Assembly: GCA_003155795.1 (NCBI GenBank)
Contig: PMEM01000021.1
Location: forward strand, 19,002-83,001
Direction: 5' to 3'
Origin: Gemmatimonadota bacterium
GTDB taxonomy: Bacteria > Gemmatimonadota > Gemmatimonadetes > Gemmatimonadales > Gemmatimonadaceae
DNA: 64,000 nt
Part shown: positions 1-64,000 of the stretch, one piece after another
Layout: every line of letters starts with the position of its first letter
Position numbering within the stretch: position 1 is the stretch's first letter
Position numbers and translations under genes: made by a program
The notes under the pieces: generated by a model
Databases searched by the model: none
Told to the model about the DNA's origin: nothing
What the model saw: only the letters and a program-made list of their open reading frames with translations

Positions 1-75
1 GGCACCATCGAAGCCCCAGTTGCCCTTCCACATTCCCCGGCGCATCCAGCCGGTTTTGCAATCGAATCCAGACAT
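1..75 (-). CDS. N-terminal fragment of a probable small regulator (PadR-like?), runs off the left edge
   Basis: Reading leftward from an ATG at 75 gives 25 residues rich in Gly, Trp and Arg with no stop before the window edge. A GAGG Shine-Dalgarno core lies 8 bases upstream of the ATG. Gly/Trp-rich N-terminal tails are common ahead of the winged helix in PadR-type regulators, and an AT-rich inverted repeat sits just upstream, so an autoregulated PadR-like repressor is my best guess. The DNA-binding domain itself is outside the window, so the family is inference. Confidence 0.35.
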   Translation of the reverse strand, partial: MSGFDCKTGWMRRGMWKGNWGFDGA

Positions 76-101
76 CAGGGTCGCCTCAAGATTGGATAGT
101 T

Positions 102-152
102 AGATATAACTTCGATATGTCGCTACGACTAAGATATATCTAAGTTATATCG
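102..152. promoter_or_regulatory. AT-rich operator-like inverted repeats
   Basis: GATATAACTT (103-112) is the exact reverse complement of AAGTTATATC (142-151). Between them lies a perfect 10-base palindrome, AGATATATCT (132-141). The block is strikingly AT-rich in a GC-rich window and sits about 27 bases upstream of the start codon at 75. This is the expected arrangement for a self-regulating repressor; GATATATC-type palindromes are typical of PadR-like sites. The rest of 153-371 shows no convincing gene; it is the upstream region of mrp. Confidence 0.5.
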
Positions 153-371
153 TGTCAAGGGTGTTGTAGTCGATCGAACGAATGTTCTAAAAGCACGATT
201 TCTCAGGCTATCGCAACGGTACCGCTCGATCTTTGATTGGTCCCAAAATTGGACGGAATGGATGCTATGACTCGGGCGGAGCGGTAGTTCTGCACGCGTG
301 CGCGGTGGTTCGCTGAGTGCGTCGGCATTTGGCGACGCCGTCGCCGGAGCGTCGGGTTTTACATTTCGAGC

Positions 372-1253
372 ATGACAGATGAAACTCCCCGGGGCCGAGC
401 GCTCCCGGTAATGGACCACGCTCCGACCCCGAAATCAGTTGCGCCACCAACACCTGTGGCCTATCCCAACCTTGGCAAGCTGATCGCCGTATCGAGCGGT
501 AAAGGCGGAGTCGGCAAATCGACAGTAGCGGTAAATCTTGCGGTTGCGCTGGCCAAGTCTGGCGCCCGCGTTGGAATAATGGATGCGGATATCTACGGGC
601 CGAACGTTCCGCGGATGCTCGGCCTGGATGGGCCGCCGCGGCTGGACAATCACGATCGAATGGTACCGCACGAAGCTTTCGGCGTGCGTGTAGTGTCGCT
701 CGGCTTTCTTGTCGCGCCCGATCAACCTGCGATCTGGCGCGGCCCGATCATCATGAAGGTGATCAACCAGTTTCTGCGCGACGTCGCGTGGGGTAAGCTG
801 GATTTTCTGATTGTCGACATGCCGCCGGGTACGGGTGACGCGCAACTCTCGCTCGTGCAGGCGACGCACGTGCACGGTGCGCTCATTGTGACAACACCGC
901 AGGATGTATCGACTGGCGATGCGCTGCGCGGTGCCAAGATGTTCGAGCGCGTTGGCGTTCCGATCCTGGGGATCGTCGAGAACATGTCGTACTTCGAGTG
1001 CCCTCACTGTGGCAAGCCAACCGCGTTGTTCGGGTCGGGCGGCGGCCGCAAACTCGCCGACACTCTCAGTCTTCCATTGCTCGTGGAGATTCCGCTTTAC
1101 CCGCGTGTTCTCGAGGGCGGTGATTCCGGGAGACCGATTGTTGATGCGGAGCCAGAATCGGGAGCGGCGAAGGCACTTACGCAGCTCGCCGGACTTGTAC
1201 TGGAGGCGTTCGCTGGCGAGCCACAGTCGACGGGCACGACAACCAGTGCATAG
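372..1253 (+). CDS. mrp: Mrp/ApbC-type P-loop ATPase, iron-sulfur cluster carrier
   Basis: The 293-residue protein carries the deviant Walker A SSGKGGVGKST at residues 41-51, the DADIYGPNVPRML segment, the switch region DMPPGTGD and the C-terminal CPHCG (CxxC) that binds a bridging Fe-S cluster in the Mrp/NBP35 family. Family members assemble and hand over 4Fe-4S clusters in the cytoplasm. About 35 Pro-rich residues replace the N-terminal MIP18/DUF59 domain found in many bacterial Mrp proteins. The start is the first ATG in frame, with no clear Shine-Dalgarno. ubiE follows 72 bases downstream on the same strand. Confidence 0.9.
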   Translation: MTDETPRGRALPVMDHAPTPKSVAPPTPVAYPNLGKLIAVSSGKGGVGKSTVAVNLAVALAKSGARVGIMDADIYGPNVPRMLGLDGPPRLDNHDRMVPHEAFGVRVVSLGFLVAPDQPAIWRGPIIMKVINQFLRDVAWGKLDFLIVDMPPGTGDAQLSLVQATHVHGALIVTTPQDVSTGDALRGAKMFERVGVPILGIVENMSYFECPHCGKPTALFGSGGGRKLADTLSLPLLVEIPLYPRVLEGGDSGRPIVDAEPESGAAKALTQLAGLVLEAFAGEPQSTGTTTSA

Positions 1254-1325
1254 AACGGTTGTAGAGTGCGCTATTGTAACCGATTGCAAGCACGGTGGCG
1301 GTGAGCGTCCAGTCGGTTCCCGGAT

Positions 1326-2126
1326 ATGACGGCTCTGGACACGGAACGCGCGACTGCCGATGCCGCAGCCACCGGTGCCGCGGTGAAACGTGGCTACGTC
1401 AAGCAGATGTTCTCGGACATTGCGCCGCACTACGATCGTGTCAACCGGATCATCAGCTTCAGGCTGGATCAATGGTGGCGCAGAAAGGCGATTCGCGAAT
1501 TGAATATTGAACGCGATCCAGCAGCGACATATCTGGATCTATGTGCGGGCACCATGGACATATCGTCGCAGATTGGCGCAGGGAAGGGGTTCAAGGGGTC
1601 GGTTGTCGCGGCGGACTTCGCAGAGCCAATGCTACGCGCGGGGCTGGAGAAGGTATCGCCCGATGTTGTGCGCCCGGTTACAGCGGATGCGCTGGATCTT
1701 CCATTTGCCGATGGTTTCGCTGCGGGCGCGATCGTCGTATTCGGCATCAGGAACGTCGTCGATCTCAATGGCGCACTTCGCGAGGTGTACCGTGTGCTGC
1801 GACCGGGGGCTCGCTTCGTGATTCTGGAGTTTGGTGCGACGCAGAATCCGATGGTGGGGTGGATATATCGTCTGTACTTCAACCATCTCTGTCCGCTGAT
1901 CGGCAACGCGGTAGCACGGCATCACAGCGCATACAACTATCTGCCGAAATCAGTCGCGCACTTCCCCACTGAGGCGGATCTTGCGCAGCGTATGCGCGAC
2001 GCCGGATTTGATTCTGTACACTGGAGATCGTACACCTTTGGTGTTGTAGCGATTCATGTGGGAGAAAAGAAGCGGGTTGGCGACCGGGTCAGTGTTGCTG
2101 GACCTGCATCCCCGCATTCCCGATAG
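1326..2126 (+). CDS. ubiE: Demethylmenaquinone/ubiquinone C-methyltransferase
   Basis: A class I SAM-dependent methyltransferase of 266 residues. It has the UbiE signature VKxMFSDIAPHYDRxNxxxSF near residue 25, motif I LDLCAGT, and the late RVLRPGARFVILEFG segment. It methylates the demethylmenaquinone ring in the last step of quinone synthesis; in a menaquinone-using bacterium this is MenG. The C-terminus runs about 15 residues beyond the usual end and overlaps the convergent lipoprotein gene by 38 bases, so the tail is unusual but still open. Confidence 0.93.
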   Translation: MTALDTERATADAAATGAAVKRGYVKQMFSDIAPHYDRVNRIISFRLDQWWRRKAIRELNIERDPAATYLDLCAGTMDISSQIGAGKGFKGSVVAADFAEPMLRAGLEKVSPDVVRPVTADALDLPFADGFAAGAIVVFGIRNVVDLNGALREVYRVLRPGARFVILEFGATQNPMVGWIYRLYFNHLCPLIGNAVARHHSAYNYLPKSVAHFPTEADLAQRMRDAGFDSVHWRSYTFGVVAIHVGEKKRVGDRVSVAGPASPHSR

Positions 2127-3579
2127 CGATTGCGCGCACGACGATTCCCTGTTTCGTGACATAGATACTTGCGACATCAACCGAGTCGATTTTCGCCGAC
2201 AGGGTAACGTCGTTACCCAGCTTCCTGTTCATTCCTTCGGTCAGGAGAGATTTACCTGCGTCGAGCAAGGGTTGAACCGGGATTCTTGCCTTGTCGCGGA
2301 AGAGTGCGCGCAAGGCATCGGACTTCAGCCAGCTGTACGCAGTTATCAGTGCGTTATCAGTGCTGAGGTCGTAATCGAGGTTTGGTACGGAAAGCTCGCC
2401 CCCTTGCCGATCGTAGTGCGGTGTCCCGATGAACACGAGGCTGCCATTCGCATCTCCACTGAAGCTTATCGCGAGAGCGAGTTGACCGTGCGGCAATGGG
2501 GATACAGAAGCATCCCTCACCGTAACCGTTCTTGACGCTTCTGTAATCGACTTTCCTCTCAGGGCGACGGCAATCGATCTGGATGCGGTGGCGTAATCGA
2601 TGGTTCCTTCGAGCACCACGCGGAATCCGCTGGCTGCGGTGTCACGCGCCAGCGGCGGGAGCGGCTTTGCGACGATCTGCGGTTGCGGTCCTGTCACAAT
2701 CCGGGGATGAGCATCCAGGCCGGCATCGACGACGAACGTGCGTGGCGCTGCATCCTGGCTGACGTCACCAATTCGGAGCTGCTCCGGATCAAGCCGCAGC
2801 CAAACACTGTCCGCGAGCTGGATGGGGCGATTCAACAGCGTCCACCATTCCTGAAAGCGGCTGGACAAATCGACATTGTCGATCTTGCGGTCGATCTCGG
2901 GTAGATGTTTCAGAAGGGCCGAGCGTGCTGCGCCGACAACGCGTTCGGTCACGTCGTAGCGAATAATGCTGACGGTGCATTTGTCGCGATCAGTGTTCGT
3001 TGCAGGTGCGAGCGTCGCGATACGCGCGTGTGAATCGAGATGCCAGTCTGGAGATATGGTCAGCGGCGTGACGAGTTCCACGGCAATTCGTGGTCGGTCG
3101 GCAGGCGTGTCGCCACCACACCCGGCTCCGATTGTAGGACCGAATCGAGGCTTGAAGTATCCGCGCGCGGCATAAGTGAGTGTCGCTCGCAGGTGAACCT
3201 GGTTGTCGCGTACGAACGACGTGAATGGTCCGCGGTTCGCCTCGTACGCGTAATGTCGATTCTCATCGTTGCCAACCATCTTCACGCTGTCGAGCGAACC
3301 GAACTGCTTCGGAACCGATTTTTCCACAAGCTCAAGAATTGGCGTGTAGTCGTACGTCAGTGGGACGTTGAACCGGGACAGCGCAAGCGGCGGTGGCGTC
3401 GGTAGAGAATCGAGGTGCTGCACCTCCGATGTCGCAGGGAGTTCCCGACGGCAAGCCTGTGTGAGGGAAAGTGTCGCGCCCAGAAGCAACGTGACTCCCA
3501 GCCGAAGGAGCGAGCGGGAGGGTAGGGCCGCACCAGACAGGTGCTCTCGCTGCCGTTTCGGATACTGCCTCAGCTGCAC
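2089..3579 (-). CDS. DUF4403-like envelope lipoprotein
   Basis: About 496 residues. The N-terminus has a hydrophobic segment (RLGVTLLLGATLSLTQAC) whose Cys probably marks a lipoprotein cleavage site, followed by a Pro-rich stretch. The body is beta-rich with paired repeats of the form VPLTYDYTPILELVEKSVPKQF, which recall DUF4403 proteins built from two lipid-binding-like domains; function unknown. The open frame extends to 3705, but the extension is made of Arg/Ser-Val repeats from a DNA repeat and has no signal character. I therefore take the GTG at 3579, although its Shine-Dalgarno is poor. The 3' end overlaps ubiE convergently. Confidence 0.72.
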   Translation of the reverse strand: MQLRQYPKRQREHLSGAALPSRSLLRLGVTLLLGATLSLTQACRRELPATSEVQHLDSLPTPPPLALSRFNVPLTYDYTPILELVEKSVPKQFGSLDSVKMVGNDENRHYAYEANRGPFTSFVRDNQVHLRATLTYAARGYFKPRFGPTIGAGCGGDTPADRPRIAVELVTPLTISPDWHLDSHARIATLAPATNTDRDKCTVSIIRYDVTERVVGAARSALLKHLPEIDRKIDNVDLSSRFQEWWTLLNRPIQLADSVWLRLDPEQLRIGDVSQDAAPRTFVVDAGLDAHPRIVTGPQPQIVAKPLPPLARDTAASGFRVVLEGTIDYATASRSIAVALRGKSITEASRTVTVRDASVSPLPHGQLALAISFSGDANGSLVFIGTPHYDRQGGELSVPNLDYDLSTDNALITAYSWLKSDALRALFRDKARIPVQPLLDAGKSLLTEGMNRKLGNDVTLSAKIDSVDVASIYVTKQGIVVRAIAIGNAGMQVQQH

Positions 3580-3628
3580 GCGATCAAAGCTGCAGATGGG
3601 CACGATGGATGCACTTGGGCGTTGCACA

Positions 3629-3656
3629 GACCTCACGGACCTCACGGACCTCAACG
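3629..3656. repeat. Three tandem copies of a GACCTCACG-type 9-mer
   Basis: GACCTCACG occurs at 3629-3637 and 3638-3646, followed by a third copy with one inserted A. The array sits between the divergent starts of the DUF4403-like gene and the small hydrophilic protein, immediately upstream of the Shine-Dalgarno of the latter. It may be a small microsatellite or a multi-copy binding site. Confidence 0.7.
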
Positions 3657-3665
3657 GAGACGCAC

Positions 3666-3872
3666 ATGACTGACAGTAAGCATAGCAAAACTCGCACCGG
3701 GGCACATCAGGAAAGCGCTGCCGAGAAGCGCGCTGACAAATTCGGTGAACGCACAGTCGGGCGCGGCATGGATTCGCCCGATTCTACCGAAGCGGTACTG
3801 GATGCAAAGACTGGCGAGCCAGATCCTCGTGCGACGCAAAAGCCACGCGGTGGCGACAGCCACAAGAAGTAG
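3666..3872 (+). CDS. Small hydrophilic protein, 68 residues, unknown function
   Basis: Starts at the ATG at 3666 behind a good GGAGA Shine-Dalgarno five to six bases upstream. An in-frame ATG at 3609 lies before the repeat array and has no such site. The product is almost entirely polar (Lys, Arg, Asp, Glu, Ser, Thr), with no hydrophobic core and a SHKK end. This composition suggests an intrinsically disordered stress-type protein; no family is recognised. The strong Shine-Dalgarno and the clean stop before the convergent UvrC-like gene support it being real. Confidence 0.6.
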   Translation: MTDSKHSKTRTGAHQESAAEKRADKFGERTVGRGMDSPDSTEAVLDAKTGEPDPRATQKPRGGDSHKK

Positions 3873-3905
3873 GATCCAGGGACCTGGCGTGGGTGCTTCC
3901 GGTCA

Positions 3906-5006
3906 TCAGGCCACGCGAGTTGCGCGTTTCATTTCTTCCGGGAATTTGCGAAACCAGCTGGAAAGCAACAGCAGCTCGTCGATCTCATGGGTCGGAACCG
4001 ACCAGCTTGGAGCTGGTTTCTCATCGAAGATATCAGCCACAAGCCGACGCATCGCTGCCCGATCGCGCCGGCTTGTGGGAGTATCCAGTTCCGCACGCAC
4101 TACTCCGCGTCGAATTACATAGGTACGATGACGTCCGTCGCAGCCAGAGACGTTATACACAAACGAGAGTGATTCTACCGCAAAGCGGAGGCGGTCGAAC
4201 TGTTCCCGAAGCGTCTCAAGGCGTGACAGCTTATCGCGGAAGATAGCCGCACGCTCAAATTGCATCGCGCGACTGGCTGCTTCCATCTGTTGCCGCAGAG
4301 TGTCGGCTGGCCCGGCATTCGATCCGTCGAGAAAGGCTCGCGCCAGTGCCAGCTGCCTGTCGTATTCAGCGAACGTGCAGCCGCCGACGCACGGTCCCAG
4401 ACACTTCCCGATTTCGTAGCGGATGCAACCAGGCGTACGTCCAATCTGAAACAGCTCGTGCTGATCCGAGAAAAAGATCGGCATATCACTGCGGCAATCG
4501 CGTAAACCAAGTACGTCGTTCAGTTCGCGAACCGCTTCAGAAACGCGCTGAGCTCCGACGAAGGGCCCGTAGTAAACTGCAGCATCGTCGGGGCTGGCGC
4601 CGCGCACGACATTGAGGCGCGGCGCCGCGCCGCGCGAGATCCTGATGAACGAGTAGTGACGCGTATCGCGTTTCATTGCGACGTTGAAGCGAGGGCGGTA
4701 TTTCTTGATCAGCCGCAGTTCGCATAGTAGCGCGGCGAATTCACTGGGCTCATAATCCCACTCCACTTTGACGGCCTCGCGAAGGATCCGGGCACCCTTG
4801 TCTTCGGGATAGGACGCACGAAAGTAACTCAGCAAACGAGAGCGGATCTGCTTTGACTTGCCTACGTACACAATCTCGCCGTTGTCGGCAATCATGCGGT
4901 ACACGCCGGGCACGTTGCGAGCAGTTTCCCGAACCACGGCTCGCATGGTGGCGAGTTGCTCCTCGCTCGTGGGATCCTTGAAGGTGTATGCGCGGGACTT
5001 TGACAC
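3906..5006 (-). CDS. UvrC-like GIY-YIG nuclease lacking the C-terminal endonuclease half
   Basis: 366 residues. Residues about 25-105 form a GIY-YIG domain (PGVYRM, EIVYVGKSKQIRSRL), followed by the UvrC-type Cys cluster region around YEIGKCLGPC and a UVR-like helix pair (LRQQMEAASRAMQFERAAIFRDKL). UvrC proper is about 600 residues with an RNase H-like 5' nuclease and HhH motifs; these are absent here, as in Cho-type proteins, which make only the 3' incision. The gene ends in its own conserved-looking tail, so it is not an obvious truncation. GTG start. It follows mutM by 12 bases, so both repair genes are probably co-transcribed. Confidence 0.82.
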   Translation of the reverse strand: MSKSRAYTFKDPTSEEQLATMRAVVRETARNVPGVYRMIADNGEIVYVGKSKQIRSRLLSYFRASYPEDKGARILREAVKVEWDYEPSEFAALLCELRLIKKYRPRFNVAMKRDTRHYSFIRISRGAAPRLNVVRGASPDDAAVYYGPFVGAQRVSEAVRELNDVLGLRDCRSDMPIFFSDQHELFQIGRTPGCIRYEIGKCLGPCVGGCTFAEYDRQLALARAFLDGSNAGPADTLRQQMEAASRAMQFERAAIFRDKLSRLETLREQFDRLRFAVESLSFVYNVSGCDGRHRTYVIRRGVVRAELDTPTSRRDRAAMRRLVADIFDEKPAPSWSVPTHEIDELLLLSSWFRKFPEEMKRATRVA

Positions 5007-5018
5007 TGGATGAACTAG

Positions 5019-5849
5019 TCAGCTCTGACAGTGGGAGCAGAACACCGTCTGACGTCCATCGATCGCGTGGGTCTCGATCAATTTTGCACCGCATCGATAA
5101 CATTCTTCATCAGCGCGTCCGTAGGCACACAGGAACTCGCTGAACGCTCCGGCTTCACCCGTAGCATTGCGGTAATCGCGGATGCTGGAGCCGCCCGATG
5201 CGATTGCTTCGTCAAGCACTGCGACGATCGCGTCGCGCAGATCAGAGGCTTCGCCGGGCGTGATCCTGTCTGCAGCACGCGACGGATCTATTCCGGCACG
5301 CCAGAGCGCTTCGTTTGCGTAGATGTTGCCGACTCCCACGACCTTGTACTGATCCATGATGACCTTCTTGACGGGCTGGCGAGACGCCCCAAGAATAGCC
5401 GAAAGCCGCGCGCCAGTAAATCCCTCTTCGAGGGGTTCGTCGCCCAGTTCACCGAAGTACTCTCCGAGGCGCTCGGGATTCATCAGCGAAACGGTTCCGA
5501 GGCGCCGCACGTCGCGATAGGCGAGAACGTACCCTGAATCGAGCCCAAGGAGCACCGCAGTGTAATGACGGTCGTAGTCCGTCAGCTCACTGCCGCGGGT
5601 TGCGAGGAGCGCGCCGGTAAAGCGCGGCTGCACAACAAGCGAATCGGAGTTGTCGAGCGTCACGACGATATGCTTGGCGCGTCGTCGCGATTCGAGAATC
5701 GTTGTTCCCCGGACGCGCTTTGCGAATGTCCTTGCGGTAACTTCGCGCAACACATCCGGTCGTGGAACTCCCACAGCCTCAATCGTACGACCAGCGACGG
5801 CCGCATGCACACCGCGCGCGATCGTCTCTACTTCCGGCAACTCAGGCAT
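5019..5849 (-). CDS. mutM: Formamidopyrimidine-DNA glycosylase (Fpg/MutM)
   Basis: 276 residues from the start MPELPEVETIARG, whose Pro2 is the Schiff-base nucleophile after Met removal, with catalytic Glu3 following. The central VGNIYANEALWRAGIDPSR is the helix-two-turns-helix region. The C-terminus is a C4 zinc finger (CYRCG...CSHC). The enzyme excises 8-oxoguanine and formamidopyrimidines. The open frame continues 18 codons upstream, but MPELPE is the conserved start. The ATG lies inside the last codons of purD (8-base overlap), indicating translational coupling. Confidence 0.96.
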   Translation of the reverse strand: MPELPEVETIARGVHAAVAGRTIEAVGVPRPDVLREVTARTFAKRVRGTTILESRRRAKHIVVTLDNSDSLVVQPRFTGALLATRGSELTDYDRHYTAVLLGLDSGYVLAYRDVRRLGTVSLMNPERLGEYFGELGDEPLEEGFTGARLSAILGASRQPVKKVIMDQYKVVGVGNIYANEALWRAGIDPSRAADRITPGEASDLRDAIVAVLDEAIASGGSSIRDYRNATGEAGAFSEFLCAYGRADEECYRCGAKLIETHAIDGRQTVFCSHCQS

Positions 5850-7173
5850 GGCGGTTGCCGTCGTGTGGCGCCTCGATCTCCCGGAAAAGTTCGCGCCATC
5901 CAATGTCGTGCCTCATCTGCTTTCCGGCAAAGCTGATGCGCCCCGCGTAGTGGCGGCTCATCGTCGCAGCTGCGTGCAGCGTCGGCGCCACCGCGCTTAC
6001 CGATAGTACTCGACCACCACTCGTCACAACTGCCGGTATGGGCGTAGTGGGCTTCGCTGAGTCGTCTGCGAGGCGAGTACCAGCGTGAAAGACGTACACT
6101 CCTTCCTGTGGCTCAGGGAAGGTTATGGGATCGCCTTTTCGAACGGCCGCGGGGTAGCCAGCCGCGGCAAGCACCGTTGTCACGCAGGAATCGGGAAGCC
6201 AATCAAACTCTGGAGTGCCCACAAGTGTTTCACCGCGCGCAACCGTGAGCATCGGTTGCAGCAGTGAGCTCGCCATGAGTGGAAGTAGGGCCTGCGTTTC
6301 CGGGTCACCAAATCGGCAGTTGAATTCGACGACCATCGGGCCGCCCGCGGTGAGCATCAAGCCGGCATAGAGGAGCCCGGTGAACGGGTGGCCTTCCTCA
6401 CGCAACGCAGCCAGAATGCGATCGATGATCCGAACCTTGACGAATTCGCGGAACGCCGGGGTGTCGAGCGACACCGGTGCGTATGCGCCCATTCCGCCTG
6501 TGTTCGGCCCGATATCTCCGTCCTCAAGGCGTTTGTGATCCTGAGCTGCGATCATCAACCGGGAGTGCTGGCCGTCACATATCGCGAAGATCGAGACTTC
6601 CTCGCCCTCCATGAATTCCTCGACGAGAACCTCGCTGCCAGCGGCGCCGAAAATTCCACCGTCGAGCATCTCCGTAATTGCGCGCTCCGCCTCGGCCATG
6701 GTTGATGCGATGACCACGCCTTTCCCAGCAGCCAGTCCGGACGCCTTGATTACCACGGGCGCGCCGAGAGCGTGAGCGGCGCCGAGAGCGGTATCAACCG
6801 AAGTATGATGGCTCGCGTGCGCGGTTGGTACTCCAGCGTGGGCCATCAACTCCTTCGCGAAACGTTTTGATGTTTCGATACGCGCCGCCCCGCGGGTCGG
6901 CCCGAAAATGGCAAGATGGTTAGTTCTGAAGAGATCGACGATGCCTGCATCGAGCGGAGCTTCGGGTCCAATAACGGTGAGATCAACCGCTTCTTCACGC
7001 GCCAGGGCCAGGATCCCGCGCAAGTCATCTGCCTGGATCGGAACGCAGCGCGCGAGGGTCCCGATTCCCGGGTTTCCGGGGGCTGCAAGTACGTCCAGAG
7101 TTGGGTCGTCCTGCAGCAGTTTCCACGCGATTGCGTGCTCTCTACCGCCGCTGCCGACGATCAGGACCTTCAC
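5842..7173 (-). CDS. purD: Phosphoribosylamine-glycine ligase (GARS)
   Basis: 443 residues. The N-terminus MKVLIVGSGGREHAIAWKL is the classic GARS N-domain. The ATP-grasp part contains VIKASGLAAGKGV, LVEEFMEGEEVS, and the metal-binding segment VVEFNCRFGDPETQ. It makes glycinamide ribonucleotide in purine synthesis. The C-terminal domain is slightly longer than usual. GTG start; it shares GTGA with the stop of the upstream M48 gene and overlaps mutM downstream, so it is embedded in a coupled operon. Confidence 0.96.
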   Translation of the reverse strand: MKVLIVGSGGREHAIAWKLLQDDPTLDVLAAPGNPGIGTLARCVPIQADDLRGILALAREEAVDLTVIGPEAPLDAGIVDLFRTNHLAIFGPTRGAARIETSKRFAKELMAHAGVPTAHASHHTSVDTALGAAHALGAPVVIKASGLAAGKGVVIASTMAEAERAITEMLDGGIFGAAGSEVLVEEFMEGEEVSIFAICDGQHSRLMIAAQDHKRLEDGDIGPNTGGMGAYAPVSLDTPAFREFVKVRIIDRILAALREEGHPFTGLLYAGLMLTAGGPMVVEFNCRFGDPETQALLPLMASSLLQPMLTVARGETLVGTPEFDWLPDSCVTTVLAAAGYPAAVRKGDPITFPEPQEGVYVFHAGTRLADDSAKPTTPIPAVVTSGGRVLSVSAVAPTLHAAATMSRHYAGRISFAGKQMRHDIGWRELFREIEAPHDGNRHA

Positions 7174-8171
7174 TCCGATCCGCCGCGGAACGCGCTATTC
7201 ATGGTGTCCGTCGCGCGACGAGCAGCATCGCTCATCTGATTCATCATCGACTTGACCTTGTCGCCGTAATAGTCAGCTGCGTCGGCGTAGTCATCGGTCA
7301 GCGGACGTTCGGCATCCGGTCCGCGGCGCGGATATTCGCCGCTTCGGATGGTGTCGTATCCCCCAGACTGGATCCAGCGCTGCAGCTCCGCAGCGCGGAC
7401 AGTGTTGAATGGGTGCGTACGGCCGGCGACGTTGAGCAACTTGAACAGCAGGTCGATCGCGCCGGTATCGCCCTCATACTGCTGTGCCTGTACGAGAAAC
7501 TCATCCAGGCTTGTTTCATCTGCGTCGCTGTTGCCGCCTGCGAAGAGCAGGAACATTCGCATGGCTTCCAATGGTTGTTGCGATGCGAGCAGGCCGGCAC
7601 GATCAGCCGAGAACTCGGCCTTGCGATACCATTCGAGCAATGCAAGTTGAATCGGGAGCGCGATCAGGCCGAGCCCGGGAATCGCATTGAACCCGAATGA
7701 AAGAAACAGTAGCGCGAGTGTTGAGTAAGTCGAGTGGCCACTCATGACGTGCCCTACTTCGTGACCCAACAACACGCGCTGTTGCGGTTCAGCGAGCATT
7801 CCGAGCGCGCCGGTATGAACTACGATGAACGGCTTCTCGAAGCCCACCGCCATCGCGTTCACGAACGGAGTCTGCGTAACGAACAGATCAGGCCGTTCAG
7901 GCCAGTCGAGTGTTTCGAGTACTTCGGAATACAGCGCATGGAGTTTTGGCCGCTGGCGTTCGTTGACGCGTACGGAGTCGGCAGTGAAGAGTTGCCGTAC
8001 GCCGCGTTCGCCGAGGAAGCTCATGACCTTTCGCACGAGTTCATCCAGGCCTGGAATCGCTCGGAGAGTCTGGAGTGCCGCGCGATCAGCCGGATGTTCC
8101 CAGGCGACGGGAGCTATCTGGGTGAGAGTGCGGCGCTGGAACGGAGTGACTGCAGGGAGGGAGCCGGTCAT
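7170..8171 (-). CDS. M48-family zinc metalloprotease
   Basis: 333 residues from the ATG at 8171, which overlaps the metB stop as ATGA. The zinc site HEVGH followed by VMSGHS lies near residue 150. A hydrophobic hairpin of two membrane segments (LALLFLSFGFNAIPGLGLIALPIQLALL) comes next, then the EFSADRAGL motif that supplies the third zinc ligand. This order matches HtpX/Ste24-like M48 peptidases anchored in the inner membrane and involved in protein quality control. The C-terminal 60 residues are Asp/Arg-rich with no match I know. Confidence 0.88.
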   Translation of the reverse strand: MTGSLPAVTPFQRRTLTQIAPVAWEHPADRAALQTLRAIPGLDELVRKVMSFLGERGVRQLFTADSVRVNERQRPKLHALYSEVLETLDWPERPDLFVTQTPFVNAMAVGFEKPFIVVHTGALGMLAEPQQRVLLGHEVGHVMSGHSTYSTLALLFLSFGFNAIPGLGLIALPIQLALLEWYRKAEFSADRAGLLASQQPLEAMRMFLLFAGGNSDADETSLDEFLVQAQQYEGDTGAIDLLFKLLNVAGRTHPFNTVRAAELQRWIQSGGYDTIRSGEYPRRGPDAERPLTDDYADAADYYGDKVKSMMNQMSDAARRATDTMNSAFRGGSE

Positions 8172-9331
8172 TTGAGCGCCTGGTCGAGGTCTGCGATAAG
8201 ATCGCCCAGGTCTTCGACACCGCACGATAGTCGTATGAGTCCGTCGGTGATACCGAGCTGGGCTCTTCGCGCGGGTTCGACGGATGCGTGGGTCATCTCG
8301 GCGGGCTGATTGATGAGACTCTCGACGCCGCCGAGAGACTCCGCCAGCGAGAATAGCTTGACGCGCCGCAACATGCGCGCCGCGTTATCGCGGCTTCCGG
8401 TTTCGACGGAAATCATGCCGCCGAAGCCGGACATCTGCTTGACCGCGAGAGCGTGCTGCGGATGGGATTCGAGTCCGGGATAGAACACGTTGGCCTCGCC
8501 GACCCTGGACGCAAGCCACGCTGCAATTGCGCGCCCGTTGCTGTCATGACGTTCCATTCGAAGGTGGAGAGTCTTGGTACCACGAAGGACCAGCCACGCG
8601 TCCATCGGCCCTGGGACCGCGCCGGCAGCATTCAGAATAAATTGCAACCTTGTCGCCAGATCGTCGTCCACGACGAGCGCAATGCCGCCGACCATGTCGC
8701 TGTGACCGTTCAGATATTTCGTGGACGAGTGCCAGACTATGTCTGCGCCGAGTTTGAACGGATGCTGGAAATAGGGCGACGCAAACGTGTTATCGACGAT
8801 GAGAAGTGCCTTGTGCGAATGAGCGACATCCGCAGCAGCCTGGATATCGGTGAGTCGCATGAGCGGGTTGGTCGGTGTCTCGATGATGATTGCCGCTGTT
8901 GCGCTGGTGCACGCATCCGCGATGAGCTGTGGGTCGCGTGTATCCACGTAGGAAAAGGTCATGCCGTAAGCACGGAGGATCTTGTCGAACAATCTGTACG
9001 TTCCGCCATACACATTTTCGCCAACGACGAAGTGATCGCCCGACTTGAACAGTTTCATGATCGAGTCGAGGCAGCCCATTCCACTGGAAAATGCGAAGCC
9101 GTGCTGAGCGCCTTCGAGCGCGGCTACGTTGCGTTCCAGAGCTTCGCGCGTTGGATTCTTGCCACGGGCGTATTCGTAGCCCTTATTAACTCCCAGGGCC
9201 TCCTGGACATATGTGGACGTCTGGTATATCGGTGTCATTATTGCCCCAGACAGGGGGTCTGGTCGCTGGCCGGCGTGGATTGCGCGGGTCCCGAAGGCGG
9301 CGGACATGTCTGAATCGAAGATCTTTGTCAT
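8168..9331 (-). CDS. metB: Cystathionine gamma-synthase/lyase-type PLP enzyme
   Basis: 387 residues of the Cys/Met metabolism PLP family. Visible motifs: YEYARGKNPTREALE near residue 55, FSSGMGCLDSI, TPTNPLMRLTDI, DNTFASPYFQHP, and the PLP lysine in SSTKYLNGHSD. The product either condenses an activated homoserine with cysteine (MetB) or cleaves cystathionine (lyase); sequence alone cannot separate these. It is the first gene of the operon running to the UvrC-like gene. The GTG-started response regulator lies divergently with 57 bases between. Confidence 0.88.
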   Translation of the reverse strand: MTKIFDSDMSAAFGTRAIHAGQRPDPLSGAIMTPIYQTSTYVQEALGVNKGYEYARGKNPTREALERNVAALEGAQHGFAFSSGMGCLDSIMKLFKSGDHFVVGENVYGGTYRLFDKILRAYGMTFSYVDTRDPQLIADACTSATAAIIIETPTNPLMRLTDIQAAADVAHSHKALLIVDNTFASPYFQHPFKLGADIVWHSSTKYLNGHSDMVGGIALVVDDDLATRLQFILNAAGAVPGPMDAWLVLRGTKTLHLRMERHDSNGRAIAAWLASRVGEANVFYPGLESHPQHALAVKQMSGFGGMISVETGSRDNAARMLRRVKLFSLAESLGGVESLINQPAEMTHASVEPARRAQLGITDGLIRLSCGVEDLGDLIADLDQALK

Positions 9332-9388
9332 GGCAGGTGTTTGGATCAGAGGCTAGAATACTTCTTGAAATATGAGGGAGATGATGAC

Positions 9389-10417
9389 GTGACGGCGCCC
9401 GCACCGATGTTTTGTGTAATCGCGGACGATGAGCCAAGACTGCGACAGGTGCTCGTCCGTTTGATGACGAGCGACGGGTTTACGTGCCTGGAAGCTTCCG
9501 ACGGGGTCGAAGCCCTCGAACAGCTCGCCAAGGTACCAGCGGCCCTGCTCCTCAGCGACATCCGGATGCCTCGGATGGACGGTATCGAGCTGCTCAGGCA
9601 GGCGCGAGCCAAATACCCCGACCTGGCAGTCATCCTGATTACCGCCGTCGCCGATGTAGAGCTGGCACTGAGCTGCCTTGCGAACGGGGCGATGGATTAC
9701 CTGACCAAGCCGTTCCACCTGGAAGAAGTCCTCGCCCGGGTCGGGCAGGCCATGGAAAAGCGGCGGCTGATACTCGAGAACCGCGACTATCAGACCGGGC
9801 TGGAGCGCTTGGTGGCCGCGCAGGCCCGCCGCCTGGAGGAATTATTTTTGGGGGGAGTTCAGGCTCTGGTGGAGGCGCTCGAGGTGAAAGACCAGTACAC
9901 CCGCGGGCACTCGATCCGCGTGAGCCAGTATTCGTCGCTGCTGGCGCGCGAGATTGGCTTGCCTGAGTCTATGGTCCGGCAGATCGAGTTGGGTGGCCAG
10001 GTTCACGACATCGGGAAAATCGGCGTTCGAGAAGCGGTGCTGAACAAGGAGGGCCCACTCACAGACGAGGAATATGCGCACATAATGACGCATCCCATGC
10101 TGGGCTGGCAGATACTTTCACCGTTGCTCGGCGAAGAGCCTGTGGCGCTCAGTATCGTGCGCTCGCATCATGAACGATTTGACGGGCGCGGCATCCCCGA
10201 TAAACTGGCTGGCTACGACATTCCGATGGAAGCGCGGATAGCGGGTGTTGCAGATGCGTTCGACGCGATGACGAGTGGCCGCGCTTATCGGCGGGGTCGG
10301 TTCATGTCCCCGGACGACGCGATCGCCGAAATTACGCGATGCTCCGGTACTCAGTTCGACCCCGAGCTTGCGACGGCATTTATCCACGTAATACGGCGCG
10401 AAAAACTGACGAGTTAG
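9389..10417 (+). CDS. Response regulator with HD-GYP phosphodiesterase domain
   Basis: 342 residues. The receiver domain (residues 8-120) has the acidic pair DDE at 13-15, phosphoacceptor Asp57 in LLSDIRMPRMDG, the conserved Thr and the KPF lysine. A short helix leads to an HD-GYP domain with H..HDIGKIGV and HHERFDGRGIP, the signature of c-di-GMP hydrolases. The GTG at 9389 is chosen because GAGGGAG lies eight bases upstream; the frame extends to a TTG at 9341 with no such site. No partner kinase is adjacent. A strong hairpin terminator follows. Confidence 0.92.
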   Translation: MTAPAPMFCVIADDEPRLRQVLVRLMTSDGFTCLEASDGVEALEQLAKVPAALLLSDIRMPRMDGIELLRQARAKYPDLAVILITAVADVELALSCLANGAMDYLTKPFHLEEVLARVGQAMEKRRLILENRDYQTGLERLVAAQARRLEELFLGGVQALVEALEVKDQYTRGHSIRVSQYSSLLAREIGLPESMVRQIELGGQVHDIGKIGVREAVLNKEGPLTDEEYAHIMTHPMLGWQILSPLLGEEPVALSIVRSHHERFDGRGIPDKLAGYDIPMEARIAGVADAFDAMTSGRAYRRGRFMSPDDAIAEITRCSGTQFDPELATAFIHVIRREKLTS

Positions 10418-10492
10418 CGTCGGAAACGCCTCCCCAGCGTGAACTGATGTCTCGTTGATACGTCGGTTCGCGGCAGGATGACGTAGATTTGC

Positions 10493-10530
10493 CTGATGCT
10501 CGTGCGTGACGCACGGGCATCAGCTTTTTA
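10493..10530 (+). terminator. Rho-independent terminator ending at the glmM start
   Basis: A 14-base stem (10493-10506 with 10510-10523, one wobble pair) closes a three-base loop and is followed by CTTTTTATT. It ends the HD-GYP transcript. The U-tract finishes only a few bases before the glmM ATG at 10535. Confidence 0.88.
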
Positions 10531-10534
10531 TTCC

Positions 10535-11911
10535 ATGGACTATCCTGGCTTGATGGTAAGTGTCTCTGGCGTGCGCGGTCGCGTCGGGGAAGCATTGACA
10601 CCTGAGGTCGTTGGCAAGTTCGCCGCCGGCTTCGGACACTGGGCGTTGGCGCGCAAACCGGGCAGCCGAGCGATAGTGCTTGGACGCGACAGTCGAGTGA
10701 GCGGCCCGATGTTCCGTCACGCGGTGATCGCCGCGCTGGAGAGCGTTGGCGTGACGATCATCGATATTGGCATCGTACCGACGCCGACCATTCAACTTGC
10801 GGTGGAGCATCATCACGCCGCTGGTGGACTTGGAATAACAGCCAGTCACAATCCGATCGAGTGGAACGCGCTGAAATTCATCGGCTCGTCGGGCCTGTTT
10901 CTGGACGGTGATGAATCGCGTGAAATGCGTGCTGCAGTAGAGAGCGATTACGCGCGCGCGACGTGGGATAAACTCGGTGTCGTTGAGCGTGATGATGCGG
11001 CTATTCAGCGGCACGTTGATGCGATCATGGCACTTCCCTTCATTGATGTCGCTGGGATTCGCGCTCGCAAGTTCAAAGTTGCTCTCGACTGTGTCCGTGG
11101 TGCAGGTGGTTTGTTCATGCCGATTCTGCTGGAGCGTTTTGGCTGTGTCGTAACCAGCATAAACATGGAAGTGGACGGGCGCTTCCCGCGTCCACCAGAG
11201 CCGGTTGCGGAGAATCTGGGTGAGCTGGAGGCACTGGTAAAGAAGAGTGGCGCGGCGGTTGGTTTCGCAGTCGATCCGGACGTCGATCGGCTCGCGCTGG
11301 TGTCGGATGAAGGGAAGGCGATCGGCGAAGACTACACGCTGGCGCTGGCGGCGAGTGTTGTGCTTGGACATCGCGATGGTCCGGTGGTGACGAATCTTTC
11401 AACCAGTCGCATTGTCGATGATGTTGCGGAGCGTGCGGGACGTAGAGTTGTACGCGCGCCAGTTGGCGAGGTGAATGTGGCAACGCGTATGCGCAGCGAG
11501 GGCGCGGCCATCGGTGGCGAAGGAAATGGTGGCGTCATTCTCACTGAAATGCATCTTGGACGTGACGCACCAGTTGGAGTTGCGCTGATACTGCAACTCC
11601 TGCATCAGGAGAATCGTTCACTGTCGGCCATCGTGGACAGCTATCCGCGCTATGCGATCGTCAAGGACAAGCTTGCCCGTCCGGACGCGCCGCTGGATAG
11701 TGTGTACGCGAGTCTGCGCAGCGCATTCCCAGATGCTGACGTCGATACGCAGGATGGAATGCGGCTGTCGTGGAGCGATCGCTGGGTGCACGTTCGACCA
11801 TCGGGCACCGAGCCTATCGTCCGTGTAATCGCAGAGGCGCCGACAGTTGAGAGAGCAAGAGCTCTGATCACAGCTGGACGGGAAGCTGTCGAGAGGCTGA
11901 CAGCCGGGTAG
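10535..11911 (+). CDS. glmM: Phosphoglucosamine mutase / phosphomannomutase family
   Basis: About 458 residues of the alpha-D-phosphohexomutase family. Motifs in order: MVSVSGVRGRVGE near the start, the catalytic serine loop GITASHNPIEWNALKF, the metal loop DPDVDRLALV, the sugar loop GEGNGGVI, and the phosphate loop RPSGTEPIVRV. Proximity to glmS supports glucosamine-6-phosphate to glucosamine-1-phosphate conversion for peptidoglycan and LPS. The frame opens at 10496 inside the terminator stem, so I use the ATG at 10535; 10553 is also possible. Neither has a Shine-Dalgarno. Confidence 0.9.
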   Translation: MDYPGLMVSVSGVRGRVGEALTPEVVGKFAAGFGHWALARKPGSRAIVLGRDSRVSGPMFRHAVIAALESVGVTIIDIGIVPTPTIQLAVEHHHAAGGLGITASHNPIEWNALKFIGSSGLFLDGDESREMRAAVESDYARATWDKLGVVERDDAAIQRHVDAIMALPFIDVAGIRARKFKVALDCVRGAGGLFMPILLERFGCVVTSINMEVDGRFPRPPEPVAENLGELEALVKKSGAAVGFAVDPDVDRLALVSDEGKAIGEDYTLALAASVVLGHRDGPVVTNLSTSRIVDDVAERAGRRVVRAPVGEVNVATRMRSEGAAIGGEGNGGVILTEMHLGRDAPVGVALILQLLHQENRSLSAIVDSYPRYAIVKDKLARPDAPLDSVYASLRSAFPDADVDTQDGMRLSWSDRWVHVRPSGTEPIVRVIAEAPTVERARALITAGREAVERLTAG

Positions 11912-11934
11912 TGTCGGTGGGAAACAGGAATTTT

Positions 11935-11966
11935 TTGGTAGCGTTTCCCTCTCTGCGGCGTATAAT
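11935..11966 (+). promoter_or_regulatory. Sigma-70-like promoter before the secreted protein gene
   Basis: A perfect TATAAT at 11961-11966 lies 83 bases before the ATG at 12050. A TTGGTA-like element is at 11935-11940, but its spacing of 20 is long, so the -35 is uncertain. GGGAAAC (11919-11925) and GTTTCCC (11943-11949) form a weak inverted repeat around a T-run and may terminate glmM. Confidence 0.55.
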
Positions 11967-12049
11967 TAAAGGGTGGCATCGCGACACCGGCACACGCCAT
12001 GCACCAAGTCAGGGCAGTTGACGCAGTTGCATTTACCCAAGAGGTAACC

Positions 12050-13336
12050 ATGCGCAAGACAGCATTATTCGCTTGTCTGTCCCTGTTGGCTACGGCGCTT
12101 GCAGCGCAAACCAGCACGACTGACAAATTCGCGAATCAGTCTGATCACGGCCTCAAGATCGTGCTTTTGCCGCCGTCCCCGGAGACGCATCAACCGCTCC
12201 GATACCGATTGAGCGAGCCTGCGTACGTAGCGGCATTCATGGTGTACCCGGGTTCTGGTGTGCGGCAACTCTATCCGCTTGTAGATACTCCAGAGCGGCT
12301 TCAGCCCAAGGGCTACAACGTCAACCAGTTGCTTGGCATATCGTTCGATGACGATGCGTACCGCGTTGTGCTCCTTCCCCACTTTGGCGGCCCTTCGTAT
12401 CTGTATGTGATTGCATCGCGTCACCCACTGGACGTCGCTCGCTTCGTGCACCGTCCGATGCGCCTTGCGTCCACGATTGGTGATGCGAGCGCGCGTTCCT
12501 TTGATAACGACGTCGCGTTCGATGCTCTTGTGAATAACGCGATTTCGCTGGGTGATGATCAATCATGGGATGCCGACGTGTACATGATCTGGCCACAGGA
12601 CGCTGCGGACAGACAGCGCAGAACTGCGGTTCAGTACAGGATCATCGTGTGTAGCAATGGCGACGCCAGGGCTGTGCCGTACAACTATCCGTTCAATGGC
12701 TGCGCGGGAGATTTGCGTGTGCGGGCGGAAAATCTCGCATCGAATCCTGTTGTTCAGAAAACCGCGTCGGCAGCGGTTGTAGCGCCCGTTGGTTCCGGTG
12801 GCACAACAAGCAACGCAAGCAATTTCGCTGCGCCAACTGTACTGCCCACGATTATTGGTAAGCGTGTGGCCGAGGCGGACCGCGGTAGTTTGGCACCCCG
12901 AGACGGTGGGTCAAATCGTGTGATGTACACTGCCGCGAACGGCGATCAGGCTATCCCGGTTTCGTCTGTAAAGGTGGCACCGGGCGTCCAGCTTGAAACG
13001 ATGGATGGTGGATATGTCCACAGGAGACCGTCGGATCGCGGCGATATGGACGGCCGCGCAAATGCCAGGAGGCAGGAATCGGGTCGCGCGGATATGAACC
13101 GCCGCGCAAGCGACAGGGAGCACGCGATGGGACAGCAGGGTCAGGGTCAGATGCTTGGTGGCTCCCCTCAGCTTGCACCGAACCCCAGGCTGTCCCCAAA
13201 CCCGTCGCTGTCACCGGCGCCTCGAAATGAGGCTCAGCAGAGGGCGGTAAGGGAATCCATGCGCGTACCGCCCCAGCCGACACAGTCGACACAGTCGACA
13301 CCGCCAGAGGCACCCCGGACGGTCATCAAGCCGTAG
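12050..13336 (+). CDS. Secreted protein, DUF4384-like domain with low-complexity tail
   Basis: 428 residues from the ATG at 12050, which has a GAGG Shine-Dalgarno and a clean signal peptide (MRKTALFACLSLLATALAAQ). Residues 40-240 form a beta-rich region of the kind seen in DUF4384-type proteins (RYRLSEPAYVAAFMVYPGSGVRQLYPL). From about residue 300 the sequence turns Arg/Asp/Gly-rich, with imperfect repeats, then Pro/Gln/Ser-rich (LAPNPRLSPNPSLSPAP). The tail looks disordered and may contact the cell wall. Function unknown; it lies between the two amino-sugar genes. Confidence 0.78.
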   Translation: MRKTALFACLSLLATALAAQTSTTDKFANQSDHGLKIVLLPPSPETHQPLRYRLSEPAYVAAFMVYPGSGVRQLYPLVDTPERLQPKGYNVNQLLGISFDDDAYRVVLLPHFGGPSYLYVIASRHPLDVARFVHRPMRLASTIGDASARSFDNDVAFDALVNNAISLGDDQSWDADVYMIWPQDAADRQRRTAVQYRIIVCSNGDARAVPYNYPFNGCAGDLRVRAENLASNPVVQKTASAAVVAPVGSGGTTSNASNFAAPTVLPTIIGKRVAEADRGSLAPRDGGSNRVMYTAANGDQAIPVSSVKVAPGVQLETMDGGYVHRRPSDRGDMDGRANARRQESGRADMNRRASDREHAMGQQGQGQMLGGSPQLAPNPRLSPNPSLSPAPRNEAQQRAVRESMRVPPQPTQSTQSTPPEAPRTVIKP

Positions 13337-13375
13337 GTCGCGATGTGAAGTCATTAGTTGGTCGATCCGCTCACG

Positions 13376-13412
13376 CGGGCGGGAAGCCGGTCTCGTACCG
13401 GTTTTCCGCCCG
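13376..13412 (+). terminator. Hairpin terminator after the secreted protein gene
   Basis: A 15-base stem with two G-T pairs (13376-13390 with 13398-13412) and a seven-base loop lies 40 bases after the stop. The trailing U-tract is weak. The 100 bases from here to glmS show no glmS ribozyme core. Confidence 0.65.
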
Positions 13413-13515
13413 TTCGCGTTTCGGCATAGCCCGGCATGCTCCCCGCTTCTAGATTGGGTGCCATGAGGCTGAGTGTCCGTTCGATCAGGAACTTCCCAAA
13501 CCACAGACTTATTGC

Positions 13516-15342
<1,827 letters not shown>

Positions 15343-15366
15343 TTGGACACGACACAAACCTGGTAG

Positions 15367-15406
15367 ATCAGGCAATCGTGATTCACCTGGATATCGATTG
15401 CCTGAT
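15367..15406. terminator. Bidirectional hairpin between glmS and the convergent small gene
   Basis: A perfect 12-base inverted repeat (15367-15378 and 15395-15406) with a 16-base loop sits between the glmS stop and the TAA of the opposing small membrane protein. It can serve both transcripts. Confidence 0.7.
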
Positions 15407-15613
15407 TTATCGCATCACCGCATACCAGACGACGTAGATCCACGACAGGAAGCCATGGATTATCGCCCAGATGATCGAGTGGTGCACGCTCCACGAAATC
15501 GCGATCGCGAGAGCTGATCCAAAACTGATTCCGGCCTTTGCGGCCTCATAGCGTCGATGCACGTATCGGTGCCCCTGTGGCTCGGAGTCGTGGATATCGC
15601 CAGAGTAACTCAT
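15407..15613 (-). CDS. Small membrane protein, 68 residues
   Basis: Charged N-terminal half (RYVHRRYEAAKAG) followed by two short hydrophobic stretches (ISFGSALAIAISW and IIWAIIHGFLSWIYVVWYAV), so probably two membrane passes. The ATG overlaps the stop of the upstream gene as ATGA, a sign of coupled translation. No family is recognised; it resembles small predicted inner-membrane proteins that sit behind other small membrane genes. Confidence 0.6.
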   Translation of the reverse strand: MSYSGDIHDSEPQGHRYVHRRYEAAKAGISFGSALAIAISWSVHHSIIWAIIHGFLSWIYVVWYAVMR

Positions 15614-15888
15614 CGTTCCGGCGAGTAGCTGGCGGGCCGACTTGACTCTGCCAGAAGCCGAGCGCTGAAGCGCTGGCCTTCCGCGATCCGCTCGACTTCT
15701 ACAGCGATTGCGTCAACAGATTGCTGAAGTTGTAGAAATCGCTCGTCCATATTGTCCGTTTTCAACTGCTGCGGTTGCTTCTGGCCGCGCAAGTCGCGGC
15801 GGGTGCGTGTCCAGATAACGGTGAGGCCCCACAAAGTGGCGAGGCAAACCACCATTACACCGGCAAAATTGAATACGTCGCGATCCAT
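15610..15888 (-). CDS. Small single-pass membrane protein with coiled-coil tail
   Basis: 92 residues from the ATG at 15888, which is seven bases after a GGAG; the next ATG at 15891 is also possible. One membrane segment (FAGVMVVCLATLWGLTVIW) is followed by a basic stop-transfer patch and a heptad-like helix (RFLQLQQSVDAIAVEVERIAEGQRFSARLLAE). The partner in the operon is the small membrane protein downstream. Function unknown. Confidence 0.62.
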   Translation of the reverse strand: MDRDVFNFAGVMVVCLATLWGLTVIWTRTRRDLRGQKQPQQLKTDNMDERFLQLQQSVDAIAVEVERIAEGQRFSARLLAESSRPASYSPER

Positions 15889-15916
15889 CATTGATCTCCG
15901 TTGGCGGCGGAACAGG

Positions 15917-15951
15917 CCGCGTATCATCGCTAATCAAGCGATGATACGCGG
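15917..15951 (-). terminator. Perfect 14-base hairpin downstream of the BNR/VPS10 gene
   Basis: Arms 15917-15930 and 15938-15951 are exact reverse complements around a seven-base loop. It lies 14 bases after the stop of the large BNR gene and before the small membrane operon. There is no U-tract, so it may be a 3'-end protecting hairpin. Confidence 0.6.
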
Positions 15952-15964
15952 CTGCGCCAGGAAG

Positions 15965-18900
15965 TCAACGCTGGCCAGATCCGTCGTCGCCTTCCTCTTC
16001 TTCCTCTGACGGAGAGTGGGACACCATTGTTCCCGTATGGGTTGCAACTATTCGCAGATCCTCCGCGGACAGGCCGGCTGAACAGGCGGGAACAGGTAGA
16101 GCTGTCGCCGTTGAACGAATGTTCGCGAGGTTATTGCGCGTGAGCACCGCGTTGAGCGTGGCCAGATCCTTTTCGTTCACTGTCTTCCAGCTGGCGACAA
16201 CGCTCTTCAACTGGGCGCAGTTTTCCGCGTAGCCACGGAGCGTTGCGCTGGTCGGAGCCATGTCTCCATTGTCGAGTGCTGTGAGTTCGCTTCCCATGGT
16301 ACCGTTCACACGTTCGAAAGTTGGCGGCGGAGGTGGGCCCCCGCGAAAGAAGCCGCGTCTGCCACCGGCCGCAGCGCCGCCTACGGCGTCAAGCCTGGCG
16401 TCAAGCGCCTTTGCCGCGGCAACTACTTCAGCAGGCTGGCTGGATGCCGTGAGCGCTGCTACAGCGGGCCGCATGGCCGCCACCTGATTGTAGCCATCCC
16501 ACGATTCCTTCGAACCCGCGTAAATCTTCATAAGCAGATTGTGCTGGGCCCGCAGGTCGGCGAGCGTCGCTGGTGAGCGCGGGTCATTTTTCACGGTCGC
16601 GGTCTGCGTGTAGCTCCTGCCATCGACGGTCAGCTTGATCGTGTAAACGCCGGGGAGCGCCAACGGTCCTTCGGGCGAAGCCGGCGTCAGGCCCGGATTT
16701 GCATTGATCTCGAAGCTGTGTGTCAAAGCCGGCGGTGCATCGTAGCGCATGTCCCAGGTCGTTCGATTCATCCCTGCTTCAGCCGGAAGAGCGAAGGGAG
16801 GCGCGAGCCAGAAATTCGGTTCCGGCGGATCGGCTGTCTCCTTGGCCGGTGGCTGAGCAACACTGGACATGTGCCGCACCAGGGCGCGCGATGCGTCCAG
16901 CACATCGATGCTGATCGGTGTCGAAGGAACGGACGCAAGCGAATAGTAGATGATCACGCCATCTGGCGGATTGAGTGCGTATGCTACTTCTGGCGGGAAC
17001 GGTGTGTCAGCATTCACGTTCCGTCGATAGCGAATTGTTTCATCCGGCTTGAACAGGTGCGCTGGCTGGCTCGCCAGAGCTGGCGTAAGCTGGCGCAACA
17101 CCGCGTAGTCGTCGAGGATCCAGATCCCGCGGCCGTAGGTGCCAATGATGAGATCGTTACCGTGAAATGTTATGTCGCGGTATGACGTATTCGGAAGATT
17201 CAACATCAGCGACTGCCAGTTGTCGCCGTCGTCGAATGAGACGTACACCGAGCTCTCGGTTCCCGCAAAGAGCAATCCCTTGCGCTCCGGGTCGCTGCGA
17301 ACAACGCGGGCGAAACTTCCGCTCGGCTGATCTGTCTGAAGACCGTTGACGATTTTCGTCCACGTCTTGCCGTAGTCGTGAGTGCGGTAGAGGAACGGCG
17401 TGTAGTCGCCAATCGTGTGATAGTCGACGGCGACGTACGCCGTCGCCGGATCCTGATGCGACGCGTCGACGGATGAAATGTCTGCGCGAGCACGGTTCGG
17501 AAGATCCGGAATCGAAGCGTCCTCCCACGTTGCGCCGTTATCTCTGGTGATCTTGATAAGCCCGTTATTGGTGCCGACCCAGATGATCCCGGCCGAAACA
17601 CTCGACGCTGACATGGATTCGATGGCACTGCGGTTCGGAGGCGTGGCACGTGTTGTGTCTTTCGTGTCGGGCCGGGGCTTCCGTGCAGGCTGCGGGCTCT
17701 CGCCTTTAGGGTACGTGAGATCGGGGCTGATTTTTTTCCATGTCACGCCGCCGTTCGTGGAGGCGGCGACAAACTGGAATGCAGCCAGCAACTCATGTTT
17801 GTTCACGGGCGAGAACATGACTGGCTGCGAGCTCGTGGTACGCACTTGCTCGCCAGGATCGGCAGATGGGCTAACGTTGATCCACTGCTCGCTCGGATAC
17901 GTGATCTTTACAATTCCGGAACCGCTCGCGTATACGATCTTCGGGTTGAGCGGATCTGGTACGATGGTACCCCATTCCCAACCAGGCACTGGACTCCAGT
18001 CGAGCGGTGTTATCTCTCCAAGATTGCCACGACTCCGCGTTCTGATGGCACCTGCGTCCTGTTGAGTTGCGTAGACCCAGTACGGTGCAGAGTTGTCGGT
18101 CGACAGATGGTAAACCTGTTCTGTTGACTGGTTGTACCACGGGCTCCATGTCTTTCCCCCATCGAGCGAGACTGTTGCACCCTGATCCTCGCCGAAGAAC
18201 AAGCGTTGACCATTGGTTGGGTCAATCCACATCTGCTGCGGATCATCGCCGCCTGGTGCACCCTTGAATCCGGTGAAAGTGTTGCCGCCGTCGGTCGAGA
18301 CGTAGCTGGACGTGCTCACGGTGTAAACGATGTCGGGGTTCTGCGAATTGACATACACACCGCAGTTATATCCGCCCTGTCCATTCGCGATGCGATGATC
18401 CGACGCATCCATCTGACGCCACGTGGTACCACCGTCGTCCGAGCGATACAATCCGGAGTTCTGGATCAGATACATCCGCTGCGCGTTGGTATTCTGTGCG
18501 ATCGCGACGGAAGTACGGCCGGAGAGCGGCGGCAATCCACCGCCAGATAGCTTTGTCCAGGTGAGTCCCTCGTCGGTGGACTTGTACAGTGCGGTGCCGT
18601 CGGTTGGGCGAGGCGTGCTCGCGCTCGGTACCCCGGGGGCGACGTAATGGCGAACAGTTGTTGCCAGGATGACATTCGGCCGGTCGTACGCGCGAGCGAG
18701 CTTCTGAATCCCCGTTTCGTCGTCGACGTAGAGCGTCTTTGTCCAGGTCTTGCCGCCGTCAGTGCTGCGGTACACACCACGCACGTCAGTCTTTGCGTGC
18801 ACGTTGCCCTGTGCGGCGATCATCACGATGTCCGGATTTGTCGGATCAACGATTATTGATGGGATTTGCTTTGTGGCGTCAAGGCCGAGGTGAATCCACG

Positions 18901-19339
18901 TTCGTCCGGCGTCGGCGGACTTGTAGACACCGTTGCCCTCATTGATACCGCCGCCGGTAATCATGTCGCCCATGCCGACGTAGATGACGTTGGTATCCGA
19001 CGGCGCCACTTCAATCGAACCTACCGACGAAGCTTCCTTGATGGCGTCGAAGATCGGATACCAGGTCTGACCGGCGTTGGACGTTCTCCAAACGCCGCCT
19101 AGTGGAAGACCGGCGTAGAAGACGCCGGGTTCGCCGATGGCGCCACTGACTGCGGCAACTCGCCCCCCGCGAAAAGGGCCGATATTTCGCCACACCAAGC
19201 CCGCAAAGAGGTCCGGGTTGACCAGCGGCGGTGAAGTTTGCACCGGGTGTCGCGGCGGGACAGCCGCGATGGTCAGTATGGCGGTCAGGAGCACTGCGGC
19301 TCCTGATAATGCCGCAGTAGCAGCCCGGCTCTTCTTCAT
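15965..19339 (-). CDS. Large secreted BNR/VPS10-type beta-propeller protein
   Basis: 1124 residues with a signal or anchor segment at 7-27. Residues 40-740 hold many Asp-box repeats (S-D-G-G-x-T-W type: STDGGKTWTKT, SDDGGTTWRQM, SLDGGKTWSPW, SFDDGDNWQSL), which fold as sortilin-like beta-propellers. The last third is a Pro-rich Ig-like region and a helical stretch, ending in an acidic tail. Proteins of this type are annotated as glycosyl hydrolase or VPS10-domain proteins, but I see no certain catalytic site; binding of peptides or glycans outside the cytoplasm is the safer reading. Confidence 0.85.
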   Translation of the reverse strand: MKKSRAATAALSGAAVLLTAILTIAAVPPRHPVQTSPPLVNPDLFAGLVWRNIGPFRGGRVAAVSGAIGEPGVFYAGLPLGGVWRTSNAGQTWYPIFDAIKEASSVGSIEVAPSDTNVIYVGMGDMITGGGINEGNGVYKSADAGRTWIHLGLDATKQIPSIIVDPTNPDIVMIAAQGNVHAKTDVRGVYRSTDGGKTWTKTLYVDDETGIQKLARAYDRPNVILATTVRHYVAPGVPSASTPRPTDGTALYKSTDEGLTWTKLSGGGLPPLSGRTSVAIAQNTNAQRMYLIQNSGLYRSDDGGTTWRQMDASDHRIANGQGGYNCGVYVNSQNPDIVYTVSTSSYVSTDGGNTFTGFKGAPGGDDPQQMWIDPTNGQRLFFGEDQGATVSLDGGKTWSPWYNQSTEQVYHLSTDNSAPYWVYATQQDAGAIRTRSRGNLGEITPLDWSPVPGWEWGTIVPDPLNPKIVYASGSGIVKITYPSEQWINVSPSADPGEQVRTTSSQPVMFSPVNKHELLAAFQFVAASTNGGVTWKKISPDLTYPKGESPQPARKPRPDTKDTTRATPPNRSAIESMSASSVSAGIIWVGTNNGLIKITRDNGATWEDASIPDLPNRARADISSVDASHQDPATAYVAVDYHTIGDYTPFLYRTHDYGKTWTKIVNGLQTDQPSGSFARVVRSDPERKGLLFAGTESSVYVSFDDGDNWQSLMLNLPNTSYRDITFHGNDLIIGTYGRGIWILDDYAVLRQLTPALASQPAHLFKPDETIRYRRNVNADTPFPPEVAYALNPPDGVIIYYSLASVPSTPISIDVLDASRALVRHMSSVAQPPAKETADPPEPNFWLAPPFALPAEAGMNRTTWDMRYDAPPALTHSFEINANPGLTPASPEGPLALPGVYTIKLTVDGRSYTQTATVKNDPRSPATLADLRAQHNLLMKIYAGSKESWDGYNQVAAMRPAVAALTASSQPAEVVAAAKALDARLDAVGGAAAGGRRGFFRGGPPPPPTFERVNGTMGSELTALDNGDMAPTSATLRGYAENCAQLKSVVASWKTVNEKDLATLNAVLTRNNLANIRSTATALPVPACSAGLSAEDLRIVATHTGTMVSHSPSEEEEEGDDGSGQR

Positions 19340-19507
19340 GATGTTTGTGCCTCGTAGTGGGAATTGGCTTCCGACACAAAGATTACGTCTCCGTCAGGCG
19401 ATTTGTGAGTGCCGCGCGACGACACATCCGGGGCTCGGCGCAATCTTAATGGTTTCTTCCGTTCAAGACGTCCGTTTAGATGTTCATGGTGTCGCGTTGC
19501 AGTTGCG

Positions 19508-19554
19508 TAAAACAGGAAAGCCGCGTTCGATGTGAACGCGGCTTTCCTGTTTTA
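19508..19554. terminator. Perfect 21-base-stem terminator
   Basis: Arms 19508-19528 and 19534-19554 are exact reverse complements with a five-base loop and A/T-rich bases at both feet, ideal in either direction. It lies 25 bases beyond the mscL stop. The rest of the 239-base gap (19340-19578) is the upstream region of the BNR/VPS10 gene and holds no gene I can support. Confidence 0.9.
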
Positions 19555-19578
19555 GCTGAGAGCGGGTGGGTTCCCTCG

Positions 19579-20031
19579 CTAAGCTGCCGCTTTGAGCTCC
19601 GAGGTGCAGTTCGGGCAGCGCGTGGCGGCCAGCGGAATGTCCATCGTGCAATACGGGCAGGGCTTGGTGGTTGGCGCGGAGGCTGGCTTCTTGTACACCT
19701 TGCTCGCCGACCGAACGACGATGAACACCGCCAGTGCTACGATGAGAAAGGTGATGACGTTATTCACGAACATGCCGTAATTGAGTGTCACGGCACCAGC
19801 TGCCTTGGCATCCACGAGGGACGCGTACGGTGGGGCGGACTTGATGCCGTCTTTCAGCAGGACGTAGAGGTTCGAGAAGTCCACATGTCCGAGCGCGAGC
19901 CCGATGGGTGGCATGATGACATCATCTACGAGCGACTTTACCACGACGCCGAAGGCCGCGCCAATCACGACGGCAACCGCAAGGTCGAGCACGTTGCCAC
20001 GCATGATGAACGCTTTGAAGTCTTTCCACAT
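19579..20031 (-). CDS. mscL: Large-conductance mechanosensitive channel with C-terminal zinc ribbon
   Basis: 150 residues. MWKDFKAFIMRGNVLDLAVAVVIGAAFG is the conserved N-helix and TM1 pore region; DVIMPPIGL and the second membrane helix (NVITFLIVALAVFIVV) follow. The channel opens under membrane tension to release solutes on hypo-osmotic shock. The usual cytoplasmic helical bundle is replaced or extended by CPYC...CPNC, a compact treble-clef or rubredoxin-like zinc ribbon. Confidence 0.94.
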   Translation of the reverse strand: MWKDFKAFIMRGNVLDLAVAVVIGAAFGVVVKSLVDDVIMPPIGLALGHVDFSNLYVLLKDGIKSAPPYASLVDAKAAGAVTLNYGMFVNNVITFLIVALAVFIVVRSASKVYKKPASAPTTKPCPYCTMDIPLAATRCPNCTSELKAAA

Positions 20032-20121
20032 ACACCGAACTCCAACGTAAAAGTGGACCAGCTAGGATCGCCATCGCCATCGCCAAAATAGCGCCACGAG
20101 CGGTGCCCGGCCTTCCTCCAA

Positions 20122-21000
20122 CTACATAACGGTGATGGTCTTGGTCATGCCGTGCATGAAGTGCGGTTTACCATCCTTCGCGTCAGGAACGAAGCAGATG
20201 AGAGCGTAGTTGCCTGGCGTGATATCAGCGGTGAAGTAGGTCGGGCCACCGGTGAAGGGGGTGATGCCGCCGACAGCGGAGGCGGGTGGTGGTCCGGCTG
20301 GCTTCGCCATAAAGGCCAGAAACTGCTCGGCGGTTTTGCCGGGTGCCAGCTTAATCATTGCGACTTCGTGTGGCTGGTCGGCGGTGTTCTTCACCTCAAA
20401 CACGTGAGGGCCCGCGGTTAGTGGAGCGGAGAGGGCAAAGGCGTAGTTGGTGAGAGTAATTGTCTCATCGGGCGTTGGCGCCGCCGCCGGTGGACCAGCC
20501 GTCGCCGCGGTCACGGTAACAGGCATCAGCATACCCTTCGCGAAATGGGGCACCCCACCCGGGAAATCGACGAGGCAGATCATCACGTAGTTGCCGGGAA
20601 GCAGGTCGATCGTAGCCGAACTGGTTTTGCCGGGATCGACGGCATTGGGGCCTCCCGTGAAGACCGCCCATGCAGGCGGCGACGCCGGAAGCGCGAACGC
20701 CTTTTCGAGATCGGTGATTGTTTTGCCACTGTCCAACCTGATCATCTCAACGTGATGAAGACCGGGCCCATCGTTGATCATGTTGATGGTGGTCAACCCC
20801 GCTGGGATCTGAGTCGGGGTCGCAAAGGAGAAATCCTTGGCGTGCACCGTGATGACGTTTGGCGCTACGGGCGCGGCGGCTGTGCTCGCCGAAGCGGATT
20901 GAGCAGTGGAGTCGGTTTTGGCGACTGATGAGGCTTTCGCGCCGGTGCAGGCGCCGAGACACAGGGTGATCGCTCCAATCAGGAGCACTTGATTGCGCAT
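20122..21000 (-). CDS. Lipoprotein with two cupredoxin-like domains
   Basis: 292 residues from the ATG at 21000, which has GAGGG upstream; an earlier in-frame start at 21045 lacks one. The signal ends in a good lipobox (LCLGAC). After a Ser/Ala linker come two similar beta-sandwich units (residues about 45-165 and 175-292). Each has a His-containing HHVEM or PHEVAM strand and the closing pattern GNYxxICxVxxxxxxPHFxxGM, which is the type I copper loop (Cys-His-Met). Blue-copper electron transfer or copper binding in the periplasm is plausible. Confidence 0.78.
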   Translation of the reverse strand: MRNQVLLIGAITLCLGACTGAKASSVAKTDSTAQSASASTAAAPVAPNVITVHAKDFSFATPTQIPAGLTTINMINDGPGLHHVEMIRLDSGKTITDLEKAFALPASPPAWAVFTGGPNAVDPGKTSSATIDLLPGNYVMICLVDFPGGVPHFAKGMLMPVTVTAATAGPPAAAPTPDETITLTNYAFALSAPLTAGPHVFEVKNTADQPHEVAMIKLAPGKTAEQFLAFMAKPAGPPPASAVGGITPFTGGPTYFTADITPGNYALICFVPDAKDGKPHFMHGMTKTITVM

Positions 21001-21097
21001 TTTATCCCTCGAGTTTGGGAACCTGAGGCGAAGATAAAGGCACACCGGAGACTGTCAAGCGTCAGCCCCCAGTCGTCCGCAGCAGCATGGCGCCGGG

Positions 21098-22906
21098 TCA
21101 GGTTTGGGTAGTCGACGATGGCTGGAGAGGCGGTTGCATGTGCGGTTGGGCGCCCAAACTGCCGGGCCGCCGCTCTCCGACTTGCTGACGCCACATTGCG
21201 TAGTAGAGTCCCTTCTGTTCGAGCAGATCAGCGTGACGGCCGGATTCAACGATCTGTCCGTGCTCGAGCACAAATATGGTATCAGCGTGCATGATGGTCG
21301 AGAGTCTATGCGCGATCAGGATCGTGATAGCTTCGCGCCGAGTCGCGACGTCCCGAATTGTGCGACTCACTTCCTCTTCGGTAATCGAGTCGAGGGCAGA
21401 CGTCGCCTCGTCGAAGATGAGTAACGAGGGACGTCGTAGAAGTGCTCGGGCGATCGCGAGCCGCTGGCGCTCTCCGCCAGAAACTTTTACGCCGCCTTCG
21501 CCGATCATCGTATCCAGCCCATGGTCGGCGCGTGTGAGGAGCGTATCTGCTGCGGCCTCGTGCAACACGCGCAGGCAGTCGGCATCGGACGCATCGGGGC
21601 TCACAAACCGGAGGTTCTCGGCGATGGTGCCGGAGAACAATTGCGCATCCTGGGCAACGAGCCCGATGCGTGTTCGTAGCGTGTCGAGCTCCACTTCGGT
21701 GCCGGAGGTCCCGTTGTACAGGATCTCTCCGCTCATTGGGTGATACAGTCCGAGCAGAAGCTTTACGAGAGTGGATTTTCCAGCGCCGGATGGCCCGACG
21801 AAAGCGATTGTCTGCCCGCGTTCTGTTACGAACGAGACGTCAGTGAGTGCCGGCGACGATGCCGACCTGTGCTGAAATGTCACGTTGTTGAAAGCCAGCT
21901 TCATGAGTGGTCCGATTTCTACAGGATGCTCGGGGCGCGGGTCTGGCGGTATCGCAAACACGGTCTCGAGATTCGCCATCGACGCTTCGGTCTCCCGATA
22001 GGTGTTGATGACGTTTCCCAACTCCTGCAGCGGGCCGAAAATGAAGAATGAGTAGATGAGCAGCGCAAAGAACTGACCGACGGTAATCTGTTGGGCGAAG
22101 ATGAGATAGAGCATCAGAAACAGGATTGACGTGCGCAGCAGGTTCACGCACGTTCCCTGAATGAAGCTGAGGCTTCTGAGGTAGCGCACCTTCTTGAGCT
22201 CGAGCTTGAGGATCTTCTCGGTCGTCGAGTTGAGCCTGTTGACTTCCTGCTCTGTCAGTCCGAGGCTCTTGACGAGTTCTATGTTGCGAAGTGACTCCGT
22301 GGTCGCGCCCGCGAGTGCGGTTGTCTCGGCGACGATGACCTGCTGAACGCGCTTGATCCGGCGACTTAGCACAGCGCTGAGTATTGCGAGGAGCGGTACC
22401 GTGAGCAGGAACGCAGGCGCAATTGACCAGTGAACCTTGTACGCGTAGATCATCACGAAGAGAACACCGACAATCGTCGTGAACAGGACGTTCACTCCAG
22501 CGGTAATGAAACGCTGTGCGTCGAGTCGTGCCTGCTGGATTTTGCCGAGTGTTTCTCCGCTCCGCTGATCTTCGAACAGCGAGTATGGCAGCTCAAGAGA
22601 ATAACGAATGCCGTCGGAGTACAGGTCGGCACCTACCCGCTGCGTCACAACGTTGACATAATAGTCCTGGAAGGCCTTCGCTACTCGCGACACGAACGCA
22701 ACTCCGACAGCGGCGCCGAGCAGGAGGCTCACCCCGCGAACGAACTGCATCGTGGTATACTGGCGGAACTTGGTCGCGTAGTTGTCGATTACGTACCGGA
22801 AGATGAGCGGGTCGAGCAGGGAGAAGATCTGGTTGATCGCTGCCAGAAGGAGGGCCAGCAGGACCAGTCTCCAGTAGCGCTGCAGGTATCCGCGGAGGAG
22901 CTTCAT
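21098..22906 (-). CDS. MsbA-type ABC exporter, fused permease and ATPase
   Basis: 602 residues. About 310 residues of six-helix exporter domain are followed by a full nucleotide-binding domain with Walker A GPSGAGKST, the Q-loop VAQDAQLFSGT, signature VSGGERQRLAIARALLRRP, Walker B LLIFDEATSALD and the H-loop HRLST. Half-transporters of this kind act as homodimers; lipid flipping or multidrug export are both possible. It is the first gene of a minus-strand run and divergent from dtd. Confidence 0.9.
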   Translation of the reverse strand: MKLLRGYLQRYWRLVLLALLLAAINQIFSLLDPLIFRYVIDNYATKFRQYTTMQFVRGVSLLLGAAVGVAFVSRVAKAFQDYYVNVVTQRVGADLYSDGIRYSLELPYSLFEDQRSGETLGKIQQARLDAQRFITAGVNVLFTTIVGVLFVMIYAYKVHWSIAPAFLLTVPLLAILSAVLSRRIKRVQQVIVAETTALAGATTESLRNIELVKSLGLTEQEVNRLNSTTEKILKLELKKVRYLRSLSFIQGTCVNLLRTSILFLMLYLIFAQQITVGQFFALLIYSFFIFGPLQELGNVINTYRETEASMANLETVFAIPPDPRPEHPVEIGPLMKLAFNNVTFQHRSASSPALTDVSFVTERGQTIAFVGPSGAGKSTLVKLLLGLYHPMSGEILYNGTSGTEVELDTLRTRIGLVAQDAQLFSGTIAENLRFVSPDASDADCLRVLHEAAADTLLTRADHGLDTMIGEGGVKVSGGERQRLAIARALLRRPSLLIFDEATSALDSITEEEVSRTIRDVATRREAITILIAHRLSTIMHADTIFVLEHGQIVESGRHADLLEQKGLYYAMWRQQVGERRPGSLGAQPHMQPPLQPSSTTQT

Positions 22907-23009
22907 GGGTGCCTTGGGGAGTTCGGATGCATCGAACCTAAATGTAGGCCGGGGTTTGGATCGGATGAATGGGGCTGTAAAGTTCGGCGCCGGGAAGCGA
23001 GATTCCTGA

Positions 23010-23462
23010 ATGCGAGTCGTGCTCCAGCGGGTAAATCGAGCCTCGGTCGAAGTTGGTGGGATTGTGGTCGGCGAAATTGCCGAAGGCCTGCTTGCGTTCG
23101 TGGCCTTCGCACCGGACGATGCCGATCAGATCGACTGGATGGCTGAGAAGTTGTTGGGCCTGCGAATATTCGCAGACGAGTCCGGGAAAATGAACCGGTC
23201 GGTCGGCGAGGTTTCCGGATCTTTGCTCGTCGTGTCTCAGTTCACGCTCTATGGTGATACGCGAAGAGGCCGACGTCCCTCGTTCATTGACGCCGCTCCG
23301 CCGGACGTAGCGTTTACGCTGTATGAGACATTTGTTGCGAGGTTGCGTCAGTCCGGGGCGACTGTCGCGACAGGGGAATTTGGCGCCGACATGAATGTCG
23401 AACTTGTGAATGATGGGCCTGTGACGCTCATCATCGATTCCCTACCACGCGCGCCTCGATAG
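23010..23462 (+). CDS. dtd: D-aminoacyl-tRNA deacylase
   Basis: 150 residues, the family's usual size. It begins MRVVLQRVNRASVEV and contains the two active-site motifs, SQFTLYGD (residues about 77-84) and NDGPVTL near the C-terminus, whose Gly-cis-Pro rejects L-amino acids. It clears D-amino acids wrongly attached to tRNA. Confidence 0.96.
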   Translation: MRVVLQRVNRASVEVGGIVVGEIAEGLLAFVAFAPDDADQIDWMAEKLLGLRIFADESGKMNRSVGEVSGSLLVVSQFTLYGDTRRGRRPSFIDAAPPDVAFTLYETFVARLRQSGATVATGEFGADMNVELVNDGPVTLIIDSLPRAPR

Positions 23463-23553
23463 GCGGCCGCGGGGCGAGTCGGCGGCGCCTGTCCGACATG
23501 CCATGGCCAGTGCAGGAGTGGACGTTGGGCGCCAGACGCAGTAGTCTCTCACC

Positions 23554-25014
23554 ATGAAAACTTTCCCGGATTCCCCGTTCAGCCGCTGGCCACTCGCGGC
23601 GGGACTGGTTCTCGCAGGTTCCACAATATTCCTTGCGCAACCATCGCTAGCTCAGCAGCCGGTACTTACGCCAAACGTCCAGCAATACGTAAGTGTTGCT
23701 GCTCCAATCGTGGCGCTGACTCACGTCCGTGTGATAGACGGAACCGGCGCTGCACCGCGCGAAGACCAAACGCTGATCCTGCGTGACGGCAATATCACAG
23801 AGTATGGAGCAGCGGCATCGGTGCAGGTACCGAGTGACGCAAAGGTGCTTGATCTGACAGGAAAGACAGTCATTCCCGGGTTGGTGATGATGCACGAGCA
23901 TCTGTTCTACCCGACCGCCCCGGACCATTACGCAAATCTGGCGGAAAGTTTCACACGGTTGTATCTCGCTGGCGGGGTGACGTCGATGCGAACCGGCGGA
24001 AACGTCAGTGGATACGGTGAGATCAACATCGCGAAGGACATCAAGCAAGGGAAGAAGCCCGGTCCGTGGATCGATGCGACGGCGCCTTATCTGCAGGGTC
24101 CCGGATTGGGAATTACGCAGATGTACGAGTTGAAGGACGCAGCAGATGCGAAGCGCATGGTCAATTTCTGGGCGGATGCGGGTGCAACGTCGTTCAAGGC
24201 GTACATGAACATCACGCGCGCTGAACTTGCGGCTGCAGCGCAGGAGGCTCACAAACGAGGATTCAAGATCACGGGTCACCTTTGCTCCGTCACGTATCGT
24301 GAAGCAGCAGCTGCCGGGATCGACAATCTCGAGCACGGCTTTTTCGTTTCGACTGATTTCGTCGCCGACAAGAAGCCCGATGTCTGCCCCGGACAGGGCG
24401 TCGGCATGGCGGCTCTGGCGAAGGTCGATCCGAACGGTGCTGCATTCAAGAACCTCGTAGCCGATCTCATCGCGCATCATGTCGCGGTAACGTCAACACT
24501 TACCGTGTTCGAGACGTTTACCCCTGGGCAACCAATGCCACCGGGGCTCGATGTGCTGGATCCGATTCTCAAGGCGCAGTTCGAAAAACGCTATGCGGCG
24601 ACGCAGGGCAATACCCGCTCGATGTATCCGGCGCTATTCGCGAAGGATCGTGCGATGGAACTGCAATTCTCTCGTGCCGGGGGCCTCCTCCTTGCCGGTA
24701 CTGATCCGACGGGCGGCGGTGGCGTGATTCCGGGATACTCCAATCAACGTCAGGTGGAGTTGCTCGTTGGGAGCGGCTTCACACCGGAGGAGGCGATTAA
24801 GATCTGCACTCTGAATGGTGCAACTTATATGGGTCGAGCGAACAGGGTGGGGTCGATTGCCAAGGGGAAGCAGGCCGATCTGGTCGTGATTGACGGGAAT
24901 CCCGCAACAAACATTGCTGACATTCGCAAAGTGGAACTCGTTTTCAAGCAGGGCGTTGGTTACGATCCTGCCAAGCTGATCGCGTCCGTCAAGGGCGAGG
25001 TTGGTCTCTTCTAG
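23554..25014 (+). CDS. Secreted imidazolonepropionase-like amidohydrolase
   Basis: 486 residues with a signal peptide ending ...FLAQPSLAQQ, so the enzyme acts outside the cytoplasm. The TIM-barrel metal site is visible as HEHLF near residue 113, a later His in GHLC and in LEHGF, and AGTDPTGGG as the catalytic Asp loop. The end (GSIAKGKQADLVVIDGNP) is the composite beta-sandwich typical of this family. Substrate probably a cyclic amide or dipeptide; not determinable here. maf follows by one base. Confidence 0.88.
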   Translation: MKTFPDSPFSRWPLAAGLVLAGSTIFLAQPSLAQQPVLTPNVQQYVSVAAPIVALTHVRVIDGTGAAPREDQTLILRDGNITEYGAAASVQVPSDAKVLDLTGKTVIPGLVMMHEHLFYPTAPDHYANLAESFTRLYLAGGVTSMRTGGNVSGYGEINIAKDIKQGKKPGPWIDATAPYLQGPGLGITQMYELKDAADAKRMVNFWADAGATSFKAYMNITRAELAAAAQEAHKRGFKITGHLCSVTYREAAAAGIDNLEHGFFVSTDFVADKKPDVCPGQGVGMAALAKVDPNGAAFKNLVADLIAHHVAVTSTLTVFETFTPGQPMPPGLDVLDPILKAQFEKRYAATQGNTRSMYPALFAKDRAMELQFSRAGGLLLAGTDPTGGGGVIPGYSNQRQVELLVGSGFTPEEAIKICTLNGATYMGRANRVGSIAKGKQADLVVIDGNPATNIADIRKVELVFKQGVGYDPAKLIASVKGEVGLF

Positions 25015-25015
25015 G

Positions 25016-25615
25016 ATGCCAGTACCGCGCATAGTACTCGCGTCTGCGTCTCCGCGCCGACGCGAGCTGCTCGAATTGATTGGCATACGGTACACTGCTG
25101 TTCCCGCAGACATCGATGAATCGATAATCGGCGCCGAGAAGGGGGCGGCCCTCGCGGAGAGGTTGGCCAGAGAGAAAGCCGCTGTGGTTGCTCAACGATA
25201 TCCCGATGCGTTCATCATCGCTGCTGATACCGTCGTGGATCTCAATGGTAGCCTCATGGCCAAGCCAGGCACGGAAGCTGAGGCGTTCGAGATGCTACGT
25301 GCGCTGAGCGGGAAGACGCATATCGTCTTTACCGGTATCGCGTGTGCCTTCAATGGAAAGATTATATCGGCGATAGACGAAGTTTCCGTGACGTTCAGGA
25401 ATCTGTCCGATGCGGAGCTGCATGCCTATATCGCGACCGGTGAGCCGATGGACAAGGCCGGTGCGTACGGAATTCAGGGCTATGGCGCAACGATAGTTCA
25501 GCGTATCGACGGCGACTACTTTGCGGTTATGGGACTGTCGCTGGTTCGATTGGTCAACATCATGAAGCAGCTAGGCGTCGAATACCGTTTTCAGGATGGC
25601 GCTCAAACGGTCTGA
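25016..25615 (+). CDS. maf: Maf-type nucleoside triphosphate pyrophosphatase
   Basis: 199 residues from the ATG at 25016. The signature SASPRRRELL starts at residue 9, followed by ADIDE, the AADTVVDLNG metal motif and the KAGAYGIQGYGA loop. Maf proteins hydrolyse non-canonical or canonical NTPs (dTTP/UTP) and some slow cell division. The gene overlaps the convergent glycosyltransferase by 13 bases. Confidence 0.93.
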   Translation: MPVPRIVLASASPRRRELLELIGIRYTAVPADIDESIIGAEKGAALAERLAREKAAVVAQRYPDAFIIAADTVVDLNGSLMAKPGTEAEAFEMLRALSGKTHIVFTGIACAFNGKIISAIDEVSVTFRNLSDAELHAYIATGEPMDKAGAYGIQGYGATIVQRIDGDYFAVMGLSLVRLVNIMKQLGVEYRFQDGAQTV

Positions 25616-26664
25616 TCGCTCTTCAGTAACCGACCGGCATAGTGCTCGCGCCAGATCTGAACTCTGTTGAGCACGTCATCCACCGTAATGCGCGGCATGC
25701 GCCCTGGACGGTTCTCCATTGTGGCCACGTACTCCTCGCCCGGATTCGCATAAGCATCGATCATCAGATCGTGGAACCGTTTGTATGGTCCGGTCCGCTT
25801 GGGATTGGTGTATCCCAGCAGCGATATCGCCGGCCGATTAAGCGCGACCGACATGTGGAGAGGCCCCGTATCGGGAGCCAGCACAAGCGTCGATGCGTCC
25901 AGTATGCTGATCAACTTGCGAAGGCCGCTGCCGAGTTCGGATTGGATCGGAGCTGAGGAGCGTTCTCTGATGATCCGCTCAGCGTCGAGTTCGCGCGCAG
26001 AGCGACCGCCGACGAGTACGGGTTGCAGGCCGAAGTCGGAATACAGAGAGTCGCACACTGCGGCCCAACGTTCCGGAAGCCAATCCTTCTCGGGTTTGCT
26101 CGTCGCGATTACCATGGCCGCGACGGGTCGCTCATGCTTTGCAATCCACTGTGTCTGCCACTCTCGCTCTGCCGCCCAGGGGCCGATGTTCCACTCGAGC
26201 GGTTCATGCGGAACTTCAAGATATTCCAGGAATTCCAGATACTGGTCCTGCACGTGCTGAATCCGATGCGGTGGGATCTTGCGATTGGTGAATAGCCAGT
26301 TGAGGTCACGTGCCCTGGCGCGATCAAAACCAAGTTTGACCGATGCATGCGTGAGCGCAGTTACGATACCAGCCTTGAAGTAAACCTGGAGATCGATGAG
26401 CAGATCGAACTCATGCGGCTTGAGCCTGGCTCGAACGTCGGTAAATGCGCGGCTTCCGCGTGATCGGTCGAATTCGATAATCCGATCGACACATGGATGA
26501 CCACGTACCATCGTGGCTGGCATCGGTTGCAGAATCCACGTTATGCTGCACGCAGGCCGATGGCGTTTCAACGCCGACACGAGCGGAAGAGCGTGAACCA
26601 CATCTCCCGCGGCCGACATCAGCATCATACAAATTCGATCAAGTCGTACGTCGGCTCGACTCAC
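25603..26664 (-). CDS. Glycosyltransferase family 9 (heptosyltransferase-like)
   Basis: 353 residues. The N-terminal Rossmann half reads RICMMLMSAAGDVVHALPLVSALKRHRP, the family acceptor-side motif. The second half has the nucleotide-sugar motif VLAPDTGPLHMSVALNRPAISLLG, typical of ADP-heptose transferases (WaaC/WaaF). It probably adds a core sugar to LPS. It overlaps the LPS kinase by ATGA, so the two are coupled. Confidence 0.87.
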   Translation of the reverse strand: MSRADVRLDRICMMLMSAAGDVVHALPLVSALKRHRPACSITWILQPMPATMVRGHPCVDRIIEFDRSRGSRAFTDVRARLKPHEFDLLIDLQVYFKAGIVTALTHASVKLGFDRARARDLNWLFTNRKIPPHRIQHVQDQYLEFLEYLEVPHEPLEWNIGPWAAEREWQTQWIAKHERPVAAMVIATSKPEKDWLPERWAAVCDSLYSDFGLQPVLVGGRSARELDAERIIRERSSAPIQSELGSGLRKLISILDASTLVLAPDTGPLHMSVALNRPAISLLGYTNPKRTGPYKRFHDLMIDAYANPGEEYVATMENRPGRMPRITVDDVLNRVQIWREHYAGRLLKSDQTV

Positions 26665-27437
26665 GCTGGCTGCGCCGCCACGGCAAAGGCGAGGTACGAC
26701 ATGTCCTCATCCGATAGTGCATCTCTGCGCGGCGCGAGCCGAGCCCTCCACTGGCGCAGCGAGCGCATCAGGCGTTCGATGTTTGCACGCGCGACAAGGG
26801 GATCACCCGGTACATGAAAGTGCACGCGGTCCACATCCAGCACGTGTGCGATGTATCCGTGGTCGGCTGAGGTGATCAGCACGTTCTTCAGATTGAGGTC
26901 CGGGTGTTGCGCACCAGTCGCGGTAAGGCGCGAAAGCAACCTGGCTACAGCGTCGAGTATCGGGCGGCGTTGCTCATCGTTGCGAACGTCGCCAAAAACG
27001 GCAGAAAGATCGGCGCCGCCCTCGATGAAGCGCGTTACTACATCAGCGCGCCGAAAAAAACCGCCGGCTGGATAGGTTCCGACCGCGAGGACTTCGGGCG
27101 TCGGAACTCCGCCGAGGCGCAGCCTGAATGCGGCAGTCAGCTCGCGTGCGACCCGCGTCGGTGGCAGGAACCGGTCGTGCAGAATATGTCCGACGATGCC
27201 ACCACGCATCACATGCCGCACAGCAACACGTCCGCTGAGTGGCGGGAGCGCTATCGCGTAGACCGGAGCGCGACCCTGAAATATGAGAGCATCGGCGTCT
27301 TTGGCGGCATACGAGTAGAGCGTATCATGCTCCAGAATCTCGCGCGTGATCGGAGCGAGCGCGCTGGCCACGAGCATGTTTGCGCCGTTGACGCTCACGT
27401 GTTCGTATCCGGAGATCGGAATCATGACCGAAGCCAT
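26661..27437 (-). CDS. LPS/Kdo kinase (WaaP/KdkA-like)
   Basis: 258 residues with a small-molecule kinase fold: RGGIVGHILHDRFL as substrate loop, HPDLNLKNVLI as the catalytic loop (Asp in HxDLNxxN) and VLDVDRVHF as the metal-binding Asp segment. KdkA-type enzymes phosphorylate Kdo in the inner LPS core. Start ATG is shared with the trpE stop as TGATG. Position between trpE and a heptosyltransferase-like gene supports an LPS role. Confidence 0.85.
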   Translation of the reverse strand: MASVMIPISGYEHVSVNGANMLVASALAPITREILEHDTLYSYAAKDADALIFQGRAPVYAIALPPLSGRVAVRHVMRGGIVGHILHDRFLPPTRVARELTAAFRLRLGGVPTPEVLAVGTYPAGGFFRRADVVTRFIEGGADLSAVFGDVRNDEQRRPILDAVARLLSRLTATGAQHPDLNLKNVLITSADHGYIAHVLDVDRVHFHVPGDPLVARANIERLMRSLRQWRARLAPRRDALSDEDMSYLAFAVAAQPA

Positions 27438-28960
27438 CAGGCTAGCGGCAGCATATTGTGTTCCGGTGCCCCTTTGGCGTCCCGGACCTGCGCGATAGCG
27501 GTCAGCACGGCGCGCGCCTTGTTTTCCGTCTCACGCCACTCCATCTCGGGTACCGAATCGGCTACGATGCCTGCGCCTGCCTGCGCCGATGCAATTCCGT
27601 TCGAAATCACGCACGTACGAATTGTGATGGCGAGATCTATACGCTTGCCTCCCCACGCGATGTAGCCCACCGCACCGGCATACGCTCCTCGGCGTTCGGG
27701 TTCCAGTTCGTCGATGATCTGCATCGCGCGCACCTTCGGGGCACCGGTCATGGTGCCTGCGGGGAACGTAGCGCGTAAAACATCAGCGACTCCCACATCA
27801 GGTCGCACTCGACCATCGACCTGACTCACTATGTGCAGAACGTGCGAATATTTCTCCACGCACATGAAGTCACTGACTTCAACGGTTCCGTATTCCGCGA
27901 TACGGCCGACGTCATTGCGACCGAGATCGACCAGCATGACGTGTTCGGCGCGCTCCTTCTCATCGGCAAGGAGCTCTGTCTTCATCTGCTCGTCCGCTTC
28001 GGGCGTCTTGCCGCGCGGCCTGGTGCCAGCGATCGGACGCACGGTCACCTTCCCGTCGGCGAGCCGGACTAGTAATTCCGGTGAGCTACCGACCAACTCG
28101 GTTCCGTCCAGGTCGAGATGATACATGTACGGCGACGGATTGAGTGCGCGAAGTGCGCGGTACAGATCCGAGCTGTCGAAGTCGTGCGCAACGTCGATGC
28201 GACGCGCCAGCAGGCACTGAAACACGTCGCCTGCGCGAATGTATTCCTTGATCCGGTTTACATCCTCGATGAACTTGTCGTGCTCGTAGCTGGACACTCC
28301 TACGCTTTCTCTCGTCGGCGGGCCGAGCGGCAGTGGTTCCAGAGGTGACGCCTCCAGAAGACGGGCGGCGATCGAATCAAGTTCAGCGCAAGCCTCGTCG
28401 TACAGCGCGCGAAGTGTGCGCACGTCCGCGCTGCGCGGCACTGGGACGGATACAATGATTCGGCCCTGCGAGCGGAAATTGTCGAGGACTACGAGTCCGC
28501 GCGTGAAGACGAAGAGTGCATCGGGAATTCCGAGGTTTCTTACCGGTGCGTGTGGAAGCGATTCGATTGCGCGCACGACGTCGTAGCCGAGGTAGCCGAC
28601 GGCGCCTCCCCAGAAGGAACCGAGCTCCGGAACCGACGCTGGCGTGTACTGCGTGACTAGCCGCTCAAGGTCGGCCAGGGGATCCTTGACCTGGCGCTCA
28701 GCGTGCCAGCCGCCGGACGGCGACCAGTCGGAAACCACCCCGTCGGTAAGCGACCAGGCGGCGCATGGCGCCGTTCCCATGAAAGTGTATCGGGACCACG
28801 TTTCGCTGCCAGCCGGCGCCGACTCCAGGAGGAAGCCAAATTCTCCGCGCCGCAACTTCGCGAACGCAGACACGGGCGTATCTATATCCAGCAGCACGTC
28901 CCGCCAGACTGGTACCAGGCTGGCCGACGCAGCGTACGCTTTGAAACGGTCGAAATCCAT
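27437..28960 (-). CDS. trpE: Anthranilate synthase component I
   Basis: 507 residues. The N-domain holds the tryptophan feedback motif LLES (FGFLLESAP). The catalytic half carries GDVFQCLLARR, the PIAGTRPRG loop, DLGRNDVGR, the FPAGTMTGAPK motif and a closing QAGAGIVADSVPE segment. It makes anthranilate from chorismate with a glutaminase partner (TrpG), which is not adjacent. The start codon lies only 15 bases from that of the divergent outer-membrane gene. Confidence 0.94.
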   Translation of the reverse strand: MDFDRFKAYAASASLVPVWRDVLLDIDTPVSAFAKLRRGEFGFLLESAPAGSETWSRYTFMGTAPCAAWSLTDGVVSDWSPSGGWHAERQVKDPLADLERLVTQYTPASVPELGSFWGGAVGYLGYDVVRAIESLPHAPVRNLGIPDALFVFTRGLVVLDNFRSQGRIIVSVPVPRSADVRTLRALYDEACAELDSIAARLLEASPLEPLPLGPPTRESVGVSSYEHDKFIEDVNRIKEYIRAGDVFQCLLARRIDVAHDFDSSDLYRALRALNPSPYMYHLDLDGTELVGSSPELLVRLADGKVTVRPIAGTRPRGKTPEADEQMKTELLADEKERAEHVMLVDLGRNDVGRIAEYGTVEVSDFMCVEKYSHVLHIVSQVDGRVRPDVGVADVLRATFPAGTMTGAPKVRAMQIIDELEPERRGAYAGAVGYIAWGGKRIDLAITIRTCVISNGIASAQAGAGIVADSVPEMEWRETENKARAVLTAIAQVRDAKGAPEHNMLPLA

Positions 28961-28975
28961 GCGTTAACTTGAGGG

Positions 28976-31036
28976 ATGAAGCGCACCATGACAACGGGGA
29001 TCTTTATTCTTCTGGCTCCCGTCGCCATTTCCGCCCAGGGTTGGAACTCGCAGCGCGCTGAAAGCCTTGCTACCCATGCCACGGAAGTTCGGGCGGCACA
29101 ACTCGCGGACAGTGGTCTCAAGAGCTACAAGGCCGAGGCGCGTGGCTATCTCACGTTTCTGGCACAACTCGGCAAGGGCTTTCCCGATCCGCCTAAAATT
29201 GTCAGGGCCGACCAGATCGCCTCAGATATCTACTGGAAGGCGCCTTCCCTGAGCAAGCAGCTAATCAAGGGGCGGCGGGATACGCTGCTGCTCCCGACAG
29301 ATATCAATTATCATCGGGACCACCTTGGAATCGTCCAGAACAACTTCCCGAGCATCATCCGAATTGGTGACGGCGACGAGGTCGAGGACGTTCCGCATCC
29401 GCTTTCCGCCTCAGGGCTCAGAGACTACGACTTTGCCATCGGGGACTCACTTCAGATTCGACTCGGCAGCCGAACGTTGGATGTGATCCAGCTGCGGTTC
29501 CGTCCCAAGGACCAGAATGCGGCGCGGGCCATCGGCTCCGTTTACGTGGATAGGGAGAGCGGGGCGGTGGTGCGGATGGCAATCGGATTCACGAGGGCGG
29601 CGCTCAGGGACAAGGATCTGGAGGATCTCTCGGTCATACTCGAGAGTGGTCTGATCGACGGACGCTACTGGCTGCCTCGGCGTCAGGAAGTCGAGATCCG
29701 TCGTACAGGGACGTGGCTCGACTATCCAGCGCGGGGAATCATTCGCGGACGGTGGGACATTGACGACTACCAGGTGAATGTTCCTGTTGACGCCGTGTTC
29801 GATGCCGGACCCGAAATTCAAGCCGCGCGCGGGGCGACCGTCACGCGAGACGGTCTCGTACGTACGAGGGAGTTCAGTTTCACTGGTGCGATACTGGACT
29901 CAATTCCGCCAGACGTCAGTTCGTTTGCGAGCGGCGATGTGTCGCGACTGCATGAGGAAGTCAGTAGTCTCGTCCGCGCGAAAACTGTTGAGCGTGCACA
30001 GAACTTTGCGCTCGCAGGATCTTCGGTATCGCAGTTCGTGCACGTGAATCGTGTAGAGGGAATTGCACTTGGTGTCGGGGCGACTGTGCATCCGACGCCG
30101 CAGTTGTCGGTAAATGCCGGTACGGGTTTCGGATTTGCGGACCATGCATGGAAACCGCGTGGCTCGGCGACTTACACCATGGCGAACGGTACAAGCGTGA
30201 CGGCGTCAGCTTATCGCACACTGCACGACGTATCGATTGTACCGGAACGGTCGGGTTTGACAAATAGTTTTGCGGCGCAGGAATTTGGAAGTGACTTCGC
30301 GGGGCTATTCAGCGCGCGTGGCGGATCCCTGGCGCTCGGTGCACCGTCCGGCATGACGATTCGGCCGACGCTGGAGTTTGCGCTGGAGGACCAGGGCATG
30401 GTGCCGGTGAACGCTGTGCCGGCATCGGGGCGCTATGAGGCCGCGCAGCCAGCGACAGCGCTCCGTCAGGCGCGTGCGACGTTGCATCTCGACGCGCCGC
30501 GCTTCGATCTGTTTGGTATGAGCGCGAACGCAGCGCTCTCGCTCTCAGCTATCCATGATCGCGAAGACTCGGGTGCACAATTCACGTCCGAGCGAGGGAA
30601 GGGAATTGCGACGCTTGCCGCAACGCGAAACGTTGGCAGCGGGCAACTGGCGCTTTCCTTCCTCGCAGCTGGTCTCACCAACTCGCAGCAGACTCCTCCA
30701 CAGGAGTTGATCGGACTCGGCGGTCCGATAACGGCGCCCGGATACGACTTCCATTCACTTGTTGGCAGTCGCGTCGCGGCTGCACACGTCGAATGGAGAT
30801 TCAAGATTCCCTTCGTCGCTGTTCCCCTCGGATCGTGGGGTCGAGCGCCCGCCACCGCAACGCTCGCTCCGTTCGTGCACACGGCGTGGGTCGACGGCAA
30901 GGGATGGTATCCGAGCATCGGAACGGGTGCGCTCACGGTATTTGACCTGTTGCGCTTCGACGTTGCGCGGGGGACGCGAGATGGAAGGTGGAGTTTTTAC
31001 TTCGATGTGAGCCGGGATTTCTGGGCGATTCTGTAG
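28976..31036 (+). CDS. Outer-membrane beta-barrel protein, unknown function
   Basis: 686 residues with a signal peptide (MKRTMTTGIFILLAPVAISAQ). Residues 40-300 are mixed alpha/beta with a GSVYVDRESGAVVRM strand pair, reminiscent of periplasmic domains seen before porin-like barrels. Residues 330-686 alternate hydrophobic and polar residues with many aromatic/Gly turns and end in a strand with a C-terminal FWAIL, consistent with BAM recognition. GAGGG directly abuts the first ATG, so the second ATG at 28988 may be used, but the first keeps the Lys-Arg of the signal. Its promoter must overlap trpE. Confidence 0.75.
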   Translation: MKRTMTTGIFILLAPVAISAQGWNSQRAESLATHATEVRAAQLADSGLKSYKAEARGYLTFLAQLGKGFPDPPKIVRADQIASDIYWKAPSLSKQLIKGRRDTLLLPTDINYHRDHLGIVQNNFPSIIRIGDGDEVEDVPHPLSASGLRDYDFAIGDSLQIRLGSRTLDVIQLRFRPKDQNAARAIGSVYVDRESGAVVRMAIGFTRAALRDKDLEDLSVILESGLIDGRYWLPRRQEVEIRRTGTWLDYPARGIIRGRWDIDDYQVNVPVDAVFDAGPEIQAARGATVTRDGLVRTREFSFTGAILDSIPPDVSSFASGDVSRLHEEVSSLVRAKTVERAQNFALAGSSVSQFVHVNRVEGIALGVGATVHPTPQLSVNAGTGFGFADHAWKPRGSATYTMANGTSVTASAYRTLHDVSIVPERSGLTNSFAAQEFGSDFAGLFSARGGSLALGAPSGMTIRPTLEFALEDQGMVPVNAVPASGRYEAAQPATALRQARATLHLDAPRFDLFGMSANAALSLSAIHDREDSGAQFTSERGKGIATLAATRNVGSGQLALSFLAAGLTNSQQTPPQELIGLGGPITAPGYDFHSLVGSRVAAAHVEWRFKIPFVAVPLGSWGRAPATATLAPFVHTAWVDGKGWYPSIGTGALTVFDLLRFDVARGTRDGRWSFYFDVSRDFWAIL

Positions 31037-31173
31037 GGGGATTCGTTGGGTTGCTGGAAGATTGGTCTCCTCAAAAACCTCACGGCGCGCCACATTCTGC
31101 TCGACCTGCTCGGACTCGATGCCGCCGCGAACCCCTCCGGGCAGACGGTGGAGGCAGTAAGATTCCTGCTCAT

Positions 31174-32376
31174 ATGATAACAGTTCCCTCGGATCGCTCC
31201 CAGCGACGCTGGTTGATCGTTCTCTACGTATCGAGTGCCGTAATCGTCACGATCCAGCGCGGCGTACTTCGATTTCCGAACGATTACGCCATCTTTCGCG
31301 CGTCGTTCTGGAACCTGCTTCACGGTCGCGATCTTTACGCGCTTCACCTGGATCAAGCTCGCGACGTCTTTAAGTACAGTCCAACGTTCGCGGCCCTGAT
31401 GGCACCGCTATCGCTGCTGCCGATGACCGCTGGACTGTTGATCTGGAATCTCATCGGAGCATTGTCGCTGGTATATGCAGCGGCGCGACTTCTCCCGGAA
31501 CCCAAGGCGAATATCGTGCTGTTGCTTGCATATCTGCCGATGCTGCGCAACATGCAGAGTACACAGAGCAACACTCTGATTACCGCGCTGATAATATTGA
31601 GTTTCGTTATGTTGGAACGAGGAGCGCACTGGCGGGCGGCCCTTGCCGTTGGTATTGGAGCGGCGATCAAGATCTTTCCATTAGCAGCGCTATCCTTCGC
31701 AATCCCGCATCGTCACCGCACGCGCTTCGTGGCATGGTTCACCGCAATTGCAATCATTCTGTTGGCGCTTCCACTGCTTTTTACTTCGACGGGGCGACTC
31801 GCAGCGCAATACCACTCCTGGGGAGTGCGCGAAGGACGCGACATGCAGGATTACGGCGAGAGTGTTATGGCAATGGTGCAGCTCTGGCTGGGCCGCGATT
31901 GGGCCGCGTGGCCGACGCAGCTTGCAGGAACGATTGTGCTCTTGCTGCCCCTGTGTTTCAGGCCATCGATCTGGACGCGATCGACCGAAATCCGCGTGCG
32001 CCTCCTTGCATCAGTGCTCGTCTATTGTGTGATCTTCAACCATAAGGCCGAGCCGCAATCGTACGTCATAGCGCTCACCGGCATTGCGATCTGGTACAGC
32101 ATAGCGCCGCGGAGCCGCTGGCGAATGGGATTGTTGGCGGTCGTCCTGATCCTGACATCTGGACTGAGCCCCGTCCCTGACTTCATCAAGGCGCCCCTGA
32201 CGCCTTTGATCCGACGTCCACTTCCGTGCTTTATCGCGTGGATCGTAATGCAGGTTGAACTGATTGCCGCGATTCATTCGTTCGCTCTGGATCGGGATCG
32301 CGACTCAGAGACGCACCGATCCACGATTCACGAGCTCGATGCTGCACTGCCGGATGCGGCTGCGCAGTCAAGGTGA
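31174..32376 (+). CDS. Polytopic membrane protein, GT87/DUF2029-like mannosyltransferase
   Basis: About 400 residues with roughly ten hydrophobic helices. The first loop carries NDYAIFRASFWNLLHGRDLYALH and FKYSPTFAALMAPLS, the Asp-containing pattern of GT-C DUF2029/GT87 enzymes that use polyprenyl-phosphate sugars. The frame opens at 30988 inside the upstream gene, but the added 62 residues have no membrane character, so I use the ATG at 31174; a GGAGG lies too far upstream to decide. Topology resembles PimE-like transferases. The 134-base convergent gap after it (32377-32510) holds nothing I recognise. Confidence 0.8.
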   Translation: MITVPSDRSQRRWLIVLYVSSAVIVTIQRGVLRFPNDYAIFRASFWNLLHGRDLYALHLDQARDVFKYSPTFAALMAPLSLLPMTAGLLIWNLIGALSLVYAAARLLPEPKANIVLLLAYLPMLRNMQSTQSNTLITALIILSFVMLERGAHWRAALAVGIGAAIKIFPLAALSFAIPHRHRTRFVAWFTAIAIILLALPLLFTSTGRLAAQYHSWGVREGRDMQDYGESVMAMVQLWLGRDWAAWPTQLAGTIVLLLPLCFRPSIWTRSTEIRVRLLASVLVYCVIFNHKAEPQSYVIALTGIAIWYSIAPRSRWRMGLLAVVLILTSGLSPVPDFIKAPLTPLIRRPLPCFIAWIVMQVELIAAIHSFALDRDRDSETHRSTIHELDAALPDAAAQSR

Positions 32377-32510
32377 GTTGAGCGCTTTCAGATCGAGTCA
32401 CGCGCGAGCAGATCGGACGAACCGTCATGCGGCGCCGACTGGCCGGCCTTGGTATCTGCGAGTCCCATTGGGGCCAACGCGGGGGTTGCTGTTCGTGCAG
32501 CGCGAGTGAC

Positions 32511-34802
32511 TTAGAGAACCCTGAGCACATCCTCAGCCGGCCCCGCATCGCCGCTTCCGAGCAGCTTCTTGATCTCCGAGAGCGACTGACCTGCCCTGGG
32601 CCACGTGAATCGGGCCGGCGCGTCATCAATGTTGAGCCACACGTATTCCGAATGCTCTGGTCCGATTCTCACGGTGCTGCCGCTGTCCACGAATGCGCAG
32701 AACACGACGGCAACCTCAATGCGTGCCGTTTTGTGCAGGTAGAAGGAGTGCACGGTGACGTTGTATAGTCGTTGCGGCGTCAGGCCGGTCTCCTCAAGGA
32801 CCTCGCGTAATGCGGCATCCTGGGCGACCTCTTCCGGCTCGATCTTGCCGTGAACGGCCTCCCAGGTCCCGCCGCGGCTCGTTCCCGGGGCACGGTGCAG
32901 GGCAAGCACGCGCCATGGCTCAAGTTGGGGATCGACCAGGTAAACATCCACTACACCGACTTCAATTCGTGTCATGGGATCGACTAGTGCACGCGAAATG
33001 ATGGAATTCGACCGCGTCTCCTGATCTGAATATGGCGAATTGTTGCGCGAATTGGACTCCAGATCCTGCCATTCGTCCTGTCGCTCGTAATTCACACTCT
33101 CATGGTCTTCGTCAGTATTTGCGTCAGAATCGAGAACTCGGGCAACTTCGGCAGACGTCGTCTCTCCACTAAGGACTCTGGCCACGCCGCTGGACCAGAG
33201 AGACCGCATCCCTTCAGCGCGGGCTGCCTCTGCGAGCACGACGGCTGAAGCGCCTTCGACGATGAGCCGCGTCAGGCCCGTCGTCATCGTCAGCAACTCG
33301 ACGGCCGCCATGCGACCACGGAAGCCGCTGCCGGCGCATGCATCACACCCGGCACCAGCTCTAAGCCTGGCGCCATTCGGAATGCAGTTCCACAATGACG
33401 GCGGAACGGGGTCTGAAGTATCGCGCGCACATGCAGGACACATGCGCCGCAGCAATCGCTGCGCAATTACTCCCTTGAGCGCGGTACCTACTTTCGCAGG
33501 TTCCACTCCCAGGTCGGCGAGTCTCGTGATTGAGCTCGCTGCGTCGATCGTGTGAAGCGTTGCAAAGACAAGGTGTCCAGTGAGTGCGGCCTGAATAGCA
33601 ACAGCGGCGGTTTCGGCGTCTCGAATCTCGCCCACGAGAATGACATCCGGATCCTGCCGCAATATGGATCGTAGCGCCGCCGCAAAAGTGAGTCCGGCCT
33701 TTTCGTTTACCTGCGACTGTACTATGCCTGCAATTCGATACTCTACCGGGTCCTCGACGGTAATGACGTTCAATCCGCGCGAGACGAGGGAGTGCAAAGC
33801 CGAATAAAGCGTCGTGGTCTTTCCGGATCCGGTGGGTCCTGTGACAAGTATGAGTCCGTCGCGTGTCTCGAGCAGCCGAATAAGTCGTGCCGCGTCGACT
33901 GAATCGAAGCCGAGTGCGTCCAGCGGCCGCACACCACCGCGCGCGTCGAGAATGCGAATCACGACCTTCTCGCCATGCGCAGCTGGCAGCGAGGAAACTC
34001 GCAGATCGATGCGCTCGCCCTCTACCATGACAAGAGCACGACCCCCCTGTGGCCGCAGTCGGTCCGCGATGTCCATCCGCGCCATTATCTTAACGCGCGA
34101 CACGAGCGGCGTGCCGATGGATCGCGGCAACGTCATTGCAGTACGGAGTACACCATCGACGCGGTATCGCACGAGCACCGCATCTTCCTCTGCCTCCAGA
34201 TGTATATCACTCGCGCGCGCCGAGATTCCCTCTGCGACGATATGATCCACCAGTCGGATGATCGGCCGCTCACGTGCACCATCTGCGAGTTGGGTCGCGG
34301 ATAATTCCTCTCCCTCTGGTTCGAGCTGATGGATTGACACGGGGCCGACGGACGCAAGCAGGCGCTCGACCACCGAGGCCGGCCGGTAAACTTCCTCGAG
34401 CCTCTCAGCGATCCGCGCTGGAACCGCGAGCGACATTCGCACGCGCCGCCCCGCCGCGAACGCAACCGCCTGTTCGCAGTCCAGATCGTACGGATTCGCC
34501 GTTGCAACATCGATTGTGCGTGCCGAAACCGAGAGCGGGAGAATCGAATACCTGCGCGCAAGGCGTTCCGGCACCCTGGCGACCGCCTGGGGCGACGACT
34601 TCAACTCACCAGCCACCCGCATCCGGGTTCGCGATGCAACGGCGCGAAGTATTGCGTCGTCCGTCGTGAATCCACGCGACACCGCAGACAGCCAGTTGCT
34701 CGCAGAAACATCCTTGGCGAGAATTCCAAATTGGACCGGCGTCAGCAGCTCACGCAACACCGGCAGGATCCACTCATCACTCGATTGTACTGCGCGCTCC
34801 AT
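32511..34802 (-). CDS. GspE/PilB-type secretion ATPase fused to a C-terminal Nudix hydrolase
   Basis: 763 residues in one open frame. Residues 1-150 form the type II/IV pilus ATPase N-domain. The motor has GPTGSGKT (Walker A, 322-329), the Asp box around VEDPVEY (349-354), Walker B PDVILVGEIRD (385-395), the His box ATLHT and a zinc CPAC...CDAC module (455-489). After a polar Asp/Glu/Asn/Ser linker (about 558-605) a complete Nudix domain follows, with box residues G652, E658 and REVLEETGL (666-674). Met610 could serve as an internal start for a free Nudix enzyme. No other secretion or pilus gene lies in the window. It follows the thioredoxin-like gene by 77 bases. Confidence 0.88.
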   Translation of the reverse strand: MERAVQSSDEWILPVLRELLTPVQFGILAKDVSASNWLSAVSRGFTTDDAILRAVASRTRMRVAGELKSSPQAVARVPERLARRYSILPLSVSARTIDVATANPYDLDCEQAVAFAAGRRVRMSLAVPARIAERLEEVYRPASVVERLLASVGPVSIHQLEPEGEELSATQLADGARERPIIRLVDHIVAEGISARASDIHLEAEEDAVLVRYRVDGVLRTAMTLPRSIGTPLVSRVKIMARMDIADRLRPQGGRALVMVEGERIDLRVSSLPAAHGEKVVIRILDARGGVRPLDALGFDSVDAARLIRLLETRDGLILVTGPTGSGKTTTLYSALHSLVSRGLNVITVEDPVEYRIAGIVQSQVNEKAGLTFAAALRSILRQDPDVILVGEIRDAETAAVAIQAALTGHLVFATLHTIDAASSITRLADLGVEPAKVGTALKGVIAQRLLRRMCPACARDTSDPVPPSLWNCIPNGARLRAGAGCDACAGSGFRGRMAAVELLTMTTGLTRLIVEGASAVVLAEAARAEGMRSLWSSGVARVLSGETTSAEVARVLDSDANTDEDHESVNYERQDEWQDLESNSRNNSPYSDQETRSNSIISRALVDPMTRIEVGVVDVYLVDPQLEPWRVLALHRAPGTSRGGTWEAVHGKIEPEEVAQDAALREVLEETGLTPQRLYNVTVHSFYLHKTARIEVAVVFCAFVDSGSTVRIGPEHSEYVWLNIDDAPARFTWPRAGQSLSEIKKLLGSGDAGPAEDVLRVL

Positions 34803-34879
34803 TCAAGCCCCCGTCTTCGACCAACCTCAACGTAGGCCGGACGAGCCGAGACGGCGGAAGCCGGAAGCCTGCCACATCA

Positions 34880-35440
34880 TCAGCCTGTTGCGGTGGCCAG
34901 TACGACTGGAGTGCGCGGCGCCCTGGTGCCGAATACCATGTCGGTGATCTCCCGCATCGAGCTGACCCCGTGATCGCGCGCGAACCACTGTCGCTTGTAG
35001 AGATATTTCTCTGGCTTCGGTATGTTGCGTCCGGTTTCCATGTACCAGTTCCACAATTCCGACGGAAGCGGCCCCCACCAACCGCGCTCGGTCCAGTCGG
35101 AGTTGTACGCGATGATGACCGGGATGGATTGGGTCCCGTTAGTCAGATGAGAGTTCATCAGGTGGAGATTCTCATCGCGAACAAAATTCCGAAGCTCGAC
35201 GAGCGGATTCAACTCCGCGAGCTTGGCGAGATGCGGAACGACCCCGATCGCGTCGAGGCACCAATCCGCGTGGAGAGCGACCAGCCGGAGCGGTGTGGTT
35301 ATGGCTGAGAACCGCTCGATCACGTCTGCCGGTACTGCCGCGTGTCGGGCGCCGATCGACCAGAGTTCCGGGTATTTCTGGACCGACCCTACAAAATCAT
35401 CGAAGGTCACGCCCGTCGCAAAGCGCGCCGCGTCCATCAT
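34880..35440 (-). CDS. Thioredoxin-like protein with a single-Cys active site
   Basis: 186 residues. The central LRLVALHADWCLDAIGVVPHLAKL strand-helix matches thioredoxin-fold proteins, but the CxxC site reads CLDA with only the first Cys kept. The cis-Pro loop is seen as GTQSIPVII. A single Cys suggests a monothiol role or binding function rather than disulfide exchange. The start overlaps the acyltransferase stop by ATGA. Confidence 0.8.
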   Translation of the reverse strand: MMDAARFATGVTFDDFVGSVQKYPELWSIGARHAAVPADVIERFSAITTPLRLVALHADWCLDAIGVVPHLAKLAELNPLVELRNFVRDENLHLMNSHLTNGTQSIPVIIAYNSDWTERGWWGPLPSELWNWYMETGRNIPKPEKYLYKRQWFARDHGVSSMREITDMVFGTRAPRTPVVLATATG

Positions 35441-36270
35441 GGCTTTGCCGGTTTGATAGTTGTCAGATGGAAGACGTCGTGCGGCGCATTGGGCTTCACG
35501 CGAATACTCTTGGCCGGGATTCCGACATGAACATGGTATGGTCGGACATCCTTCGTCGCAATGGCACCGGCTCCGACCATGCCATTCTCACCGACGTGAA
35601 CTCCGGCAAGCACCGTTGCGTGATATGTGATGCGTACATCGTCGTCGATCCGCGTCACCGCATCGGTTACGTCGCGCTGATCCACTATGCTGTGAGTGTG
35701 ACTGTAGATGTTCGCGTAATCGCTGATGGAGACGCGATTCCCGATCACCAGGCCGCCGCGATCGTCGAGCAGAACGTGTCGATGGATGACGACGTCGTCG
35801 CCAACTTCCAGATTATAGCCGAACGAAAACTCAACATTCTGAAAAGCCTTGAAATTCTCGCCGCACCGCTTGAAGATGTGCGGTGCCAGCAGCCGGCGAA
35901 AACGAATCCCGAGATCCACATTCTGACCACCGAGCTGAGTTCGATCGAACGAATACCAAAGCCATAACAGCGGCTTGGTACGCGCGAATGCGACCGGATC
36001 GCAGTCCGCGTAGTATTCCGGCTCGAGCGTGACGTTTCGCGGGTCCAGCGAGAGCAGTGCGAGCCGCGTCGCGACGTCGAGGGAGTCATCGGCAACCGCT
36101 GTCTCCCAGGCATCCGAATACTCCGGATACAGCAGCGCAGAGAGTACCCGTCGGCAGATGTCGTTGCGATCATCGGACGAGTCAAGAGCGTCCTCGATCT
36201 CTTCGAGAAACGCGCGCTTTTGCGGTTCGATCGGCGATTCCGCAAGCTTGCGGAGAGGAAGTATGGCCAT
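35437..36270 (-). CDS. Left-handed beta-helix acyltransferase
   Basis: 277 residues. The first 110 are helical. From about 140 the hexapeptide repeats begin (LEVGDDVVIHRHVLLDDRGGLVIGNRVSISDYANIYSH), then VLAGVHVGENGMVGAGAIATKDVRPYHVHVGIPAKSIRVK, the closing pattern of NodL/LacA/CysE-like O-acetyltransferases. The conserved His in SHTHS is the likely catalytic base. Substrate unknown; sugar or glycolipid acetylation would fit an envelope role. It begins 11 bases after the lipoprotein gene upstream. Confidence 0.85.
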   Translation of the reverse strand: MAILPLRKLAESPIEPQKRAFLEEIEDALDSSDDRNDICRRVLSALLYPEYSDAWETAVADDSLDVATRLALLSLDPRNVTLEPEYYADCDPVAFARTKPLLWLWYSFDRTQLGGQNVDLGIRFRRLLAPHIFKRCGENFKAFQNVEFSFGYNLEVGDDVVIHRHVLLDDRGGLVIGNRVSISDYANIYSHTHSIVDQRDVTDAVTRIDDDVRITYHATVLAGVHVGENGMVGAGAIATKDVRPYHVHVGIPAKSIRVKPNAPHDVFHLTTIKPAKP

Positions 36271-36281
36271 GATTCTGAAAA

Positions 36282-36947
36282 TTAGTTCGGTTTGCCGGAA
36301 CGGGCGCGGACCATTGTGCGTTCACGCTCGATTGTCTCGAGAGTCTGGTCCCAGCTCGCGTCAGTGTAGCCGGTATAAGAAATGGATAGCGGTTGATTCA
36401 CCTGAACGTCGCCGTCGTAAACGTAAAGTGCGCTCTGGGTTTCACGCTGACGCAGACGGTTCTCACCAAATCCTACCGTAAGCGAAAGGATGTCGTATGG
36501 CCTGAAGTCGCGACCTCCGCTGTTCACAATCAGATCGCCGGGGGTGAAGCGCGCGTTCGGCTCCACGCCGTAGAACGATACCAGCCACACGGAGACCGGT
36601 CGACCTCCGTATCTTCGAGCAATCGCATCCAGCTGTGTGCGACTGCCCTCCTTGAGATCGTGCAGGGCCCTGTACGAGTCCGGGGTGAGCAGTCTGATCA
36701 GAGACTCGTCGATCGGGAGCGCGCGCACGAGCACGGTACCAGCATCAATGTGCAGCGATATGTCATCCTGTCGAAGCGATCCATAGCCCGGTGGAAGCAT
36801 CGAGAGGCCTGCGGTGTCGGCCTGTGGAACGCTCGCGATGGGCGCGGCCGAGTTGGTGCTGCTGGCGGTGCTGCCAGGGGGGACGCACGCCGGCGTGCAC
36901 ACCAGGCCGATCGTAATCGCCAGCGCGCGCATTCGGCGAGGGGACAT
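36282..36947 (-). CDS. Exported probable lipoprotein, unknown function
   Basis: 221 residues with a signal (MRALAITIGLVCTPAC) whose Cys may be lipidated, then a Ser/Thr/Ala linker. The mature part (SLHIDAGTVLVRALPIDESLIRLLTPDSYRALHDL and RFTPGDLIVNSGGRDFRPYDILSLT) appears to be a compact beta domain. The ATG at 36947 forms TGATG with the engB stop; a GTG one codon earlier is an alternative. No family recognised. Confidence 0.72.
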   Translation of the reverse strand: MSPRRMRALAITIGLVCTPACVPPGSTASSTNSAAPIASVPQADTAGLSMLPPGYGSLRQDDISLHIDAGTVLVRALPIDESLIRLLTPDSYRALHDLKEGSRTQLDAIARRYGGRPVSVWLVSFYGVEPNARFTPGDLIVNSGGRDFRPYDILSLTVGFGENRLRQRETQSALYVYDGDVQVNQPLSISYTGYTDASWDQTLETIERERTMVRARSGKPN

Positions 36948-37588
36948 CACGCAGCGCGCTCAGTGGCCAGCAACCCCGCTATTGCTTCTGCCAGATCGTC
37001 GCGTCCCGCTCCAGTCTGGGCGCTGAACGGAATGATGTGATCCTCATCAACCTGCAGGATGATCGCTAGGTCTCGGATACGCTTATCTACAGCGAGTCGT
37101 GAGATCTTGTCGATCTTGGTTGCGACGAACATCACCGGTACGCCGACGTCCGCAAGAAAGTCCAGCATCTGACGATCGTCATCCGTCGGGTCGTGTCTGA
37201 CGTCAAGCAACTGCACCACACCGCGGAGGTCCTTGGTGCCGCGCAGATACGAGTCTATAAGAGGTCCCCAGTCTGCCGACCGTTCCTTGGAAACACGCGC
37301 ATACCCATAGCCGGGCAAATCGGCGAGCAGAAAGGCGTCGTTTACCTTGAAGAAGTTGATCTCGCGCGTTCGCCCCGGCGTCTTGCTGACGCGCGCGAAG
37401 CTTCGACGCTTCAGCACCTTGTTCAGAAGCGATGACTTGCCGACGTTGGACCGGCCTGCGAAGGCTATCTCCGGGAGGTCAAGTTCGGGTCGCCAGCCTC
37501 CGATGGTTGCAAGTCCGCCTACGAACTCGAGCGACCGAATGACGAGCGGGTCGGTATTCACCGGTATCGTCGCGGGTTCAGTGCGCAC
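36947..37588 (-). CDS. engB: Ribosome-biogenesis GTPase EngB/YsxC
   Basis: 213 residues. G1 is [13 protein letters not shown]2 TPGRT, G3 DLPGYGYA, G4 TKID and G5 FSAQTG, the EngB order and spacing. It acts on 50S subunit assembly. The GTG start lies within the last codons of lon (11-base overlap), a coupling also seen in other bacteria, where lon and engB are neighbours. Confidence 0.95.
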
Positions 37589-40058
37589 TCACAGATGCCT
37601 CGGCGACGGTCTGCGCACTCTTGCGCGACCTTCTCGGCTGTCGGGCTACTATTATTTCGCCGCGCAGCGCGAGCGCGAGCACCTCGTCCATTGTCCTGAC
37701 CGGATGAAAACGGATCGAGTCTCGCACTTCCTGGGGAAGCTCTTCGATCTCGCGAACGTTGGCATGCGGAATGATGACGTCAACAACGTGGTTCCGGTGT
37801 GCCGCCACAGCCTTCTCTTTCAGGCCGCCGATCGGTAGCACGCGCCCGCGCAGTGTAATCTCGCCGGTCATCGCAACGTCGCCGCGCACAGGAACACCAG
37901 TCAACGCGCTTGCGACAGCTGTCGCGATCGCGATCCCGGCACTGGGTCCGTCCTTTGGCGTCGCGCCATCAGGAATGTGAATATGTATGTCGCGCGTGCG
38001 ATAGAAATCGGCGGCGATGCCAAGTTCGTCAGCGCGTCCACGCACATAACTCATAGCCGCCGATGCTGATTCCTTCATCACATCGCCGAGTGTGCCCGTC
38101 AGAGAAATCTTACCGCGCCCGCGTAGCACACTCACTTCTATGTCAAGCGTTTCGCCACCCGCTGTTGTGTATGCGAGCCCACGCGCGACGCCGACCTTGT
38201 CTTCGAGCGTTGCGAGATCGGCTTCATACCGTTCGACGCCGAGCATTCCGTGCAGGTCGGCAACACTCACATGTTGGGATGCGACGACATCGCCGTCCTT
38301 TGCCTCGGCTTGGCGACGTGCGAGCTTGCGCGCGAGCTTGGCGATCTGGCGATCGAATTCACGCACGCCAGCCTCTCGCGTGTACGATCGCAGGATCGCA
38401 GGCAGGACATCGGCGTCGAGTGTGACCTCGCTCGCATCAAGTCCATTTGCCGCGAGCTGGCGCGGAACCAGATACTTCCGTGCGATTGCGAGTTTCTCCT
38501 GATCAAGATAACCAGGAACGCGGATTATCTCCATGCGATCGCGTAGCGCATCCGGAATCGTCGCCAGTGAGTTTGCCGTGGTGACGAACAGCGCCTGCGA
38601 GAGGTCGTAGTCGACTTCCAGGTAGTGGTCGTTGAATGCGACGTTCTGCTCCGGATCAAGCACCTCTAGAAGTGCAGCGGCCGGATCGCCACGATAGTCC
38701 AGGCCGAGTTTGTCGATCTCGTCGAGAAGAATCACAGGATTTACAACTTCTGCCTTCCGCATCGCCTGTATGACCCGTCCAGGCATCGATCCGATGTATG
38801 TACGGCGATGTCCCCGGATCTCCGCTTCGTCGCGGACACCGCCGAGTGACATGCGGACGAACTTTCGGCCGAGAGCGCGTGCGATCGAGCGACCGAGTGA
38901 GGTTTTTCCGACACCCGGCGGCCCGACGAGACAAAGGATTGGCCCGTCTATACGACCGACGAGTGAGAGTACTGCGATGAAATCCAGGATCCGCTCCTTC
39001 ACGTCCTGCAAGCCGTAATGATCCTGATCGAGTACCTGTCGCGCGTGCGCCACATCGAGCATTTCGGTTGTGCGCTCGTCCCACGGGAGGGCGAAAATCC
39101 AGTCGAGGAAATTTCTCGACACTGTGTATTCGGGAGACGTCGGAGACATGCGACGCAGCTTTCGCAGCTCTCGCTGTACCCGCATCCGAACCGGTTCCGG
39201 GAGCGCCTTGGCCTGTAACGATGCTTCAAGTTCGCTGACATCGTCGGCATCGTCCTGCCCGAGTTCGCGATGAATCAACTTGAGTTGTTCCTGAAGATAG
39301 AACTCACGCTGTGTCTGATACATCGCGCCACGCGTATCGTCGTCGAGCTTGCGCTCGATGCGAAGTACTTCGATCTCGCCTGTCAGTAGAATCGTGATGG
39401 CGCTGAAAGCTTCTTCGAGCGTCGCAGACTCGAGGATGCGTTGCCGGATTTCGAGTGCCGCCGGCACGTGTGCAGCAATTCCGTAAACCTGTCGCTCTGG
39501 AGTCGCGGCGCTCTGAACGAGAGCGATCACCTCACCTGGAATGCGGCGCTGCAGCTCGACGTATTCTTCAAAAAGCGTGACGGAGCGCCGGGCAGCTGCA
39601 TCGAGGAGTCGCGCGTCGTCACTCACCGACGCGTTCAATGGATCAGGACGAACCAGTGCACGCAGATTGGCACCGCGTCTGCCCACGAAGCGTGAGACGC
39701 GGGCGCGTTCCCGCCCTTCGAGCAATACCTTGGTGCTTCCGTTGGGGAGTCGGCTGATCTGAATTACCCGACCTATGACGCCGGTACGAAACAGATCGGC
39801 GCCGCCGGGATCTTCTTCGGAGGCGTCGCGCTGAGCCACCAGGAATATGTCCCCTGAACCTGCCGCGGCCTCCTCGAGAGATGCCAGCGACGTCTTCCGC
39901 CCGATCAGCAGCGGCATGATGACGTTCGGGAAGAAAACGACGTCCCGGAGGGCAAGAACGGGGAGCATGGTCGGCTCTGCGGCCGGCGGATTCACGCCAG
40001 GCACGGCTTTGGCCGGCCCGGAGTTGGTAGCGCGGTGGGGCTTTTTGGTCGATGCCAT
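37578..40058 (-). CDS. lon: ATP-dependent protease Lon
   Basis: 826 residues, full length. The N-terminal substrate domain starts [23 protein letters not shown]. The AAA+ module has [11 protein letters not shown] and [11 protein letters not shown]. The C-terminal protease has the catalytic dyad Ser in [10 protein letters not shown] and Lys in [12 protein letters not shown]. It degrades misfolded and regulatory proteins in the cytoplasm. Confidence 0.97.
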
Positions 40059-40160
40059 TAAAGGGAAAGCTATCGCGTAGCGGGGCTGAACGTGGTCAAA
40101 ACGGGCCCATGGAGGCCGGTTGCAGCGGCCCCGTCAGGGTTGGGCACTGGGGCGAGGAGG

Positions 40161-40185
40161 ATCCGGGGGGCGACGCGCCCCGGAT
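40161..40185 (-). terminator. GC-rich hairpin between clpX and lon
   Basis: ATCCGGGG (40161-40168) and CCCCGGAT (40178-40185) are exact reverse complements just after the clpX stop. There is no U-tract, so it may attenuate rather than end transcription into lon. The remainder of the 140-base gap shows no gene. Confidence 0.4.
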
Positions 40186-40198
40186 TGATACAGAAAGG

Positions 40199-41437
40199 CT
40201 AGGCCTCTTTCTTACGCCGAGCCGGACTCAGTTCGAGCAGCGGTGGGGTCTTGTTCGTGATGCAGGATTCCGTCACACGAACTTCCACCACATCGTCCCG
40301 CGCGGGGATGTCGAACATGATGTCCATCAGCGCTTCCTCTAGAATCGCGCGCAGGCCGCGCGCCCCCGTTCCGCGCTTGAGGGCCTTGGTCGCGATTGCA
40401 GTGAGAGCGTTTTCCTCGAAAGTGATCTTGACATCTTCGAGTGCGAACAGGCGCTGGTACTGCTTGGTGAGAGCGTTCTTCGGTTCCTTCAGGATGCGAA
40501 CGAGCGATGGCTCATCCAGAGCGTCGAGCGCGACGGTTACCGGAAGGCGACCCACGAGCTCGGGGATGAGTCCAAAGCGCAGCAGGTCATCGGGCTCAAC
40601 ATTCGAGAACGTGTTCTTGGCGGCAGTCTTCTTTGCATCGCTGTCGCCGAAGCCGATCTGGCGCCGGCCCATGCGCGACTCGATGATCTTCTCGAGACCG
40701 TCGAAGGCACCGCCGCAGATGAACAGGATGTCCTTGGTATTGATCTGAATGTATTCCTGCTGCGGGTGCTTTCGGCCGCCCTGTGGGGGGACCGAAGCCA
40801 CAGTGCCCTCGATGATCTTGAGGAGCGCCTGCTGGACACCTTCGCCGGAAACGTCACGCGTGATGCTCGGATTCTCGGACTTGCGCGCAATCTTGTCGAT
40901 CTCGTCGATATAGACGATTCCGCGCTCGCAATCATTGACGTTGAAGTCGCCGGCCTGCAGGAGGCGAACGAGGATGTTTTCGACATCCTCTCCGACATAG
41001 CCTGCTTCGGTGAGTGTCGTTGCGTCGGCGATCGTGAAGGGAACGTCGAGGATCCGCGCCAGAGTGCGCGCGAGTAAAGTCTTGCCTGTCCCAGTGGGAC
41101 CAATGAGCAGGATATTGGACTTGTCCAGCTCGACGTCGTCGTCCTTTACGGACGATGCGTTGATGCGCTTGTAATGATTGTACACCGATACGGCGAGCGC
41201 CTTCTTTGCCTGCTCCTGGCCGATGACATACTGGTCGAGTACGTCCTTGATCTCCTGGGGTGAGGGGACCTGGGTAATCGCATCGGCTACTTCGCGCTCT
41301 TCATCCTCCTGGAGGATCTCGTTGCAGAGTGCGATGCACTCGTTGCAGATGTAAACCGATGGACCGGAGATGAATTTCCGGACGGAATCCTTGGACTTCC
41401 CGCAGAAGGAGCAGCGTAGGTGTTTATCGGTGGACAT
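40199..41437 (-). CDS. clpX: ClpX unfoldase subunit of ClpXP
   Basis: 412 residues. The N-terminal zinc-binding domain is CSFCGKSK...CNECI (residues 9-36). The AAA+ core has [46 protein letters not shown] and the [10 protein letters not shown] segment near the ClpP-docking loop. It feeds proteins into ClpP. Unlike the common clpP-clpX arrangement, 338 bases and a terminator separate the two here, so clpX has its own promoter region. The ATG lacks a Shine-Dalgarno. Confidence 0.97.
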
Positions 41438-41498
41438 GTGTGTTAGGAAAGCAAATACGCGGGGAAGGCTCGGTCAACCATTCTTATGGGGTATCGGG

Positions 41499-41518
41499 CT
41501 TGTGAATTAATTCACAAG
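41499..41518. promoter_or_regulatory. Perfect Crp/Fnr-family-like palindrome upstream of clpX
   Basis: A 20-base perfect palindrome contains TGTGA (41501-41505), a six-base spacer and TCACA (41512-41516), the exact spacing of Crp-type sites. It lies 61 bases upstream of the clpX ATG and downstream of the clpP terminator, so it should act on clpX. No convincing -10/-35 pair is clear next to it. Confidence 0.6.
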
Positions 41519-41625
41519 GCAGCCGGTGCCGGAGGAACCGGCCGATCCGAGGCCGATCGACGACGGCGTCCGATGGCATCCAGACCAACAATTGCCGGAC
41601 CGGGTGCACGATTGTTACATCATTC

Positions 41626-41653
41626 GCCGGGAAGGTTCGGATCACTTCCCGGC
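41626..41653. repeat. 9-base inverted repeat in the clpP-clpX gap
   Basis: GCCGGGAAG (41626-41634) and CTTCCCGGC (41645-41653) form a stable hairpin with a ten-base loop. It lies between the clpP terminator and the palindrome, in the 338-base gap 41438-41775, which otherwise holds no gene. Confidence 0.5.
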
Positions 41654-41715
41654 ACGAATTACCGATTTGGTACGCCTGAGCGCCAGGATAGCGACCGCGG
41701 CACCTTGCAAAACAA

Positions 41716-41755
41716 AACCGGATCATGCCGTGCACGAATGCGGCATGATCCGGTT
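41716..41755 (-). terminator. Rho-independent terminator of tig-clpP
   Basis: Perfect 15-base stem (41716-41730 with 41741-41755), ten-base loop, followed on the minus strand by TTGTTTTG. It lies 20 bases after the clpP stop and separates clpP from clpX. Confidence 0.88.
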
Positions 41756-41775
41756 GGTGTTTCGAAGTACGTCGG

Positions 41776-42405
41776 CTAAACCGTAACCTGCGGCTGGCTC
41801 GACACATCGATCATCTCGCCACGATGCGTGATCACGGCGTCGATCAATCCGTACTCCTTGGCCTCTTCAGCAGACAGGAAACGATCGCGGTCCGTATCCC
41901 GTTCAACACGTTCGAGCGGTTGGCCCGTGTGCTTGGCCATCAACGAGTTCAGCTTCTCGCGCAGGAATAGAATTTCCTTCGCCTGAATCTCGATGTCCGA
42001 CGCAGATCCCCCGCCACCGCTCTGCGATGGTTGGTGGATCATGATCCGGGCGTGCGGAAGAGCAAACCTCTTTCCCTTGCGACCCGCCATGAGAAGAAAC
42101 GCGCCCATGCTCGCCGCCATGCCCATGCACGTGGTGTTCACGGGGCTCTTGAGGTACTGCATCGTATCGTAGATCGCCATTCCGGCCGAAACGGAGCCGC
42201 CGGGAGAGTTGATGTACATGTGGATGTCGCGCTCCTGATTGTCCGACTCCAGAAACAGGAGCTGCGCGATGATGACATTTGCAACGTCGTCTGTGACCGG
42301 CGTTCCGAGGAACACGATGCGGTCCATGAGAAGACGCGAGAAAACGTCGTAGGTGCGCTCTCCGCGGGAAGAACGCTCGATCACATATGGTGCGTAAATC
42401 GACAT
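41776..42405 (-). CDS. clpP: ATP-dependent Clp protease proteolytic subunit
   Basis: 209 residues from the ATG at 42405, preceded by GAGGG in the end of tig; the frame opens further upstream but [10 protein letters not shown] is the normal start. The triad is Ser in [11 protein letters not shown], His in RIMIHQPSQ and Asp in the [15 protein letters not shown] segment. It forms the tetradecameric chamber used by ClpX. Two bases separate it from the tig stop. Confidence 0.97.
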
Positions 42406-42407
42406 GA

Positions 42408-43655
42408 CTAGCCCTCGTTCACGATGTCGTTTCTTTCTGCCAACCACTTGAACACTTTGTCTTCCGTAATGGTCCGCTCCATGTCCTTCAAGCGACCACC
42501 CTTTTCGAGCGCGGCATACAGCTGGCCCGGCTCGACGCCGCGTTCTGCGGCCTGTTCGGCAATCTTGTCATCAAGGTCGCGTTCGGACGCAGCTAGCTTC
42601 TCCTGCTCCGCAAGCGCTTCAACAATAAGATCCCGCTTGATCTGCCGCTCGGCTACCTGAGCGAACTCGGTATCGAACTGCGCCCGCTGATCCACCGGCA
42701 CCTGATAAGTCTCAGCGTAATTATCCACCAACTGTCCTACCCAACTGCGTGGAACGTCGAACGGATTGGCGCTTACGATCTCATCAACCAGCCGCTGGCG
42801 AACGTGCGTCTCGGACTCTCGCTCCGCGAACTTCTGCATGTCCTCGCGAACTGCAGCGCGCAATGCATCGGCCGAGTCGAAGTCACCGACCTCGCCCGCG
42901 AATGCGTCGTCAAGAGCGGGTAGAGATTTGCGTTTTACCTCATGCACAGTAGCGCGGACGGTCTTGGTCTGACCGCGCTGTTCCTCCTCAGGGAAGTCGT
43001 CCGGCCAGTGAACGGGGTGCTCGACGGTGATGCCAGGAGCCGCTTCCATGATCAATTCCTCGATCCCCGCAATCGCCTTGCCGTCGCCGAGAACCAGGGA
43101 AACGTCCTTCGGCTCTGCAAGCTTTCCGTCTGCGTCGGCAACCGACAGGCCGACGCTAACCATGTCGCCCTCGATCGGTTTGTCCTCGACAGGCGCCCAC
43201 GCGGCGCGCTCGTCGCGCAGACGATCTATCTGTTCCTGGACCTGCTCGTCGGTGACTGTTGCTGGCTCGCGGCGAATGCTGAAACCGTTGGTGCGGGTCA
43301 GCTCGACCGTCGGACGGACTTCGTAGTGGAATTCGAACGTGAGCGGCGACCCCTCCTCGAACTTGAGGTCGTGGATGTGCGGTTGGGATGCGACCTGGAT
43401 GTTGTCCTTCTCGACAATTTCCTTATATGCCTCGCGCACTACCGATTCAATGGTCTCGTTGCGGATTGCTTCCGCGAATTTCTTGCGGACAACGGCCGCT
43501 GGTGCCTTGCCCGGCCGAAAGCCGGGAAGCCGCGCCTGGGAAGCGTAGCGCTTGGTGGTGCGCTCTTCGGCGGCGGCTACTTCGGCGGCCGGAACGGTCA
43601 CTTCTACGGCGCGCTCGACGCCGGTGGTGGTCTTGGGGTTTAGTTGGATCTCCAT
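42408..43655 (-). CDS. tig: Trigger factor chaperone
   Basis: 415 residues. The ribosome-binding domain has the signature [10 protein letters not shown] at about residues 44-53. A FKBP-like PPIase domain ([10 protein letters not shown]...) and a helical arms region follow. It binds nascent chains at the ribosome exit tunnel. First gene of tig-clpP. Its promoter should lie in 43656-43800, where I see no clear match. Confidence 0.94.
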
Positions 43656-43803
43656 CCCGGCAATTTAACCAGACTACCCGCCGATCACGCGCGCGAGGAA
43701 CTGAAGGGCTCGACGCCTGAAGACGTGCGTTTCACTGGACCTCGGACGGACTGCTCAGAGCGGTGGAAGGGCTAAGTAATAGACGAATTTGTCAAAGGAA
43801 TCC

Positions 43804-43832
43804 TTGACATATCCTCTGGAGTTACGTAGCAT
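43804..43832 (+). promoter_or_regulatory. Sigma-70 promoter of folE
   Basis: Perfect -35 TTGACA (43804-43809), a 17-base spacer, and -10 TAGCAT (43827-43832). Predicted initiation near 43839 leaves a leader of about 90 bases before folE. Confidence 0.75.
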
Positions 43833-43833
43833 G

Positions 43834-43929
43834 GAGAGGGGCGAGCAATCCTCGGCAACCTCTGCAGCTTGGTGTTGAAAGCGATGCGACTCTCGGTCGC
43901 CACAAATCTCAAACCGTATATGGGGCACT
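43834..43929 (+). promoter_or_regulatory. Structured 5' leader of folE, possible riboswitch
   Basis: The leader can pair GAGAG near 43834 with CTCTC near 43891, and holds CGAG/CTCG and ACC/GGT stems around a GGCAACC motif (near 43858). A competing GCGAC/GTCGC hairpin overlaps the 3' closing strand, so two folds exclude each other. GGCAACC followed by GGTG recalls the core of SAM-I/IV-type riboswitches, but the rest of that consensus is not convincing. A folate- or pterin-sensing RNA would make more sense before folE. Class unassigned. Confidence 0.35.
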
Positions 43930-44577
43930 GTGACTGCAATGAAAAATGCGACTCAGCTTCGACCGATCCACCTCGAAAGTTCGCCTGCGGACGATGGATT
44001 GGAGATGGAGCGCCTGGTACGCCGTGAGCTGGAGCTGCTGGGTGAAGACCCGGATCGCGAGGGCTTGCTGAAGACTCCGGAGAGAATCGCCAAGTCGCTA
44101 ACGTGGCTCACTCGTGGCTACGACATGGACATCGCCGACATAGTAGGTGACGCGGTATTCGCGGAGCGACAGGAAAACATGGTGATGGTGCGCGACATCG
44201 AGATGTACTCGTTGTGTGAGCACCACATGCTCCCATTTTTTGGACACGCACACGTTGCATATATCCCCGACGGGAAGATCGTGGGCCTTTCGAAGCTCGC
44301 CCGGATCGTCGACATGTTTGCGAGGCGGCTACAGGTTCAGGAGCGGCTCACGGAGGAGATTGCCGAAGCCATCTGCGACATATTGAAGCCACGAGGAGTT
44401 GGTGTGGTAATCGAGGCCTCCCACCTTTGCATGATGATGCGCGGTGTGCAGAAGCAGAATTCGACAACGATCACGAGCGCGTTGCGCGGTAGTTTTCGCG
44501 ACGATTCCAAGACGCGAGACGAGTTCCTGCGGTTGGTGCAGGGTCGCAATGGTGCGTCGTTCCGCGGTGGGATCTGA
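43930..44577 (+). CDS. folE: GTP cyclohydrolase I
   Basis: 215 residues from the GTG at 43930; an ATG three codons later is an alternative. The zinc site is visible: [20 protein letters not shown] (Cys and His) and the later C in [13 protein letters not shown]. The active-site QNSTTITSA follows. It converts GTP to dihydroneopterin triphosphate for folate, and can also feed the queuosine pathway. Confidence 0.96.
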
Positions 44578-44616
44578 AACGAGGGGGCCGCCGGGAACTC
44601 TCCGACGTTCTGCCAA

Positions 44617-44698
44617 TGCGAGGAGGGGGACTCGAACCCCCATGGTGTTACCCGCCAGCTCCTAAGGCTGGTGCGTCTACCAATTTCGCCATCCTCGC
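44617..44698 (-). tRNA. tRNA-Leu (anticodon UAG)
   Basis: Cloverleaf read on the minus strand: acceptor GCGAGGA/TCCTCGC, D arm GCGAAATTGGTAGACGC, anticodon stem CCAGC/GCTGG around loop CTTAGGA with anticodon TAG at 44662-44664, long class II variable arm, T arm GGGGGTTCGAGTCCCCC. Discriminator A. CCA is not encoded. It lies just beyond the degP terminator. Confidence 0.95.
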
Positions 44699-44712
44699 GG
44701 GTGGAGTACAAA

Positions 44713-44754
44713 AATAAGCGGCCGGGATACGATTCAGGATCCCGGCCGCTTATT
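44713..44754 (-). terminator. Rho-independent terminator of degP
   Basis: Perfect 16-base stem (44713-44728 with 44739-44754) with a ten-base loop, followed on the minus strand by ATTTTTG. Confidence 0.92.
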
Positions 44755-44780
44755 ACGTGCTCACACCAAACCTGCCGGGG

Positions 44781-46337
44781 TTACTGTCCCAGCCTGATAT
44801 TCACGACGCTATTCGCTGCGCCGCCCTGTCCGTCAGGCGCGGCAACGTTCAGGCTGATGTAGTCGCCCGCCTTCATCTTGTCCAATACCACGTTCAGGTC
44901 TGCGACCGAATTAATGGACTTTCGTGGAGTCGGATAAAGGACTTCCGTGATGACCATACCCGGCGAGAGTTTTCCTGGCCCGTATGATGGCCCGAGGCTC
45001 ACAACATCGGTCACCAGGACGCCGTGACTTGGGAAGCCCTTCGGCCGCTGATCAGCGGGCGGTAGCGGGGCCAGCGTCGCCCCGAGCTTGCTGCGCACTA
45101 CGCCACCGCTGCTCGGGCCAGCAGCCGACGCAACAGCAGCGGTCGAATCCGAAGGCTTCGGCGCCAGTTTCACATCTGCACTCATCTTCTTGCCATATCG
45201 CACGAATTCGAGATGTACCGTTTCGCCCGGCGCGTGATTGCGAATTACCCGCTGCAACGAACTCACTCGGTCGGCTGGCTGACCATCGGCACTGATAATC
45301 ACGTCTCCTTCCTGCAGGCCTGCCTTCCGCGCGGGATTATCGGAATTATCCGGATTGAAGCCCTGAACCAGAACGCCGTAAACGTGGTCGAGCTTGGCGA
45401 CGGCCGCTGCGTCGGCATCGACGTCGGAAATCGCGACACCGAGAATGCCGAAGCGAACGTGGCCGTGCGCGATCAGATCATCCATGACTTTCTTGGCGAG
45501 CGTAATCGGTACTGCGAAGCCGTAACCGGCGTAGTAACCGGTCTCACTTGCTATAGCGTTGTTGATTCCGATCACCTGACCGCTCGTGTTGATGAGCGGT
45601 CCGCCGGAGTTGCCCGGATTGATTGCAGCGTCTGTCTGAATCAAGTCCGAAATCGCGTACTTGTCATTGCCCAGCAGGCCCGGAAGCGAGCGATTCTTCG
45701 CGCTGACGATTCCGGCAGTAACGGTGAAGTCGAGCACACCGAGCGGATTTCCAATTGCGAGCACCCAGTTGCCAACCTGCTCGCGGGTGTCGTCGCCCAA
45801 AGGAATCGTTGGGAAATTGTTGCCGTCGATCTTGAGGACGGCCACGTCGGTACTGGGATCGTGTCCGATGACCTTCGCTTCGAAGACGCGACCATCCATC
45901 AGCTTGACCGTGATCTTGTCGGCGACCGTAGTATGGTCCATGCCGGTGATAACGTGGTTATTCGTGAGGATGTATCCGTCTTTTGTGACAATGAACCCCG
46001 AACCACTCGCTTCCTGAACGGAGGGGCGCTGCGGCTGTGGCCCGAAGTTGAAAAACTGCTCCATGCCGGGAGGCAATCCCTGAGGAATATTCTGTCGAAT
46101 TCTGACTGACGGCTTTGTCTTGAGGTCAACCTGAATTGACACGACCGCTGGGGTCGCCTTGTCGGCGATCGCGGCGAAGCCTTCAGCGGGAGCGCCCGGC
46201 GGCGCGATGGATACGAGTGACTTGTCCTGAGCGAAGCCGAGCCGTGTCCAGCCTTTGCCGGACGCGAGTAGAACGCCGCCTACGAACGCAATCGCGACCG
46301 CGGTTCCCCAGCGAACGCGCGAAGATATGGGAGGCAT
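44781..46337 (-). CDS. degP: DegP/HtrA periplasmic serine protease
   Basis: 518 residues. An N-terminal membrane or signal segment (TAVAIAFVGGVLLASG) exports it. The trypsin-like domain has His in TNNHVI, Asp in DPSTDVAVLK and Ser in NPGNSGGPL. Two PDZ domains follow (about 285-385 and 430-515). It degrades or refolds damaged envelope proteins. Transcribed alone, ending at the hairpin before tRNA-Leu. Confidence 0.95.
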   Translation of the reverse strand: MPPISSRVRWGTAVAIAFVGGVLLASGKGWTRLGFAQDKSLVSIAPPGAPAEGFAAIADKATPAVVSIQVDLKTKPSVRIRQNIPQGLPPGMEQFFNFGPQPQRPSVQEASGSGFIVTKDGYILTNNHVITGMDHTTVADKITVKLMDGRVFEAKVIGHDPSTDVAVLKIDGNNFPTIPLGDDTREQVGNWVLAIGNPLGVLDFTVTAGIVSAKNRSLPGLLGNDKYAISDLIQTDAAINPGNSGGPLINTSGQVIGINNAIASETGYYAGYGFAVPITLAKKVMDDLIAHGHVRFGILGVAISDVDADAAAVAKLDHVYGVLVQGFNPDNSDNPARKAGLQEGDVIISADGQPADRVSSLQRVIRNHAPGETVHLEFVRYGKKMSADVKLAPKPSDSTAAVASAAGPSSGGVVRSKLGATLAPLPPADQRPKGFPSHGVLVTDVVSLGPSYGPGKLSPGMVITEVLYPTPRKSINSVADLNVVLDKMKAGDYISLNVAAPDGQGGAANSVVNIRLGQ

Positions 46338-46462
46338 GTAGTAAATGGTGAAGAGGAATCGTTAGCAGGACCGGCCAACCCTGTCCTTGTGTTTTAAACC
46401 CCGCAAGATTCGGTTCGTTTCGGACAAACGGACGGGAGCGCCGATTTGCATCGGACAAGGGA

Positions 46463-46491
46463 ATGGGGGAGCCCGTTGAGGGCCCCCCCAT
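46463..46491 (-). terminator. Terminator of dnaK
   Basis: GC-rich 12-base stem with one mismatch (46463-46474 with 46480-46491), 23 bases after the dnaK stop. The U-tract on the minus strand is weak. Confidence 0.65.
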
Positions 46492-46514
46492 TTTAGTGCG
46501 CTAGCGCGCACTTC

Positions 46515-48446
46515 CTACTTCTTGTTGTCGTCCACGATTTCGTAGTCGGCTTCGACTACGTTGTCGTCTGGCGGCGGCGTGCTGGCGTCCGCCGCCGCTG
46601 CTGCAGGCTCCGCCCCCGGCGGCGCCGACTGGTTCTGCGCCTGATAAAACGCCTGGCCAGCCTCGCTGTAGAGCTTGCTGAGCTCTTCGGATGCTGCGGT
46701 GATCGCCGAGAGGTCGTCTCCACGGAGTGCTGTGCGGGCCTTCTCGACACCTTCTTCCAGCCGCTTGCGCATGTCCTCGCCGAGCTTGTCGCCCCATTCC
46801 TTGGAGTTCTTCTCGACTTCGTACGCGAGCGAATCCAGCCGGTTGCGGGCGTCGATCTGTTCACGGCGAGTTTTATCTTCGGTCGCGTTCTTCTCGGCGT
46901 CCTTGACCATGCGATCAACTTCGGCATCGCTCAATCCGCTTGATGCCTCGATACGGATTTTCTGCTCCTTGCCTGTCGCCTTGTCCTTCGCGGTGACGTT
47001 GAGAATTCCGTTGGCATCGATGTCAAATGTCACCTCGACCTGTGGCACGCCGCGCGCTGCCGGCGGAATTCCGGTCAACTGGAATTTGCCAATGGTTTTG
47101 TTGTATGTCGCGAGCTCGCGCTCGCCCTGCAACACGTGGATCTCAACGGTTGACTGGTTGTCGTCTGCCGTGGAGAACGTTTCCGATTTCTTCGTGGGAA
47201 TTGTCGTGTTACGAGGAATCAGAACGGTCATCACACCGCCAAGCGTCTCGATACCGAGCGAAAGCGGTGTTACGTCGAGCAGGAGAACATCCTTCTGCTC
47301 ACCCGTGAGTACAGCGCCCTGAACCGCAGCTCCAATCGCAACTACTTCGTCAGGATTGACACCCTTGTTGGGCTCCTTGCCGAAGAATTTCTTGACCTCT
47401 TCCTGGATCTTCGGAATGCGCGTCGAACCACCGACGAGAAGTATCTCGTCGATCTCGTTCGGCTGAATTCCGGCATCCTTCAACGCCTGCTGCATCGGCG
47501 GGATCACGCGCTTGACGAGATCATCGACGAGCTGCTCGAATTTGGCGCGAGTCAGCGAGTAGTTGAGGTGCTTGGGTCCTGTCTGATCGGCCGTGATGAA
47601 CGGAAGGTTGATGTCGGTCGACTGTGTGGTCGACAGCTCCATCTTGGCCTTCTCAGCGGCTTCCTTGAGGCGCTGGAGAGCCATCGGATCCTTGGAGAGA
47701 TCGATAGCCTGATCGCGCTTGAACTCCGTGACGAGCCAATCGATTACACGCTGATCGAAGTCATCGCCGCCGAGGTGTGTGTCACCGTTGGTGGATTTGA
47801 CTTCGAACTGGCGCGAGCCATCGACATCATAGAGCTCGAGTACGGAGATATCGTAAGTTCCGCCGCCCAAGTCGAACACTGCGACCTTTTCGTCTTTCTT
47901 CTTGTCGAGGCCGTATGCGAGTGCGGCTGCCGTCGGCTCATTGATGATGCGGAGCACATCGAGACCGGCAATCTTGCCGGCATCCTTGGTGGCCTGGCGC
48001 TGCGAATCGTTGAAGTAGGCCGGAACTGTGATGACCGCCTTCGTTACCTTCTGGCCAAGATAGTCCTCTGCGGTCTGCTTCATCTTCTGCAGGATCATCG
48101 CGGAGATTTCGGGCGGGGAGAATTTCTTGCCCTGAATTTCGACGACAACCATATCGTTGGCGCCGGTTTCGACTTTGTAGGGAACGCGGGTCTTTTCCTC
48201 GCTGATCTCATTGAGCTTGCGGCCCATGAAACGCTTGATGGAGAAGACTGTATTTTGTGGGTTGGTTACTGCCTGACGTTTGGCAATCTGACCTACGAGG
48301 CGCTCGCCATCCTTCGCGAATGCGACGACGGATGGCGTAGTCCGTCCGCCTTCTGCATTGGGGATTACGACCGGATCTCCGCCTTCCATGACTGCAACGA
48401 CGGAGTTGGTGGTGCCGAGGTCGATGCCGATGACTTTTTCTGCCAT
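46515..48446 (-). CDS. dnaK: Chaperone DnaK (Hsp70)
   Basis: 643 residues from [15 protein letters not shown] at 48446; the open frame extends 96 codons upstream but that part is not Hsp70-like. The ATPase domain contains [29 protein letters not shown] and [13 protein letters not shown]. The substrate domain and a lid ending in the acidic DDNKK tail follow. No grpE or dnaJ is adjacent and no CIRCE element lies in the 99-base divergent gap, so heat control is probably by another route. Confidence 0.97.
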
Positions 48447-48545
48447 GACTTTATTTTCGGGTTCGGGTAAAGAGAGAACACCCATTTCTAGAGCAACCAG
48501 AGTGCCCAACTTTCCTGCCAGAATGGCGCAGTCGCGCTTTTTTGC

Positions 48546-49283
48546 ATGATTCCCATCGGAACGAACCTGCCGACTAGGCGTGCGCCATGGATGACGTACG
48601 CGATCATACTGTTGACGCTCGCGGTTTGGGTCGTCGTGCAGGGCGCCGGTGAGGACCCTGTGCTGCTGGCCACCACGGTTTGCAACTTCGGGATGGTGCC
48701 CGGGGAGCTCACGCACCTGGCTCCGCTGGGGCAAATGGTCCCGCTAGGCTACGGGATGGGGTGCGCGGTCGATCACAACGCGATCAACCTCGTGACGCCG
48801 CTCTTCTCGATTTTTCTTCACGGCAGCTGGATGCACATCCTCGGAAACATGCTTTTCCTTTGGGTATTTGGCCGTGACATCGAGGACACTATGGGTCATT
48901 TCAGCTACCTCGGCTTCTACCTGCTATGTGGGGTAGTTGCAGGGATGGCCCAGATCGCCTCAGCTCCGGCATCGCCGGTGCCGACGGTGGGCGCATCCGG
49001 AGCAATTTCAGGGATAATGGGGGCCTTCCTCCTGCTCTATCCCAATGTCCGTGTGAAGATGTTCTTCTTCATTATCCTCGTAAACATCCGGGCATGGATC
49101 GTCCTCATATACTGGTTTCTACTTCAGCTGTTTGAGGGGATAGCGACCGCTGGGACGATGGGCTCGCAGGTTTCCGGCGGCGTCGCGGTGTGGGCACATG
49201 TCGGCGGATTTGTGACCGGGATTCTTTTGATAAGCCGATTTACGTCGCGGCGCGTGCTGGCTGTGCCTGCTGTGAGACGCTAA
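48546..49283 (+). CDS. Rhomboid-family intramembrane serine protease
   Basis: 245 residues with six membrane segments. The conserved [18 protein letters not shown] loop is followed by the catalytic Ser in [11 protein letters not shown] and the His in [11 protein letters not shown]. The enzyme cleaves membrane proteins within the bilayer. It is divergent from dnaK. Confidence 0.93.
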
Positions 49284-49367
49284 CTTCGTAAGTGTGCGCG
49301 GTTCGTCGCCGACGGTGACGGAAAAAGTCTGCGGCAAGTTCTGGAGCTATCCGATTCGGAGATAAGT

Positions 49368-49979
49368 GTGCGGCTGATTCCCCGCGACGAGCAGTTTTAC
49401 GACCTCTTTACGCAGCTCGCCGAGCGCCTGAGTCTGGCGGCGAGATTACTGCATCAGCTTTTCAGGGAACCGGAGCGGCATTCCGTACACATTCAGGCAA
49501 TAAAAGTCGCTGAGCACGAGGCCGACGATATCACGCGAGAGATTATCGACAGGCTGGATCGTACCTTCATTACGCCGTTCGACAGGGAAGATATACACCA
49601 GCTGGCATCTGCACTCGACGAAGTGGTCGATCTGCTTGATGGCGCGGCGCGGCGAGTAGAGATCTTCCGGATTACGACGGTGCACGAAGCGGCCGTGACA
49701 CTTTCGGAGGTGATGGTCCGCGCAGCTGCCGAGGTTGAGGACGCGGTCCGACATATGAAGGATCCCAAGATCGTCAACCTCAAGGCGCAGGAGCTCAAGA
49801 GGCTCGAAGAAGAGGGCGACGCCATCTATCACGAATCGATGGGCGCGCTTTTCGATGGTGCACTCGACGCGATCGAAGTGATCAAATGGAAGGAGCTGTA
49901 CGACAAGGTCGAGGATGCACTCGATCAGGCTGAGGATGTCGCGAACGTCCTGCAGTCGATTGCACTGAAGAACGGGTAG
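49368..49979 (+). CDS. PhoU-like DUF47 protein, Pit partner
   Basis: 203 all-helical residues with the DUF47 pattern (IKVAEHEADDITREIIDRL and KRLEEEGDAIYHESMGALF). Such proteins sit next to pit genes and are thought to regulate Pit-type phosphate transport. GTG start behind CGGAGA. pit begins three bases after the stop. Confidence 0.9.
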   Translation: MRLIPRDEQFYDLFTQLAERLSLAARLLHQLFREPERHSVHIQAIKVAEHEADDITREIIDRLDRTFITPFDREDIHQLASALDEVVDLLDGAARRVEIFRITTVHEAAVTLSEVMVRAAAEVEDAVRHMKDPKIVNLKAQELKRLEEEGDAIYHESMGALFDGALDAIEVIKWKELYDKVEDALDQAEDVANVLQSIALKNG

Positions 49980-49982
49980 CGG

Positions 49983-51020
49983 GTGATCGCTTACGTCGTC
50001 GCGATTATCATAGTCGCGTTCGTCTTCGATTTCAGCAATGGGTTCCACGATTCCGCCAATTCGATAGCGACCATTGTCGGAACTCGAGTGTTGAGTCCCG
50101 TAGCGGCGGTTGTCTGGGCTGCATCGTTCAACTTTCTCGCATTGTTCACGATCGGCACTGCGGTTGCAAAGACCGTTGGCAGCGGGATGATAGACGTCAG
50201 CATCGTCAATCCCAACGTGATTCTTGCCGCGTTGCTGGGGGCGGTTGCCTGGAACCTGATCACGTGGGCGTACGGTATTCCGTCGAGTTCATCGCACGCA
50301 CTGATCGGCGGCTACGCCGGCGCAGCGATCGCGCGATCAGGATGGGCTGCGATTTTGTGGGGTCGCAAATGGATCGAGACGCTTTCGTTCATCGTCATTT
50401 CCCCCATCGTCGGGCTTGTAGTTGGGCTCGCGCTGATGACGGCCATTTACTGGATCTTCAGACGAGTATATCCGGGAAAGGTCGACAGACTCTTTCGCGT
50501 GATGCAACTCGGCAGCTCCGCGCTGTTGTCGCTGGCGCACGGTGGCAACGATGCGCAGAAGACAATGGGGATCATCGTTGGGTTGCTTGTGTCCGTTCAG
50601 TCGGTCACGGCTCACCAGACCGGTCTGCTACGCCATCTCCATGTCAATAACGCCAACGGAGTACCGTTCTGGGTCGAAGTTACGGCGTACACCGCGATGT
50701 CGCTCGGAACGCTGTTCGGTGGCTGGCGGATAGTTGCGACTATGGGTCGGAGGATCACGAAGCTGCGTCCCGTGGGCGGATTTGCGGCCGAAACCGCCGG
50801 AGCGATCGCAATTCTGGGTGCGACGACACTCGGAATTCCAGTTAGCACGACGCACACGATTGCCGGTGCGATTGTCGGTGTCGGCGCGACTACGCGGCTG
50901 TCGGCTGTGCGATGGGGTCTCGCTCGAAGAATCGTCTGGGCGTGGATCGTGACGATTCCGGCGGCTGGCATAATGGCTGCACTGGTTTACTGGCTACTGG
51001 CTTCGATCGTCAAAATCTAA
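49983..51020 (+). CDS. pit: Low-affinity inorganic phosphate transporter (Pit)
   Basis: 345 residues with about ten membrane segments. The two PiT repeats carry the signature DFSNGFHDSANSIATIVGT near the start and SLAHGGNDAQKTMG near residue 185, and the closing GIPVSTTHTIAGAIVG motif. It brings in metal-phosphate with protons or sodium. GTG start. The ppk ATG follows its TAA with no gap. Confidence 0.93.
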   Translation: MIAYVVAIIIVAFVFDFSNGFHDSANSIATIVGTRVLSPVAAVVWAASFNFLALFTIGTAVAKTVGSGMIDVSIVNPNVILAALLGAVAWNLITWAYGIPSSSSHALIGGYAGAAIARSGWAAILWGRKWIETLSFIVISPIVGLVVGLALMTAIYWIFRRVYPGKVDRLFRVMQLGSSALLSLAHGGNDAQKTMGIIVGLLVSVQSVTAHQTGLLRHLHVNNANGVPFWVEVTAYTAMSLGTLFGGWRIVATMGRRITKLRPVGGFAAETAGAIAILGATTLGIPVSTTHTIAGAIVGVGATTRLSAVRWGLARRIVWAWIVTIPAAGIMAALVYWLLASIVKI

Positions 51021-53162
<2,142 letters not shown>

Positions 53163-53178
53163 ACGCCTGGTCCCGGTT

Positions 53179-54045
53179 TCAGGCCCCGATCGGATGCCAC
53201 ACAGTCTTGAAGTCAATAAAATTCCGAATCTCGTAAACGCTTTCGTTGAATTCGGAAGACCAGTTGATATCGGGCTGGCGCACCTTGACTCGCTTGACGC
53301 TGTCCGCCGCGCCGCGTCGCAGCGCGGTTGCGTCGTCGCCTGTCGCGACGGCATCGATCCCGCGAATGTGGGCATGCGTCGCGAACGTTGGAATCAGTTC
53401 CTTCCGGTAGCCAGTGAGGATGTTCACCACACCGCCCGGAAGATCTGACGTCGCAAGCATCTCGCCGAGTGTAATGGCGGGGTAGGGTGCTGACTCCGAA
53501 GCGAGCGCGACGACTGTGTTGCCGCTCACGATCGCCGCGGCGGCCTGTGTAAGGAGTCCAAGTAGCGGTGCCGAATCCGAGGCGATGATTCCGACGACAC
53601 CAATCGGCTCGGTCAGCGTGAAGTTGAAGAATGGTGCCGCAACGGGGTTGGCACTTCCAAGTACCTGTTCGTACTTGTCTGCCCATCCGGCGTAGTGCAC
53701 GAGTCGATCCACTGTTTCGGCAACTTCCTGCTCAGCGGCAGATGTCCAGGCCGGCGCGAACTGGCGCAGAACCCCCGTCATCTCGTCAGCGCGTGCTTCA
53801 AGCATCTCCGCGAGACGGTAGATGATCTGGCCGCGATTGTAGGGGGTCCGCCTGGACCATCCCGGTACTGCCTTTGCTGCAGCTTCGACTGCGTTGCGCA
53901 GATCCTTCCGTGTGCACTGCGGGACATTCGCCACGAACTGACCACCGCTATCGTAAACGGGGAATGTGCGCCCGCTCTCGGATCGAATGAATGCGCCGCC
54001 GACGTACACCTTTGGCGTCTTGATTACCGGAATGCGCTCGCTCAT
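53179..54045 (-). CDS. Half-length aldehyde dehydrogenase-like protein, no catalytic Cys (ALDH16 C-domain-like)
   Basis: 288 residues from the ATG at 54045, which overlaps the upstream ALDH stop as ATGA; the frame extends 58 codons further but that part has no ALDH character. It has the ALDH cofactor-domain pattern (VYVGGAFIRSESGRTFPVYD, NFTLTEPIGVVGIIASDSAPLLGL, SGNTVVALASE, LPGGVVNILTG) but ends where the catalytic domain should begin, with no FxxxGxxC segment. Such an incomplete second domain is the hallmark of ALDH16. Probably a structural partner of the full-length enzyme. Confidence 0.82.
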   Translation of the reverse strand: MSERIPVIKTPKVYVGGAFIRSESGRTFPVYDSGGQFVANVPQCTRKDLRNAVEAAAKAVPGWSRRTPYNRGQIIYRLAEMLEARADEMTGVLRQFAPAWTSAAEQEVAETVDRLVHYAGWADKYEQVLGSANPVAAPFFNFTLTEPIGVVGIIASDSAPLLGLLTQAAAAIVSGNTVVALASESAPYPAITLGEMLATSDLPGGVVNILTGYRKELIPTFATHAHIRGIDAVATGDDATALRRGAADSVKRVKVRQPDINWSSEFNESVYEIRNFIDFKTVWHPIGA

Positions 54046-55574
54046 GAGAGATCCACGTAATCGAGCAGTCCCTGCCGGCCGCCTTCGCGTCCGAAACCTG
54101 ATTCCTTGTAGCCGCCAAATGGTGACGCGGGGTCGAATTTGTTGAACGTATTGGCCCACACGACGCCCGCCTTCAACTCGGCCGCCATGCGAAGTATTCG
54201 CGAACCCTTGTCGGTCCACACGCCGGCTGACAGGCCGTACATCGTGTTATTCGCCTTCTCGATCGCTTCGTCCATCGTGCGAAAGGTGAGTATGCTGAGC
54301 ACGGGCCCAAAGATCTCCTCGCGTGCGATCCGATGGCTCTGTGTCACTTCCGTGAACAAGGTCGGGCGATAGAAGAAACCGCGCGACGGAAGCGCGCACG
54401 ATGGCTGATACAACTTCGCGCCTTCAGCGACGCCACTCTCGACCAGCTCGCATATCCTGTCGAGCTGCTCGCGCGAATTGATCGCCCCGATGTCTGTATT
54501 CTTGTCGAGCGGATTGCCGACGCGCAAGGTCTCCATCCGCTGCTGCAGTTTGTTGATGAACGATTCTGCGATCGATTCCTGAACCAGGAGCCGACTCCCT
54601 GCGCAGCAGACATGTCCCTGATTAAAGAAGATGCCGTGCACGACGCCCTCAACAGCCTGGTCGATCGGTGAATCCTCGAAGACCACATTTGCGGCCTTTC
54701 CACCGAGCTCCATCGTCATCCGTGTGCCGCGCTCGGCGAGCTGCCGCATGATGAGCTTGCCGACGTCGGTGGATCCGGTGAAGGCAATCTTGCGCGCAGC
54801 AGGGTGTCCCGTGAGTGCGGCGCCCGTCTCACCGCCGCCTGTGACAATATTGACGACACCATCCGGCAGCCCGGCTTCCTGCAGCAGTTCCGCGAACTTC
54901 ATTGCAGTCGCCGACGTCGTCTCGGCAGGCTTGATAACAACGCAATTCCCGGCGGCAATCGCAGGCGCAATCTTCCACGCAAGCATCAGCAGGGGGAAGT
55001 TCCACGGGATGACCTGGCCTACCACCCCAATCGGCTGCACAGTGCGACCAGGCGCGACATAGGCGAGCTTGTCTGCCCATCCGGCGTGATAGAAGAAGTG
55101 CGCCGCCGCCATCGGCACGTCAAAGTCGCGTGATTCCTTTATCGGCTTGCCACCATCGATGGATTCCGCGACCGCAAACTCGCGTGCTCGATCCTGGAGG
55201 AGACGTGCGATGCGATATACGTACTTCCCTCGCTCGCGACCCGGCATCGTCCGCCACACGGTCTCGTATGCCATCTGTGCCGCGACATACGCAGAATCCA
55301 CATCGGCAGCGCTCGCAACCGCGATTTCGGTGACGGTTTCTTCGGTCGCCGGATTGATCGACGCAAAGTATTCGCCCGCCTGCGGCGCAACGAAGCGACC
55401 ACCGATGAAAAGATCGTATCGCGAGCGAATCCGCGGGTCAGCGGTCTCTGGTGCCGGATCGTATTCCCACAGATCGCCAAAGATCAGCTCCGGCACACTC
55501 AGTTTGTGGCCGTGCTTCTTCTTCTCGTCTTTCGATCCGGAGTCCTTGTCAGATGGATCAAGTGTGACGGCCAT
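54042..55574 (-). CDS. Aldehyde dehydrogenase, full catalytic (ALDH16 N-domain-like)
   Basis: 510 residues from the ATG at 55574, two bases after deoC. A polar Lys/Asp-rich N-terminal stretch precedes the fold. Motifs: IPWNFPLLMLAWKIAPAIAAGN, FTGSTDVGK, catalytic Glu in MELGGKAANVVF and catalytic Cys in FFNQGHVCCAGSRL. The deoC context suggests oxidation of the acetaldehyde released by DeoC. With the following half-gene it adds up to about 800 residues, the length of ALDH16. Confidence 0.9.
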   Translation of the reverse strand: MAVTLDPSDKDSGSKDEKKKHGHKLSVPELIFGDLWEYDPAPETADPRIRSRYDLFIGGRFVAPQAGEYFASINPATEETVTEIAVASAADVDSAYVAAQMAYETVWRTMPGRERGKYVYRIARLLQDRAREFAVAESIDGGKPIKESRDFDVPMAAAHFFYHAGWADKLAYVAPGRTVQPIGVVGQVIPWNFPLLMLAWKIAPAIAAGNCVVIKPAETTSATAMKFAELLQEAGLPDGVVNIVTGGGETGAALTGHPAARKIAFTGSTDVGKLIMRQLAERGTRMTMELGGKAANVVFEDSPIDQAVEGVVHGIFFNQGHVCCAGSRLLVQESIAESFINKLQQRMETLRVGNPLDKNTDIGAINSREQLDRICELVESGVAEGAKLYQPSCALPSRGFFYRPTLFTEVTQSHRIAREEIFGPVLSILTFRTMDEAIEKANNTMYGLSAGVWTDKGSRILRMAAELKAGVVWANTFNKFDPASPFGGYKESGFGREGGRQGLLDYVDLS

Positions 55575-55576
55575 TT

Positions 55577-56494
55577 CTAATAGCTCCCCGCGGCTTCGGA
55601 GAAGTAGTATGGCGCCTGGTACGCGCCACTCTTCTCCTTGTGAATCTGACGAAGCAGATCGTTCAGCAACGAGCTTGCACCAAATCGATAGCGCGATGAA
55701 TTGAGCCACGCATCACCGAGTGTTTCCTTGACAGCAACCAGATAGTGTAATGCCTGCTTGGCTGTCCTGATTCCGCCAGCTGGTTTCATTCCAATCGGGA
55801 TGCCAGTGTCCAGGTAGAAATCGCGAATCGCTTCAAGCATTACCTGCGTATTGGCGAGCGTCGCGCTTCCACTTGCCTTTCCAGTGCTGGTCTTGATGAA
55901 GTCGCCAGGACGTAGCACCTGCATCGCCATGAACGAAGCGGCGCGGATGTTGTCGTACGTCTCGAGCTCGGACACTTCAAGAATTACCTTGAGCGTAGCA
56001 TCGCCGGTCGCCTCGACAACTGCCGCGATCTCATCCTGCACTGCATCGTATTCGCCAGCCAGGAACAGTCCGCGATTGATCACCATGTCGATCTCGTCGG
56101 CTCCGGCGTTGACCGCGTACTTTACTTCCTGCAGCCGGACCTTGAGCGAAGACTGTCCCGACGGGAAAGCGGTCGCGACAGATGCGATCTTGATCGGTGA
56201 ATCCGCGAGAAGCTTGCGCGCTTCCTTGATGAGCGATGGATAAATGCAGATCGCCGCAACTGGTGGAATACTGCTGTCATCGCTCGGCTGGCGCGCTTTC
56301 TGGCAAAGCGATGCCACCTTGCCGGGAGTATCCTTGCCTTCGAGCGTTGTGAGATCGACCATCGAAACGGCGGTATTCAGGCCCCAGAGCTTGGACTGCT
56401 TCTTGATGCTGCGGGTCGTGAACTTGGCCACCCGCTCCTCGATTCCGACTCGGTCAACCGTGCCGAAATCCTCGACTTTAGAATGCTTGGACAC
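55577..56494 (-). CDS. deoC: Deoxyribose-phosphate aldolase
   Basis: About 305 residues from the GTG at 56494, chosen because the 15 residues before it look unrelated; the frame opens at 56539. Core motifs: the active-site Lys in DFIKTSTGKA, the second Lys in IGMKPAGGIRT, and DEIDMVINRG with the Asp. It splits deoxyribose-5-phosphate to glyceraldehyde-3-phosphate and acetaldehyde. First gene of the operon with the ALDH pair. Confidence 0.92.
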   Translation of the reverse strand: MSKHSKVEDFGTVDRVGIEERVAKFTTRSIKKQSKLWGLNTAVSMVDLTTLEGKDTPGKVASLCQKARQPSDDSSIPPVAAICIYPSLIKEARKLLADSPIKIASVATAFPSGQSSLKVRLQEVKYAVNAGADEIDMVINRGLFLAGEYDAVQDEIAAVVEATGDATLKVILEVSELETYDNIRAASFMAMQVLRPGDFIKTSTGKASGSATLANTQVMLEAIRDFYLDTGIPIGMKPAGGIRTAKQALHYLVAVKETLGDAWLNSSRYRFGASSLLNDLLRQIHKEKSGAYQAPYYFSEAAGSY

Positions 56495-56558
56495 AACAGT
56501 AATATATGACCTCTCCCAGGCCGAGGTCCTGCGGAACACGGGCCGGGGGGCGCTCTAT

Positions 56559-58151
56559 TCATGCCGCCTCGATGTGCACCGGGACGCCGAGCGTCGCTTC
56601 GAGGAGGTCGGCTTTTCGAGACGCTCCCCACAATTCGAGCCGCAAGTCATAAGCGTACGCGGCGGGAGTGGCCTTGATCCGGAGCTCCGACCGCGTGAGT
56701 TCGATCGCGATGTCCTCGACGGCGCCGGCGTGGCCACGATCGAGGCCGTCGGCGACGCGAAAGATCGCTGCGAGTCTTTTAATTCGTCGCCGAAGTTGAC
56801 GATCGAGTGCCGCGTAGCCGCGATGTGACGATCTCGGGACCGATCCGCGGTGGTATCGCGCGACGTTCGCGACCATCACGCGCTCGGTCGGCGTCATACC
56901 GAGCAGCTCGGCATGAAGGATCAGGTGATAGGAATGCTTGTGGTGCGCTTCGAAGTTTATGTGATAACCGATGTCATGAAGCAGCGCCGCGTCAGCCAGC
57001 ACCCTGCGATCGTCTGGTTCTAGCTCGAGTCGTTCAGAAAGCGCGTCAAATATCTTGAGGGCGATGCGCTGCACTTGTTGCGCATGCGGCGCTTCGTAAT
57101 GACATCGCTCGGCGAGTTGCAACACCGATCGAATCCTCGCCTCGCCAGCATCGGCAACCGCCGGGGTCACGCGTGCGGCTTCCAGGAGCAGGCCTTCGCG
57201 GATTCCGAATGCCGATACTACCATCTCTCTCGCCTCAATGCGCGCCAAGACTTCAGCCGCCACGGCGAGGCCCGCCACGATTATGTCTGCACGCGCTGGC
57301 GATAGTCCCGGGACCGCCTGTCGCTCCGAAGCAGACATGCCCTGAAGCAAGTCGAGTACAAGCTCCAGCTCTGCGCGAGTAACGAGCGCGCCGTGCACAC
57401 CCGGCCCGCGAGGCATTCCCTGACGAGCCAGTATTATTCTGGCGAGGTTGGTGAATGTCCCTCCCGATCCAAACAGTCGCGCTCCATGCCAGTCACGCCG
57501 CGACACCGATGCGCGGAGTTCCTTGCGCGCGAATTTGCGCAGTGCCTGCAACTCCTTGTGGCCGCGATTCTTTCCAAAGAACCGTTCGGTCATGCGGATT
57601 GCACCGAGCGGGAAGGAAAGCAGCCCGTCGAGAAGACCATCTGCGCTGAGGGCGAGCTCGAGCGAGCCACCGCCAATATCCATGACTACTGCTCTACCAG
57701 TAGCCAGGTCGAAGTGAGCTAGCGCACTGCGATAGGCCAGCATCGCTTCTTCATCGCCGTCTAGAATGCGGACTGTAATTCCAGCTGTATCGCGCACTGC
57801 GGCAATGAACTCGGGCCCGTTCTCTGCGTCCCGGACGGCACTCGTCGCCACGGCTTCGGTCCGCACGGCGCCGAGCTGACGGGTGAGCACCGACATCCTG
57901 AGGAGGGCTGCGAGGGCGTTGCGCACTGCCGATTCACTTAGCCGGCCCGTCTCGTCGACTCCCTCGCCGAGGCGCGGGGCTGCTTTCATCTCGTCAAGGA
58001 CGCGGATACTTCCATCGCGTGAAACGTCGGCGACGATCTGACGGATGGAGTTTGATCCGATGCTGATGGCTGCAATGCGGACCTCGTCATCCCGCGGAGG
58101 CGGTCTCCGTGGGTGGAGAGCAGGATCGAATTGGTCGGACTCTTCGGTCAT
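56559..58151 (-). CDS. ppx: Ppx/GppA exopolyphosphatase with C-terminal HD domain
   Basis: 530 residues. The N-terminal ASKHA fold has AISIGSNSIRQIV, the catalytic-Glu region TEAVATSAVRDAENGPEF and VVMDIGGGSLELAL. The C-terminal half is an HD-type helical domain (ALLHDIGYHINFEAHHKHSYHLI). It releases phosphate from polyphosphate or hydrolyses pppGpp. The first loop reads I-S-I-G-S-N-S, where most family members have an Asp in place of the first Ser. It starts beyond the pst operon terminator, 64 bases upstream of deoC. Confidence 0.9.
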   Translation of the reverse strand: MTEESDQFDPALHPRRPPPRDDEVRIAAISIGSNSIRQIVADVSRDGSIRVLDEMKAAPRLGEGVDETGRLSESAVRNALAALLRMSVLTRQLGAVRTEAVATSAVRDAENGPEFIAAVRDTAGITVRILDGDEEAMLAYRSALAHFDLATGRAVVMDIGGGSLELALSADGLLDGLLSFPLGAIRMTERFFGKNRGHKELQALRKFARKELRASVSRRDWHGARLFGSGGTFTNLARIILARQGMPRGPGVHGALVTRAELELVLDLLQGMSASERQAVPGLSPARADIIVAGLAVAAEVLARIEAREMVVSAFGIREGLLLEAARVTPAVADAGEARIRSVLQLAERCHYEAPHAQQVQRIALKIFDALSERLELEPDDRRVLADAALLHDIGYHINFEAHHKHSYHLILHAELLGMTPTERVMVANVARYHRGSVPRSSHRGYAALDRQLRRRIKRLAAIFRVADGLDRGHAGAVEDIAIELTRSELRIKATPAAYAYDLRLELWGASRKADLLEATLGVPVHIEAA

Positions 58152-58164
58152 ACTCCAAATGTAT

Positions 58165-58204
58165 CCCGCCAGCGGCCGGGCGACCCCGGGCGGCCGCTGG
58201 CGGG
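58165..58204 (-). terminator. Strong hairpin after phoU
   Basis: Perfect 13-base GC-rich stem (58165-58177 with 58192-58204), ten bases after the phoU stop and 13 bases before the ppx start codon. The U-tract is poor, so readthrough into ppx is possible. Confidence 0.7.
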
Positions 58205-58214
58205 TCGCGCCGCG

Positions 58215-58904
58215 TCAGTCCTCGAAGTGGTGCTTGATCTGCTTTCCTTCGGCCAGAAAGACGGCGTCCTCGCCGATGTTGGTCGCGAGATCTGCGACAC
58301 GCTCGAGGTTTCGGCTGACAAGCAGTAGCTCGAGCGCCGGTGTTATAACTCGCGGGTCTTCCATCATGTGCGTAAGGAGGATACGGAACACGGAATTGTG
58401 AAGCGCGTCAACCGCGTCGTCGGCCTTGCAGACATCTCGGCCGAGCCCGCCGTCGCCGCGTAGAAATGCGTCGAGCGCGTCGCCGAGCATCAGGCGTGCG
58501 CGTCTCGCCATGTCTTCGATTTCGGGACCCGGAAGGAGCGAGGCGCGCTGTGCGATCAAACGCTGCGCGGATTGCGCGATGTTCACGGCGTGATCGCCGA
58601 TTCGCTCAAGATTGCTCGATACCTTGATCGCGCCAACGATGAAGCGGAGGTCTCTCGCCATCGGCTGCTGAAGTGCGAGCAAGCCCACGGCCCGCTGCTC
58701 AATCTCAACTTCGAGATCGTTCAACTCTCTGTCGCCAGCGATGACCATCTCCGCGATTCCTTCATCGCCGTGAAGCAGTGCGTCGACGCCTTGCTCCACG
58801 AGTTCCTCGGCGCGAGTGGACATCGTGAGCAGCCGACTTTTCAGCTCCTCAATCTGATCGTGAAAATGGCGAAACGCGTTCGGTGCGTCGTGGGCGGCGG
58901 TCAT
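58215..58904 (-). CDS. phoU: Phosphate transport regulator PhoU
   Basis: 229 residues, two PhoU three-helix repeats. The metal-binding sequences are seen in the [13 protein letters not shown] and [21 protein letters not shown] repeats. PhoU links Pst activity to control of the Pho regulon. ATG overlaps the pstB stop by ATGA; last gene of the operon. Confidence 0.95.
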
Positions 58905-59704
58905 CCGAATCTCCCGGTGATGTATGCTTCCGTACGGTCCTCTCGCGGGCGCGTGAAGATGCGATCGGTCGTGTCAGCTTCGACCAGCTTTCCGAGGAAG
59001 AAGAATGCGGTACGGTCAGAAATCCGCGCCGCCTGTTGCAGATTGTGTGTGACGATCACAATGGTGAGTTGTGATTTCAACTCATACAGGAGTGCTTCGA
59101 TCTTCTGCGTGGCAATCGGGTCGAGTGCGCTGGCGGGCTCGTCGAGCAATAGTACTTCTGGTTGGTTGGCGAGTGCGCGTGCGATACAGAGTCGCTGCTG
59201 TTGGCCTCCGGACAGTCCGAGTGCGCTCGTCCTCAGCCTCCCGCGCACCTCGTCCCACAGTGCCGCTCGACGTAAGGCGTCTTCGGCAATCGCATCGAGC
59301 TCGGATCTGGAACGGACGCCGTTGATGCGAGGGCCGTAAACAACGTTGTCATATATCGAAGTCGGGAACGGGTTCCACCGTTGGAATACCATTCCGACAC
59401 GCTGACGCAGTGCGACAATGTCGGTGCCCTTCGAGTAAACGTCGTCGTTATCCAGCAGAATCTCACCCGAGTGTCGCGTGCCTGGAATTGTATCGTTCAG
59501 GCGATTGATCGACCGCAGGAAAGTTGACTTGCCACAGCCCGATGGACCGATGAGGGCGGTCACCGCTCGGGGCTCGATAGCGAGTGACACGTCAAAAAGC
59601 GCCTGCTTCTTTCCGTAGAAGAATGAGAAGTCGCACGCTTCGATTGCGCCGGTCGGCAACAGAACGGGTTCGGACGCCGTCGGACGTGACTCAATCGCCG
59701 TCAT
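58901..59704 (-). CDS. pstB: Phosphate ABC transporter ATP-binding protein
   Basis: 267 residues. Walker [21 protein letters not shown]-loop [12 protein letters not shown], signature [19 protein letters not shown], Walker [13 protein letters not shown], and the PstB end [10 protein letters not shown]. Overlaps both neighbours by ATGA. Confidence 0.95.
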
Positions 59705-60612
59705 CCGAACCTTCCAGTGATGTATGCTTCGGTGCGCGCATCTTGCGGTGTCGTGAATAGAGCGTTGGTCGGTGCGACTTCGATCAGAGAGCCATTGAGC
59801 ATGAAAGCGGTGCGATCGGACACGCGAGCGGCCTGTTGCATGTTGTGTGTTACCATGACGATTGTCATCGTGCTGCGCAGGTCATAAACGAGTTCCTCTA
59901 CCTTCTGAGTGCTTGCCGGGTCCAGCGACGCAGTTGGCTCGTCCAGTAGCAGCACCCTGGGCTTGGTTGCGAGGGCACGCGCAATGCAGAGACGTTGTTG
60001 CTGTCCTCCGGATATTGCCACGGCACTCGTGCGAAGCCGGTCCTTTACTTCTGCCCACAAGCCGGCACGCTGCAAGGCATCCTCGACGATGTCATCGGTA
60101 TCACGTCGTGACGGCATTTTCCCTTCGCGCACGCGAAGTCCCGCGGCGACGTTGTCGCGGATCGACATTGTTGGAAAGGGAGTCGGCCGCTGAAATACCA
60201 TTCCAATGTGTCTTCGGACTGCTATTGCGCTCGTGCCGTCACCATAGATCGGAATTCCATCGAGCAGGACGCTGCCGGTTACGCGGGCGCCGCTCACGGT
60301 TTCGTGCATGCGATTAAAACTTCGAAGCAGCGTGGACTTGCCGCAGCCGGACGGCCCAATGATCGCCGTCACCCGACAAGTTTCCATCGAGAGATCAACA
60401 TCGCGAACAGCCGCGATGTCGCCGAAGAAAGCGCTAAGCCTCTGTGCGGCCAGACATACAGTCGCAACTGATTCAGCCGCCCTTGTCGCACGGGCCGCGG
60501 GCTGGAAAAGCAGGCGTGGAACGACAGTCGCGCGTCTGGCTGCGTCGTCGACAGATTCTGGTTGCAGCGATAGGGAGTCAACAGGCGATTCATTCAGCAT
60601 CGAGATTTCCAT
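59701..60612 (-). CDS. pstB: Second phosphate ABC transporter ATP-binding protein
   Basis: About 303 residues from the ATG at 60612. Same layout as the next gene ([48 protein letters not shown], ending [10 protein letters not shown]) but with an extra 60-residue N-terminal stretch rich in Ala and Arg. No Shine-Dalgarno is visible. It lies between pstA and the first-described pstB. Confidence 0.92.
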
Positions 60613-60616
60613 GGTG

Positions 60617-61495
60617 TCAGTCAACCGCGGAGCCGAACCGCGATCGCGTGGCCAGGCGTGCGGCAATACTTATCACGAGCACGATACCGATCAGAACCAG
60701 CGCGCCCGCCCATGCCTGTGAATGCCACGCATCGTACGGGCTGATCGCGTAAGTGAAGATCTGCAGTGGGAGCGCAGCAATCGGGCGCTGGATAGCGGCG
60801 GACCAGAACTGGTTTCCAAAGGCGGTGAAGAGGAGTGGTGCCGTCTCGCCGGCCACCCTCGCCACCGCAACAAGCGCCCCGGTAACGATTCCGGGGAGCG
60901 CGGTGCGCAGGATGATCGACAGTGATGTGCGCCAACGCTGATACCCCAATGCGAGTGCGGCTTCACGCAAAGAATTTGGGACGATCCGAATCATCTCTTC
61001 CGTCGTCCGCGTCACGAGAGGGATCATCATCACGCCGAGTGCAATACCACCTGCAAGTGCGGAGAAGTGCCCAGCCGGTCGAACGAGAAACTGCCACGCA
61101 AAGATGCCCATGACGATGGATGGAAGCCCATTCAATACATCCGATAGGAACCGCACTGTGTTTGCCAGTCGCTTCCCCTTGTGTTCGGCCAGGTACAACC
61201 CCGCTCCGATTCCAATCGGGAGGCCAACAGTCGCAGCAATGGAAATCAGTATGAGCGTGCCGACAATTGCGTTGGCCATCCCGCCACCCGATTCACCCAC
61301 CGGTTTGGGCATCTGCATAAAGAACGCCGGATTTATGGACGCTGCTCCGGCCCGTACGAGGTGCACGAGGATAAAGATGAGAGGCAGCGTTGCAAGTGCG
61401 GCTGCTATGTACGTCAGCGAGACCATCACATTGCTCATTGCGCGGCGTCGGCGTCGGTTTCCCGTGGAAGCGCGTCGAGTGGTCATAGCGGTCAC
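60617..61495 (-). CDS. pstA: Phosphate ABC transporter permease PstA
   Basis: 292 residues, six membrane segments, with a basic N-terminus (TTRRASTGNRRRRRAM). The permease loop EEMIRIVPNSLREAALALGYQRWRTSL is the EAA motif that docks PstB. Overlaps pstC as ATGA. Confidence 0.94.
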   Translation of the reverse strand: MTAMTTRRASTGNRRRRRAMSNVMVSLTYIAAALATLPLIFILVHLVRAGAASINPAFFMQMPKPVGESGGGMANAIVGTLILISIAATVGLPIGIGAGLYLAEHKGKRLANTVRFLSDVLNGLPSIVMGIFAWQFLVRPAGHFSALAGGIALGVMMIPLVTRTTEEMIRIVPNSLREAALALGYQRWRTSLSIILRTALPGIVTGALVAVARVAGETAPLLFTAFGNQFWSAAIQRPIAALPLQIFTYAISPYDAWHSQAWAGALVLIGIVLVISIAARLATRSRFGSAVD

Positions 61496-62493
61496 CCAGC
61501 GGCTCCACGTTCAACGGTCCACACGAGCCATCGTGCGATTCCGTTTACGACGATTGTGATGACGAAGAGCACGCCACCGACTGCCATCAATGCAGACAGG
61601 TGCAAATCACTTGTCGCTTCGCTGAACTCGTTCGCTATCAGCGAGGCCATTGTATATCCCGGTGCCAGAAGCGAAGCCGATATCTCCGCACGATTACCGA
61701 TCACCATTGTTACTGCCATGGTCTCGCCGAGGGCGCGACCGAGTCCGAGAATGACGCCGCCGATAATGCCCGAGCGCGCATTTGGTAGCACGGCGTCCCA
61801 GATCATCTCCCATCGGGTTGCCCCGAGTGCAAGCGCTGCCTCTCGCTGCGATCTTGGCACGGCGCGCAGTACTTCACGCGAAACGGCCGAGATGTACGGG
61901 AGCGACATAATAGCGAGTATCACTCCGGCCGCAAGCATGCTCGGGCCATAGGCCGGACCTGCGAAGAACGGTGTAGCACCCAGATGCAGCGTATCGCGAA
62001 GAAAGGGAATTACCGGGTCGCGAAGCAGCGGGATCAACACGAATATCCCCCAGAGTCCGTACACGACGCTCGGAATGGCTGCAAGTAGATCCACGAGGAA
62101 CGCGACGGGCTGTTGCAACCACGGGGGAGCGAATTCCGACAAAAATATCGCAACGCCGATTGCGAGAGGCGTTGCGAGCACCAGCGCGATTACGGAGGAG
62201 ACAATCGTTCCGAATATTGCTGGCGCCGCGCCGAACCGTCCGGCCGGTACATTCCACTCACTGGAGGTGATGAAGCCCAACCCGAAGCGCGAGAACGCAG
62301 GCCACGCAGCGCGGCCGATTTCAAGCGCCAGAAAAGCAAGTAACAATGGAATGCATAACGCGAAAAACGTCGTCAGTCCCGTGTAGACGCGATCGCCCGC
62401 CCCCGATGATGCAATGCTTCTCGAAAGATCGCCGGATTCCGTGGGAGGAGCCGCTTGTCCGGGCACTAACGGCGGGGAAGCATCAGTACTCAC
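61492..62493 (-). CDS. pstC: Phosphate ABC transporter permease PstC
   Basis: 333 residues, six membrane segments. The EAA loop reads REVLRAVPRSQREAALALGATRWEMIWDAVLP, and AIPSVVYGLWGIFVLIPLL matches PstC. GTG start shares GTGA with the pstS stop. Confidence 0.94.
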   Translation of the reverse strand: MSTDASPPLVPGQAAPPTESGDLSRSIASSGAGDRVYTGLTTFFALCIPLLLAFLALEIGRAAWPAFSRFGLGFITSSEWNVPAGRFGAAPAIFGTIVSSVIALVLATPLAIGVAIFLSEFAPPWLQQPVAFLVDLLAAIPSVVYGLWGIFVLIPLLRDPVIPFLRDTLHLGATPFFAGPAYGPSMLAAGVILAIMSLPYISAVSREVLRAVPRSQREAALALGATRWEMIWDAVLPNARSGIIGGVILGLGRALGETMAVTMVIGNRAEISASLLAPGYTMASLIANEFSEATSDLHLSALMAVGGVLFVITIVVNGIARWLVWTVERGAAG

Positions 62494-63584
62494 GCGCCGC
62501 CGAGCGAAATCATCCCGAGGCGCGCTATCAGCCGTTCACGAAGCTTCGCCGGAAGCGGCGCGTAGTCCAGCGCCGCTGCGGATTCGTAGCCCGTTTCGTA
62601 GGACCAGCGCAGGAAGTCTACCAGCTCCTTCCCCTTAACGGAGTCACGCTGATTCTTGTAGACGAGCAACCATGTCATGGATGAAATCGGATACGCGTCC
62701 TTGCCAGCCGCGTTAGCTACGGATACACGATAGTCCGATGACGCCGAGAGCGTATCCGCGATGCTCGCAGCAGCTGCGGTGACGGATGCAATGGTCGGGA
62801 CGACGAACGCTCCCGTGGAATTCTGAATTGCCGCGTAGGGAAGCTTGTTCTGATTCGCGTAGGCGAGCTCGATGTAGCCAATCGCGCCTGGAGTCTGCTT
62901 CACCTGTCCCGCTACGCCTTCATTGCCCTTGCCGCCAAGTCCTACGGGCCACGCGACTTCCTTGCCGGCGCCTGGGCCGGCCTTCCAGGCAGGACTAGTT
63001 GCCGCGAGATAGCTCGTGAAGATGAAGGTTGTCCCGCTCCCATCTGTTCTGTGCACTACGAGAATGTCGCTGTTAGGCAGTTGAACGCCCGGGTTGAGGG
63101 TAGCGACAGCCGACGCGTTCCACTTCGTAACGCGCCCGGCAAAAATATCTGCGAGAATGGCGGACGTGAGCCGCAGCGGCGCACTCAGTCCGGGAATGTT
63201 GTAGGTAACGACGACGGCGCCAAGAACCGTAGGAAAGTGAAGGATGGGACCGCCCTTCGCGGCAGCGAGCTCGGTGTCGTTCATAGGCGCGTCAGATGCC
63301 CCAAAATCGACGGTTTCTTCACTCAGCTGTCGAATCCCACCACCCGAGCCAATAGACTGGTAGTTTATTTTCACGCCAGTTTTCGCGGCGTAGTCGGAAA
63401 ACCACTTCGAGTAGATCGGATATGGGAACGTCGCTCCCGCTCCCGTCAGGCGTCCCGGAGTCTTGGTGCTGGCGGACCCGCTGGTGTCTGCCGGGGTCTT
63501 GCCACTCTCGCTCGTGCAGCCGGCAACGGCAAGGGAAGCGGCAACGGCCAGCAGGAGTCCAAATGCGGGCTTGGGTCGATTCAC
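62490..63584 (-). CDS. pstS: Phosphate-binding lipoprotein PstS
   Basis: 364 residues from the GTG at 63584, which has GAGG eight bases upstream; an ATG at 63608 is in frame but lies in a hairpin. The signal ends in lipobox LAVAGC. Phosphate-loop residues are visible in GAGATFPYPIYSKW, IGSGGGIRQL, DFGASDAPM and HRTDGSGTTFIFTSYL. It captures phosphate in the periplasm for PstCA. Confidence 0.94.
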   Translation of the reverse strand: MNRPKPAFGLLLAVAASLAVAGCTSESGKTPADTSGSASTKTPGRLTGAGATFPYPIYSKWFSDYAAKTGVKINYQSIGSGGGIRQLSEETVDFGASDAPMNDTELAAAKGGPILHFPTVLGAVVVTYNIPGLSAPLRLTSAILADIFAGRVTKWNASAVATLNPGVQLPNSDILVVHRTDGSGTTFIFTSYLAATSPAWKAGPGAGKEVAWPVGLGGKGNEGVAGQVKQTPGAIGYIELAYANQNKLPYAAIQNSTGAFVVPTIASVTAAAASIADTLSASSDYRVSVANAAGKDAYPISSMTWLLVYKNQRDSVKGKELVDFLRWSYETGYESAAALDYAPLPAKLRERLIARLGMISLGGA

Positions 63585-63596
63585 GTTTGTACCTCG

Positions 63597-63625
63597 GGTT
63601 TCATACATTGCTGTTGCATGAAACC
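63597..63625 (-). promoter_or_regulatory. Hairpin just 5' of the pstS Shine-Dalgarno
   Basis: GGTTTCAT (63597-63604) and ATGAAACC (63618-63625) are reverse complements; in the mRNA the stem ends one base before the GAGG of pstS and encloses the alternative ATG at 63608. Confidence 0.45.
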
Positions 63626-63642
63626 TAGACCGATCAGCGTCT

Positions 63643-63676
63643 GGTAACGATCAAATGCCTGTAACGGCATTGTCAC
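63643..63676 (-). promoter_or_regulatory. Pho-box-like direct repeats upstream of pstS
   Basis: On the minus strand GTGACA (63671-63676) and GTTACA (63660-63665) recur with exact 11-base spacing, as in PhoB boxes; a third GTTACC (63643-63648) is 17 bases on. A TAGGTT -10-like element follows 15 bases later. Confidence 0.55.
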
Positions 63677-63717
63677 AACTGAAGCCGGACGGTCTGGCGG
63701 GTAATTCCGCCTCGGCG

Positions 63718-63900
63718 TCAGCTACCCGTCGGGCGCTCGACCAGCTTCTCACGTCGGCTGGTGTGTGGCTCAATGTTGACTGCCGCCTCCACCAGCGGCC
63801 CCACGGCCGTACGGAGATCGTTTGAATCGGACGTCGGACCCGCTCGACGAGGTCCGCTCGCGAGCCACGCCAGCCAGAGGAAAATCGGAGGCCCCAGCAT
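63718..63900 (-). CDS. Possible small protein, 60 residues
   Basis: ATG at 63900 with GGAGGG six bases upstream, a hydrophobic start (LGPPIFLWLAWLASG) and a polar tail with many Arg and Glu. It ends 42 bases before the Pho-box-like repeats. No family recognised; the good Shine-Dalgarno is the only positive sign. The last 100 bases of the window (63901-64000) hold nothing I can support. Confidence 0.35.
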   Translation of the reverse strand: MLGPPIFLWLAWLASGPRRAGPTSDSNDLRTAVGPLVEAAVNIEPHTSRREKLVERPTGS

Positions 63901-64000
63901 CCAGGACCCTCCGACGTCCGAGTTTTTCGGGCGGATTCGCTACTTGCGATTTGACAATAATGGCGGATGCTCATTGCCGCCAGCACAGCTATACCGGCAT

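Follow-up and report, generated by a model that had tools for sequence, protein, structure and literature searches.

Apparent replacement of a receiver domain by a neighbouring Nudix hydrolase in orphan GspE/PilB-type motor ATPases of one Gemmatimonadota family

The GspE, PilB and MshE extension ATPases of type II secretion systems and type IV pili share an MshEN domain and a T2SSE domain with Walker A, Asp box and Walker B motifs and a tetracysteine module, and those MshEN domains that bind c-di-GMP are marked by two 24-residue motifs beginning with RLGxx (PMC5013675). Orphan motors of Gemmatimonadota (GspE-REC) have the same ATPase architecture, but end in a CheY-like receiver. The literature also mentions a c-di-GMP binder in which a motor-type N-terminal domain is linked with two-component signalling; its description does not mention Nudix. 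Among Nudix hydrolases, the closest described groups are MTH1/MutT and NudB, which contain the complete Nudix box. Among the open-access papers searched (on Nudix with GspE, on secretion ATPase fusions and on GspE with receiver or output domains), none describes the attachment of a Nudix domain to a GspE-type motor, in line with a previous sequence-only reading of this DNA, which knew of no enzyme with such a domain order.

The window, that is, the entire stretch of 64,000 nucleotides analyzed here (C11:19002-83001, from a 3.98 Mb genome of a Gemmatimonadota bacterium), encodes such a protein in an uninterrupted frame of 763 residues on the minus strand (32511-34802), on which all features of the protein given below are located. 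The frame comprises MshEN (residues 66-142, 34377-34607; PF05157, 56.2 bits), the GspE/PilB-type ATPase domain T2SSE (residues 178-555, 33138-34271; PF00437, 405 bits) and a Nudix hydrolase domain (residues 617-733, 32604-32954; PF00293, 57.3 bits), all exceeding the curated Pfam cut-offs of 23.1, 24.9 and 21.1 bits, respectively. The motor motifs are intact, namely, Walker A (GPTGSGKT, residues 322-329, 33816-33839), the Asp box, Walker B and both CxxC pairs of the zinc module (CPAC and CDAC, residues 455-458 and 486-489, 33336-33440), and the ATPase retains the residues for ATP hydrolysis. The Nudix box GKIEPEEVAQDAALREVLEETG (residues 652-674, 32781-32849) is intact as well, matching GX5EX7REUXEEXGU. 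An AlphaFold2 model built from an alignment of 31 fused homologs consists of two confident parts, with pLDDT below 50 exactly at the linker between them (residues 561-609, 32976-33122). The fusion in the window is genuine and connects two complete domains via a predicted disordered tether; the unbroken frame, the complete ATPase and the complete Nudix box had all been correctly recognized before. The linker, 49 residues long, also holds up as a disordered tether, but its acidic character, to which the sequence-only reading had drawn attention, is peculiar to the window sequence and not a general trait.

A search for the two-domain architecture in related genomes, as the earlier reading had proposed, recovered the same fused frame in 36 genomes (the present one and 35 others) from nine genera: g1, g2, g5, g7, g10, g11, g14 (a single genome), g15 and g21. 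The ATPase motifs and the Nudix box are intact in 36/36 fused copies; one CxxC pair is absent from the g7 and g2 motors. The matches in a scan of genome contigs were mostly unrelated Nudix proteins, few of them from Gemmatimonadota. The fusion is conserved across the nine genera, but the linker sequence is not: the other fused linkers are rich in proline or arginine, with an identity of only 24-32% even inside the window's genus. The linker pN/pS values range from 0.18 to 1.04 across the fused genes, mostly between 0.4 and 1.0, and from 0.76 to 0.88 within the genus of the window. For the motor, pN/pS is 0.09-0.34 in fused and 0.12-0.31 in unfused genes, and for the Nudix domain 0.09-0.42 and 0.21-0.50, respectively, which indicates that both domains are under purifying selection equal to that on the unfused forms. 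Constrained domains joined by a drifting linker are what would be expected of a tether selected only for an open reading frame.

The locus has a conserved gene order in this family and in two other families of the order, TrpE-O686-motor-Nudix-acyltransferase-O222-YsxC-Lon. At 20/20 loci fetched from the two other families, the motor frame runs on into a CheY-like receiver, and the same holds for at least 15 loci of the window's own family, with most genera there included. These receivers, which occupy the place of the linker and are absent from the window protein, keep the conserved acidic pair, the phospho-acceptor Asp and the Lys. Behind such receiver-bearing motors, Nudix is encoded by a separate gene, usually close by. 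At most split loci, this gene starts between -4 and about 150 bp from the motor stop; in six f2 loci, it starts about 2.4 kb downstream of the motor. Rooting a tree of the ATPase parts on the other families places the receiver state at the base, with the fused genes and g14 grouped in a single clade (SH-aLRT 86) beside a receiver-bearing g3 gene. Four loci in which the receiver is absent and the motors are highly divergent (L066, L072, L074 and L076, from genera g16, g31, g20 and g17) were omitted from this tree; they occupy the same locus and represent separate receiver losses without Nudix fusion. These comparisons indicate that, within one Gemmatimonadota family, the receiver was lost and the neighbouring Nudix gene was joined to the motor in its place. 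The earlier reading had missed the C-terminal receiver of the relatives, the pre-existing adjacency of the Nudix gene and the replacement of the receiver by fusion. Stop codons between the two domains, which it had taken as a sign against a real fusion, do occur in other genera, but they do not refute the fusion because those genera keep the ancestral receiver arrangement.

Some further features of the neighbourhood were recorded. In genus g1, that of the window, the motor-Nudix gene has switched orientation with respect to TrpE-O686 and acyltransferase-Lon (32511-36270); the genes next to it code for a thioredoxin-like protein (34880-35440) and a GT87 protein (31174-32376). The 686-residue protein adjoining the motor (28976-31036, plus strand), the position of which is conserved across the order, has no match in Pfam or NCBIfam. 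A folate link via the neighbouring TrpE was considered and found unsupported, TrpE scoring best with anthranilate synthase models and not with PabB. The genes for a polyphosphate kinase and an HD-domain-containing Ppx/GppA-type phosphatase (51021-53162 and 56559-58151) are separated by no more than about 3.5 kb.

In genus g14, most of the genomes fetched encode a motor whose tail measures 130-148 residues, and Nudix is a gene of its own. The receiver signature residues are missing from this tail, and its profile-profile match to receivers in hhalign is weak (probability 0.3%). AlphaFold2 models it as (beta-alpha)5 with a pLDDT of 78, and receivers account for nearly all its best matches in a PDB fold search (best E 5.6e-4, with TM 0.62 by query, 0.71 by target). 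The predicted structure and these matches decide the question: the g14 tail is a degenerate receiver. Its pN/pS is 0.46-0.71, compared with 0.12-0.42 for intact receiver tails, and the pseudo-receiver is either decaying or re-purposed. Degenerate C-terminal receivers without the phospho-acceptor site were observed at the g14 loci L070, L080, L172, L174 and L175; G112 has lost most of the tail, and G124 carries a motor-Nudix fusion.

Forcing all fused genes except that of g14 into one clade costs 92 log units (AU p 1.7e-5), which rejects a single origin of the fusion; a clade of the fused genes of g2, g10, g11, g15 and g21, by contrast, survives the same test (p 0.43). We read the split state of g14 as ancestral because this genus retains a receiver-type tail. 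Taken together, the ancestral g14 split, the rejection of one clade and the non-rejection of the second grouping imply at least three separate fusions, in g1/g5/g7, in g2/g10/g11/g15/g21 and in G124, a minimum that presumes no regain of the receiver and no transfer of the locus. A possible receiver-linker scar in the fused linkers (g15 GxxFxLRDDLD, resembling GxxFELVDD) was not significant in a profile search (E 0.085, compared with 0.17 for shuffled sequences).

The window motor differs from GspE, PilB and MshE in scoring below the NCBIfam equivalog cut-offs (512.3 against 630.25 bits for GspE, 469 against 675.65 bits for PilB), in having no partner genes nearby and in its extra C-terminal Nudix domain. 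Seven T2SSE proteins over the cut-off are encoded elsewhere in the genome. On the same contig, 85 kb from the window motor, there is a paralog (G000:C11:136774-138837, L108), a frame of 704 residues that ends in an intact-looking receiver; it was also detected in the two other same-genus genomes searched (82-83% identity), and more distant copies are scattered over the order. Both motors look like orphans because the T2SSF and secretin matches of the genome are on contigs C1, C14 and C25, with none on C11 in a profile search of the genome. A Pfam scan of 20 other window ORFs likewise yielded no T2SSF or secretin, in keeping with the statement of the sequence-only reading that no other type II secretion or pilus gene lies in these 64 kb. 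Unlike the MshE-type, c-di-GMP-binding domains, the MshEN domain of the window protein lacks the c-di-GMP motif, scoring 8/22, with shuffled sequences at 7.5 and the genome's own PilB at 20/22. Given the lack of this motif, the ancestral motor most likely received its input through receiver phosphorylation, and the fused motor, which, in contrast to the GspE-REC orthologs at this locus in other genera, has lost the receiver, has no known input remaining.

Orthologs of the Nudix enzyme are found in most genomes of the family, and 141 of the 148 genomes have some match. The best solved relatives of the domain are MTH1 (E 6e-9), and the best named family is dihydroneopterin triphosphate diphosphatase (E 7e-10). 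All equivalog cut-offs (NudB/MutT/MTH1) are missed by far, however, with 38.6 of 103 bits, which is too low for assigning a substrate; these low scores and the fusion to a motor set the window enzyme apart from the described MTH1/MutT and NudB hydrolases. In g4, g18, g23 and g25, the Nudix gene is kept at the locus with no motor, and in most of the g18 and g23 genomes searched, there is no close motor relative elsewhere (best about 1e-95, compared with 1e-120 or better). Because genera without the motor keep the gene, we read the Nudix protein as a probable housekeeping enzyme with its own job, now tethered to an orphan motor.

That a sequencing or assembly error joined two genes is extremely improbable: the draft state of the genomes, and nothing else, speaks for it, and it would have to recur in 36 independent genomes, three of them from the genus of the window besides the window itself. 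Not one in-frame stop occurs in the 36 fused linkers, whereas their two other frames have 60 and 54, so the open fused frame is beyond chance. With an intact fused frame in that many genomes, artefact or a missed stop is excluded as the source of the fusion; G133 (L060), which looked fused but has a shifted motor frame, was excluded from the count. It seems improbable, too, that the cell makes a separate Nudix protein, either by internal initiation at Met610 (32973-32975) or by proteolysis of the linker. The disordered linker could be cleaved, the unfused Nudix genes have their start codons at the position of Met610 in the alignment, and two of three same-genus relatives have a Shine-Dalgarno-like sequence before this site (-5.5 kcal/mol). 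Yet there is none before Met610 in the window copy (+0.3), 7/36 fused genes have no ATG, GTG or TTG within three codons of the site, and the Nudix starts of fused genes are no more and no less Shine-Dalgarno-like than those of unfused ones (p 0.85). Internal initiation at Met610, suggested by the sequence-only reading, is thus not conserved, and Met610 itself is a vestige of the codon at which the ancestral Nudix gene started.

We favor, with a probability of about 0.6, passive tethering, in which an orphan motor lost its receiver and was joined to the Nudix enzyme without coming under its regulation. An orphan GspE/PilB-type motor, presumably hexameric by analogy with its described relatives, would once have ended in a phosphorylatable receiver; deletion of the receiver would have fused it in frame with the adjacent gene, which encoded a stand-alone Nudix hydrolase, on no fewer than three occasions within one Gemmatimonadota family. 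Motor and Nudix would be made as a single chain, the ATPase would still act as a motor, now without two-component input, and the Nudix domain, on a floppy tether of about 15-70 residues, would keep its ancestral nucleotide cleavage in the cytoplasm beside the motor ring. Its chemistry would, we infer, be unchanged, with no effect on the motor. Repeated fusion and long adjacency, however, are classically expected of functionally linked genes, and a passive tether requires no such link. As the main alternative, we regard it as a tentative possibility that the Nudix domain acts as a newly gained regulatory or local metabolic module, one that clears or senses a nucleotide at the motor and so replaces the receiver as control input. 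It takes the C-terminal place of the receiver in each of the independent events, its box and the ATPase motifs are preserved in every fused copy, the old start codon is gone in several lineages, making the fusion obligatory there, and, with an MshEN domain devoid of the c-di-GMP motif, no other input is visible. Against this, the linker drifts almost freely, the Nudix family is conserved in the absence of the motor, and the adjacency is older than the fusion, so that repeated deletions suffice for repeated fusion. Doubtful, in our assessment, is the stronger proposition that the phosphorylation switch of the motor was repeatedly swapped for Nudix and that the nucleotide on which Nudix acts controls or reports motor activity.

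Intact, decayed and lost receivers and fusions with the neighbour coexist in one bacterial family, which amounts to a domain exchange caught in progress. The family therefore offers a natural experiment on the gain and loss of control domains by motor ATPases, in which repeated fusion reflects either function or mere repeated deletion between neighbours. These loci also point to a little-studied class of proteins, the orphan receiver-bearing motors of Gemmatimonadota.
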